NCBI GenBank assembly: GCA_024275995.1
Contig: JAJRYB010000118.1
Coordinates: forward strand, 1-44,756
Direction: 5' to 3'
Length of the DNA: 44,756 bases
DNA from: Planctomycetota bacterium
GTDB lineage: Bacteria > Planctomycetota > Phycisphaerae > SM23-33
This document shows, piece by piece, positions 1 through 44,756 of this stretch. The position numbers and the translations under genes were made by a program. The notes under the pieces were generated by a model that had not been told where the DNA came from, made no database searches, and was given only the letters and a program-made list of their open reading frames with translations. Numbering within the stretch: the stretch's first letter is position 1; every line of letters starts with the position of its first letter.

Positions 1-243
1 CACGCGCTGGACCTTCTTTAACTCACTGGCCTCCTGCAACGCACGCAGAGAACTGCAGAGGGGATTGAACATGTACATGAGCAGAAGGGACATGTACTGA
101 TCCATGTGGAGCGTGCGGTTGTGGGCGCGGTCGCGTGCACAGCCGGCTTGATGCAGACTCTCCAGCAGGCAAGACAGTATTTTGAAATATTTGAACCCTT
201 GCAGGTCCCTGGACTTGATTTTGTCTCGTTTTTTGCCGGCCAT
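1..243 (-). CDS. IS4-like transposase, N-terminal part (runs off the left edge)
   Basis: The minus strand is open from an ATG at 243 to the window edge, giving 81 residues that start MAGKKRDKIKSRDLQGFKYF. The segment MYMFNPLCSSLRALQEAS followed by ELKKVQRV resembles the N-terminal region of IS4-like (DDE) transposases common in planctomycetes. The catalytic DDE residues would lie beyond the edge, so activity cannot be judged. The protein would cut and paste the insertion sequence. The family call is from memory of such sequences, not from a search. Confidence 0.7.
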   Translation of the reverse strand, partial: MAGKKRDKIKSRDLQGFKYFKILSCLLESLHQAGCARDRAHNRTLHMDQYMSLLLMYMFNPLCSSLRALQEASELKKVQRV

Positions 244-477
244 GCGGACAAGCGGAACAGATAAACAAGCCTGGCGCAATAGGTAAGTTAGGGAATTGGC
301 AAAGTTTTTTCTCGCCTATGATCACCCCTCGAAGTACGCCGCAATACGAGTGCCGAACAGGATTGAGCCTGTCCCCTTTAATCCCCGCGCAAACGCGATT
401 GGGTCTTTCGTCGTCCTTGACATGTAGGTCTTATCGGCAATATAGACGTATTTTCAACAGAGCAGTGGCGTCCCTCT
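244..477. other. Non-coding stretch upstream of the transposase, possible IS end
   Basis: No convincing gene is seen. The stretch lies upstream of the transposase start and downstream of the metallophosphoesterase stop. The minus-strand motif GGGGACAGGCTCAATCCTG (358-376) contains a small AGG/CCT hairpin and resembles sequence often seen near planctomycete transposase genes. It may mark the insertion-sequence terminus, but the matching inverted repeat would lie outside the window. Confidence 0.3.
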
Positions 478-1437
478 TTAATCAGCCTTTGCGGCACGGG
501 TCGTTGCGCCGTCACCGGACGGAGGCGCCGGCAGCTTCGTCATGCGGTACTTCTTCGAGACCTTCACCGGGTAGCCAACGGGCTTGTACTTCAGCGTCAT
601 GACGCCCTTGTCGATCTCGACCAGCACATAGCCCGCGCGGAACTCCGGCAGGTTGTATCCCGGCGCCCTGCCGGTGAGACGACGATCGAAATTGTAATCC
701 ACCGACGGGAACAGTATCTCCTCCACCTCTTCATTATCCCGCCAGCCGCGGATGCCGTTGTGAAAATGGCCGCCCATTATCATCAGTATCCGGTCTCTGT
801 ATTTCTTAACGAGAGCGTAGAACTGCTTCTGCCCGGCCCTGACGTACCAGCCACTCTCCGGGTTCTTGTTGGTGTGGAAGGGCACGTGGGCGCAGACGAT
901 CACGAACAGGCCCTTGGCCGCCGCCTCGGCGCAACGCTTGTCCATCCATGCCAGTTGCTTCGGCGTAATGAAGCCCAGGTGCGACGTGGTCCTGGTGTTG
1001 TTAAGAAGGATGAACCGGAAACGCTTGTGGTCGAATACCATGTCCACGGGCTTGCGGAGGTACTTCTCGAAAAGCTTCTGCGGGTCGTGGTTGCCGGGAA
1101 CCTCGTAGAATTTCTTGCCGGTCGAATCGCGTATCTTCTTGTAGATCGGATACTGCGCCTCCCGGCCTCCGTCCACGATGTCGCCCAGGTGCAGCACGAA
1201 GTCGCACTTGCTCTTGGCGATCTGCGAAGCCGCCTGGGTCCACTTCCTCTCGGACGCCTTGCGATTCTTGCGGCCAAGATGGGTATCCGAGACAACGATG
1301 AAACGAAGATCGGGGATGGCCTGCTTGCTGTCCTTTGCCAGCGTCCAGGCCGGACGGAGCAGAATCACCGCCACACCCGCACCAGCCATCGTCACGAACT
1401 CCCGTCGCGTCAGTGCGGCGTATCTGTGATCGGACAT
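478..1437 (-). CDS. Tat-exported calcineurin-like metallophosphoesterase
   Basis: A 319-residue protein. The N-terminus has a twin-arginine signal (LTRREFVTMAGAGVAV, residues 9-24), so export in folded form is expected. Metallophosphoesterase motifs follow in the usual order: SDTHLG, LGDIVDGG, PGNHD, AHVPFH and GGHFHNG, which supply the two-metal site. The chosen ATG has AGGAG ten bases upstream; an upstream extension in the same frame lacks this signal. The substrate cannot be read from sequence; phosphomonoesters, phosphodiesters or nucleotides are possible. It lies between a transposase fragment and a broken zinc-finger gene and seems to be a single-gene unit. Confidence 0.85.
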   Translation of the reverse strand: MSDHRYAALTRREFVTMAGAGVAVILLRPAWTLAKDSKQAIPDLRFIVVSDTHLGRKNRKASERKWTQAASQIAKSKCDFVLHLGDIVDGGREAQYPIYKKIRDSTGKKFYEVPGNHDPQKLFEKYLRKPVDMVFDHKRFRFILLNNTRTTSHLGFITPKQLAWMDKRCAEAAAKGLFVIVCAHVPFHTNKNPESGWYVRAGQKQFYALVKKYRDRILMIMGGHFHNGIRGWRDNEEVEEILFPSVDYNFDRRLTGRAPGYNLPEFRAGYVLVEIDKGVMTLKYKPVGYPVKVSKKYRMTKLPAPPSGDGATTRAAKAD

Positions 1438-1628
1438 TTGCCCGATGCTCCTATGCCCCCCGGTCCGGTGAAGAATGGCCTGAAGCACCACAGTGGATCC
1501 TTAGCCCGTTCCACGTTGTAGCGCTGTATTGATACCCTCATTTTGGCCAGCATAGTGTTCTTTGGGGATCGCTACAAGGGGGTTGGCTATTTTTTAATCC
1601 TTTAATCCGGGGACACCATACTAGTTTT

Positions 1629-2330
1629 TCAGTTTTTCAGAACGTCGAGGGCTTTACCGGCCTTATCCGCCAGCGATACCAGTTCCGCGGTGCGCTGCTC
1701 GTCGGCAAGTTCGTCGCAGTTGGCGAGGTCGGACAGTCGCGCCCGGATTCGCATGAACCTGCCCGCAAGCACACGCACGTCGCCGGCCTTGGTATCGCCC
1801 AGGCGATCCTTAACGGATTTGAACGTCTTGACTATCCGCGACAGCTCGATCCGCGTGTGCTGCAGTTGGAGTTACAGCACGGCGGGGCGAATTTCGCGTG
1901 GCAGGGAATCGCGATCGGCCCATCCGGTGCCGCGGCAGAAGTCGCACATCGTGAGCCCCAGTCCATCGCAGGAGAGGCACTTGCGGCCTTTTTCCACCTG
2001 CCCGCTGCCCCGGCAGGAGCGACAGGCCACGATGCCCCCCTTGCACATGAAGCAATGTCTGTGCGAGTACGCGGTAACGATAAGGTCCCGGCTGGACTGC
2101 CCGAGCGCCTCGTCGGCGCGTTTGAACATTTCCCTGACGTGCATTCCGCGCGACGCGTGACGAAGGCGGCTGTACGCCGTGCATATGGGTTCGGCATGTT
2201 TCTTTGCCGCCGCATGGGCAAGTTCTTCCAGCGCGGTCCGGAGCTTGTCCTTTCGCCCGTTGTCTCCGGCGTCGTCATGGGCCGGCGCGCGAACCTGCTT
2301 GTGATTCAGGGGTTTTGCCTGTGCGCACAT
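1629..2330 (-). pseudogene. DnaJ-type zinc-finger-like protein split by an in-frame TAA
   Basis: The first part (2330-1875, 152 residues) carries four CxxCxGxG-like repeats (CFMCKGG, CRSCRGSG, CLSCDGLG, CDFCRGTG). This is the pattern of the DnaJ cysteine-rich domain, which binds two zinc ions. A TAA at 1872-1874 follows ...EIRPAVL. The same frame then continues open for 80 residues (LQLQHTRIELSRIVKTF..., ending ALDVLKN) to TGA at 1629. The tail reads like a normal helical protein sequence, so an intact gene of about 233 codons was probably interrupted by one base change or a sequencing error. The ATG at 2330 is preferred because AAAGGA lies eight bases upstream; an ATG at 2417 in the same frame has no such signal. 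There is no J domain, so this is not DnaJ itself. Confidence 0.6.
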
Positions 2331-2417
2331 ACACACCGTCCTTTCGAACCCGTCAACGAACGAGTAAAATCGCCGATTCCCGCTTTGCCGGAGGATACAC
2401 CCCGGCTGATCGTCCAT

Positions 2418-2752
2418 AGAGACTGTGGGCGAACCCGCCGGTGGGGTTACTCTCTCGGCACGAAGAATAGCGCGAGTGCGGGGATCCGACTACCTTTCCC
2501 CGCGGCTGTGAGATAGGAGATATGGATGATACCGTGCAACGCACAGCACAGCCGCGTCTACCGGGCTACGGGTGTATTGTACAGTATTTTGCCCGATAGC
2601 ACAAAGATAATAGTCTTCCCGCCGTACATCCCCCGAGATGGCGCATCGGAAATTCCTGCAAAAAAAAGCAGTAACAGCAATATACGCCTTCCTGTCACGT
2701 TTGGCCGATCATGGCGCGAGAGGTGTAACCTAATCCCCTGCCGGGCAGACAC
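2418..2752. promoter_or_regulatory. Divergent intergenic region upstream of the large propeller gene
   Basis: No gene is seen in these 335 bases, which separate a minus-strand gene from the long plus-strand run and so should hold promoters in both directions. A perfect 7-bp stem GCGGGGA/TCCCCGC around a 12-base loop lies near 2478-2503. No RNA gene or convincing -35/-10 pair could be assigned. Confidence 0.3.
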
Positions 2753-5700
2753 ATGATAACAGGCCACAACCGTGTTTCGATAAGGGCGTTTCGCGCTCGC
2801 AAGGCGGCGTTTATCACGATCGCCGTGTTGACATGCGCGTTTTGTTATCCGGCGGCGGGACAGGTGCGGGGCCAGGTCCGGGGTGGTTCTGTCGAGGCGC
2901 CTGGGCCCACTACCCAGCCGGACTCGAACAAGCCCCTTCCGCTGGTCAACGCTGACGACGAGTTGGCGGGATACCTCGTCAAGGCGCGTGATCTCCTCCA
3001 GCAGGAAAAACCCGCATACGATCGGGCGATAGCGATTCTCCAGGCGCTTATTCTTCGCCGGGACGCGCCGTTTATCGCCACGGAAGACGGGCGTCGCTAC
3101 GTGTCGATGTGGCTCAAGGCCAATGAAATGATCGGCTCCATGAAGCCCGGCGGTCTGAAGCTCTATCGGGCGCTGTACGATCCGCAGGCGAAAAGGCTTT
3201 ACGATAAGGCGCTGGCGACGGGCGATCGAATGCTTCTTCGCCAGGTGGTTCGCCGGTACCTGCACACGAACTACGGACCTGCGGCCCTGGAAAGACTTGG
3301 GACGATCAGTTTCGATCGAGCGCAGTTTTACCGCGCCGGGCGATACTGGCGGCAACTGCTTCGCACGAATCCACCCAAGCCCCGGCGAGCGCTCATCCTC
3401 GCCAAGATGGCCGTGGCGTACCACCTCGCCGGCGAGATGGGGGAATCGGACAAGATCGAGGCGACTCTCAAACGCAACTATCCCGGAGCCAGGGCGAAGA
3501 TAGCCGATACGCAACGCGACCTTGTGTCGTTCGTCGCGGAGATTCGCTCTCGGCCTGCGATGACGACCCGTCGGGTTGCTGTACTGCGTGGCTGGCCCGG
3601 GCTGGGCGCGCTTCCGGGAGGCATCGGCGCGATGGACGATTGCGACGTGGTGCTCGTACCGCGTTGGCGCCGGCCCAATGTCGATCTGGAGGGGGACTTG
3701 AAGTCCAGGCTTATTGCGCCGCTCGGGCAGTTAGGAATGTCTCTAAACAGGTCAACGAATCGTTACCTCCTCAACAGGAACCCGCAGGCTACGGTCAGCA
3801 TGCGTGGCGGGCACGTTCGTATGTCGATCTCCCAGAGTTCCCGCCGACGCGAAATTACCGTTCCGGGCATGATCCATCCGGTGGTAGTCGGCGACGTTGT
3901 GATATTCCGCAGGTCGGATTATGTTGTCGCCTGCGACCTGCTCACCGGCGAGACGCAATGGCGTTCGCTGCCACTTCCGCTCTACCGCAAATGGCAACCA
4001 ACGTCAGTGAGGAACTACGGTTGGTCCAACTTTCCCACATCCGTCGCCGATCGAAGCCGGTATGGCATGACGGTAGGCGGCGGGCTTCTCTACGTGCTGT
4101 ATGACTTTCGCCCGGATATTCCAAACATTCAGTACGTCATGCGCCTGAACCCGAACGCGAGCAAGACGCTCGCCGACACGTCCGGGCTGGCGGCGCTTTC
4201 GCTGGAAGCCCAGGGGCGCGTGCAGTGGCAGGTAGGGAACGGGCAGGGAGACGATGAAATCCTTCGCAACGGGAAGTTCCTTTCGCCCCCGGCGTATTAC
4301 GGCGACCGCCTGTTCGTAATGGCGATGTACATGGAAGGATACTACCTGCTCTGCCTGGACTCGCAGACCGGTTCGCTGATCTGGAAATCCGCCATCGCCC
4401 AGACGCCGACCGTTTCCCGGCGATACGGATACGCCCAGATCCCCATGATAGACCGCGGAAGCCCTCCGGTCGTCATGGACGGCCGGGTGTTCGTGACGAC
4501 CAACGCGGGGGTGATCGCGGCATTGGACGTGGGCACCGGACAGTCGCTCTGGGCGTACCAGTACGATAGCGACCTGGCGGCTGCGCCCGGCCGGCGGACT
4601 GTCGTGCGCCGTTCTCGCGATTTCAATCCGCTCGCGAACCCGCCCAACCCGGTCATGGCTTCCCGCGGGCTGATTATCTCCATGCCCGCCGACAGCGCCA
4701 AGGTAATCGCCCTGAACGCGGAGAACGGATCGCCGGTATGGCTGGCGGATCGTCAGGGCATGAGTGACATGAGCCCCATAGACGAAACGCGCCTGGCGTT
4801 GAGCGGTCCGGGCGTGGTTGTGCTTTCCGCCTTCGACGGGCGAGTGCTGGCGAGTCCGGATCAGGTCAAGGGAGTCAGCGGGCGACCCGCGGTGACCCGT
4901 TCGGAATTACTGCTCAGCGCCGAGGGGAAAGTTTATCGGCTCAATCTTTCCGATTACTCTCTCGGCAGCATGGACCTGGCGCGGCACGACGGTTTGCTGG
5001 GAAACCTGCTGAGCGTAGACGGAAAGTTGATCGCCTCCAACGCGGCGGGGATTAGTGCGTATTTCTCCTACGACGAAGCTTACGACCGGCTGACGGAGCG
5101 TTTCGAAGCCGCCGACGGCGCCGAGGCGCGCAGCGACGTTATGCTTCAAAGGGCGCAGTTGGCGTTTAACGCCGAGCGATTCAAATCCGCCTTGAAGGAT
5201 ATCGACACCTGCGCGCGGATAGCGCCTCAGCGTTCGGACGCCGCGGCGTTTCGTCGCCGTCTCCAGCCCTGGTATCACCGGACGTGCATCGCCCTGGGGA
5301 ACGCAGCCGGGAACCTCGCCGAAATGCGACGCATGTTCGAGAAGGCGATTTCGTACGCCGAGACGGACCAGGAAAAGGCGCACATGCTGCTTCGAATGGC
5401 GAAGTTTTACGAATTGCAGGCCGAGCAGTCCCGCGACGGCGATCGGCTGGCGGCTGCGCAGGCGTCGGCGGCGAAGGCGCAAGAGCTTGCGGAAACTTAT
5501 CCCACCGAGCAGATCGTAGACGTGGTGATTGGTAGCCGTGCCGATTCGTCCGTCCGTTTCGATTCGGGCAGACAGACCCGCCAGGCAAGCCAGTTGGCGC
5601 AGTTGTTCATTCGCAAGCTCATCGAGATCTACGGGCAGGAGGCCTACGCCGCTTTCGACGCCAAGGCCAAGGCGGCCCTCGACAAGGCCCGCAGCGAAGA

Positions 5701-7420
5701 CGATCCGGAAGGTATGCTGAAGGTTCCCCGTCTCTGGCCTAACAGCAGGTGGGCGGACGACGCTCGTTTCGCAGCCGCGGAATCGTTCTATCGCCGCGCC
5801 TTGGCAGCGGGTGGTAAAGAGGCAGAAGAACCGATGTCCAAGGCGATCCAGCACCTGTCCATCCTGGAGTTCGAGGAGCGCAGCCCGCTGCGTCCCTCGG
5901 CACAGTTCGCGCTGGCGATGCTGTACGGTCGCAGCGGACAGACGATTCTCGTTACGGTCAAGTGCGCCGAGCTGGATAAGCTTCCGCCCGAGACTCCCAT
6001 CCGCTTTGCCGAGATCAGAGGAACGCTGGGCGAGCTGCTGAAGAAGGTCCGAAAAGGCGACATGGGCAAAATAACGTCCGTGGCGATACGGCACGTTTCG
6101 CGGATCGAGACGCCGTTGACGAAAATCTACTCGATCGACGATAAGGAAACTTACATCCTCCGCGACCAGGAGTTCCGACCGGTCCGACTTGGGCAGAGTA
6201 TCTTCGTGCTTCGGGGCGATCGTGTCCTGATGCTTGACACTTCCGCAGGTAATGAAAAATCCGCCATCGTATGGAGCGGGCTTTCCGGCGTCGACAAGGC
6301 GATGCTGCAAAGATACGCCTTCCCTGTTCCCGGAATGACGTTGATAGGCGCCCTCAGCACCGATCAGAAGGCCCTTATCGTGGCGGATCGCGTGTCAATG
6401 TCCGCCTTTGACCTTATCTCCGGAAAGGTTCTCTGGCGGCGAAAGTTTAAAGATATGGGCATAGGTCGTTTCACCAGCATGTCCGTCGGATTTGACGTCA
6501 TTATCGTGAGCGATACTGCCGGCAAGATTGTTTGCACGGAGATATCTTCCGGCAAGGTCCGCTGGGTGAGCGTGCTTGCCGGAACTTTGTCTCAGCGACG
6601 CCTGAACGGTCCTCCGCGCATCGGTAAGAGCCTGGTCATGGTTCGCAGCAACGGTTTTCGCATATTGACCTGCCTGGACACACGCACCGGAAAGATCGTG
6701 CGGAAAGTAACAGCCGGCACGTACGTCGATGGGCGAATGACGCCGCAGGGACTGCTTCTGATGATGGTTGACGGAAAGCTTTCCGCATTTGATCCAGCCG
6801 ACCTGAACAAGCCGATCTGGACGCGGACATATAATACCGCCAAGAGGCCGGCGATACTGGCGATCGGGGACCGGCGAGTCGTCGTTTCCGGAGAATTCAG
6901 CAGTCCGGACATCGAGATCGTCTCGATCACCAGCGGGCAGGTCATAGCGAAGTTGAAACTCGCCAACGCGGGCGGATCGCGGAGATATCCCGTCGACGCC
7001 TGGATAAAAGGCGAGAGTCTTTACGTGATCGGGTCGATCAAGCCGGACCAGTACAGGGGGAGAGCTTACGGGCGATTGAGCAATTGCTACGGATTGAACA
7101 TTCAGAAGTTCAATCTGTCGGGCAAGGTGCTGGAATGGAACACGACGCTGGATACCGACCAGACGGCTGTTTACCAGACCATCCCGGCTGCGATTGGCAA
7201 GAGGCACATTGTTATCTTTGCGAGGCCGGTTCGTTCCGACATGCCATCCAAAGCGGTGGTGCTCGACACCAGTAACGGAGCGGTTCGGCAGAGGATCGAC
7301 ATCAAGGGCAACTCGGCCGGGCGGAACACACGGGGGCGCAAGCTCGGCTCTCCGGTCATGACGAACGGCAGACTGGTCGTCGAGACGGCCGGCGGCCTTG
7401 AGATCTACGGCGGGCAGTAG
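2753..7420 (+). CDS. Giant secreted PQQ-like beta-propeller/TPR protein
   Basis: A 1555-residue protein with a signal peptide (hydrophobic AAFITIAVLTCAFC then cleavage near PAAGQ). Residues about 60-250 are helical TPR-like repeats. Residues about 360-770 are repeated propeller blades typified by VVACDLLTGETQW, LLCLDSQTGSLIWKS and IAALDVGTGQSLWAY. A second TPR stretch (about 780-1110) is followed by a second set of blades (SAFDLISGKVLWRRKF, CTEISSGKVRWVSVL). Such BamB/PQQ-type proteins are common and large in planctomycetes; no cofactor residues could be assigned. A scaffold or sensing role in the periplasm or cell surface is inference. It is followed 11 bases later by the toroid gene, so the two are probably co-transcribed. 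Confidence 0.85.
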   Translation: MITGHNRVSIRAFRARKAAFITIAVLTCAFCYPAAGQVRGQVRGGSVEAPGPTTQPDSNKPLPLVNADDELAGYLVKARDLLQQEKPAYDRAIAILQALILRRDAPFIATEDGRRYVSMWLKANEMIGSMKPGGLKLYRALYDPQAKRLYDKALATGDRMLLRQVVRRYLHTNYGPAALERLGTISFDRAQFYRAGRYWRQLLRTNPPKPRRALILAKMAVAYHLAGEMGESDKIEATLKRNYPGARAKIADTQRDLVSFVAEIRSRPAMTTRRVAVLRGWPGLGALPGGIGAMDDCDVVLVPRWRRPNVDLEGDLKSRLIAPLGQLGMSLNRSTNRYLLNRNPQATVSMRGGHVRMSISQSSRRREITVPGMIHPVVVGDVVIFRRSDYVVACDLLTGETQWRSLPLPLYRKWQPTSVRNYGWSNFPTSVADRSRYGMTVGGGLLYVLYDFRPDIPNIQYVMRLNPNASKTLADTSGLAALSLEAQGRVQWQVGNGQGDDEILRNGKFLSPPAYYGDRLFVMAMYMEGYYLLCLDSQTGSLIWKSAIAQTPTVSRRYGYAQIPMIDRGSPPVVMDGRVFVTTNAGVIAALDVGTGQSLWAYQYDSDLAAAPGRRTVVRRSRDFNPLANPPNPVMASRGLIISMPADSAKVIALNAENGSPVWLADRQGMSDMSPIDETRLALSGPGVVVLSAFDGRVLASPDQVKGVSGRPAVTRSELLLSAEGKVYRLNLSDYSLGSMDLARHDGLLGNLLSVDGKLIASNAAGISAYFSYDEAYDRLTERFEAADGAEARSDVMLQRAQLAFNAERFKSALKDIDTCARIAPQRSDAAAFRRRLQPWYHRTCIALGNAAGNLAEMRRMFEKAISYAETDQEKAHMLLRMAKFYELQAEQSRDGDRLAAAQASAAKAQELAETYPTEQIVDVVIGSRADSSVRFDSGRQTRQASQLAQLFIRKLIEIYGQEAYAAFDAKAKAALDKARSEDDPEGMLKVPRLWPNSRWADDARFAAAESFYRRALAAGGKEAEEPMSKAIQHLSILEFEERSPLRPSAQFALAMLYGRSGQTILVTVKCAELDKLPPETPIRFAEIRGTLGELLKKVRKGDMGKITSVAIRHVSRIETPLTKIYSIDDKETYILRDQEFRPVRLGQSIFVLRGDRVLMLDTSAGNEKSAIVWSGLSGVDKAMLQRYAFPVPGMTLIGALSTDQKALIVADRVSMSAFDLISGKVLWRRKFKDMGIGRFTSMSVGFDVIIVSDTAGKIVCTEISSGKVRWVSVLAGTLSQRRLNGPPRIGKSLVMVRSNGFRILTCLDTRTGKIVRKVTAGTYVDGRMTPQGLLLMMVDGKLSAFDPADLNKPIWTRTYNTAKRPAILAIGDRRVVVSGEFSSPDIEIVSITSGQVIAKLKLANAGGSRRYPVDAWIKGESLYVIGSIKPDQYRGRAYGRLSNCYGLNIQKFNLSGKVLEWNTTLDTDQTAVYQTIPAAIGKRHIVIFARPVRSDMPSKAVVLDTSNGAVRQRIDIKGNSAGRNTRGRKLGSPVMTNGRLVVETAGGLEIYGGQ

Positions 7421-7431
7421 GAGAACCAACG

Positions 7432-8583
7432 ATGAGACGATCGGAAATGACATCAGGATGGCCGGCTTGTCGGTATCGTATTCCGTTTCCAGCCTTTGCG
7501 GCGGGAATGGCGTTGCTCGCGTGCGCATCGACTGTCTTTGCCGATGCGCCGGGACCGAAGCTGCCGGAAATGATGGACGCCAGGACGGTCAAGGCGATAG
7601 ATCGCGGGCTGAAGTATCTCGCGCGCACCCAGCGGTCGAACGGCAGTTGGCTTAATCGCGGCGGTTACGGTACGTACCCCTCGGTCATGACGTCGCTGTC
7701 GGGACTGGCGTTCCTTGCTGGGGGTTCAACGCCGGAGTCCGGACCCTATGCCAGGAACGTTACCAAGGCGATGCATTACATCCTCAAGATCGCCGAGACC
7801 AGCGGCGCCAAGGACGGGCTTATCGCCGGTCCCGGCGCGGAAGCACGCAGCATGTACGGGCACGGGTTTTCCATGCTCTTCCTGGCGCAGTGTTACGGTA
7901 CGGAGCTGGACAGGAAAACCGAGGACCGCATTCGCAAAGTGCTGGACCGCGCGGTTAAGCTGACCGCAAAGGCCCAGTCGAACGTCGGCGCCGACAAGCA
8001 GCATGCGGGCGGATGGATCTACACGCCGTCGGGGCGCAGCGACGAGGGGTCTGTCACCGTCACGCAGTTGCAGGCCTTGCGAGCCAGTCGAAACGCCGGG
8101 ATCAAGGTCCCGGCCAGCACGATCGCCAGGGCGGTGCTGTATCTGAAGTACTGCCAGAATGCCGATGGTGGCATTTCGTATTCGTATCGAAGCCGGGGCG
8201 GATCGCGCCCTGCGATATCCGCAGCCGCCATCGCGTGCTTCTACGCGGCGGGGGTTTACGATCGTGCATCGGGCGGGCAGGGCGAAGAGGCCAAAATGGT
8301 CGACAGGCTCATCAAGTACGTTCGCGGAGCGGTTCGGGTCGGAGGGGGACGAAGCTTCGGACACTACTTCTACACGCAGTTCTACATGGCGCAGGCGATG
8401 TACCAGGGCAGAGACAGAAAGGCCTGGCGGGAATACTACCCGCAGATCAAGAAGAACCTGTTCAGCCTCCAGGCCCCGGACGGCAGCTGGCAAGGAGACA
8501 ACGTCGGAACTACCTACGGTACCGCCATCGCGACGATCATTCTGCAATTACCCTACAACTACCTGCCCATTTTCCAGCGGTAG
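7432..8583 (+). CDS. Squalene-cyclase/prenyltransferase-repeat (alpha/alpha-toroid) protein
   Basis: 383 residues with an N-terminal signal (AGMALLACASTVFA, cleavage near residue 37). QW-like repeats of the terpene-cyclase/prenyltransferase toroid are visible: YLARTQRSNGSWLN, YCQNADGGISYSYRS and FSLQAPDGSWQGDNVGTTYG. The conserved ending TAIATIILQLPYNYLPIFQR closely matches secreted planctomycete toroid proteins. It lacks a DxDD cyclase motif and is much shorter than squalene-hopene cyclase, so it is probably not a terpene cyclase; protein or glycan binding is more likely. AGGAG lies seven bases before the ATG. It follows the propeller gene directly. Confidence 0.85.
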   Translation: MRRSEMTSGWPACRYRIPFPAFAAGMALLACASTVFADAPGPKLPEMMDARTVKAIDRGLKYLARTQRSNGSWLNRGGYGTYPSVMTSLSGLAFLAGGSTPESGPYARNVTKAMHYILKIAETSGAKDGLIAGPGAEARSMYGHGFSMLFLAQCYGTELDRKTEDRIRKVLDRAVKLTAKAQSNVGADKQHAGGWIYTPSGRSDEGSVTVTQLQALRASRNAGIKVPASTIARAVLYLKYCQNADGGISYSYRSRGGSRPAISAAAIACFYAAGVYDRASGGQGEEAKMVDRLIKYVRGAVRVGGGRSFGHYFYTQFYMAQAMYQGRDRKAWREYYPQIKKNLFSLQAPDGSWQGDNVGTTYGTAIATIILQLPYNYLPIFQR

Positions 8584-8969
8584 GAGAGGCTACATCAGAA
8601 CGTGTTAACCTATAAGGGTGACAATGTTTTGTTGCGTGAAGAGTTACGCTCAGCAGTTTAAATTCGAAATCCGAATATCGAAACTCGAAACAAATACGAA
8701 ATTCAAATTTCATAAATCCGAAACGGCAACAGGCGGGAAGTGGAAGTTTTTGTTTTGAAAATTAGGATTTTGAACATTTGATATTGTTTCGAATTTCGGG
8801 TTTCGTGCTTCGGATTTTGACTTGAAAACGGGACATCGATACTGCGTTACACTTATAGAGGTAAATTGAGAATACCAATTGGTACCACGAATTACGGAAG
8901 TTATGAAATAACCGGAGACTATTGACGTTGTTATGGGAAACCGATCCCTTACGTCGCAAGGAGAACAAG
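8584..8969. repeat. Intergenic region with an imperfect inverted repeat of AATCCGAAA-like units
   Basis: This 386-base gap holds two arms made of loosely repeated 7-10-base units: plus-oriented at 8658-8724 (ATCCGAATATCGAAACTCG...) and the same family inverted at 8750-8825 (...TTTCGGGTTTCGTGCTTCGG). The arms are separated by about 25 bases and could form a long imperfect hairpin. Further on, a perfect 12-bp palindrome TACCAATTGGTA (8873-8884) lies 86 bases before the MoxR start and could be an operator. No gene is seen. Confidence 0.6.
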
Positions 8970-10046
8970 GTGACTGACGAAAAAGTACCGGTCGTTGAAA
9001 AACCGATGGGTCAGGACGACATACAGGCGGCCCAACGGCTCGCCGAGGCGTACAAGACGATCCGCGCGGAGATGTCCCGCGCTATCGTCGGGCAGGAGCA
9101 GGTTCTTGAAGAGCTGCTGATGTGCATTTTCGCGCGTGGGCACGCCATTCTGGAAGGTGTTCCGGGGCTGGCGAAAACCCTGATAGTTTCCTCGCTGTCG
9201 AAATGCCTGGATCTGCAGTTCGCCCGCATTCAGTTCACGCCCGACCTGATGCCCTCCGATATCACGGGTACCGAGGTTATCGAGGAGGACAAGGCCTCCG
9301 GAGCCCGCGAGTTCAAGTTCCTCAAGGGACCGATCTTCAGCAATATCATCCTCGCCGACGAGATCAACCGCACGCCTCCCAAGACGCAGGCGGCGCTGCT
9401 GGAAGCGATGCAGGAGAGGCAGGTATCGGTGGGTGGAAACCGTATGCCGATGATGGCCCCGTTTTTTGTCCTTGCGACGCAGAACCCCATCGAACAGGAA
9501 GGAACCTATCCCCTGCCCGAAGCGCAGCAGGACAGGTTCATGTTCAAGATTTTCGTAGACTATCCAACGTGGGACGAGGAGTTCGACGTCGTCCGCCTGA
9601 CCACGGCGATCGAGGATGTCCAGTTGAAGCCGGTCCTCGGCGGAGAGGATATCCTCCAACTCCAGGATATTATCCGCCGGGTTCCCGTCGCCGGACACGT
9701 TATTGAGTATGCGATGCGCCTGGTCCGATCGACGCGCGTGACCGAGACGGACATACCCGAAATCGTGAGGGATTACGTCTCGTGGGGCGCCGGACCGCGC
9801 GCCTGCCAGTACCTCATCATGGGCGGAAAGGTCCGGGCTGTGCTGCACGGGCGGTTCCACGTGAGCACCGAGGACATCCACGCCGTCGCCAAGCCGGTCC
9901 TGCGACACCGCCTGGTGACCAACTTCAACGCCGACGCGGAAGGTTACTCCACCGACAAGATCATCGAGAAACTTCTGGAGATCATCCCCGCCAAGGAAAG
10001 CCCCATCGCCTCAAATCCAGCCACCGCAAAGGCGGTCAGGGAATAG
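8970..10046 (+). CDS. MoxR-family AAA+ ATPase
   Basis: 358 residues from a GTG start, chosen because AAGGAG lies six bases upstream; a start at 8922 in the same frame has no such signal. Walker A is GVPGLAKT (residues 63-70) and Walker B is ILADEINR. The sensor region ATQNPIEQEGTYPLPEAQ and the C-terminal lid are those of MoxR ATPases. These act as chaperone-like ATPases paired with VWA-domain proteins, often helping metal insertion or complex assembly. Here it heads a row of DUF58, BatA-like and VWA genes, the usual MoxR partners, with only 24 bases to the next gene. Confidence 0.95.
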   Translation: MTDEKVPVVEKPMGQDDIQAAQRLAEAYKTIRAEMSRAIVGQEQVLEELLMCIFARGHAILEGVPGLAKTLIVSSLSKCLDLQFARIQFTPDLMPSDITGTEVIEEDKASGAREFKFLKGPIFSNIILADEINRTPPKTQAALLEAMQERQVSVGGNRMPMMAPFFVLATQNPIEQEGTYPLPEAQQDRFMFKIFVDYPTWDEEFDVVRLTTAIEDVQLKPVLGGEDILQLQDIIRRVPVAGHVIEYAMRLVRSTRVTETDIPEIVRDYVSWGAGPRACQYLIMGGKVRAVLHGRFHVSTEDIHAVAKPVLRHRLVTNFNADAEGYSTDKIIEKLLEIIPAKESPIASNPATAKAVRE

Positions 10047-10070
10047 TCAACCGATCAACAGGTGTGACGC

Positions 10071-11015
10071 ATGGCCCAGACGCAGACAAAAGAAGAGCTG
10101 ACGAAATACCTCGACCCGAAGGTACTCTCGAAGATCACGCGCCTGGACCTCCAGGCGCGCCTGGTCGTCGAGGGGTTTATTTCGGGCCTGCACCGTAGCC
10201 CGTTCCACGGGTTTTCCGTCGAGTTCGCCTCGCATCGGGAATATGTCTGGGGCGACGATATCAAGCACATCGACTGGAAGGTCCAGGCACGCACCGACCG
10301 CTTCTACATAAAGCAGTACGAGGAGGAAACGAACCTCAAGGCGACGTTCCTGCTCGACGCGAGCGAGTCGATGCTGTACGGCGCGGCCGGGAAAAAGGAC
10401 GGTCTGACCAAGTACCAATACGCAGCCGCAGTGGCGGCGTCGCTGGGGTTCCTTCTGCTCCAACAGCAGGACGCCGTGGGACTGGCGGTGTTCGACGAAG
10501 ATCTGCGGACGTATCTGCCCGCCTCGGCGAACCCCAATCACATAAAGTCGCTCGTGCATGCGATGGCGATCAACAATCCAAAGCTAAAGACCTCCATGGA
10601 GGGCATCTGCCACTCGATGGCGGAGAAGATCGCCCGACGCGGGCTTGTGTGCCTGGTGAGCGACCTGTTCTGCGACGTGGATGGGCTGCTGCGGGGGCTT
10701 CAGCATTTCCGCCACTACGATCACGAAGTTGTGGTGCTGCACGTAATGGACGCCGACGAACTTACGTTTCCCTTCCAGGGGAACACGATGTTCCGCGGAA
10801 TGGAGGAAACGGGGCGCCTGACGGTGGAACCCCGCGCACTGCGACAAGGCTACCTCGAGTCGGTCGAGGCGTTCTGCAAGGAAGTTAAACGCAAGTGCGT
10901 CGCGAACAGGATTGATTACAAGCTGATTTCCACTACGGATCATTTGGACGCGGCACTGCTGGAATTCCTTGCCGCACGCGCCGCGGCTACAAAGAAATCA
11001 GGCGCGAAAAGATAA
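10071..11015 (+). CDS. DUF58 domain protein
   Basis: A 314-residue cytoplasmic protein without membrane segments. The diagnostic DUF58 stretch GDDIKHIDWKVQARTDRFYI is followed by a VWA-like metal site at FLLDASESM, the MIDAS pattern DxSxS. DUF58 proteins are near-constant neighbours of MoxR and are thought to be its VWA adaptor. The gene sits between MoxR and the BatA-like gene. Its stop codon directly abuts the hairpin at 11016. Confidence 0.93.
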   Translation: MAQTQTKEELTKYLDPKVLSKITRLDLQARLVVEGFISGLHRSPFHGFSVEFASHREYVWGDDIKHIDWKVQARTDRFYIKQYEEETNLKATFLLDASESMLYGAAGKKDGLTKYQYAAAVAASLGFLLLQQQDAVGLAVFDEDLRTYLPASANPNHIKSLVHAMAINNPKLKTSMEGICHSMAEKIARRGLVCLVSDLFCDVDGLLRGLQHFRHYDHEVVVLHVMDADELTFPFQGNTMFRGMEETGRLTVEPRALRQGYLESVEAFCKEVKRKCVANRIDYKLISTTDHLDAALLEFLAARAAATKKSGAKR

Positions 11016-11073
11016 ATCTGAAATCTGAAATCTGAGATTCGAGATTTGGGATCTCAGATTTGAGATTTGAGAT
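11016..11073 (+). repeat. Hairpin of tandem AAATCTG heptamers between DUF58 and BatA-like genes
   Basis: Two 23-base arms (11016-11038 and 11051-11073), each made of three ATCT(G/C)AA-type heptamers, are inverted copies with two mismatches around a 12-base loop. The element starts at the first base after the DUF58 stop and ends 12 bases before the next ATG. It could attenuate, stabilise or process the mRNA. There is no T tract, so it is not a classical terminator. Confidence 0.75.
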
Positions 11074-11085
11074 CGAGAGCTGAAT

Positions 11086-13617
11086 ATGCCATTCATACAT
11101 CCTGCGATATTCTGGACGGGCCTGGGACTTGTGTCGCTGCCGATTATCATTCACCTGCTGAACCGTCGGAGGTTCAGGGTGCTCGATTGGGCGGCGATGA
11201 GGTTCCTGCTGGACTCCATCCGCAAAAACCGTCGCCGCCTGCGTATCGAGGAACTCATCCTGCTGATCTTGCGCTGCCTGATTATCTTTCTGCTGGCCTG
11301 CATGGTGGCGAGATTCACCGGCTGTGCGGCGACGGATATCCTGCCGGCTGGAACGTCCGGATCGAAGTCCGTCGTCTTTGTTCTGGACGACAGCTATTCC
11401 ATGGGCCAGAAACTCGGCGCCGGAACGCTCTTCGCCGCGGCGAGAACCGACCTGCAGGAAAAAATCGCCTCCGTACCGGAGTCCGATCGTGCGGCGATTT
11501 TGCTGACTTCCCGCCCCAGACGCCGCGAGGCATTTTTCGACCTGAACAACATTACCGATGGGGAGGGTTTGCTCGATCAGGTCAAAATGCTTCGACCTTC
11601 CGATATCCGGACGGACCTTTCCGAGACGCTGGAGACGGCGATCCGGATATTCAACGACGTCCAGACGGGTTCGAAACGCCTGTACGTGCTCAGCGACTTT
11701 CGGCGTGTGGACCTCGCCGATCGCCAACAGATTCGCGAGATCGGCAAGAAGTTCGCCCGCCTGAAGAAACAGGGCGTCGAGGTCGTCGTCATGGACTACG
11801 GCCGGGATGTCACGAACAATCTGACCGTGGAGAACGTCAGACTTCTGGACAGGTTCGTGGTGGCGAAATCCCCCACGCCGGCGCGCATCGGCCTGAGTGT
11901 CCGGAACAACGGACCGTCCGAAGTTCAGGACGTCCAGGTGCATTTGGAAGCCCGTTTCCAGGCAGGTGGCCGGACCGTCGGGTCCTCCCTTGGCGCGCGG
12001 ACGATCGCGTCCATCCTTCCGGGCGAGAGCGTGTCGCTGGAGATACCCTTTACGCCAACCGAGGCGGGTTCGGCGGTATTGACCGTGAAGCTCCAGCCGG
12101 ACGAACTTCCCGGCGATAACGTCGCGCATGTCGCCATGAACGTTCGCAAGGCGCTGAAAGTGCTGATCCTGGACGGTAATCGCAGTCTGACCGAGCCTGA
12201 AGAAAGCGAATCGTTCTTCTTTTCGCGCGCGATCGATCCGAACGGTGACGGCGGCTACGGAAACCGCGCGGAGGTCTTTTCCGCCGAATCCGTCGACGAG
12301 GTGGATTTCGACAAGTACGACGTGGTGGCGCTGCTGAACGTCCGGGATTTTCCGTCCCGGCGCGATCCGCAGGGCAAGATCGTCTATCCGCGCCTGGACG
12401 CGCTGGAGCGATACGTTGCTTCGGGCGGCGGACTGATTGTATTCACCGGCGAGAACGCCAACCCGACGTTCTACAACGGACCCCTGTACGCCGGGGGTTC
12501 CGGCCTCAACCCGTTCCGCCTCGGCGAACGTAAGGGCGATCCGACGCAACTGGAAAAATTCTTCCAGCTCGATCCGAAATCAATCGCGGACGTGCGGTTC
12601 CTGCGCATCTTCGCCGGCGAAGCTGCCGGGTTCACCAGGCTCATCCGGTTCACCGCTTTCCACGCCGCCCAGGAGCGCGCCGCGGCGGTTGCGGACGGCC
12701 GGGCAGGTCGCCCGAAGGTGCTCGCCCGGTTTACCGATTCGCAGAACTCCCCAGCCATCGTCGGCAGACAGTTCGGCCGGGGGCGCGTGCTCATGTTCTA
12801 CACGACCGCCTCCAAACGATGGAACGATTGGCCGATCGAGACGGAGATCGGCACGTACGTTACGGTCCTCCAGGACGCCATGACGTACCTGGCGCGTCCG
12901 CAAATCGCCGGGTATACCGAGCGGATCGGCGTTCCGGTTGTGTTCGAGCTGGGAGGCGCCCTGAAAGACGCCACCGGCGCCCTGATGCGCTTGCCGAACT
13001 ATCCCGATCAACCCGATCGCACGCCGGGTTACGCCTTCGACATCCTTGCGGCGAAGATCCGCAGCGTCGCCGACGAGTTGGAAGACGCCGGAGTCGCCGG
13101 ACTGACCGTTCGTGCGCTGCGGGAGTCGTTGCGTAAAGCCAGGCAAAAATGCGTCGGGCAGGACTCGACGGGTTTCAAGGCCGAGTTGGATAAGATTACC
13201 GGGCAGTTGAAGGCGTCCGAATCGCAGCTCCAGAGCGTCCGGGACGTTCGCGACGCGCTGGACGAGAAGTTGAACGACCACTGGCAGGGGCTTCTTCAGC
13301 GCGAGTTCCACGTGCCGTCCAGATTTTCCGGCGTCTACAAGGTGCTGCTCGAGATCGCCGGCGAGAAGAAGCGGGAAATACTTTTCGCACGCAACGTGGA
13401 CCCCGTCGAAGGCCGGTTGGCGCCGGCCGGTAAAGAAGGAATCACCACCGCGCTGGGCAGCGGCGATTACATTTACGTGGATCGCACGCAGCAGCAGGCC
13501 GAGGCCACGACCTCCGTTCGCCAGGACCAGGAATACTGGGTGTGGGCGCTGGTGGCGCTGCTGGTGCTGTTGGCGGTAGAAACGTTCCTCGGTCAGCGGT
13601 TCGGACATTACTCCTGA
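11086..13617 (+). CDS. BatA-like membrane protein with VWA domain
   Basis: 843 residues. The N-terminus (FIHPAIFWTGLGLVSLPIII, then LLNRRRFRVLDWAAMRFL) is the BatA/aerotolerance N-terminal domain with two membrane helices, the second at about residues 58-76. A VWA domain starts at FVLDDSYSMG with an intact DxSxS. It is followed by a CARDB-like beta region and a GATase1-like segment (ASGGGLIVFTGENA). A coiled-coil stretch and a C-terminal membrane helix (VWALVALLVLLAVE) complete it. The bulk should face the periplasm. Such proteins partner MoxR ATPases in Bat-type loci. The next gene starts 20 bases downstream. Confidence 0.9.
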   Translation: MPFIHPAIFWTGLGLVSLPIIIHLLNRRRFRVLDWAAMRFLLDSIRKNRRRLRIEELILLILRCLIIFLLACMVARFTGCAATDILPAGTSGSKSVVFVLDDSYSMGQKLGAGTLFAAARTDLQEKIASVPESDRAAILLTSRPRRREAFFDLNNITDGEGLLDQVKMLRPSDIRTDLSETLETAIRIFNDVQTGSKRLYVLSDFRRVDLADRQQIREIGKKFARLKKQGVEVVVMDYGRDVTNNLTVENVRLLDRFVVAKSPTPARIGLSVRNNGPSEVQDVQVHLEARFQAGGRTVGSSLGARTIASILPGESVSLEIPFTPTEAGSAVLTVKLQPDELPGDNVAHVAMNVRKALKVLILDGNRSLTEPEESESFFFSRAIDPNGDGGYGNRAEVFSAESVDEVDFDKYDVVALLNVRDFPSRRDPQGKIVYPRLDALERYVASGGGLIVFTGENANPTFYNGPLYAGGSGLNPFRLGERKGDPTQLEKFFQLDPKSIADVRFLRIFAGEAAGFTRLIRFTAFHAAQERAAAVADGRAGRPKVLARFTDSQNSPAIVGRQFGRGRVLMFYTTASKRWNDWPIETEIGTYVTVLQDAMTYLARPQIAGYTERIGVPVVFELGGALKDATGALMRLPNYPDQPDRTPGYAFDILAAKIRSVADELEDAGVAGLTVRALRESLRKARQKCVGQDSTGFKAELDKITGQLKASESQLQSVRDVRDALDEKLNDHWQGLLQREFHVPSRFSGVYKVLLEIAGEKKREILFARNVDPVEGRLAPAGKEGITTALGSGDYIYVDRTQQQAEATTSVRQDQEYWVWALVALLVLLAVETFLGQRFGHYS

Positions 13618-13637
13618 GGAAACAAGAATAGGACGAG

Positions 13638-16196
13638 ATGAACGCGATACTGGAATGGTTGTTGGGTCTGGATACCGGCGAACTGGCGGGAACGGACTGG
13701 GACTTCGGATTTCTCGCCGAGTACGACCAGTATGTAACCCTGCTTATGGTCGTCGTGTTCGCGGCGATGGTGTACCTTGTCGTTCGCAGCTATCGTCGCG
13801 AAGGTGATGCGCCGGCCCGCGCCAAGGGTATCATGACCGGTCTGCGGATTTTCGTGATCTTCCTGGTATTCCTCGTGTTGTTCCAGCCGGCGATAGTGCT
13901 TCATATCAGCAACACGGTATACCGGTCGGTTGTGGTTCTGCTGGACGACAGCCTGTCGATGTCCCACGCCGATCGCTATACGGATAAAGATGTTTCCGAC
14001 GCCAAAGGTCAGACGGTGGAGTTTTTGCAAATCAAGCCCGAATTGCTCCAGAAATTAAAACGTGTCGATCTTGTCCGCATGGCGTTGGATCGGTCGAACG
14101 GCGTGCTGGATCGTCTGCGGGCCAACCACCGCCTTCTCCTGTACCGGTTCCCGTCGTCGGACTCCGGGCAGGATAAATATGTTGAACTTCTGGGCCGGTT
14201 CGAGCCGGAAAACGGCGACGCGCAGGGCGATCAGGCGACGTCGAAACCGGCGCGCCCGGCAAGCGTGTTGGACGGACTTACTTCGGCGGGAACGCAAACG
14301 AACATTCCCCGCGCCCTGCGCGAGGTGGTCAGGTCTTTGCAGGGCAGGCAGGTTGCCGGGGTGGTAATCATCAGCGACGGCCGGGTGACCAGGCAGGGCG
14401 CCGGCGACGGTATAAGCGGCGCGCGCGATTATGCCCGCAAAAGCGGCATGCCGGTCTACACCGTGCTCGTGGGCGATTGGACCCAGCCGAAGAACCTGAC
14501 GATCACCGCCTTGGGGGCGCCGCGGGAAGTGCGCCGCTCGATGGACGTGGAGTTTACCGTCGCCCTGACGCACCGGAAACTCGACGGCGAGAACGTCATC
14601 GTCGTGCTCGAACGTCGCAAGGCGGACGATCGTGAATGGACCGAGGTCGCTTCCAGCGATCCGGTGTCGCTCGCGCGTCACTCGAACGATTCCGATAAAG
14701 GGTCTACCGCGCCGCAGGTTGTCACGATTCGCCACCGGCCGGACGAACTCGGCGAGTTTGTCTATCGGGCGCGCGTCAAGCCGATCGGCGGCGAGCAGAA
14801 CGAAGCCGACAACGTCGCCGAGGCGGTCGTGAAGGTCTCCGACGAGAAAATCCGTATTCTGCTGATCAGCGGGGACGCCGGAAAGGAATTCCAGTTCCTT
14901 CGCGATTTCCTGTTCCGCCAGAAGGACCTGTACCGCCTGAGCGTCTGGCAGCAGGACGCGGACGTCGAGGTCAACCAGCTTGCTTCGACCGGTATGAAGC
15001 TCACGCAGTTGCCGCAAACCCTCTCCGAGCTGATCGGCGTTCCCGGCGACAAGAAGAAGCCGGGATACGACGTTGTGATCCTCTACGACCCCCAGCCCAC
15101 GGACAAGGGCTTCGACGACAACTTCGCCAGGCTGATAAGCCAGTTCGTTCGCAAGCATCGCGGCGGGTTGTGTTTCATAGCCTCCAACAAGTACACCGAA
15201 CAGGTGCTCGGCCGGGATCCGCTTTTCAAACCGCTCTCCGAACTGATACCGGTGTCCGTGGGATCGACGGCAGGAGACGTTGTGCGTCGGATATACGAGC
15301 GGGAGACAGAACCCTGGCAGGTGCGTCTGACACCCTACGGCGTAGACCATCCGATAATGAGGCTGGACGGATCGACGAGCGAATCACGCGAACGCTGGAG
15401 CGAGCTTGCGGGTATCTACTGGTCGCACCCCGTCCACAAGGTAAAACCGGCGGCGCGCGTGCTGGCGGAGAGTTCCAACCCGATGCGCAGAACGAGCAAA
15501 AAGAAACCCGAACCGCTTGTCGCCGTCCAGGCCGTCGGAACCGGGCGGGTGGTGTACGTCGGGACGGACGAGACCTGGCGGTGGCGCCTGCTTCCCGAGT
15601 TGCATCGGAGGTTCTGGTCGAACGTTGTGCGATACCTGGCGAGTCTCAAGGCGCGTCAGATAATTATTACCGCCGGCGGCGACCGGTTCGAAGTCGGCGG
15701 GAAAATAACCGTCGAGGCGGAGGCCTACGACGAAAATTTCAATCCGCGCAAAGACGAAACGCTCGACATCGAGATGACGGACGTCAAGACCGGAAAGTCC
15801 GAGACGCTCCGTCTGGAGAAGGTCGCCGGCAGGGACGGACGATACCGGATAACGATTCCGGCACTGCACACGGGCACCTACGAATTGACGGCGTTGAAGG
15901 GCGACCCGCAGGCAAGGGAAAAGGTGGCGGTCAAGCGGATCACCATCGAGCTTTCGCAGGAAGAAATGCGGCGTCTCGACGCGGACGTCGAGACGATGAA
16001 GGGATTGGCGACGCGGGATAGGAATTTCCTGAACCTCTGGGAAATCGACAGGCTCGCCGAGCTCATGCCCTCCAAACCACTGCCGATCATCCGCGACGAG
16101 CGAATGGAGATATGGGATTCCAATCTTACGCTGCTGCTGATCGTGATCCTTCTGGGAATCGAGTGGCTCCTTCGTAAAAAGTACAACATGGCCTAG
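13638..16196 (+). CDS. VWA-like large membrane protein
   Basis: 852 residues with two N-terminal membrane helices (YVTLLMVVVFAAMVYLVV and a second around IFVIFLVFLVLFQPA) and one C-terminal helix (LTLLLIVILLGIEWLL). The first VWA strand VVVLLDDSLSMSHADR keeps DxSxS. A GATase1-like middle (KHRGGLCFIASNKYTEQV) and a beta-rich C-terminal region (residues about 670-770) follow. It is similar in build to the preceding BatA-like protein and may form a pair with it. Its exact role is unknown. Confidence 0.85.
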   Translation: MNAILEWLLGLDTGELAGTDWDFGFLAEYDQYVTLLMVVVFAAMVYLVVRSYRREGDAPARAKGIMTGLRIFVIFLVFLVLFQPAIVLHISNTVYRSVVVLLDDSLSMSHADRYTDKDVSDAKGQTVEFLQIKPELLQKLKRVDLVRMALDRSNGVLDRLRANHRLLLYRFPSSDSGQDKYVELLGRFEPENGDAQGDQATSKPARPASVLDGLTSAGTQTNIPRALREVVRSLQGRQVAGVVIISDGRVTRQGAGDGISGARDYARKSGMPVYTVLVGDWTQPKNLTITALGAPREVRRSMDVEFTVALTHRKLDGENVIVVLERRKADDREWTEVASSDPVSLARHSNDSDKGSTAPQVVTIRHRPDELGEFVYRARVKPIGGEQNEADNVAEAVVKVSDEKIRILLISGDAGKEFQFLRDFLFRQKDLYRLSVWQQDADVEVNQLASTGMKLTQLPQTLSELIGVPGDKKKPGYDVVILYDPQPTDKGFDDNFARLISQFVRKHRGGLCFIASNKYTEQVLGRDPLFKPLSELIPVSVGSTAGDVVRRIYERETEPWQVRLTPYGVDHPIMRLDGSTSESRERWSELAGIYWSHPVHKVKPAARVLAESSNPMRRTSKKKPEPLVAVQAVGTGRVVYVGTDETWRWRLLPELHRRFWSNVVRYLASLKARQIIITAGGDRFEVGGKITVEAEAYDENFNPRKDETLDIEMTDVKTGKSETLRLEKVAGRDGRYRITIPALHTGTYELTALKGDPQAREKVAVKRITIELSQEEMRRLDADVETMKGLATRDRNFLNLWEIDRLAELMPSKPLPIIRDERMEIWDSNLTLLLIVILLGIEWLLRKKYNMA

Positions 16197-16492
16197 CGGA
16201 GCGAACGCAACCGACGGCCTAAAAGTGAATTAGTCACAATGACTGATTTGCTGGAGTTTATAGGGTTAAGGTTGACTGGTTAATTGGTTAACCGGTTAAT
16301 CAGTAAAAACTTACCAGAATTCCGCCGATATGCGCCGCTCTGGCGAGTGGCGCAAACGATAAAAAATGTTACTTGGTTGAAGCGGGCATGGTTTTTGCCA
16401 GTTAACCAGTTAACCAGTTAACGAATTAACTTATTACTCAAACGGTCAGTTTGAGTAAGTGAAATCGCTGACGAAAAGCGACGGAAAGTACA
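16197..16492. repeat. Gap with GGTTAACT-type repeat arms and a perfect 10-bp hairpin
   Basis: Arm 1 (16271-16304) holds three copies of a GGTTAA(C/T)N octamer; arm 2 (16396-16430) holds the same octamer inverted (CAGTTAAC three times). About 90 bases lie between them, including a TGCGCC/GGCGCA stem. After arm 2 comes a perfect hairpin, TTACTCAAAC-GGTCA-GTTTGAGTAA (16434-16458), ending 34 bases before the next ATG. No gene is seen. The second hairpin is well placed for an operator or mRNA control element. Confidence 0.7.
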
Positions 16493-19213
16493 ATGGCGAA
16501 ATCCGATTTGGTGAAATCCGAGATACACAGCAAGCTGGCGCGTCTTCGCATGTCGCTTCGCGCACGCCTGATGGGCGAGGGGGTGGCGTGGCTGCTTATC
16601 GCTGTTGTGGGCCTGGTGTTCGTGACGTTTGCGTTCGATTATCTCCTGCACCTCGATCGCGCGCTGCGCGGGACGATCATGGCGCTATCGCTTGCGAGCG
16701 TGGGGTACGTGCTTTTCCGCTTCCTTGTTTCGCCCCTGCGCGTGCCGATGGACGTGGAGTCGGTCGCACTGCTCATCGAACGACACTACGGCCAGCTCGA
16801 CGACAGGCTTATCAGCGCCATCCAGTTCAGCCGGGAAGAATTCTCCGAAACGCAGGGCAGCAGGGCGATGATCGAGCGGATGGCCGATGAGGCCGACCGG
16901 ATGGCCCGACCGCTGAACTTCAACGAAGTGGTCAATTCTAAAGGTTTCTGGCGGATGAGCGGTTCGTCCTTGGTGGTCCTGACCATTCTCGCGGGGTTCG
17001 TCGCATGGCAGGGCGACCTGATGGGTCTGTGGTTCCGTCGGAACGTTCTGTTCGCCAATGACCCCTGGCCGCAAAGCACGTACCTGAAAGTGCTGGACGG
17101 TCCTGACTTTACGGTGGTTCGCGGCGAAGACCTGACGATTACCGTCGAGGTAACGAAAGAAAGTTCGAAAATACCACCGAGCGTTACGCTGCATGCGGAC
17201 CTGCCGTCCGTTGGTCGGGCGCTGCTGGAAATGAATCCCGTGGCCGGTTCGTCCCGAACGTTTCAAAAAACGTTCGAGGCGGTTTCCGAGGAATTCGAAT
17301 TTTACGTGACCGGTGGCGACGATCTTCGCGATCGCGCTCGTCCTCATCGCGTTCGCATCGTGGACCCTCCGGCACTGACGCACGTCGAGTTTACGGTGGA
17401 ATATCCAGCCTATACCGGCAGGGGGTCGCGGCGCATTACGGAAAAAGCCGGTGCGGGAATGCTGATCGCGCCGCTGGGCAGTTGGGTCACGATCACCGGA
17501 CGCTCCACCAGGGATCTCAAGCACGCGCGTTTTTTGATCGAATGTGAATCGCTTCGCAAGCAGCGCCGCCTTCGCGAAGACCTGCTCAACGCGATAGCGC
17601 GACAGGCCGACGTGTGCAGAAAACTCGACGCGATCGTAGAGTCGAGTTCAGACGGGAAAGTTCCACCCTCGGCGATCGCGAAGCTCCGTCAATGCGCTGG
17701 ACTTCGCGGATCGGTCAACCGAGACCTTGTCCGGATTTCCACCGACCAATCCGCCATCGTTGATGAATTGGACAAGAATCCCCCTCTCGGCGGAGATAAC
17801 GACGTGCCGATGGACCTTGTTAGCAGCCGGCTGATCCAGCCCCTGGTTGAGATCGTAGCCGCCAGCAAATCGCTGGACGACAAGCTGTTCGAATCGTTCG
17901 GCGAGTCGGAAAAAGCCGCATCCGGGATGCTGGATCGCCTGGCGTCGGCAGCCGGCGCCCAGAAAAAACTCCTCGTCGGCATGCGGGCTTATGCCCAGCA
18001 GTCCGAGGACACCATGCGGCGCGTGGAGGCCTGGATGTCCGAGGTTCCCGTTCGCATTCTTCCGATGCAGATCGACGGCGAGGTCGTGCAGCGGTCCGTC
18101 AACGGGCGCGTGTACCTGTGGGGTCGCAACCGTTCCGAGGCTATCATGCTGCGCGTCGAGATGACCGACACGTCGGATATTACCAACCGCGCGGCGCTTG
18201 AGTGCCCGATCCAGGTTGACCCGGACCTCCCCCCGACGGTGGACCTGCGCAAGAGAGGCCTGGGCGGAACAATAACGCCGATCGCCGCCATTCCGCTGAG
18301 TATCGACGTGAAGGATTCCAACGGTATCAACGCCGTAAGCGTGGTGTACCGCACGAAGAAGGCGTCCACTACGGATCGGCCGAGTTCCCAACCGTCCCTG
18401 GGCGTCGAAAAATTGGACCTCGCGCGCAGAGGAATGGACCAGTTGAGCATGGCGCACACGCTGGACCTTAAAGGTCGATCACTGGCGGCCGGGCAGTTCG
18501 TCTCCGTGTGGGTGGAGGCTTTCGACACGCTGCCGGCTGAGTACGGCGGGCCGAACATGGGGCGCAGCTCGTCCCAGACGTTCCGGATTATCACGGTGGA
18601 CGAGATGTTCGATTCGCTGATCGCCCGCCAGAAGCAGGTCCGCGTGGAGTTCGAGCAGGCGATTTACATGCAGAACCGGGCGGTGGCGAAAACAAGTGAA
18701 GTGTTGCAGGAACTTGCCGGTGGAAGCATTACCGACGACGCGCGGCGCCTGCTGGCTGAGTCCGGTTCGCTCCAGGGAACGGTGAACGCGGAGTGCGCAA
18801 AGGCGGCGGATACGCTCCGGGCGATCCTGGAGGAAATGCGCAACAACCGGGTAGGAGTGATCAAGGATTACGACGAGTTGGAAAATAGGCAGATTCGTCC
18901 GATCGGCAAGTTGATCGCGCCGATGACCGAAGTGACGGCGGAGATCAATAAGGGCAAGTCGGCCCTGAAACCCGACGAATTGCGCGGGCAGGTGGCGAGC
19001 ATATCGCAGACGCAGACGGTTCTGCTGGAGCGCATGAGAACTATCCTGAAAGATATGGTGAAAGCTCAAAATCGTCAGGAACTTGCGAGCAAGCTCAAGC
19101 GTCTATTGAGGGGTTGGGACGAGTTGCTGAACAAAACGCGGAAAGAAAGCGACAGGGAGAAGGCGGATCGCCTTGAGAACACGACGAAACCAACGACGAA
19201 ACCAACGCAGTGA
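16493..19213 (+). CDS. DUF4175-like large membrane protein
   Basis: 906 residues. Three membrane helices lie in the first 180 residues (WLLIAVVGLVFVTFAFDYLL, IMALSLASVGYVLFRFLV and SLVVLTILAGFVAW). The motif RHYGQLDDRLISAIQFSRE is typical of the DUF4175-like family found next to MoxR/VWA loci. The remaining part is beta-rich (residues about 210-310 and 520-680), followed by a long helical C-terminal stretch ending in a charged Lys/Thr-rich tail. Export of the large C-terminal part is inferred. The function is unknown. The gene is set off by a repeat-bearing gap but lies in the same direction as the MoxR genes. Confidence 0.8.
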   Translation: MAKSDLVKSEIHSKLARLRMSLRARLMGEGVAWLLIAVVGLVFVTFAFDYLLHLDRALRGTIMALSLASVGYVLFRFLVSPLRVPMDVESVALLIERHYGQLDDRLISAIQFSREEFSETQGSRAMIERMADEADRMARPLNFNEVVNSKGFWRMSGSSLVVLTILAGFVAWQGDLMGLWFRRNVLFANDPWPQSTYLKVLDGPDFTVVRGEDLTITVEVTKESSKIPPSVTLHADLPSVGRALLEMNPVAGSSRTFQKTFEAVSEEFEFYVTGGDDLRDRARPHRVRIVDPPALTHVEFTVEYPAYTGRGSRRITEKAGAGMLIAPLGSWVTITGRSTRDLKHARFLIECESLRKQRRLREDLLNAIARQADVCRKLDAIVESSSDGKVPPSAIAKLRQCAGLRGSVNRDLVRISTDQSAIVDELDKNPPLGGDNDVPMDLVSSRLIQPLVEIVAASKSLDDKLFESFGESEKAASGMLDRLASAAGAQKKLLVGMRAYAQQSEDTMRRVEAWMSEVPVRILPMQIDGEVVQRSVNGRVYLWGRNRSEAIMLRVEMTDTSDITNRAALECPIQVDPDLPPTVDLRKRGLGGTITPIAAIPLSIDVKDSNGINAVSVVYRTKKASTTDRPSSQPSLGVEKLDLARRGMDQLSMAHTLDLKGRSLAAGQFVSVWVEAFDTLPAEYGGPNMGRSSSQTFRIITVDEMFDSLIARQKQVRVEFEQAIYMQNRAVAKTSEVLQELAGGSITDDARRLLAESGSLQGTVNAECAKAADTLRAILEEMRNNRVGVIKDYDELENRQIRPIGKLIAPMTEVTAEINKGKSALKPDELRGQVASISQTQTVLLERMRTILKDMVKAQNRQELASKLKRLLRGWDELLNKTRKESDREKADRLENTTKPTTKPTQ

Positions 19214-19279
19214 TTTCACCGGTGGGCGCATGGCTGGCGCGGCGGCGGGGAAAAATCAGAGATGGATGAAATAATATAA

Positions 19280-19321
19280 CCGGGAGTCGAGTTGTTCCTT
19301 CAGGAAGCGGTACGACTCCGG
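19280..19321 (+). promoter_or_regulatory. Hairpin in the leader of the coiled-coil gene
   Basis: CCGGGAGTCG (19280-19289) pairs with CGACTCCGG (19313-19321) with one bulged G. Inside, TTCCT/AGGAA forms a second stem. The structure ends 14 bases before the ATG at 19336, just ahead of the GGAG ribosome site, so it could affect translation start. No ligand-binding consensus was recognised. Confidence 0.45.
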
Positions 19322-19335
19322 CTGGGAGAAAGAGC

Positions 19336-21513
19336 ATGAAAATCGTAAAGGGCGTTGTTTCGCTGGTGCTGGTGGCGATGATTGTCGCCGTCGCCTTCGG
19401 TAACCAACCGAAGGACGGCAAGAAGAAGACCGAGGAAATCGCCACGGTCCGGCTGATCAAGCAGGATTTCGTCGCTCTTACGGGGCGGATGCTCAAGGTT
19501 GCGGATTTGATCGAGAAGACCGAACCCGATTCCGCCAAGGCTATCCGCCTGGCGGTCAGCAAGGCGCAGGCGGCCTTCATAGCAGAGGACATGGAGAAAG
19601 TCGCCGAGCTGCTGCGCGGCGGAATGATGATAGCCGCCGTGGGACGCGGGGAAGAAGTCTCCAGGCAGCTCAAGGAGATGCTTCGCATTCTTGAGCAGGC
19701 GGCGGATCCGGACAGGGACAAAGATATCGAACGCGCAAAACAGGCGCTTGCCGCGATCCAGAGGTTGCTCAAGGAAGAGCGCAAACTCGAGGCGGACACT
19801 CGCATGAGCAACCAGGGCGAGAAGGTGGGTCAGCTCTGGGCGTCTCTGGCGAAAGAGCTTGCCGATATCACCAAGGCGCAGGAAGGCCTGCTGGCCAAAG
19901 CGAAGGACCTTCCGGTTGACCCTGCGGTCGGAAATCTCAACGATCTCCGCGAGAAAGTCCGCAAGCTGATCAGGGAGCAGGAGAACATAAACGAGGCCAC
20001 GGACAAGTCGCCCATTGACAAGCTGCCCGTCGTCGGCGAGGTCCAGAAATCTTCCGCCGCCAAGGCCGACGCGCTCAGTAAGACTCTTGCATCGGCCGCC
20101 AAGGGTTCCAAAAGCGCAGCCGCGCTGAGCAAGGCATCGAAAAGCGCTTCGCAGGCATCCGGCGAGATGGACAAGGCGTCGCGGGAGCTGATGAGAGCGA
20201 ACACCCCCAAGGCCCGCCCGGCGCAGGCCCAGGCCGTTGCGGATCTCAAGAGTGCCGCCCAGGCGCTCTCCAGGGCGATCGAGAAGGCCTCGTAAGGTTC
20301 GAAGGCGTCCGATCTCGCCAGGCAGCAGAAGGAACTGGAAAAACGCACACAGGAATTGGCGGAGAATGTCGACAAAGCCGTCCGGCAGGCGAGCATGAAG
20401 GCAAGCTCGGAGAATCTTTCGAAGGCGTCGGCGTCGATGTCCAAGGCGTCGCAAAGCCTTTCCGCCCAGCAATCGAACAAGGCGCAGAAACACCAGAAAG
20501 ACGCCCTTGACCAGCTCAAGGCCAAAGGCGAAGAACTCGCCAAGCTTCGTCGCCAGGCGGAAGAAAAGGCCAGCAAGCCTCTGGGCGAGCAGGTCAAAGC
20601 CCAGAAGGAGCTTGCCGAACGGACCGGCAAGACGGCGGAGAACATGAAAAAGTCGCCGGACGGCGAGTCGAAGCCCCTCCCCGGGCAGTCTTCCGCCGCC
20701 AGCGCCGCCGGGAACATGTCGAAGGCGTCATCGCAGATGTCCCAGGGCAAGGGAGGTTCAGCCAATCAGAGTCAGAAGAAGGCGATTGATGACCTGGAAC
20801 AGGCGGAGCAGGCATTGAAGGACGAAATCGCCCGCCAGGAAGCCCTTGCCCAGAAAGAGAAACTCAAGAAGATCGACCAGATGCTTGAAGCGATCCTTCG
20901 CAAGCAGCAGAACGTATCGAAGAAGACTCGCGAGATTGCGCCGCGTGCGGCGGAAGATCCCAATGATCGCAATGTAGTTGTGACGCTTGCCGAGTTGTCC
21001 AACGCCGAGGGCGGTCTTGCCGAGGACGTCGCCGTCGTCCATGCGAAACTTACCGAAGAGGGAACGACGGTCGTGTTCCCTGCCGTTCTGACGGAAATCC
21101 GCAGCGACCTGAAGAAGGTTCAGAAACGCCTGAAGGACAAAAAACCCGGCACCCTGACGCAGCTCGTTCAGAAGGACGTGGAGCGGAGCCTGCAGGACTT
21201 GATCGACGCCATTCGCAAGGAGCTTGCCGAGCGCGAGTTGCCGAAGAAGAAGGGCGGCGGCGGTGGTGGTGGAGGTGGCGGCGGTGGTGGCGGCAAGAAG
21301 CCGCCGCTCGTTCCTCCGCTGGCGGAGCTGAAAATGCTTCGGACCATGCAGCTTGCCGTCAACAGGCGCACGGTCTCCATTGACCGGGTGACCAGGAGCG
21401 GCGAGCTGCCTGCCGAGGAGGCGAAGAAAGAGCATAAGGAACTCGCCGGTAGAGAGCAGAAGATAGAGACTATGACGCAGGACCTCGCCAAGAAGCTTAA
21501 GGAGAGGAGATAG
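19336..21513 (+). pseudogene. Lys/Ala/Ser-rich coiled-coil protein split by an in-frame TAA
   Basis: The first part (19336-20295, 319 residues) has a signal or anchor segment (VVSLVLVAMIVAVAFG) and then almost pure helix with KAS/KSAS repeats. A TAA at 20293-20295 follows ...AIEKAS. The same frame continues without a break as GSKASDLARQQKELEKRTQE and on to TAG at 21513. The join reads like the surrounding KGSKAS repeat, so a single change, for example AAA to TAA, probably broke a gene of about 725 codons. The second part holds a 14-glycine run (21253-21294) and ends in a helix. A restart at TTG 20356 or ATG 20395 is possible but has no good ribosome site. It lies between the DUF4175-like and TPR genes, and its role may be structural. 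Confidence 0.65.
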
Positions 21514-21550
21514 GCACTCCAGGCGTGATAATGACATGTGGAGAGACGAC

Positions 21551-22810
21551 ATGAAAATCGATTCGAGAATATGGATTTTGGCGTTGGCGATGGTTGCGAT
21601 GGTCGCCTTCTGCACCACGTCCGCCGTTGCCCAGGGCGTGCTGGATGGAAAAGCCGACGACGCCAAAGAAGATTTGCGCGGCACCGAGGACCTCGAGAGG
21701 CTTCTGAAGCTTTCGCCTGAGGAAATGGAGACCCTGCTGGCGCGTGCCAAGGAGGCCCAGCTCCGCATCGAACGGGAGCAGGTGGCCGCTGAGATACGAA
21801 GCGAGTTTCTCTACGGCATCGATCCCCAGGCGAGGAAGCGGGCGATCGAACTGCTGAAGGGCAAAAAAACCGCCTCCGCCGAGGAAAACATCTCGCTGAT
21901 ATGCAAGGCATTCTCTCTGGTCGACGATCGTTTTCGGAAAGTCAAGAGCCTGTTCGACGCCGGAAAGTACGCCCAGGCGGCAACGGCTGCGAAAAAGGTG
22001 ATCGACCCACGCCAGGCGACGTACGTAAGCGCCGCGCTGCATTACATGTACGCCCAGGCGTTACTGAAGCAAGGCAAGCATTACGATGCCGTGGAGGCCT
22101 ACCGCCAGATCATGGTGAACCTTCCGGACCGAATCAGCTTCGCCGCAAGCAGCGGCGTTCATGCAGCCGAGACGTTCGAGAGCATCGGTCGAGGTTACTA
22201 CGCCATGGAGATGTATCTCTACTGCCTTCAGAACTACGGCTTGACGCTGGACACCAGGACACTGGACAGGATGGCTGCGCGTATCGAGGAATTGGACAAG
22301 TTTTTCAAGGACCCGCTGAATATCCTGGCCGGGCGGATGGGCGACGTCGCAGAGAGGCTCGACAAAATCGACGGGGGCGAAAAAACGCAGAAGAAGCAGC
22401 AAGAGATCGTCGCGATGCTGGGAGACCTGATCAAGACGATTGAAGAGAAGAAAAAACAACAGCAACAGGGCAAGGGTAAGGGCGAAGGCGAGGGCGAAGG
22501 CGAAGGCGAAGGCGAAGGCGAAGGCGAAGGTAAAGGTAAAGGTAAAGGCAAGGGGCAGGGTAAAGGCCAGGGCAAGCCCGGCATGACCAACAATCCCTCG
22601 TCGCCCGCAACCGTTTCTGCGGTCGTTCCGGGTGCGGTCGAGCGACCGACCAAGCTCGGCAAGGTCCACAAGGGCGACGAGACCGGCGTCTGGGCGACCA
22701 TGCCTCCGCGCGAGAGAATACGCCTCGAGGCGATCAGGAAAAAACTGATGTCCGAGCGGAATCAGGACCAGATCAGAGATTACAGTTCGTCACTTACGAA
22801 AGATCGGTAG
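21551..22810 (+). CDS. Secreted TPR protein with a Gly/Glu/Lys hexanucleotide tract
   Basis: 419 residues. The start at 21551 is chosen because GGAG lies seven bases upstream; an ATG at 21536 also lies in frame. A signal peptide (WILALAMVAMVAFCTTSAVAQ, residues 8-28, less the last residue for the core) is followed by TPR-like helices (residues about 115-230). After KKKQQQQ comes a low-complexity tract of repeated GE and GK pairs encoded by GGCGAA/GGTAAA hexamers (about 22474-22575). The C-terminus (MPPRERIRLEAIRKKLMSER) resembles the tail of TPR proteins found in MoxR/VWA loci. The repeat unit is a multiple of three, so copy changes alter length, not frame. Confidence 0.75.
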   Translation: MKIDSRIWILALAMVAMVAFCTTSAVAQGVLDGKADDAKEDLRGTEDLERLLKLSPEEMETLLARAKEAQLRIEREQVAAEIRSEFLYGIDPQARKRAIELLKGKKTASAEENISLICKAFSLVDDRFRKVKSLFDAGKYAQAATAAKKVIDPRQATYVSAALHYMYAQALLKQGKHYDAVEAYRQIMVNLPDRISFAASSGVHAAETFESIGRGYYAMEMYLYCLQNYGLTLDTRTLDRMAARIEELDKFFKDPLNILAGRMGDVAERLDKIDGGEKTQKKQQEIVAMLGDLIKTIEEKKKQQQQGKGKGEGEGEGEGEGEGEGEGKGKGKGKGQGKGQGKPGMTNNPSSPATVSAVVPGAVERPTKLGKVHKGDETGVWATMPPRERIRLEAIRKKLMSERNQDQIRDYSSSLTKDR

Positions 22811-22912
22811 ACGAAATCGGGGCTGGGAAACGAGCGGTTCCGTGGATGTCGTTCGAGTCGGAAACGCCGGTCGCAGGAGCGTATTGTCACTCGCGGCCGG
22901 CCTTTTCACGCA

Positions 22913-24142
22913 ATGAAAGATACGATGCGCACAATTGTGAGACGCCTGATCGTTACAACGTGGATAGTCGGCATCGCCGTGACCGCCATGGCGGCGGCCG
23001 AGCCGGAGGACCGCGTCGAAACCGTCGACATGCGGTCTATCACCGGGCGCGTGCTGAGCGTAACGCCCGAGAAGGTCGAGATTGTCTCCGGTGGAAAGAC
23101 GCTTTCGATTCGTCGGGCCGACGTTACTAAAATCGTACTGTCCCGGGCGGACGACCTGATGATCAGGAAAGGTCAGACCGTCGTCGCGACGATAGGCGGG
23201 GGGCTCCTGGCCGCCGGAAATCTGAAAATAGTGGACAATAATCTCGTTTTCGACAGCCCGCTTCTGGGCAAGGCGAAGCTGCCCGTAACGGCGGCGTCCA
23301 TGCTGTACATTCCGACGAAACGTCGTTACCCCCTTGAGATTCGCAAGAAAATTGCCGACAAACAGCCTTCCGAAACGACCCGTGACGTGCTTTTCATGGT
23401 CAGCGGTGACTCCTGGATGACGGTCCGCGGTATTATCGAGGGGCTTGACGCCGAAAACGTTACGTTCAATTGGAAAGGCGAAAGGCGGCTGATCGCGCGC
23501 AAGGATGTTTCGGCGATTCGTCTTGCCGATATCGGCGAAAAACCGCCTGCGCCGGCGGGAACCATTCTTTCAGTGCGCGGCTCGAGGATCGCTTTCACCG
23601 CCCTGTCACTAAAGGGCGATAAGTTTATCGTCGAATCTTCGTCTTTGGGAAAATGGAAGGCGCCTCGCAAAGCCGTCGCGGCCGTCCTGTTTCACTCCGA
23701 CCGCGTCGTGAACCTTTCGGATATCAAACCGAACGCCGTAAAGGAGTACGGCTTCTTCGGGACGGCGTTTCCATATCGCGTGAACCTCTCCGTCGGTGGG
23801 AGCAAGTTACGGATCGGAGGTAAGAGTTACGCCACCGGTCTCGGCATGCACAGTTTCTGCGAGCTGTCGTGGGATATCGGGGGCAAGTACGGCAGGTTCG
23901 TCGCCGTTATCGGCATAGACGATGCGGTCAGACCGGCAGGCGATGCGTCGGTGACGTTCCTGGGCGACGGAAAGGTTCTCGCCGGACCGTTTCGCGTTAC
24001 CGGAAAGAGCGAGCCAAAAGTCATTCGCTTCGATCTTTCCAGGGTTCGATCATTTACGATTCGCGTACAGTTCGGCGACGACAAGCTCGACGTGAGCGAT
24101 CATGTCGATATCGCCGGGGCGCGCCTGATTAAGATCCCCTAA
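22913..24142 (+). CDS. Secreted NPCBM/NEW2-domain protein
   Basis: 409 residues. A signal peptide (LIVTTWIVGIAVTAMAAAE) is followed by beta-rich repeats of the kind ITGRVLSVTPEKVEIV and LLAAGNLKIVDNNLVFDSP. The C-terminal 130 residues form an NPCBM-like carbohydrate-binding domain with the hallmark SYATGLGMHSFCELSWDIGG and a closing FTIRVQFGDDKLDVSDHVD. Binding of a cell-surface or environmental glycan is expected from the family. The start may be 22913 or the ATG at 22925; neither has a strong ribosome site. It is the last gene of the co-directed MoxR run. Confidence 0.8.
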   Translation: MKDTMRTIVRRLIVTTWIVGIAVTAMAAAEPEDRVETVDMRSITGRVLSVTPEKVEIVSGGKTLSIRRADVTKIVLSRADDLMIRKGQTVVATIGGGLLAAGNLKIVDNNLVFDSPLLGKAKLPVTAASMLYIPTKRRYPLEIRKKIADKQPSETTRDVLFMVSGDSWMTVRGIIEGLDAENVTFNWKGERRLIARKDVSAIRLADIGEKPPAPAGTILSVRGSRIAFTALSLKGDKFIVESSSLGKWKAPRKAVAAVLFHSDRVVNLSDIKPNAVKEYGFFGTAFPYRVNLSVGGSKLRIGGKSYATGLGMHSFCELSWDIGGKYGRFVAVIGIDDAVRPAGDASVTFLGDGKVLAGPFRVTGKSEPKVIRFDLSRVRSFTIRVQFGDDKLDVSDHVDIAGARLIKIP

Positions 24143-24316
24143 CAGAATGAACCACAGAGGCCACTGAGAACGCCAAGAGGTCAAAGGGCGGTCCTGTGCT
24201 GTAGCTAATCTCCGTGCTCTCTGTGACCTCAGTGGTTTACGTTGTTTCTTGTTGTTATGGACTCTAAGTGATTTTTTCGCACTTGTCACCAAGACACCTG
24301 CCGGTACACTTTGCGT
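24143..24316. repeat. Imperfect palindrome of CCACAGAGG type
   Basis: AACCACAGAGGCCACTGAGA (24150-24169) is the inverse of 24219-24238 with three mismatches, around a 49-base loop. The family of CACAGAGG/CACTGAGG intergenic repeats is widespread in planctomycete genomes. It separates the MoxR run from queG and may work as a transcription end. No gene is seen. Confidence 0.6.
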
Positions 24317-25375
24317 ATGTCGTCCTCGCAACTCAAGGAGAAGGTAAAGTCCCTGGCCATCGAAGCGGGTTTTGTGCGCGCCGGTATCGCTCCGGCGGGG
24401 ACTATCGAACCGCAAGCATCCCGAGCGCTGCGAGAATGGCTTGAATCGGGCATGCACGCCTCTCTGGAATACATGGCCCGCAACTTCGCCAGGCGTCTGG
24501 AACCTCGCAAGCTCGTGCCCGGTTCCACCTGCGTTATATGCCTGGCGATCAGCTACGCGCCACCGCCTGCCGCTCGCAATTACGATGCCCATCGCGGCCC
24601 GCGGCCGTTCGTCGCACGCTATGCGCGGGGGAGAGACTACCACAGGTTGCTCAAAAAAAGGTGCGCCTCTCTCATGGGCGCGATTCGCAAACTTGTTCCG
24701 CTCCTTCAGGGACGCGCGTTCGTTGACGGAGCGCCCGTTGCGGAACGCGCCCTGGCGGCAAGGGCGGGGCTTGGCTTTATCGGGAAAAACGGATCGCTCA
24801 TCGTTCCAGACCTTGGCAGCTACGTGCTGCTTTGCGAGATTGTCTGCAACCTCCCCCTGGAACCGGACGAACCCCTGAAAGACAATTGCGGCGATTGTGA
24901 CCTGTGCGTGCGCGCCTGCCCGACGGGTGCGATCGGACCGGAGAGACTCGTAGATGCTCATAAGTGCATCAGTTACCAGACGATAGAAAATGTCGCCCCG
25001 ATACCGTTCGATCTCCGCGAAAAAATCGGCGTTCGCGTGTTCGGCTGCGACAGCTGCCAGGAGGCGTGCCCGCACAATCGCGCCGTACCGACGGGCGACG
25101 CGGAACTTGCGGGGGACTGTCCCCTTGGAGGCGCGGTGCTGGCGGAGATTCTTCGCTGGGAGCCACGCGACTGGGACGCCGCAACGCGAGGGAAGGCCAC
25201 GCGGCGAGCGAAGTTTGAAACGCTCCTGCGAAACGCCGTCATCGCCTCGGGTAACAGTGCGGAGACGTCACTGCTCGCCGGGCTGAGAGAATTGGCGGAC
25301 AAACGCCCCGAGTTTCGCCGGGACCTGCATTGGGCGATGGAGCGGCTGGAGCAGGCGTCCCGGAATCATCTTTGA
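24317..25375 (+). CDS. queG: Epoxyqueuosine reductase
   Basis: 352 residues. QueG carries out the last step of queuosine synthesis, reducing epoxyqueuosine at tRNA position 34 with cobalamin and two 4Fe-4S clusters. Seen here are the family stretches YARGRDYHRLLKKR, VDGAPVAERALAARAGLGFI with the catalytic Asp, and GKNGSLIVPDLGSY. The clusters are C191-x2-C194-x2-C197-x3-C201P and C244-x2-C247-x3-C251P. The C-terminal HEAT extension of longer homologues is reduced. The ATG at 24317 is preferred to a TTG two codons upstream. folE follows after 50 bases, also a queuosine-pathway enzyme. Confidence 0.95.
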   Translation: MSSSQLKEKVKSLAIEAGFVRAGIAPAGTIEPQASRALREWLESGMHASLEYMARNFARRLEPRKLVPGSTCVICLAISYAPPPAARNYDAHRGPRPFVARYARGRDYHRLLKKRCASLMGAIRKLVPLLQGRAFVDGAPVAERALAARAGLGFIGKNGSLIVPDLGSYVLLCEIVCNLPLEPDEPLKDNCGDCDLCVRACPTGAIGPERLVDAHKCISYQTIENVAPIPFDLREKIGVRVFGCDSCQEACPHNRAVPTGDAELAGDCPLGGAVLAEILRWEPRDWDAATRGKATRRAKFETLLRNAVIASGNSAETSLLAGLRELADKRPEFRRDLHWAMERLEQASRNHL

Positions 25376-25401
25376 CGATTTGACCTCCACGGGTCTAGAA
25401 T
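25372..25401 (+). promoter_or_regulatory. Candidate sigma-70-like promoter for folE
   Basis: TTGACG (25372-25377), an 18-base spacer and TAGAAT (25396-25401) lie 25 bases before the folE start, overlapping the end of queG. This would let folE be transcribed apart from queG. It rests on consensus matching alone. Confidence 0.4.
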
Positions 25402-25425
25402 GTTCGTTCCGCGAGGAGACAGGCA

Positions 25426-26031
25426 ATGAGCCGGAAAATCAAGGCGACGAAATACCACGTTGACATTCCACGAATCGAAAACGCCGTTCGCGAAATAATC
25501 CAGGCCGTGGGTGAAGACCCGGATAGGGAAGGACTTCGCCAAACGCCAAACCGCGTCGCGCACATGTACGAAGAATTGTTCGGCGGTCTTTACGAAGACC
25601 CTGCCAGTCACCTGGTCGTCGATTTTTCCGAGCAATACGACGAGATGGTGGTGCTGCGGGACATTCCCTTCTACTCGATGTGCGAACATCACCTGCTGCC
25701 GTTCATCGGGAAGGCCCACGTGGCTTACCTGCCGAAGGGCAAGGTGGTCGGTCTGAGCAAACTGGCGCGCATTGTCGAGGCCTATGCCCGTCGGCCCCAG
25801 GTGCAGGAGCGCCTGACCGGGCAGATCGGCAAGGTCCTGATGGAGAACCTGGACGCCAGAGGCGCCGCCGTCATCATCGAGGCGACCCATACCTGCATGG
25901 CGATCCGCGGCGTGAAAAAGCCCGGCGCCGTCATGGTCACCTCGGCGATGCTGGGAACGTTACGAAGCAATCTCGCCACGCGATCCGAAGCGATCCATCT
26001 GCTTACCGGCGGGCGTTCAATCGGTGCGTGA
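25426..26031 (+). CDS. folE: GTP cyclohydrolase I
   Basis: 201 residues, usual length for the core enzyme. It converts GTP to 7,8-dihydroneopterin triphosphate, the entry to tetrahydrofolate and to queuosine. The zinc ligands are C86, H89 and C157, in [16 protein letters not shown] and [15 protein letters not shown]. The core stretch [20 protein letters not shown] is also present. AGGAG lies seven bases before the ATG. Pairing with queG suggests a link to queuosine, but a folate role is equally possible. Confidence 0.97.
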
Positions 26032-26043
26032 CAGGCTAGAAGC

Positions 26044-26196
26044 CATCCCAAAACCTCGATTTGGGCTGCAAGCGGGTCTTTTCCCGCCCGGCGGTGTCGC
26101 GGAAACTCGACGAATCGCCTTGATTCGACGTCCTTTCCGCTCCTCGCCGGATCAAAAAAAACCCGCGCTTTCGCCGGCAAAGCAGGTTTTGGGATG
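26044..26196. repeat. 153-nt nested hairpin element between convergent genes
   Basis: Five pairs of perfect arms are nested in order. They are CATCCCAAAACCT (26044-26056) with 26184-26196; GCGGGT (26072-26077) with 26161-26166; CCGGCG (26088-26093) with 26145-26150; GCGGAAA (26099-26105) with 26134-26140; and CGAATC (26111-26116) with 26122-26127. It lies between convergent folE and the phosphatase gene, and the plus strand has A8 at 26153-26160, which is a U tract when read from the minus strand. It may be a bidirectional terminator, a structured RNA or a mobile palindromic repeat. Confidence 0.75.
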
Positions 26197-26200
26197 ACTT

Positions 26201-27457
26201 CTACTTTCGACGGATGACGATGGCCGTCAGGTCATCGCCCTGCACCTGGCCTTGCGTGAAGTCCAGAAGGGCAGCGTGAAGGTTGTCGATGATGGCTTCT
26301 GCGCTCCTGTCGCGATTCTCGCGGATAAGATCGATCATCCGCGCGACGCCGAACATTTCGCCTTCGGGATTTGACGCCTCCATGAATCCGTCGGTAGTTA
26401 TCACGGCAAGGTCGCCGCTGCGCAGGTCGACCGTCTCGATCTCGTCGTAATCGGTCTCGCCCATGATTCCCAGCGGCAGGCCCGTGGCGTTTTCCTCGCG
26501 GAACTCGTCGCCGGCGCGATCGTAGAACAGCATCGGACCGTGTCCCGCCGAGGCATATGTCAGGCGTGATTCGGCCGCGTTCAGGATGCCGAAAAAGCAG
26601 GTGACGAACCGTGCGTCTCCCAGGTCGTGCGTCAGCAGGTTGTTGGCGGTACGCAGCACCGCCGAAATGTCGGACCCGTGGAGCGTGATCGCGCGGAGCA
26701 TCGCGCGCGTTTCGGCGATAACCAGCGCCGGACCGATCCCGTGGCCGGTGGCGTCGGCGACGGTGAACATCCAGCGTCCGTCCGGAAGTGGCATGAAGTC
26801 GTACGTATCGCCGCCCGTTTCGTCGGCGGGTTTGGAGAATCCGGCGACGTCGAACCCGTCGATCTCCGGAGGTCCTTTCGGCAGCAGCCCCTGCTGAATC
26901 TCCCGCGCGAGCTGCATTGCGCGTTCCATCTCCTGTTTTTGGATGAAGTGATCGATGAGTCGTGCGCGCTGAATGGCGACCCCGGCCTGCGAGGCGAGCG
27001 TCTCGGCGAGCGATACGTCGTAATCGTCGAACGCGCCGCCGCGCTTGTTGATGACCTGGAGAACGCCCACCAGGCCGCCCTCGTAGTCGAACAGTGGAAT
27101 CGACAGGATGTTCCGCGTGCGGAAACCGGTCTGCTTGTCCACGTTCGGGTTGAACCGATCGTCGGCGTAGGCGTCAGGGACGTTGATCGTCTTTCCGGTG
27201 GTCACCGTGGCGCCGGAGATTCCAAGGTTGTCGGGAACGCGTATTTCATCCACGCCCGCGGCGATTCGCGTGCAAAGCTGGTGCGCCTCGGCGTCGTGCA
27301 GAAACAGCGATGCCCGCTGGGCGTCCAGAAGTTCCATGCCGCTGTCGACGATCAGGCCTAAAAGACTGTTCAGATCGCTGGCGGCGACCATGGCCCGGCT
27401 GATCTCCAGCACGTGGGAGAGGTCGTGAAAGACTTTGTTTTTTTTGGCGTTGCTCAT
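26201..27457 (-). CDS. GAF domain - SpoIIE/PP2C-type phosphatase
   Basis: 418 residues. Residues about 25-175 form a GAF sensor domain (LLDAQRASLFLHDAEAHQL, then GISGATVTTGKTINVPDAY). A helical linker (EMERAMQLAREIQQGLLPKG) leads to a SpoIIE-type PP2C domain. Metal-binding motifs are GGDTYDF, VADATGHGIGPAL, TTDGFMEASNPEGE and VQGDDLTAIVI. This is the RsbU-like layout, a Ser/Thr phosphatase that usually acts on anti-sigma antagonists. No anti-sigma partner is seen. It is the third gene of the minus-strand row with the methyltransferase and LarA-like genes (57-base gap). Confidence 0.93.
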   Translation of the reverse strand: MSNAKKNKVFHDLSHVLEISRAMVAASDLNSLLGLIVDSGMELLDAQRASLFLHDAEAHQLCTRIAAGVDEIRVPDNLGISGATVTTGKTINVPDAYADDRFNPNVDKQTGFRTRNILSIPLFDYEGGLVGVLQVINKRGGAFDDYDVSLAETLASQAGVAIQRARLIDHFIQKQEMERAMQLAREIQQGLLPKGPPEIDGFDVAGFSKPADETGGDTYDFMPLPDGRWMFTVADATGHGIGPALVIAETRAMLRAITLHGSDISAVLRTANNLLTHDLGDARFVTCFFGILNAAESRLTYASAGHGPMLFYDRAGDEFREENATGLPLGIMGETDYDEIETVDLRSGDLAVITTDGFMEASNPEGEMFGVARMIDLIRENRDRSAEAIIDNLHAALLDFTQGQVQGDDLTAIVIRRK

Positions 27458-27514
27458 TACCGATCTTCGAAATACGCACGGTCGGCCGCCTTCGTGAGCG
27501 GATTGACCGTTCGG

Positions 27515-28864
27515 TTAATTTCCCGCGTGCTGGACAGGCGACGGCGCGACGATGGGAAACGTCGTTCCGCCGGACGGGAATAGTATTACGCGCTGGGGGC
27601 CGGCGCCAAGGATTCGTTGAGCGACCGTTATCGCCTCGTCGACCGTCTCGAAGATTTGCAGCCCGGGGAACGTAGCGCCTGCGCGCACCAGCGCAGGGGA
27701 GACCATGAACACGTGATTCCGGTGGATCGTCTGCAGTGCGAGGCGCACGAAGAAGGCTGCGTCGCCGGCGAGTTGCGGCGCCGCGCGGGTCAGCAGCGAG
27801 CATATCCCGTTCGGTCCGATCAGGCGAACCAGTCGGCGAACCCACGAAGGGCGGATCGACCATCGCGGGACTTCCATTCCCTCGGCGCCGCCCTCGCAGC
27901 GCGCCAGGCAGATTATCACACCGTTGGGACGCGCCGCCCACAGCGTATTGGGAATGCATTTGAACGACTGCCACAGGTCGTAGTCGCGCGGATGGGCGTT
28001 TGTTATCAGGACGTCCGCCGGCGTCGTGGTGAGAACTCCGCATCCGACGGCGCAATGCTTGGCGAGCATCCGCTGGGTGGAGATCATCTCGCCCGTCGCG
28101 ATCGAAGTGGGAAGGTCGTTCTCGTCCAGCAGGTACTGCACGGCGAAGGTTTGTCCCGCGTGCTGATCGATCAGGCGTCCGGCGGCATCAATCGCGGCGC
28201 GCATCGGATTGTGCCTTCTGTCCGTACCGACGAGCTGGCGGGCGGTGCGGCCGATACCGAGACGGTGCAGGTTGCGGATCGTCTCCAGCGACGCACAGCC
28301 GGGAAGGAACATCTTGTATCCGCCCCCGAAACCAGCCTGGAGATGCGGACTGACCGAGGAAATCACGATTCGCAGGTCCGCCTGGGCAATTTTGCGATCG
28401 ATCGAAACGTCCATTCGCCCGACCTGCCCCACGCTTTCGTAGGCGGATTCGTCGGACCACGGGTTGCATCGCCATCGCAGGTTTTCGCCCGGCGCGCCGA
28501 GTTTTTCCGCAGCCTGGACGTCCGTCAGCGGAGGGTGCATTCCGGTGGCGAAGAAGATCTCCAGCCGATCCGGCGCGATCGACGCGTGATGCACCTCACG
28601 CATGACGATATCGAGGATTTTCGGTAGTGGGCTGTGACGCGTGAGATCCTCCACGATAAGCACGATCCGTCCATTGCGGTGGATATTGAGCAGGTTGGAC
28701 AGCGGCGCTCCGCCGCCGGGGCGGTTAATCGCTACGGCGAGGCGATCGCTCCAGTCCTCCGGAGCTTCTCGCAGCGACGGTGCGGCGACCTGCTGGATGG
28801 TCCACTGCTGCGGCAGCGATATGCCAAGTTCGCCCGAACCCCATGGTACGGAAATATCCGGCAT
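27515..28864 (-). CDS. LarA-type nickel-pincer-dependent racemase/epimerase family protein
   Basis: 449 residues. The family interconverts 2-hydroxyacids using a nickel pincer cofactor attached to a lysine. Known LarA residues are matched closely: H110 in FATGMHPPLT, H174 and K184 in VSPHLQAGFGGGYKMFLPG, and H200 in RNLHRLG. The DLTRHSPLP stretch (73-81) fits the substrate loop. The substrate is unknown, since many LarA homologues act on acids other than lactate. No larB, larC or larE is in the window, so the cofactor must be made elsewhere. The ATG overlaps the stop of the upstream methyltransferase (TAAATG), implying coupled translation. Confidence 0.88.
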   Translation of the reverse strand: MPDISVPWGSGELGISLPQQWTIQQVAAPSLREAPEDWSDRLAVAINRPGGGAPLSNLLNIHRNGRIVLIVEDLTRHSPLPKILDIVMREVHHASIAPDRLEIFFATGMHPPLTDVQAAEKLGAPGENLRWRCNPWSDESAYESVGQVGRMDVSIDRKIAQADLRIVISSVSPHLQAGFGGGYKMFLPGCASLETIRNLHRLGIGRTARQLVGTDRRHNPMRAAIDAAGRLIDQHAGQTFAVQYLLDENDLPTSIATGEMISTQRMLAKHCAVGCGVLTTTPADVLITNAHPRDYDLWQSFKCIPNTLWAARPNGVIICLARCEGGAEGMEVPRWSIRPSWVRRLVRLIGPNGICSLLTRAAPQLAGDAAFFVRLALQTIHRNHVFMVSPALVRAGATFPGLQIFETVDEAITVAQRILGAGPQRVILFPSGGTTFPIVAPSPVQHAGN

Positions 28865-29731
28865 TTACGAGGACCCTTTCTCGTCGTTACTTTCGGGCGC
28901 TGGCTTCCTTCGCCCGACGATAACATGGTAAACGCCGAGTGGTTCTTCATGCGAGACGAAATCCGCGAATCCCGCCGACCCAAAGAGACACTCCAGGTGT
29001 TCCGGCGTGCGGTGGTTCATGTGCAGTCCGAACACTCGCCGGAAAAAGCGGTTCGTTCCGTGTGCCAGGGACAGGCTGTTGAACACTATCGAGGAGCCTG
29101 CCGGCATGACCTCCGCCGCCGAGCGGACGATATCGACGATCTGCTCATCCGTGAGGTATTCGCATATGCCGAGCATCTTGACGATATCAGGGGGCCTATC
29201 GAGCATCTGCTTGACGTCCCGCACGTCGCCCTGGATAAAATGGACCCTGTCGATAAGCCCCTCGTTGCGTGCGTTGCTGCGACCGTACTCGAAGGCGTCG
29301 CTGCTCAGGTCGACCAGAGTTGCGAAGCTGTCCCGATCGGCCTGATTCATGGCGTCCATGATGATCCGTCCCGGACCGGCGCCCAGGCAGAGCACATGTG
29401 CCGGTTCGGAAGGGCTTTCGTCGATCAGCCTGGCCAGCAGACGCGCGCCAAGGCGTCGCCGATTGCGCAGCGCCGTGGACATCGCACCGGATTTCACCAG
29501 TATCCTGTCGGCGATCTGGGTCGGATTCCCATCGTAGCTTATGACCATGCTTCGCCATCCGCCGGGATCTTTCCAGTTGCTCATCGCCAGGTCGCTCTTT
29601 CCGAAGCGCAGCAGGCCTTTCAGCATGACGGCCGGCAGATAGTTCGCAATGGGGTTGGATATTACCGTGCGAACCAGGCGGCGCAGCCTCCCGTGTCGCT
29701 CGAACTCAATGTCCTGAACCCATGATTCCAT
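28865..29731 (-). CDS. Class I SAM-dependent methyltransferase
   Basis: 288 residues. The SAM-binding motif VLCLGAGPGR is at 113-122, followed by the acidic residue D141 in ATLVDLSS and the post-motif GICEYLTD (188-195). An N-terminal region of about 110 residues precedes it. The substrate cannot be predicted. The ATG at 29731 has GGAG eight bases upstream; a GTG two codons earlier is too close to it. It is the first gene of an apparent three-gene operon with the LarA-like and phosphatase genes. Confidence 0.8.
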   Translation of the reverse strand: MESWVQDIEFERHGRLRRLVRTVISNPIANYLPAVMLKGLLRFGKSDLAMSNWKDPGGWRSMVISYDGNPTQIADRILVKSGAMSTALRNRRRLGARLLARLIDESPSEPAHVLCLGAGPGRIIMDAMNQADRDSFATLVDLSSDAFEYGRSNARNEGLIDRVHFIQGDVRDVKQMLDRPPDIVKMLGICEYLTDEQIVDIVRSAAEVMPAGSSIVFNSLSLAHGTNRFFRRVFGLHMNHRTPEHLECLFGSAGFADFVSHEEPLGVYHVIVGRRKPAPESNDEKGSS

Positions 29732-29737
29732 ATGCAC

Positions 29738-30110
29738 CTCTCCTCTTGGGGCGCGGACAGTATAGGGGATTTTCGGCTAGGAGCCTATCCGAATAACCGC
29801 ACGGAGCCGCGTTGTGACGATAATTGGATCGCCCTTCCTGCCCCGGCGCCCGCCTGCTGCGGGACTTTCCGGAAATGACATAAAGTTTTATCGAATTCTC
29901 CGCCGATACAAAATGTTGGACCGGCGAAGACGGCGAGTTTCGTTTCGTTGCGTTTGAGATTGCGAAAGTAACGTCCGTATGTCGGATTGTTGGCGATTCC
30001 GAAGCTTATTGATATTCGTATTGTGAATGCTGATTTGACGGCTGCAATCTGCACCGGCAGGCTGCATTGGTAACACGAAGATCAAGAAAAACGTTTCAGA
30101 GGACGGCGCG
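29738..30110. promoter_or_regulatory. Divergent intergenic region, no gene seen
   Basis: These 373 bases separate the minus-strand methyltransferase row from the plus-strand small acidic gene. Both need promoters here. I see no RNA gene, no strong palindrome and no convincing -35/-10 pair. Confidence 0.3.
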
Positions 30111-30503
30111 ATGACAAAAAGGCAGTTAATTGACGATATCGTAGCGATTAACCACTCAGCCCAGCCGGAGTTTCTGGCGCAGTTTCAGGACCAGGAATTG
30201 ACGGAGTACCTGGAGCATTTGGCCTTACTGCGACAGCCCAGACCTCACGCCGATCCGCATTCATTCGACAGGTACTTTGAACAGGCCCAGCCGATCCCGC
30301 AGGATTCTGCCATCCAGATCGAGCCCGTGACGACCGTTCCGGCGGCGCCGGGCGCTCTGGAATACGACGAATATGACGACGATGAGGAAATAGAAGCGGC
30401 GCCGGACACTCAGCCCGTAGCCGTGGCGGCTTCGTCGCCGGATGAAGAAGTACAGACGCCCTTCGCCGAAACGGAAGAGGATTCCGAGAGCTGGCTGTTC
30501 TGA
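30111..30503 (+). CDS. Small acidic MTKRQL protein, conserved hypothetical
   Basis: 130 residues. The first 55 (MTKRQLIDDIVAINHSAQPE, FLAQFQDQELTEYLEHL) form a compact helical module that I recall as recurrent in planctomycete genomes. The rest is acidic and disordered (EYDEYDDDEEIEAA) and ends DSESWLF. GAGGA lies eight bases before the ATG and a terminator follows. The function is unknown. Confidence 0.75.
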   Translation: MTKRQLIDDIVAINHSAQPEFLAQFQDQELTEYLEHLALLRQPRPHADPHSFDRYFEQAQPIPQDSAIQIEPVTTVPAAPGALEYDEYDDDEEIEAAPDTQPVAVAASSPDEEVQTPFAETEEDSESWLF

Positions 30504-30548
30504 ACGCCGGTTCATGGGTGCAGGAAAAGTTCGCGACGCGCTCAGATT

Positions 30549-30589
30549 TCGCCGGTCGGGAAGCTCATCCGCGCCGGCGATTTTTTTTT
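30549..30589 (+). terminator. Intrinsic terminator after the small acidic gene
   Basis: TCGCCGG (30549-30555) pairs with CCGGCGA (30574-30580), followed at once by nine T residues. The loop is 18 bases. It ends the unit of the acidic gene before tRNA-Asp. Confidence 0.8.
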
Positions 30590-30685
30590 GCATCGAGCTG
30601 AACTCCGTTGACATATTCGCGGTAAACTGTATAGTACCAAACCCCGTTGGGGCGGGCCTGAAAGCCTCTCCCGCGGGAATATTCC

Positions 30686-30759
<74 letters not shown>

Positions 30760-30779
30760 TTTTAGACAACTCACGTCAG

Positions 30780-30855
30780 ACCCCAGAGTTGGGGTAACCC
30801 GCCGGTAGTCGGCGGTGTGGCCTGAGGCAAGAAAAAGCGCGGTGTTACACCGCGC
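30780..30855 (+). promoter_or_regulatory. Three hairpins between tRNA-Asp and the integrase fragment
   Basis: ACCCCA-GAGT-TGGGGT (30780-30795), CGCCG-GTAGT-CGGCG (about 30800-30814) and GCGCGGTGT-T-ACACCGCGC (30837-30855) follow one another. The third is a near-perfect palindrome 25 bases before the integrase ATG. It could be an operator or a recombinase site. The first may terminate the tRNA transcript, though its T tract is weak. Confidence 0.5.
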
Positions 30856-30879
30856 AAATGCCGAAGGGAGCGCCGCACG

Positions 30880-31229
30880 ATGCCGAAAAGACCGCCTTCC
30901 TACCGCCAGCCCAAAGGGTATGATCAGGCCATTGTCACCCTTACGGATACCCGTACCGGAAAAAGACGCGACTACTGGCTTGGCCCTCACTCCAGCGCGG
31001 AGAGTCGTGAGCGGTACCACCGTCTATTGGCTGAATGGGAAGCCAACGGACGCGTCCTGCCGGAGCCTTCGGATGAAGGGTCCAGCAGCCGGAGCCGGAC
31101 AACGGCCTCCGAAATTATTTACGCCTACTGGGTGTGGGCACAGACATATTTCAATTCCGCATCGGAGATCGGCAACATCCGGATTGCAGCGCGACTGATG
31201 CGACAATTCTACGGTCAGACACCTGCCGC
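30880..31229 (+). pseudogene. Tyrosine-recombinase (integrase) N-terminal fragment
   Basis: The reading frame (126 codons to its stop at 31260) begins MPKRPPSYRQPKGYDQAIVT. It contains YWLGPHSSAESRERYHRLLA and ARLMRQFYGQTPAASF, the core-binding N-terminal region of planctomycete phage-type integrases. The catalytic domain with its R-H-R-Y residues is missing: at about 31230 the sequence passes into a DUF1016 gene. The position beside tRNA-Asp supports an integrated element. AGGGAG lies about nine bases before the ATG. It cannot be active as an integrase. Confidence 0.75.
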
Positions 31230-31538
31230 AAGCTTCGTCGACTGGTGGCCATTGACCTGAAACTCGGACGTTTCCAGGCCGCATACAAGGGTCAGATGGA
31301 ACTTTACCTTCGCTGGCTGGATAAAAACGAGCGCCAGCCGCTGGAAGAACCGCCCATCGGCCTGATTCTCTGCGCCGGGAAGTCCAGTGAGCACGTCGAG
31401 CTTCTCCGGCTGGACCGCAGTGGTATCCGCGTCGCCGCATACATGACCGAACTGCCGCCACGCGACCTTCTGGAGCAGAAACTTCATCAGGCGATTCGAA
31501 CTGCCCGCGCCCGCCTGGAAGCCGGCGGCGATGAATAG
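31230..31538 (+). pseudogene. DUF1016/YhcG-type PDDEXK nuclease, C-terminal fragment
   Basis: About 102 residues from KLRRLVAIDLKLGRFQAAYK to ARARLEAGGDE match the C-terminal nuclease end of DUF1016 (YhcG) proteins, with DxK in AIDLKLG. Further family stretches are PIGLILCAGKSSEHVELL and AYMTELPPRDLLEQKL. The N-terminal two thirds are absent and the frame is joined to an integrase fragment. Family members are often found in mobile elements and restriction loci. Expression is doubtful. Confidence 0.75.
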
Positions 31539-31779
31539 CTTTACCTTCTTGCCGTGATCTGTTCCGAAGGTTGCGTAAGGAGTCCTGTCCGCCGAAGCTA
31601 CAGGTGCGAAGGTGGATTGGCCTCGAAGTCGGAGCAAAGTTGGAGCACAGCGGAAATGCCTTGGGTACGGAGATGCCGTCGGTACCGCGCGCATCATACT
31701 CGAAGGGCCCTCAGGGCCTCGGCCACCACTTCGCAGCAATCACCGAAGTCTACGCTGAGAAGGACGCGCAACCGTATGC
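31539..31779. other. Unassigned stretch between the nuclease fragment and the next gene
   Basis: No gene can be supported in these 241 bases. An open plus frame (31571-31858) is unlike anything I recognise and overlaps the following gene on the other strand. It may be debris of the decayed element. Confidence 0.25.
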
Positions 31780-33009
31780 TCACGTCGGGTATTCATCTTC
31801 ATGCTTCCAGTGTTGTTGCATGTTCTTAAAGAACCCGCGTTTGCTTTGCCACTGTTGAGCTAGGGCCACTTGTTCGGCAGTTAAATCGGGGATCGTCAGG
31901 CCGACCAAGTCTAGAGAAAAACCCTGCCCTGGTTTAGGCGTTTCCGTGGCGATACCGATGACCTTTGCTTTTCCCGGATAAAGCCATCGGGCAACAAGAC
32001 AGCGAGCTTTTAATTCATCAATGCGATCTTCACGTGGCGATTCGACGGGGCACCCAAGGAATACATATGTGGCCTGACCGAGGCCCGAACAAATTCGGGC
32101 ACGCGCTTGTCCCTGCTGGTTGGCCTCTAGGAAGCTCTGGAAACTTTTGCCCAGTCCTCGCCTAGTGAAGCGATCTTCACGGGCCATTGTGCGTAGGGCT
32201 TGCTCCACTGCATCGACATCTTGCTCACCCAGGAGAACGCCTTTGTGGTGATCTTGGCAGAACATCTCGATCAGCTGGTCCCAGACATAACTAATCTCGT
32301 CGGCCTTCTTCCTAGCTTGGAACTGTTCCTGTTTCGAGAACTCATGCCATATATCTTCGCCCAAGCAGATTAAGTCCTGGTCAGGAAACCTCCGCCCATT
32401 CTGAAGATATAGTGCAAGGAGGTCTTCTTCGCCACCTTCCATCACCACTTGTGATTGTAGATCCTCCTTGGCAGACAAGTATGTTACGAAATCGGTAATC
32501 GTGTCCAGTTCTTGGATGATTGTGCCGAATGATGGACCATCCAGAACGTGGACATACTTGCTGGTGCCCTTATCATCGTATGGACGGGAAGAAAAAAAGA
32601 CCTTATTCTCGCCGCCAAGAGCCACTGCAACGCGGTGTAGATTGCGTACTTCACTTGCAGGAAAAGCCAAACCCACTTTGCCGGACTTGATAATGACGCG
32701 ATCCTTCAGTCCATCCAGATCAAGCCACCTCTCAGCCTTGAAAATCTGTTTAACCGATTCCTCCACAGCCCGTCGCCGCCAGCGGTCCAAGTCCACGGTT
32801 GGGTTGCCGGTATCCTTGAAAGCGATGTGCTTGACCGACATGACGATAACATCGGGGTCGCACACTACCAGCAGATCGCAGAGTTCCTTACCGTTCTTGC
32901 CTTGCGGGTTCGGATATGTCCAGAGAGAAAGAAATGACCGCTGGCAATGCTGGGCTACAAATTGCTCGGCGTCATTCAGACCCAGATTGTCCGTAGCGGA
33001 TGCTGTCAT
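31780..33009 (-). CDS. Orphan PDDEXK-like protein, function unknown
   Basis: 409 residues from the ATG at 33009; a TTG three codons upstream is possible. Residues 14-60 read like a nuclease core: FVAQHCQRSFLSLWTYPNP, then GKELCDLLVVCDPDVIVMSV with E42, D45 and K60 in an order that fits (D/E)-D-(x)n-(E/x)xK. A helical middle (about 180-300) and a C-terminal domain ending FFKNMQQHWKHEDEYPT follow. I recall such FLSLW..PNP genes as scattered orphans in bacteria, which would suit a defence role. That is inference. It lies inside the decayed element, facing the tRNA. Confidence 0.6.
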   Translation of the reverse strand: MTASATDNLGLNDAEQFVAQHCQRSFLSLWTYPNPQGKNGKELCDLLVVCDPDVIVMSVKHIAFKDTGNPTVDLDRWRRRAVEESVKQIFKAERWLDLDGLKDRVIIKSGKVGLAFPASEVRNLHRVAVALGGENKVFFSSRPYDDKGTSKYVHVLDGPSFGTIIQELDTITDFVTYLSAKEDLQSQVVMEGGEEDLLALYLQNGRRFPDQDLICLGEDIWHEFSKQEQFQARKKADEISYVWDQLIEMFCQDHHKGVLLGEQDVDAVEQALRTMAREDRFTRRGLGKSFQSFLEANQQGQARARICSGLGQATYVFLGCPVESPREDRIDELKARCLVARWLYPGKAKVIGIATETPKPGQGFSLDLVGLTIPDLTAEQVALAQQWQSKRGFFKNMQQHWKHEDEYPT

Positions 33010-33092
33010 GGCTACCAAATCTAACCAGACTATATCCGGTGGGCAATGATCAAGATTTGGCCACTGAATTGGACGGTGGCAACTGGTTCGCC

Positions 33093-33142
33093 AACTGCGT
33101 CAACCGGTCGTAAAACTGCGTAGACCGGTCGTCTAACTGCGC
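33093..33142 (+). repeat. 21-bp direct repeats (iterons)
   Basis: The core AACTGCGT(C/A)(A/G)ACCGGTCGT begins at 33093 and 33114, with a partial third copy (AACTGCGC) at 33135, so the period is exactly 21 bases. The repeats lie about 55 bases before the DUF1580 start. Such iterons commonly bind an initiator or excisionase-like protein. Confidence 0.6.
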
Positions 33143-33195
33143 AAGTGCTTCTGCGCAGCAGATTCCACCTGCCGCCCTTCGATATGTTCGCATGC

Positions 33196-33579
33196 ATGAG
33201 CGACGCGGCGAACGAAACAGACGCGGTGGAATCGATCGGGCCGGCTGGCGGTCTGGTGGCCAAGGGCGAGGACCTCATCACGCTCACCGAGGCGGCCCGG
33301 CGACTGCCGAAGATCGACGGCAGGAAAATCTGCGCGGGGACAATATGGCGGTGGTGCAGGTTCGGCCTGCGGGGCGTGTGGCTGGAGCACGTGCGTCTCG
33401 GCAGGAAGATCTGCACCAGCCAGGAGGCCCTGACGCGTTTCTTCGCAGCCCTTGCCGACCTCGATGACTTTTATCCACTGCCAACTCCTGCCCGTCTGAA
33501 GCGACGTGCCATCACATCCCGGCAACGGCTGCGCGCCCTGCGTGAAGCGGACGCCATTCTCGAGGAGGCGGGCATATGA
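33196..33579 (+). CDS. DUF1580-like helix-turn-helix protein
   Basis: 127 residues from the ATG at 33196; starts at 33184 or 33145 are also possible and no ribosome site decides. The core LTEAARRLPKIDGRKICAGT, IWRWCRFGLRGVWLE and GRKICTSQEALTRFFAAL is the DUF1580 pattern found in planctomycete phages and elements. It resembles a MerR/excisionase-like winged DNA-binding fold. It may bind the upstream iterons. GAGGAG near its end serves the next frame, whose ATG at 33576 overlaps its stop. Confidence 0.7.
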   Translation: MSDAANETDAVESIGPAGGLVAKGEDLITLTEAARRLPKIDGRKICAGTIWRWCRFGLRGVWLEHVRLGRKICTSQEALTRFFAALADLDDFYPLPTPARLKRRAITSRQRLRALREADAILEEAGI

Positions 33580-34108
33580 AACCCCGCGACTACGCCAGAT
33601 ACGGCCGACCAGGTCGCCACTCCGAGCGCGAAACTGGGCATCCCCGGTGCGGCGCTGGCTGTGGACGGCATTGAATTCGACCCGTTTGGCAATCCGGTCG
33701 CCTACCACATTCTCAAGTCGCACCCTGGCAGCGGCGCTGCTACGGCTGCGATGCAATACGACCGCGTTTCGGCAGACAGTGTGATCCACTGGTTCCGCGC
33801 GGACAGGCCCGGCCAGCGCCGCGGCCTGCCTGACATCCTGCCAGCCCTGCCCCTGTTCGGGCATCTCCGCCGCTACACGCTGGCTGTGATCCTTGCGAGT
33901 CGGCGGCGAACGTTGCGGTGCTGATGAAGACCAACGCCCCAGCCGGCGGCGAGGCGGCCGAGGTTGAGCCAATGACGGAGATGGAGTTTTCTCCGAACAT
34001 GGCCGTCTTCACGCCGGAGGGCTGGGAGCCGAGCCAGATCAAGGCCGAGCAGCCCGCGACCACCTACGACATGTTCAAGCGGGAGATCCTCAACGAGATC
34101 GCCCGCTG
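33580..34108 (+). pseudogene. Lambda-type phage portal protein, broken fragment
   Basis: Frame 1 reads ADQVATPSAKLGIPGAALA, VDGIEFDPFGNPVAYHILKS and WFRADRPGQRRGLPDILPAL, matching lambda-family portal proteins, and then stops at about 33922. After a one-base shift near 33898 it continues as SAANVAVLMKTNAPAGGEA and then PSQIKAEQPATTYDMFKREI, up to EIARC at 34108. There the family sequence ends abruptly. The start and most N- and C-terminal parts are missing. Portal proteins form the dodecameric DNA channel of the capsid. Confidence 0.75.
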
Positions 34109-34327
34109 CTGGCCGCCCAGCAGGCGATCTACGAGGAACTCGTGGATTTTTTCCGCCAGCGGGGGCGAACGGACCGCGCCCGCGCCGTGGAGACCCAGGC
34201 AACGCTGATAGACAAGGCGGTCAAGGCAATCGAGACGCGGATCGCCGGGATAGACGTCGACGAGACGATCCGTGGCGCGATGTCTGGCTCATCGCCGGAG
34301 CCGTCGGAGTCGATCCCCGACCGCTGA
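34109..34327 (+). pseudogene. Phage structural-region gene, N-terminally truncated
   Basis: The frame LAAQQAIYEELVDFFRQRG, then DRARAVETQATLIDKAVKAI and ending GSSPEPSESIPDR, starts directly at the portal break without a start codon. A GTG at 34142 is the first option. It is helical, of a type that I recall from planctomycete prophages next to tail-assembly genes. The function is unknown. Confidence 0.45.
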
Positions 34328-34347
34328 CGCTGCGGCAACTGCTCTGG

Positions 34348-34584
34348 ATGGCCGAAGGCCACGGCCGCGACGCGTGGGGCCGAAACGCGCTGCTGTGTGC
34401 GTTGGTCGGCAACTGCCACCGCGACCCGAAGAAAGGCCGGGCGTTCAAGGTCGATGATTTCGACCCGTTCGATAGGGAACCGGGCGAGGTCATCAAGGTG
34501 AATCGTGAGAACCTCGAAACTATGAGAAAGGCTTTTACGGGCAGTAAGGTGAATAGTGAGACAGGCGAATTTCCCATACTATGA
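34348..34584 (+). CDS. Small phage tail-region protein
   Basis: 78 residues from ATG 34348, but the related frame extends upstream (PWRDVWLIAGAVGVDPRPLT, LRQLLWM) and overlaps the previous gene, so the true start is not settled. The stretch GHGRDAWGRNALLCALVGNC, HRDPKKGRAFKVDDFDPFDR is like small proteins next to tail genes in planctomycete prophages. A chaperone-type role in tail assembly is a guess. Confidence 0.5.
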   Translation: MAEGHGRDAWGRNALLCALVGNCHRDPKKGRAFKVDDFDPFDREPGEVIKVNRENLETMRKAFTGSKVNSETGEFPIL

Positions 34585-34588
34585 AGGC

Positions 34589-35419
34589 TTACCCAAGCTT
34601 GGTCTGTGTGATTTGCTGCAGTATGAGCAGCGTCTGGTGAATCACATCCAACACGTCCGCCATCGCCACAGGCTTGCCGTGGACGGCTTCGTCGCCCAGC
34701 TTCTTGATCTTCATTGCGTACCCCTTCCCGTCTGCGTCAAGCAAATGGGAAGTCGTTGCTTTCTTGATTCGCCCTTCCAGCCCCCATTTCTCGAAGCCAG
34801 CGTCTTCAAGGGCGACGTCAATGGCACTTCGGCAGAACACGATGCAAGGAACGTCAAGCCCCAATACGAAGCATTCAGCGACTTGCCTGAGAAAAGCGCG
34901 GGCTCGTTTGGTCGGATTGAGCGGAACATGCAGATCGGAAAGCAGAAGAAGGCGAGTAGCGGCTTTCTGCGAGCGGGTGACGGCATCCCGCATGGATTGC
35001 ACAAGCAGAAGTTCCCAAACGATCTTGAGGATCGTCCCGTCCTCGGGCCGGGTATCACTTGCTATATCTCTCAGCGCAGTCAGGAAGACGTCCGGAGACA
35101 GGCCCTTTTGCTCCAGGATGGATGTCAACCGCACGAGGTGGGTTTCGAACTGGCGTATGAATCCCCTCAACTCGGGCTCGACCAAAGTGCACTCGGTTGG
35201 GTTGGGAAGAACGAGCTCCTCTGTTGCCTTCAGAACATGGGAGGCGAACCGTTCCGCCTGCTCGAAGATCGCGGTGGAGAGCGCAGCATCAGTTGGTCCG
35301 CCATTGACATACCATGCCTTCATGTCCTCCTCGTACTCGTTGATGCACGTCTCCAACTGGACATCAAGGTCGAAGTCGTAGTGCCCCTTGCCCGGCGCGG
35401 TCCCATCGTCAGTGCTCAT
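34589..35419 (-). CDS. DUF4145-like protein, possible defence cargo
   Basis: 276 residues from an ATG with GGAGG seven bases upstream; the same frame is open further upstream without a good start. The C-terminal half (QVAECFVLGLDVPCIVFCRS, AIDVALEDAGFEKWGLEGRI, KIKKLGDEAVHGKPVAMADV) fits the helical DUF4145 pattern, which often accompanies restriction or other defence genes. The N-terminal half is helical without a known motif. It lies on the minus strand between plus-strand phage genes, so it looks like an inserted accessory gene. Function unproven. Confidence 0.6.
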   Translation of the reverse strand: MSTDDGTAPGKGHYDFDLDVQLETCINEYEEDMKAWYVNGGPTDAALSTAIFEQAERFASHVLKATEELVLPNPTECTLVEPELRGFIRQFETHLVRLTSILEQKGLSPDVFLTALRDIASDTRPEDGTILKIVWELLLVQSMRDAVTRSQKAATRLLLLSDLHVPLNPTKRARAFLRQVAECFVLGLDVPCIVFCRSAIDVALEDAGFEKWGLEGRIKKATTSHLLDADGKGYAMKIKKLGDEAVHGKPVAMADVLDVIHQTLLILQQITQTKLG

Positions 35420-35521
35420 GTCTTTGCCTCCATAAGAACAACGAATGGATTGTGCATCGATTTGTGTGTCATGTCCATGTTCCGAACCGGCATGGACGCA
35501 TTCTACAGAAAGGAATCTGAA

Positions 35522-35749
35522 ATGAACGCAACTGCCACAAAACCCGGATGCAAGACGACGGAGTTCTGGCTTTCCCTTTTGGCGACGCTGCTGGGGTTCC
35601 TGCTGGCCTCCGGCGTGATGGATCAGGCCCAGGCTGATAGCTGGATCGCAAGAATCGTCGGCGGACTGGTCGCCGTGCTGGCGACGCTGGGCTACAGCGC
35701 CAGCCGCGCGAAGGTGAAATCGGAGACCTTCGGTGACGGGTCTGCTTGA
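35522..35749 (+). CDS. Holin-like small membrane protein
   Basis: 75 residues with two membrane helices (FWLSLLATLLGFLLASGVM and WIARIVGGLVAVLATLGYSA) and short charged ends, the build of a class II holin. AAGGAA lies seven bases before the ATG. The next two small genes overlap it and each other, as lysis cassettes do. Holins let the phage endolysin reach the wall; no endolysin is seen here. Confidence 0.6.
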   Translation: MNATATKPGCKTTEFWLSLLATLLGFLLASGVMDQAQADSWIARIVGGLVAVLATLGYSASRAKVKSETFGDGSA

Positions 35750-35918
35750 GGCGCTCCGGCCGGTCATCGAGATCGTGCTGAAGATCCTTCTCGAACTGTT
35801 CCTGGAGAGAGCCAATGAACCGGATACTGCCGTGGCTGCTGACCGCAACGCTGCTCGCCGTGAGCGTTTGGCCCGGCGGGTGCGTGCGCACAAGGACGGT
35901 GCTAATCCCGCCCGGTGA
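35733..35918 (+). CDS. Small lysis-region protein
   Basis: 61 residues from GTG 35733, overlapping the holin-like gene by 17 bases. An amphipathic, hydrophobic N-terminus (LLEALRPVIEIVLKILLELF) precedes a charged C-terminal helix (ARRERLARRVRAHKD). The layout suggests an Rz-like partner of the following lipoprotein, but this is inference. Confidence 0.45.
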   Translation: MTGLLEALRPVIEIVLKILLELFLERANEPDTAVAADRNAARRERLARRVRAHKDGANPAR

Positions 35919-36054
35919 GCCTGTGCAGCTCGCCGAGTCGGTCAAGGCCCATGTGTATATCGAGGTCGCCGGCAAGCGCATCCGCAGCAAGAACCGCGTA
36001 ACGCTCCCGGAAGGCTGGTGGTGTTTACCTGATGATGAGGACGGCGATCAGTGA
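35815..36054 (+). CDS. Small phage-encoded lipoprotein
   Basis: 79 residues with a lipoprotein signal (ILPWLLTATLLAVSVWPGGC, residues 4-23) and a lipobox-like GGC. The mature part (PGEPVQLAESVKAHVYIEV, then VTLPEGWWCLPDDED) resembles small lipoproteins found after holin genes in planctomycete prophages. It overlaps the preceding gene by 104 bases in another frame, a pattern like Rz/Rz1 spanins. GAGAG lies before the ATG. Confidence 0.55.
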   Translation: MNRILPWLLTATLLAVSVWPGGCVRTRTVLIPPGEPVQLAESVKAHVYIEVAGKRIRSKNRVTLPEGWWCLPDDEDGDQ

Positions 36055-36248
36055 TCCTTGGGCGAATCGGCGAATCCCAGTTTTCGCCGCAGGATTTGCA
36101 GGCTGGGGTTCCGCCGGTTCGTTTCCTGCAGAAAGTGCCAGTAGGAGTCGTAACGGTCGCGAACGGACTCGTACTCGGCCAGCAGGCGCTGTTGAATGTC
36201 GCGCTTCATGGCAATGCAGTCAAACGTCTTCTTGGTCCGAGTACTCAT
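36048..36248 (-). CDS. 66-residue partner of the PIN-domain protein
   Basis: Short, charged, helical protein (MSTRTKKTFDCIAMKRDIQQ, RLLAEYESVRDRYDSYWHFL). AAGGAG lies seven bases before the ATG. Its start lies 29 bases inside the end of the PIN gene, so the two are translationally coupled. It could be the antitoxin of a reversed-order toxin-antitoxin pair. No DNA-binding motif is clear. Confidence 0.6.
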   Translation of the reverse strand: MSTRTKKTFDCIAMKRDIQQRLLAEYESVRDRYDSYWHFLQETNRRNPSLQILRRKLGFADSPKDH

Positions 36249-36723
36249 CCTGAATCTCCTTCGGGCAACGGATGTCCAGCAGGCCGTAGCCCTGGGCGAG
36301 GTTCACGCTGTTGAACGCCCTTATTTTATCAAAATTCACGATATGCCGAAAGTTCCAACTCAACAAAATATCGGCCTTGGTGATGGTGGCCAGTGCGATC
36401 CGGGCAGCGTCATCGCGCCACTTGTGCGAAACCACGCCGGCTTGCAGATACGCCTCCGTCAGTGCAACTGCTTCCGGGGTGATGGCAACGGCTTCCAACT
36501 GCTCGTGCGGCAGCGACGACAGAACGTCCTGAATATGGTCGGGAGCGTTGAGAATCTCGCGAAGAAGAATTTCGGAGACCAGCACGATGAACCGGCCGGA
36601 CTTGACCTGCTCGAAAAAACGCTTCGAGTCGTCCGCGAATTCGTCGTCGAAGACACCCCCAAACACGGAGTTGTCCACGAATGCACGAAATCGATGTCGA
36701 TACGGGCCAGGTTGATCGGCCAT
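36220..36723 (-). CDS. PIN-domain (VapC-like) protein
   Basis: 167 residues. The acidic residue D17 in FRAFVDNSVFGGVFD, EILLREIL, and DDAARIALATITKADILLSW followed by NFRHIVN give the PIN nuclease pattern of three to four acidic residues. Members cut RNA and often act as toxins. GGAG lies seven bases before the ATG at 36723. Its 3' end overlaps the start of the small downstream gene. Both lie on the minus strand inside the phage-like region, typical of element stability modules. Confidence 0.75.
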   Translation of the reverse strand: MADQPGPYRHRFRAFVDNSVFGGVFDDEFADDSKRFFEQVKSGRFIVLVSEILLREILNAPDHIQDVLSSLPHEQLEAVAITPEAVALTEAYLQAGVVSHKWRDDAARIALATITKADILLSWNFRHIVNFDKIRAFNSVNLAQGYGLLDIRCPKEIQDEYSDQEDV

Positions 36724-36768
36724 GGTGTTCTCCAACGGACTTTCCACGGGAAAGGATAAAACCGGAAC

Positions 36769-37003
36769 ATGGCTTCGGCAAGAGGAATCCGGGCCGGTCG
36801 GGTGTTCGTCGAGTTGTTCGCCGACGACACGAAGCTCGTGCGCGGCCTGCGGCGGGCGGAGAGGCGCGTCAAGGCGTTCGGCAAACGCATAGGCGACATC
36901 GGGCGAAAGATGGCGAAGCTGGGCGCCGCCTTCGCCGCGCCGATAGCGCTGGCGACGCGCGTGTTCGCCGGGTTCGACGATCAGATGCGTGCGGTCCAGG
37001 CGG
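36769..37003 (+). pseudogene. Phage tail tape-measure protein, N-terminal fragment
   Basis: The frame MASARGIRAGRVFVELFADD, TKLVRGLRRAERRVKAFGKR and AAFAAPIALATRVFAGFDDQ, then MRAVQAV is the usual start of tape-measure proteins in planctomycete prophages. Family proteins run to many hundreds of residues; here the match ends at about 37003 and the sequence moves into an unrelated frame. The gene is therefore truncated. Confidence 0.7.
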
Positions 37004-37210
37004 TTCACCGCCAGCCCGAACGTCGCGGACTTCTGCGCCGACTGGCCCGCGGCGATCAAGCCGGCGACGGCGGTGCCGAAGAAGGGCTGGGAGGTCGCCA
37101 GCGTCTATTACCGCGAGGCGGCGGGCGGCAAAGATTTAATCCCCAAGCCGGTGCAGATCGACATCAACCAGGTTTATCACGACGGCGATTTTTCGAAAAT
37201 GGGGATCTGA
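37004..37210 (+). pseudogene. C-terminal piece of a second phage gene
   Basis: In the frame of 36989-37210, RFTASPNVADFCADWPAAIK, PATAVPKKGWEVASVYYREA and DLIPKPVQIDINQVYHDGDF ending SKMGI look like genuine protein. It lacks its own start and is joined to the tape-measure piece. It ends seven bases before the tail-collar gene, so it was probably the upstream tail gene. Not identified. Confidence 0.45.
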
Positions 37211-37216
37211 TCGCAA

Positions 37217-38473
37217 ATGAGCATCAAGAAGGTCAATGCGAACTCGAAGGTGGTCCTGTCCGGCAGGACGTTCAATACGATCTCCGACGTCGTGAACTCC
37301 GTTCGGATGGGCACCGCAGGCCGTCCCGCCTCGGCGTCCAAGACGACCGGCGAGATCGTATGGGTCAGAAACGATCACTGGTATGATGTTTATCCGCAAG
37401 ACCATGACCGCTTCGACATACTTGGAATCGACGAGCCTTTGTTTTCGCCGACCGACGCGCCCGACACGTTCAAAAACATCAAAGCCTTCAAGGCCGTTGT
37501 GCCGGATTTTAACGATCCGAGCCGGATCGTCATTCTTCAGCAGCCTATTGCTTATGGTGATGTCGGTCGTGCCGTGCTGACCGGCATAACGCCCGTGAAG
37601 ATCAACGTTACGGACGAAGATCATGAGTACGCCACACTGGAATGGAACAGCGGCGCATATCCGGGCATGACCTACACCGATCATCTAATCAGTGCGAACG
37701 AAGGCCCTGCGTACATCCTCTGGAAAGAGACCGGCACAGGTACGAAATGGGCCATCGTCCGGCTGATCCACTATCACCTGAACTACCGGATCAAGTACGG
37801 CGTCGTGAAAAAGGTCGTTCGAGCAAGTACTCCCGTTCCGCCGCCGGGCGGACCGCCCAATCCCGTGATCTACCTGAACGTCTATCCGTGCGACGACGAA
37901 TACGGCACGAACAAGGACACATCCAGAACCCTGACAGTGAAAGTGCCGGGGGCGGTACGGTTGGCCGACGGCACATTCGCGACTCCACCGGCGCGATCGG
38001 TGAACGTCTGGACGGAGGACGGTGACGGAACCGACAAGGGCCAGGTGATCGCGTATCTCGATACGCCCGGCGATGAGGGGCCGGAGCGAACCTGTCTGTC
38101 CGACGTTTGGGACGCTCCGCGTGGGACGATCCGGATGTGGAACGACGCGAGCAATATCCCGCACGGGTGGCACATCTGCGACGGTACGAACGGCACGCCG
38201 GACCTGCGGAACCGGTTCGTCGTGGCCACCGGCAGCAGTTACTCCGCCGGCGATACGGGCGGCTACAAGTACCACGGCGGCAGCCAGAACAACCACGACG
38301 CTCACGACCTGGAGCACGACCATAATCTCAATTTCACGGGCATGGTCGCCGGCGGGTCCGATTACAACGTCTATTCGTCTTCGACGCAGAACGCTCTCTC
38401 TACGGCGGCAACGCACAGCCAGACTGACAACCGCCCGCCATACTACGCGCTGACGTATATTATGAAGCTGTGA
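37217..38473 (+). CDS. Phage tail-collar domain protein
   Basis: 418 residues. The C-terminal third has the tail-collar signature: PRGTIRMWNDASNIPHGWHI, CDGTNGTPDLRNRFVVATGS, GGYKYHGGSQNNHDAH and a final RPPYYALTYIMKL. The N-terminal two thirds are beta-rich and unassigned. It is likely a tail fibre or receptor-binding tip protein. The gene looks intact although its neighbours are broken. It is the last phage-like gene of the region. Confidence 0.8.
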   Translation: MSIKKVNANSKVVLSGRTFNTISDVVNSVRMGTAGRPASASKTTGEIVWVRNDHWYDVYPQDHDRFDILGIDEPLFSPTDAPDTFKNIKAFKAVVPDFNDPSRIVILQQPIAYGDVGRAVLTGITPVKINVTDEDHEYATLEWNSGAYPGMTYTDHLISANEGPAYILWKETGTGTKWAIVRLIHYHLNYRIKYGVVKKVVRASTPVPPPGGPPNPVIYLNVYPCDDEYGTNKDTSRTLTVKVPGAVRLADGTFATPPARSVNVWTEDGDGTDKGQVIAYLDTPGDEGPERTCLSDVWDAPRGTIRMWNDASNIPHGWHICDGTNGTPDLRNRFVVATGSSYSAGDTGGYKYHGGSQNNHDAHDLEHDHNLNFTGMVAGGSDYNVYSSSTQNALSTAATHSQTDNRPPYYALTYIMKL

Positions 38474-38546
38474 TCTATCAGAACAGAATTTCCCGGCCCG
38501 CGGTAGCGATCACAGCCACGAAACCATCTTCCTCACCGTCTGTGGC

Positions 38547-39377
38547 TTATAATGCGACACGTCCGATTACCTTGCCCGGCTGATAGCTTGCCCCCGTTTG
38601 CCTGGCAATCCTCAAGGTGACTGAATCTCCTTCCACGTATGCCACCCCCGGTTTTCTTGGTCCTTCGAAGCCTTCGGTGCTGATAACGCTCCTATCGCCA
38701 ATGTGCCATATCCCGCTTCGGTGAATGTGTCCCATTACAAGGCAATTGGCTTGGGGCGAGTAGGTTTCCATAAAGTTCACCGCCAGTCCCGGCGCATCCC
38801 GCCATGCGCGCAGAATGGAGAGAATTTGACGAGGCCAACTGAGCGACACCAGGTTTTCGAGGAATGTACGTCGCCTGCTGCGAATCCGCTTTCCGGACCG
38901 ATCGTGGACTATTCGAATCGCCTCGGTGACGCTGGCCTGCTGGCCTTCAATGCTCGCTCGCATCCGTGGCGGCATTTTGCGAAGTGACTCATCGCGGGCT
39001 GCGCGTAGTTTCTTTGCGCTTCGCCGCCAGGGAGAAATGCTATCGAAGAGAACGTCGCCATGAAGTACGAGCAGCCGTCCGCCCTTGAGCAGCAGGTGTC
39101 GTGGGCCATCCAATATCGAATCTGCATTACCCGCCAGAACCACTGCCCGAACGCCGTCTGCCTGGCATATCTGCCCGATACATTCAATTGCCTGCCGGCA
39201 CATTTCTTTTCGGTTTGCCAGCCCCAAGTTCAGTGTGTCGCCGTTGAAAACAACAGTCCCCGCTTTCTGCCACAAGCCCCGAATACGATCGAGTTTGCTA
39301 GCCCAGTTGGATCTGGCCGACAGGTGTACGTCACTCACGATTACGATTGGTTCGGCAAGCTCCGGCAAGAGTGGCAT
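38547..39377 (-). CDS. LpxH-like calcineurin-type metallophosphoesterase
   Basis: 276 residues. Motifs are VSDVHLS, FNGDTLN, LAGNADSI (Asn-Ala in place of the usual GNHD), LHGDVLF and MGHIHRSGI. The order and the GHxH end fit the UDP-2,3-diacylglucosamine hydrolase-like branch, but the changed GNAD motif makes the substrate uncertain. GAGGAG lies directly against the ATG, too close for an ideal ribosome site. It stands alone between the phage-like region and the polysaccharide locus. Confidence 0.75.
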   Translation of the reverse strand: MPLLPELAEPIVIVSDVHLSARSNWASKLDRIRGLWQKAGTVVFNGDTLNLGLANRKEMCRQAIECIGQICQADGVRAVVLAGNADSILDGPRHLLLKGGRLLVLHGDVLFDSISPWRRSAKKLRAARDESLRKMPPRMRASIEGQQASVTEAIRIVHDRSGKRIRSRRRTFLENLVSLSWPRQILSILRAWRDAPGLAVNFMETYSPQANCLVMGHIHRSGIWHIGDRSVISTEGFEGPRKPGVAYVEGDSVTLRIARQTGASYQPGKVIGRVAL

Positions 39378-39618
39378 CTCCTCATCACTTGTGTCATGTC
39401 GTCGATTCAGGATATTGGCATATAGTAAGCAGCCATGGTCGTATGCTCTTTATTTGCCATAAGCGGCAGGTTTGCTATCATTGTCAACTTGGAAAACTCA
39501 CTGAATCTTGGTCAGCTCGATGAATCTCAGTTGTTGTATTTCACGACGTTGGATAAAATACGAAGCTATAGCCGATGGGATTATTTGGGTTTCCGCAGAG
39601 AGATGCAGGTTAGCAGGA
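39378..39618. promoter_or_regulatory. Upstream region of the NusG-like gene, no gene seen
   Basis: These 241 bases lie between a minus-strand phosphoesterase and the plus-strand polysaccharide locus and should hold both promoters. No palindrome or RNA gene was recognised. Confidence 0.3.
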
Positions 39619-40188
39619 ATGGCGCAGAAGACGGTCGAGGCGGCGAAGGGCCTAGAACCCCCGCAGGTTTGGCCTGAAAATGCGCGGATGGAGGATATCT
39701 CGGGCCTCTGGTGGGTCGCACACACCAAACCCCGGCAGGAAAAAAGCCTTGTGCGGGACATCTTGGTTTCAGGAGGGGCGTATTTCCTGCCGATGTATGA
39801 AGCGACGCGACAAAGTGGACGCCGGCGGTGGAAATCGACGCTTCCGCTGTTTGCGGGATACGTCTTTCTGTGCTGCGCCGATGAGGACCACAGGCTTGCG
39901 GCATTGAAAACCAACAGGATCGTGCGGTTTGTCGAGGTTCCGGATCAGAAGCAGCTTGTCGGTGAGTTGTCAGCCATCAGGCGATTGTTGCAATCCCGGC
40001 TGGCGATAGATCCGTACAAATCGCTGCGAAATGGCACGCGGTGCCGAATCCGCACCGGCCCGCTGCAAGGCATGGAAGGCAAGGTCGAACGTCGCAGCGG
40101 ACGCAGCCGATTTGTCGTCGAAGTGACTATTCTAGGCCAGGGCGCGTCGGTGGAAATCGATGCGGATTTGCTCGAACCTGTCGAGTGA
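39619..40188 (+). CDS. NusG/RfaH-like transcription elongation regulator
   Basis: 189 residues from the ATG at 39619; an alternative start is the ATG at 39688. The NGN domain is seen as GLWWVAHTKPRQEKSL and AGYVFLCCADEDHRLAALKT. A C-terminal KOW motif is at RIRTGPLQGMEGKVER. Specialised NusG paralogues such as RfaH or UpxY promote reading through long surface-polysaccharide operons, and this one precedes gmd and related genes. No ops-like element was found in the leader. Confidence 0.85.
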   Translation: MAQKTVEAAKGLEPPQVWPENARMEDISGLWWVAHTKPRQEKSLVRDILVSGGAYFLPMYEATRQSGRRRWKSTLPLFAGYVFLCCADEDHRLAALKTNRIVRFVEVPDQKQLVGELSAIRRLLQSRLAIDPYKSLRNGTRCRIRTGPLQGMEGKVERRSGRSRFVVEVTILGQGASVEIDADLLEPVE

Positions 40189-40320
40189 TCTTGGCGCAAG
40201 CGACTAATGGGTATCAGATCCGAAGTCGCCGCCTAATATCTTGGGAATACGTGAGTTGTATCGCAAAACGGCGCGCAGCCGACGGGGGCGGAGTCTATTC
40301 AGGTTAAATGAGGTGCCTAG

Positions 40321-41349
40321 ATGGGTAAAACAAAGAAAGCGTTGATTACCGGTATTACCGGCCAGGACGGAAGCTACCTTGCCGAACTGCTGCTGGACAA
40401 GGGCTACGAGGTGCACGGGCTGGTGCGTCGCAGCAGCACGTTCGGAACGGAGCGGATCGAACATTTGTACCAGGACCCGCATAAGAAGGGCGCCCGTTTA
40501 TTCCTGCACTACGGCGACCTGACCGACGGCGCGGGCCTGCGGCAGGTGCTGACCGCCTGCAAGCCTGACGAAGTCTATAACCTCGCAGCACAATCGCACG
40601 TGCGAGTCAGCTTTGACCAGCCGGTCTACAGCGCACAGGTCGACGCCGTGGGAACGTTGAGGCTCCTGGAGGCGATGCGGGATCTCGATCTGAAAATGAA
40701 GTTTTACCAGGCATCCAGCAGCGAGATGTTCGGAAAGGTTCTCGAGACGCCGCAGACCGAAACCACCCCGTTCTACCCCCGCAGCCCGTACGGCTGCGCG
40801 AAGGTGTTTTCCTACTGGCAGACGGTGAACCATCGCGAGGCGTATGGCATGTTCGCCTGCAACGGGATCCTGTTCAACCATGAAAGCCCACGCCGTGGCG
40901 AGACGTTCGTAACGCGAAAGATCACACGCGCAGCCACGCGTATCAAGGAAGGACTCCAGGACAAGTTGTTCCTGGGCAACCTGGACTCGAAACGCGACTG
41001 GGGTTTCGCGGGCGATTACGTCGAGGCGATGTGGCTGATGCTCCAGCAGGATGAGCCGGATGACTACGTCGTCGCTACCGGCGAGACCCATTCCGTACGG
41101 GAGTTCCTGGACGAGGTATTCGGCCGGCTCGATATGGACTGGAACAAGTACGTGGAGATCGATCCTCGATACTTCCGACCGACGGAGGTGGACCTGCTGC
41201 TTGGCGATGCGAGCAAGGCGCGCGAAAAACTGGGCTGGCAGCCCAAGGTCGATCTCAAGGAACTGGCGGGAATGATGGTCGAACACGACTGGACACTCGC
41301 CAGGGAAGAACGCGTCCTTGAGGACCATCGGGCGAAAAACGGCTCGTAG
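40321..41349 (+). CDS. gmd: GDP-mannose 4,6-dehydratase
   Basis: 342 residues, normal length. It converts GDP-D-mannose to GDP-4-keto-6-deoxymannose. NAD(P) binding is at GITGQDG (11-17), with family stretches [30 protein letters not shown] and Y157xxxK161 in [32 protein letters not shown] is diagnostic. GAGGT lies six bases before the ATG. The next gene begins ten bases downstream. Confidence 0.97.
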
Positions 41350-41359
41350 AAAGATTACT

Positions 41360-42304
41360 ATGGATCTGTCGAAAGAAAGAATCTGTATCACGGGTGGGGA
41401 TGGTTTTCTGGGCAGACACCTGCAGGCTGAGCTGAAAACAAATGCCAGCGTGCCTGACGAGAATATCCTTATTCCCCTGATCGACGATTATGACCTGGCG
41501 AAAGAGGCCGACGTCATTCGTATGTACGACGCGCTGGAGCCGACGGTCGTCATTCACCTTGCCGCCGAGGTCGGCGGGATAGGCGCAAACCGCGAGAATC
41601 CCGGGCGGTTCTTCTACGCGAACATGGCCATGGGTTTGCACCTGATCGAACACGCCCGCCTGGTGGGGCTGAAGAAATTCGTCCAGGTCGGCACGATTTG
41701 CGCGTACCCGAAGTTCACGCCGGTTCCGTTCAAGGAAGAGAACCTCTGGGAAGGCTACCCGGAGGAGACCAACGCCCCGTACGGTATCGCCAAAAAGGCG
41801 CTGCTTGTGATGCTCCAGGCGTACCGTCAGCAGTATGGGCTGAACGGTATTTATCTCCTGCCGGTGAACCTGTATGGGCCGGGCGACAACTTCGACCTTC
41901 GCACCAGCCATGTTATCCCCGCGCTGATTCGCAAGTTCGTCGAGGCGAAACAGCGGGGCGACAAGACCGTCGAGGTCTGGGGCACCGGAAAAGCCAGTCG
42001 GGAGTTTTTCTATGTGGAAGACGCCGCACGCGGGTTGCGTCTGGCGACGGAAAAATACGACGGGCCTGAACCGGTGAATCTCGGGGCCGGTTTCGAGATA
42101 ACGATCCGCGACCTCGTTGAGAAGATCCGCGAGATAGTCGACTTTGACGGCGAGCTTATCTGGGATGCGAGTAAGCCGGACGGTCAGCCGCGACGCTGCC
42201 TGGACGTCACGCGGGCCGAGGAGTATTTCGATTTCCGTGCCGAGATGTCGTTCGATAAAGGCCTGCGACGGACAATTGAATGGTATCTGCGGGAAGCCTG
42301 CTGA
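41360..42304 (+). CDS. GDP-L-fucose synthase-like epimerase/reductase
   Basis: 314 residues. Rossmann motif TGGDGFLG (11-18), GTICAYPK (111-118) and the catalytic Y141xxxK145 in APYGIAKKA are present. [20 protein letters not shown] is typical of fcl/WcaG enzymes, which turn GDP-4-keto-6-deoxymannose to GDP-L-fucose. Next to gmd this is the natural reading, although related enzymes make other GDP-6-deoxysugars. The position usually held by Ser in this family reads Thr here (T112). Confidence 0.88.
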
Positions 42305-42588
42305 TACGGTAATACCATCGTCAATTAATTAGTGCGCTCGCGCACAGCAGTCGCCGTGGACGGATCGGTCGGCGGCGTAGTACACCAGTACACCTGAGAA
42401 GCAGGCTGCAAAGTGCTTGGCCTGGACGATCAGGAATTGTCCTGCGACCCATCCGTGGGTATATGGCAATTTAAGAAAGACATGGCGTATCGGCGGAGTT
42501 GTCGGCCCATGCTTGCAGGGATCGGGCTGTCCCGCCAATCCGTCAGCTCTATCATAAAACGCAATAACCATCGTAGGAGTCGGATGTT
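42305..42588. other. Gap in the polysaccharide locus without a convincing gene
   Basis: A minus-strand open frame of 80 codons (42329-42571) reads PTTPPIRHVFLKLPYTHGWV but matches nothing that I recognise. TAGGAG for the next gene lies at its right end. The stretch may be debris of a lost gene. Confidence 0.25.
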
Positions 42589-43095
42589 ATGACAAGAGAT
42601 TATCTGACGGTAGTTTCAGGACTCCCCAGAAGTGGAACCTCGATGATGATGAAGATACTCGAGGCCGGTGGTGTCGAACCGATCACTGACAATCTACGTA
42701 AGGCCGATCGGGATAACCCCAAGGGGTACTACGAGTTCGAGCCTGCCAAGAATACCAGGAATGACGCTTCGTGGCTGGTCGGTTCGGCGGGAAAGTCGGT
42801 CAAGATGGTCTACCGGTTGTTATATGATCTGCCTGTCGAAGGACATACCTATAAAGTCATTTTCATGCGACGCGAATTGGACGAGGTGTTGCGTTCCCAG
42901 GGAAAGATGCTCAAACGTCTTGGTCGCGACATGGGGCAGGCGGATCAAGAGGCAATGGGGGATCTGTTTCGGCGCGACCTGGAAGTTTTTGCCCAGTGGG
43001 CACAGCGTCAGGATGCCTTTGAATTCCTGGATGTAAAATATGGAGACAGGCATTGGAATGTGCCATCTCGGCAGAAGAGAGAAGATTGTTTTTGA
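42589..43095 (+). CDS. Sulfotransferase-family protein, probably C-terminally truncated
   Basis: 168 residues. The PAPS-binding loop SGLPRSGTSMMMKIL is at 9-23, and VIFMRRELDEVLRSQGKML gives the second nucleotide-binding element. The family usually runs beyond 200 residues; after FEFLDVKYGDRHWNVPSRQ the sequence no longer fits and stops, suggesting a frameshift or deletion near 43040. It would transfer sulfate to a surface glycan if active. TAGGAG lies nine bases before the ATG. Confidence 0.7.
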   Translation: MTRDYLTVVSGLPRSGTSMMMKILEAGGVEPITDNLRKADRDNPKGYYEFEPAKNTRNDASWLVGSAGKSVKMVYRLLYDLPVEGHTYKVIFMRRELDEVLRSQGKMLKRLGRDMGQADQEAMGDLFRRDLEVFAQWAQRQDAFEFLDVKYGDRHWNVPSRQKREDCF

Positions 43096-43184
43096 ATCAT
43101 CGTTTGGAAGGCGAGTGATAAAATGCTTTCATTTCCGAGGCAACAGAAGTTTCATGCTTAGAAACCCGAGGATTTCTTCAATCT

Positions 43185-44528
43185 ATGCGAACAGGTATGC
43201 AAAATGTGACAATCGTATTCGGTTCGCACATTGGAATGCTGTTGATCGGCATTCTAACGCAGAGCTTTCTGGCTCGTCTGCTGGGTCCGGAGGATCGCGG
43301 GGCTTATGCCGTTGCGTTTCTTTTTGCGACGCTCATGGCATTGATATTTGCGGTTGGATTGGACACGGCCGGGCGATACTTCGTCGCTTCGAAAAAGTTG
43401 ACCTGTTCACAGGGTGTTGTGAACACGTTCGTCAACGCCACGATCGGTTCGGTGCTGGGTATTCTTGTCGGCCTGGTCGTTATGCATCTTCCGTTGACCT
43501 TTTTCGCCAAGGCGCCACGATCGGCATTCGCTCTGGCGATAGTCCTGATTCCGGTGATGATGCTTCGCCTGGCCCTGTCCGGGATTTTGACCGCGGTGCA
43601 GGAGTTCACATTGTCTGCGGTCCTGAATATTGCCGGTGCACTGCTGACGTTGGTGTTGACGCTGCTGTTCGTGGGGGTTTTTCAGTGGGGCGTGCACGGA
43701 GCAGTTCTGGTGGTGGCGTCGACCTGGACGCTCGTTATTCTCGCTTCCCTTAAGATTTTTCGTTCACGATATGATCTGAAATGGCACGCCCCGGCCCTGC
43801 ATGACCTACTCGCAATGGCACGTTTTGGTCTGCGTTATTACGTTGGAAAACTGTTCAATCAGGTCAATTTTCAGATCGGTACGATTATCCTGGCCTTCTT
43901 CGCCGACCAGAAGCAGATAGCCTTCTTCAGTGTTGCAGCGGTTCTCGCAACCCGTGTGATGCTGATCCCCGACTCGGTGACCGCAGTTCTGCTTCCGAAG
44001 GTGGCCGCGGACCAGGAGGGACGGGGGGAACTGGTGGCCCTGATGTCGCGCGTTTGTGCCGTGGTGTGCGGGATCGCGCTGTTGGTGCTGGCTGTCGCGG
44101 CGCATCCGATCGTGATGCTCCTGTATGGTTCCGCATATGAAGCAGCGGCGGTGCTGATCCAGATCATCTCGATCGGCGTTTTTGTCCGGTGCGCGAGCAA
44201 AGTGTTCGTGCCCTATCTTGTCGGGCGAAACCATCCGGGCATAGCTTCGGTCGCGGTTGCGGCAGGCATGATAACAAATATAGCAACTTTGTGGTTCCTG
44301 CTGCCAAGGATTGGGCTGCCCGGTGCGGCGGTGGCAATGACGGCCAGTTTCTGTGTCAGTTCCGCCTTCCTCGTCTGGAGTTTCGTTCGGATCAGTCGAA
44401 TTCCTCTTCGCAACATCTGGCGTTTCCGCCGACATGATTTCTCGACCTTGCTCGGACGGGGCGGAGTATCGACGTTGAAAAAAACGCCGGAAGAAGTGGA
44501 TCACACCCCCTCCGAGGGCCGATTGTAA
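43185..44528 (+). CDS. Wzx-type polysaccharide flippase
   Basis: 447 residues with about 12-14 membrane helices (for example GMLLIGILTQSFLARLLGPE, LTLVLTLLFVGVFQWGVHGA and LLVLAVAAHPIVMLLYGSAY). The start FGSHIGMLLIGILTQ and the LLGPEDRGAYA signature are those of oligosaccharide flippases of the MOP superfamily. It would move lipid-linked repeat units across the membrane. The start may be 43185 or 43197. It belongs with the gmd and sulfotransferase genes. Confidence 0.9.
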   Translation: MRTGMQNVTIVFGSHIGMLLIGILTQSFLARLLGPEDRGAYAVAFLFATLMALIFAVGLDTAGRYFVASKKLTCSQGVVNTFVNATIGSVLGILVGLVVMHLPLTFFAKAPRSAFALAIVLIPVMMLRLALSGILTAVQEFTLSAVLNIAGALLTLVLTLLFVGVFQWGVHGAVLVVASTWTLVILASLKIFRSRYDLKWHAPALHDLLAMARFGLRYYVGKLFNQVNFQIGTIILAFFADQKQIAFFSVAAVLATRVMLIPDSVTAVLLPKVAADQEGRGELVALMSRVCAVVCGIALLVLAVAAHPIVMLLYGSAYEAAAVLIQIISIGVFVRCASKVFVPYLVGRNHPGIASVAVAAGMITNIATLWFLLPRIGLPGAAVAMTASFCVSSAFLVWSFVRISRIPLRNIWRFRRHDFSTLLGRGGVSTLKKTPEEVDHTPSEGRL

Positions 44529-44542
44529 AAGAAAATGTACAC

Positions 44543-44756
44543 ATGAAGATCGGCGTTATCAGTGACAGTCATGACCACGTGCAGCCTCTCCGCAAGGCCA
44601 TTGAGGCATTCGTCAAGGCAGGGGTGGAGGCCATCTTCCATGCGGGAGACTTTGTCGCCCCGTTTTCAGCCAGGTTGCTGGTCCCGCCTCATGTGCCGGA
44701 GAGTATTTCCATCTACTGCGTGTATGGGAATAACGACGGTGAACGGGCTGGTCTGA
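44543..44756 (+). CDS. YfcE/MJ0936-like phosphodiesterase, N-terminal part (runs off the right edge)
   Basis: 71 residues visible from MKIGVISDSHDHVQPLRKAI. Metal-binding motifs SDSHDH, FHAGDFVAP and VYGNNDGE fit the YfcE/MJ0936 metallophosphoesterases. It starts 14 bases after the flippase stop; no strong ribosome site is visible. Confidence 0.88.
   Translation, partial: MKIGVISDSHDHVQPLRKAIEAFVKAGVEAIFHAGDFVAPFSARLLVPPHVPESISIYCVYGNNDGERAGL

What the first reader, a model, noticed from the sequence alone, without database searches (positions are those of the whole stretch)
31780..33009. Orphan PDDEXK-like gene in the decayed element
It looks intact while its neighbours are broken, which suggests selection. 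The N-terminal E42/D45/K60 pattern fits a nuclease core with two further undefined domains. It could be a single-gene defence system.
Basis: inference. Interest (0 to 1): 0.5.

Follow-up and report, generated by a model that had tools for sequence, protein, structure and literature searches.

The report
Mobile single-gene nuclease, probably anti-phage
An intact gene stranded in a decayed virus remnant belongs to a widespread, little-noticed family of DNA-cutting-type proteins that travels alone between bacteria, phage satellites and plasmids, so it is probably a one-gene defence against invading DNA that still needs testing.

Summary
The open frame at 31780-33009 (-) is real: 409 codons, keeping every residue invariant in the family. 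Its predicted structure (pLDDT 90.8) has a PD-(D/E)XK nuclease core in residues about 11-180. The remaining 224 residues fold confidently but show no clear structural relative. The family corresponds to phrog_18195, function unknown. It is widespread (175 loci in species genomes, 140 plasmids, 24 viral contigs) but patchy (15 of 397 genomes of the window's class, own included). It has no conserved partner. A same-family genome holds a 67% identical copy with no other similarity to the window in 20 kb. Elsewhere it sits in prophages, P4-like satellites, a capsid-gene-bearing satellite-like element and conjugative plasmids. Flanking genes match 167 PADLOC families at E<=1e-20, control genes 21. 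'Neighbours are broken' is only partly right: two other minus-strand genes are open too. Ten answered literature searches of an open-licence library returned no description.

The parts
31780..33009 (-). The gene: 409-codon ORF from ATG at 33009 (TTG at 33018 also in frame); member of phrog_18195
32470..32979 (-). Residues 11-180: PD-(D/E)XK nuclease core
   Evidence: AlphaFold2 model and VIA-align rows
32830..32886 (-). Residues 42-60: E42, D45, S58, K60 of the putative active site (E15 and Q88 lie outside this stretch)
   Evidence: conservation over 53 rows; catalytic role inferred
31783..32454 (-). Residues 186-409: C-terminal region of unknown relationship with invariant S240, D244, R280, R283, R329
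30685..30760 (+). tRNA-Asp at the edge of the decayed element (context)
   Evidence: no second copy of its 3' end in the window
31209..31535 (+). YhcG_C nuclease fragment, broken neighbour (context)
   Evidence: Pfam PF06250, profile 68-156 of 157
33145..33576 (+). DUF1580 ORF (context)
   Evidence: Pfam PF07618
33661..34208 (+). Lambda-type portal gene in two overlapping pieces (context)
   Evidence: Pfam PF05136 (the second piece is below the curated cut-off)
34592..35419 (-). Open DUF4145-like gene (context)
   Evidence: Pfam PF13643, 22.0 bits against a cut-off of 23.1
36220..36723 (-). Open PIN-like gene (context)
   Evidence: Pfam PF13470, 20.6 bits against a cut-off of 27

Best explanation
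The gene encodes a stand-alone sensor-effector nuclease that defends its carrier (host, prophage, satellite or plasmid) against competing phages or other incoming DNA. Shown by computation: an N-terminal PD-(D/E)XK core, a conserved C-terminal region without a clear fold relative, no conserved partner gene, and occurrence as a lone gene in unrelated mobile elements and defence-rich loci. Inferred: the C-terminal region with its invariant S240/D244/R280/R283/R329 recognises a feature of invading DNA or a phage product, and the nuclease core then cuts DNA. Because no methyltransferase travels with it, self-DNA is probably spared either because only modified or structurally unusual DNA is cut (type IV-like) or because the enzyme is silent until infection (abortive). 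In the window it is cargo of a decayed tRNA-Asp prophage remnant.
For: Nuclease fold. E15, E42 and D45 in 53 of 53 rows, K60 in 49 of 53. No partner: the commonest neighbour family occurs in 9 of 104 loci at scattered positions. The closest copy lies in unrelated surroundings. Patchy: 15 of 397 class genomes. Flanking genes match 167 PADLOC families at E<=1e-20 against 21 for controls from the same genomes, and 18 against 5 models at E<=1e-90. Located at the edge of P4-like satellites beside delta/psu; the psu-int locus is a published anti-phage hotspot (PMC9122126, passages). In a lambda-like prophage between a restriction endonuclease and a HEPN gene. In 7 of 15 chosen plasmid loci defence-type genes are annotated nearby. 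Purifying selection.
Against: No experiment. No known defence model matches the window protein. The PADLOC comparison counts families rather than proteins, and one helicase accounts for most of the control's families. 8 of 15 plasmid loci show no named defence gene, and that count has no control. The acid two before the lysine is Ser; 4 of 53 rows have Arg at K60, so some members may be inactive. No match in 50,697 phage records with the window protein.
Confidence: 0.6

Rival explanations
1. A competition or maintenance nuclease of mobile elements (plasmid or prophage exclusion, incompatibility, or an addiction-like toxin) rather than an anti-phage defence of the host.
For: Carried by plasmids, 89 of 140 of them predicted conjugative, by prophages and satellites. 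The plasmid copies need not face phage.
Against: Many copies lie in chromosomal loci of one-per-species genomes beside restriction, Gabija-type, DRT and similar matches. No antitoxin-like partner is conserved.
Confidence: 0.2
2. The window copy is a passenger on its way to decay: recently active, now neutral, so its intactness says nothing about present function.
For: It sits in a broken phage remnant. A same-family genome, G017, holds only a 64-residue match in a 99-codon frame. Selection shown by pN/pS covers the whole divergence from the sister copy.
Against: All positions invariant over 53 rows are kept and the full frame is open. Two other cargo-type genes on the same strand are open too.
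Confidence: 0.12
3. A housekeeping DNA repair or recombination nuclease.
For: PD-(D/E)XK folds include repair nucleases (recalled). Weak Foldseek rows include RecE, lambda exonuclease and a Cas4-like protein.
Against: Present in 15 of 397 class genomes, no fixed neighbourhood, found on plasmids and in prophages.
Confidence: 0.04

Closest known systems
phrog_18195 (PHROGs v4, function unknown)
   Same: 10 of 10 members scanned match it; the window protein with E 4.3e-32 over two stretches, the best 151-370
   Different: The model describes no function; it is 489 positions long and reaches the C-terminal end of SEC-C-bearing members, while the window protein is shorter
NERD nuclease-related domain (Pfam PF08378)
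   Same: Weak similarity of residues 16-99, E 0.11; 3 of 20 relatives match at E<=1, best 0.0085
   Different: Below the curated cut-off (13.5 against 22.1 bits)
Restriction-type PD-(D/E)XK nucleases: R.BspD6I small subunit, McrC, FokI, HindIII
   Same: Fold of residues about 11-180 (Z 8.8, 7.9, 7.8 and 6.6; rmsd 3.4-4.0 over 123-157 residues)
   Different: No conserved methyltransferase or McrB-type ATPase partner; Ser instead of acid two before the lysine
CRISPR ancillary nuclease Can2 (8q41)
   Same: Recalled: a sensor plus a PD-(D/E)XK effector in one chain; nuclease part matches, Z 7.9, rmsd 3.6 over 130 residues
   Different: Here the nuclease part is N-terminal; the listed rows for the rest show no CARF-type protein, which does not exclude one

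Membership tests
phrog_18195 | Significant match to the family profile | tested here: met
   E 4.3e-32 for the window protein; 10 of 10 members scanned, L033 member E 1.1e-80
PD-(D/E)XK nuclease superfamily | Core fold | tested here: met
   Model pLDDT 90.8; of 18 listed entries with Z>=5, at least 14 are PD-(D/E)XK proteins by recall. Best Z 8.8 is only a little above the level the tool calls usual; Foldseek alone gives none at E<=0.001
PD-(D/E)XK nuclease superfamily | Asp plus (D/E)xK active site | tested here: inconclusive
   D45 53 of 53 and K60 49 of 53, but the position two before the lysine is Ser in 48 of 53. Variants of this acid are known in the superfamily (recalled). Geometry could not be examined
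NERD domain (PF08378) | Pfam gathering score | tested here: not met
   13.5 bits against 22.1
SEC-C / YecA-type proteins (RefSeq label of relatives) | C-terminal SEC-C zinc motif | tested here: not met
   No SEC-C match in the window protein; 4 of 20 relatives have it, 22 of 98 full-length members by pattern
Known or candidate defence proteins of PADLOC-DB 2.0.0 | Match to a model | tested here: not met
   0 families at E<=10 for the window protein. Four of 20 relatives match PDC-S12 and E2-type models, best 9e-07, one matches HEC-02B at 0.052; I read the four as SEC-C matches, which was not checked residue by residue
Restriction-modification system | Cognate methyltransferase travels with the nuclease | tested here: not met
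   No conserved neighbour family over 104 loci
Single-gene anti-phage defence | Occurs without a conserved partner | tested here: met
   Commonest neighbour family in 9 of 104 loci at scattered distances and strands
Single-gene anti-phage defence | Association with defence genes above a control | tested here: met
   167 against 21 PADLOC families at E<=1e-20 for 110 flanking and 110 control proteins; families, not proteins, are counted
Single-gene anti-phage defence | Protects cells from phage | not testable with these tools
   Needs a phage challenge

The most novel reading that the evidence does not exclude
A pan-bacterial, undescribed single-gene immune family in which a variant PD-(D/E)XK site (E-x-x-D ... 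S-x-K) is fused to a new sensor fold with an invariant Ser/Asp/Arg cluster. It is carried as exchangeable cargo by phage satellites, prophages, plasmids and host islands, and acts without a methyltransferase or partner ATPase.
Probability: 0.42. Interest if true: 0.68.

Novelty: new variant of a known kind. Interest (0 to 1): 0.52.

Why it matters
If the reading is right, one ORF in a degraded prophage points to a defence nuclease found under 13 phylum-level labels and already present, labelled only 'YecA family' or 'SEC-C', on E. coli and Klebsiella plasmids and P4-like satellites. Those copies make the idea directly testable in laboratory strains, and the unmatched C-terminal region could be a new way of sensing invaders.

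Tried and rejected
Single-protein scans of genome and viral contigs found no relative. A seven-row alignment succeeded; two narrower alignments found one viral relative, already known, and none. The genome scan demands E-[LVI]-C-D-..., so invariance of C44 in the 53-row set is partly circular. E42 and D45 are also invariant in the 20-row set found without that pattern, where C44 is not. The motif counts carry the same bias.

Sequence searches of solved structures gave nothing useful. Foldseek on the viral library gave none at E<=0.001. C-terminal region alone: best VIA row Z 4.2 (phosphopentomutase, rmsd 4.3, 87 aligned), JAB/MPN-type rows at 3.1-4.0. I do not read these as relationship, and a missing match does not show a new fold. 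Its top Foldseek rows include a Cas4-like protein (E 0.026) and RecE (0.45); an internal duplication of the nuclease fold was considered and left as a weak idea.

PADLOC hits of four relatives were set aside as probable SEC-C matches. No second tRNA-Asp 3' end was found in the window with up to 3 mismatches, so element ends are not defined. Phage records: no match. PHROGs was not run on the phage-remnant ORFs of the window (one search failed).

Limits: neighbouring ORFs were called mechanically (longest non-overlapping frames), so some are spurious in both sets. The neighbour scan used 110 of 137 eligible ORFs and the control 110 of 260; control places were picked by me on long contigs of 20 of the 43 carrier genomes. 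The 15 plasmid loci were picked for diversity, not at random. Of 9 chromosomal E. coli places 5 were opened. Model coordinates could not be opened, so active-site geometry is inferred.

Full report
What is there. Relatives place the conserved N-terminal G/E residues at about the same distance from the start as this ATG does. By base composition a stop-free stretch of 439 codons has a chance of about 2e-7. It lies in a phage remnant next to a tRNA-Asp. The plus-strand genes there are broken: a C-terminal YhcG nuclease fragment at 31209-31535 and a lambda-type portal split into two overlapping pieces at 33661-34208. Two other minus-strand genes, DUF4145-like (34592-35419) and PIN-like (36220-36723), are open as well. 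The contrast is between decayed phage genes and open minus-strand cargo, not between one gene and everything else.

Family. For the window protein Pfam gives only a sub-threshold NERD hit, and PADLOC and NCBIfam nothing. tblastn against plasmids finds 157 records at E<=10 and 140 at E<=1e-5, 105 of them covering at least 80% of the query, every best place under 60% identity, in Klebsiella, Citrobacter, Providencia, Escherichia, Xanthomonas, rhizobia, Hymenobacter, a cyanobacterium and others. A seven-row alignment finds 24 relatives among 56 pattern-matched stretches of viral contigs and 175 among 193 in one-per-species genomes, of which the best 80 were kept. The family matches phrog_18195, function unknown: 10 of 10 members scanned, the window protein with E 4.3e-32. 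RefSeq labels such as 'SEC-C metal-binding' or 'YecA family' reflect, I infer, an optional C-terminal zinc motif present in 22 of 98 full-length members by pattern and absent here.

Distribution. In the window's class 15 of 397 genomes have a match, the window's own included; of 198 relatives, 10, the own genome included. The class is probably Phycisphaerae: the same-class genome G121 yields a protein identical to that of locus L063, titled Phycisphaerales. The closest copy (67% identical, genome G024, same family) shares no other detectable similarity with the window over 19.9 kb around it. Of 43 carrier genomes searched, 42 show one matching place and one shows two adjacent pieces. On a tree of 53 members, 13 phylum labels need 17 changes (least possible 12, shuffled mean 20.4, as low in 0 of 200; 19 rows without label). 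The tool warns that more than one change is no proof of transfer. Against the closest copy pN is 0.21 and pS 0.81, dS saturated.

Structure. A 53-row alignment gave a model with mean pLDDT 90.8 and pTM 0.90. Foldseek alone had no match at E<=0.001. VIA-align over Foldseek's top chains lists 18 entries with Z>=5, starting at residue 1-13 and ending between 141 and 227. By recall at least 14 are PD-(D/E)XK nucleases or pseudonucleases: R.BspD6I small subunit (Z 8.8), McrC (four entries), Can2, FokI, HindIII, R2 (two entries), HerA-DUF, CidB, the Cas4-like SSO0001 and Hachiman; I am less sure of 8z4i, 9wuf, 9a5m and 3fov. The best Z is only slightly above what the tool calls usual, so the consistency of the rows carries the argument. 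E15, E42 and D45 are in 53 of 53 rows, K60 in 49 (Arg in 4), Ser58 in 48. In 98 full-length members of the 104 loci the motif reads S-D-K 70, S-E-K 19, F-D-R 6, S-E-R 1, unread 2. So the acid two before the lysine is replaced by Ser and an acid usually stands directly before the lysine; the window's version is S-V-K. Residues 186-409 fold confidently alone (pLDDT 92.2) but match nothing clearly (best Z 4.2). They hold the invariant S240, D244, R280, R283 and R329.

Neighbourhood. Clustering 1474 flanking ORFs of 104 loci found no partner: the commonest family occurs in 9 loci at scattered distances and on both strands. For enrichment I took 110 of 137 eligible nearest-flank ORFs around the 80 genome loci and 110 of 260 ORFs from twenty 20-kb control regions on contigs of 20 carrier genomes. 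At E<=1e-20 they match 167 and 21 PADLOC families. At E<=1e-90 the flanks match 18 models: type I and IIG restriction, type II methyltransferase, DzbA, TIR-Argonaute, Hhe, DRT, GajB and PDC candidates. Controls of that strength are 5 models (DpdF three, RtcR, PsyrT). Families are counted, not proteins; in the flanks each listed family has one or two members. Pfam on the same flanks also shows ordinary genes, e.g. acyl-CoA dehydrogenase domains in 3 of 110 and ankyrin repeats in 2.

Named examples. Of 15 plasmid loci chosen for diversity, 7 carry what I recognise from annotation as defence genes: type I M and S genes, DUF1837 plus DEAD helicase as in Hachiman, AAA ATPase plus S8 peptidase, a type II nuclease plus cytosine methyltransferase, AbiH, TrlF, and AAA ATPase plus McrC. 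The other eight show none by name; there is no control for this count. On a Klebsiella plasmid the gene lies between a DUF5906 gene and capsid, protease, portal and terminase genes of an integrase/AlpA element, like capsid-forming satellites (the comparison is recalled). In E. coli a copy at least 99% identical to the IncN gene is in 21 of 5,426 genomes, all on plasmids; 9 chromosomal places match a Klebsiella member, of which I opened five. Two lie at the chromosomal edge of P4-like satellites beside delta and psu genes, one beside a partial delta gene and IS66, one is a shortened copy next to IS1 and an integrase, and one lies in a lambda-like prophage after replication genes, between a restriction endonuclease and a HEPN gene. 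In viral contig L033 it lies between RusA and a phage HNH gene (with a 118-residue ORF between), upstream of endolysin and terminase genes. The locus between psu and int is a published reservoir of anti-phage systems (PMC9122126, passages seen); the gene lies between psu/delta and int only on the circular form of the satellite, which is my inference.

Mechanism proposed. A lone sensor-effector nuclease: the C-terminal region recognises an infection cue or a feature of foreign DNA (inferred) and the N-terminal core cuts DNA (fold supported, activity inferred). Lack of a travelling methyltransferase argues against classical restriction-modification and for type IV-like selectivity or conditional activation. 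Confidence 0.6 that it is an anti-phage or anti-invader nuclease.

Literature. Ten searches were answered; searches failed on term format. I saw listings only, plus passages of PMC9122126. None of the listed titles or abstract starts describes this protein; one search looked for three protein accessions, the PHROG name and the SEC-C label and found 0 papers. The library holds openly licensed papers only and supplements could not be opened, so a description elsewhere is possible.

Noticed in passing
34592-35419 (-), 36220-36723 (-) and 36048-36248 (-): Two more open minus-strand cargo genes in the decayed element: DUF4145-like, and a PIN-like gene followed by a 66-residue ORF that could be a toxin-antitoxin pair.
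   Followed up: partly
L048, L049, L052, L053 (viral contigs) and L022 (Xanthomonas plasmid): A sub-branch with F-D-R in place of S-[D/E]-K (6 of 98 members; four A5 rows form one starred clade): possibly inactive or altered nucleases.
   Followed up: partly
30685-30760 (+) and element downstream: tRNA-Asp marks one edge of the phage remnant, but no second copy of its 3' end was found in the window, so the other edge is undefined.
   Followed up: partly
37217-38473 (+) and 40321-44528 (+): By eye: a phage tail-collar-like ORF, then nucleotide-sugar enzymes and a flippase-like ORF that look like a surface-polysaccharide cluster. Pfam at E<=0.01 gave nothing for the first.
   Followed up: no
L016 9207-11354 (-): A 715-residue SEC-C-labelled protein lies directly beside the closest plasmid homologue (Diaphorobacter), on the opposite strand.
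   Followed up: no
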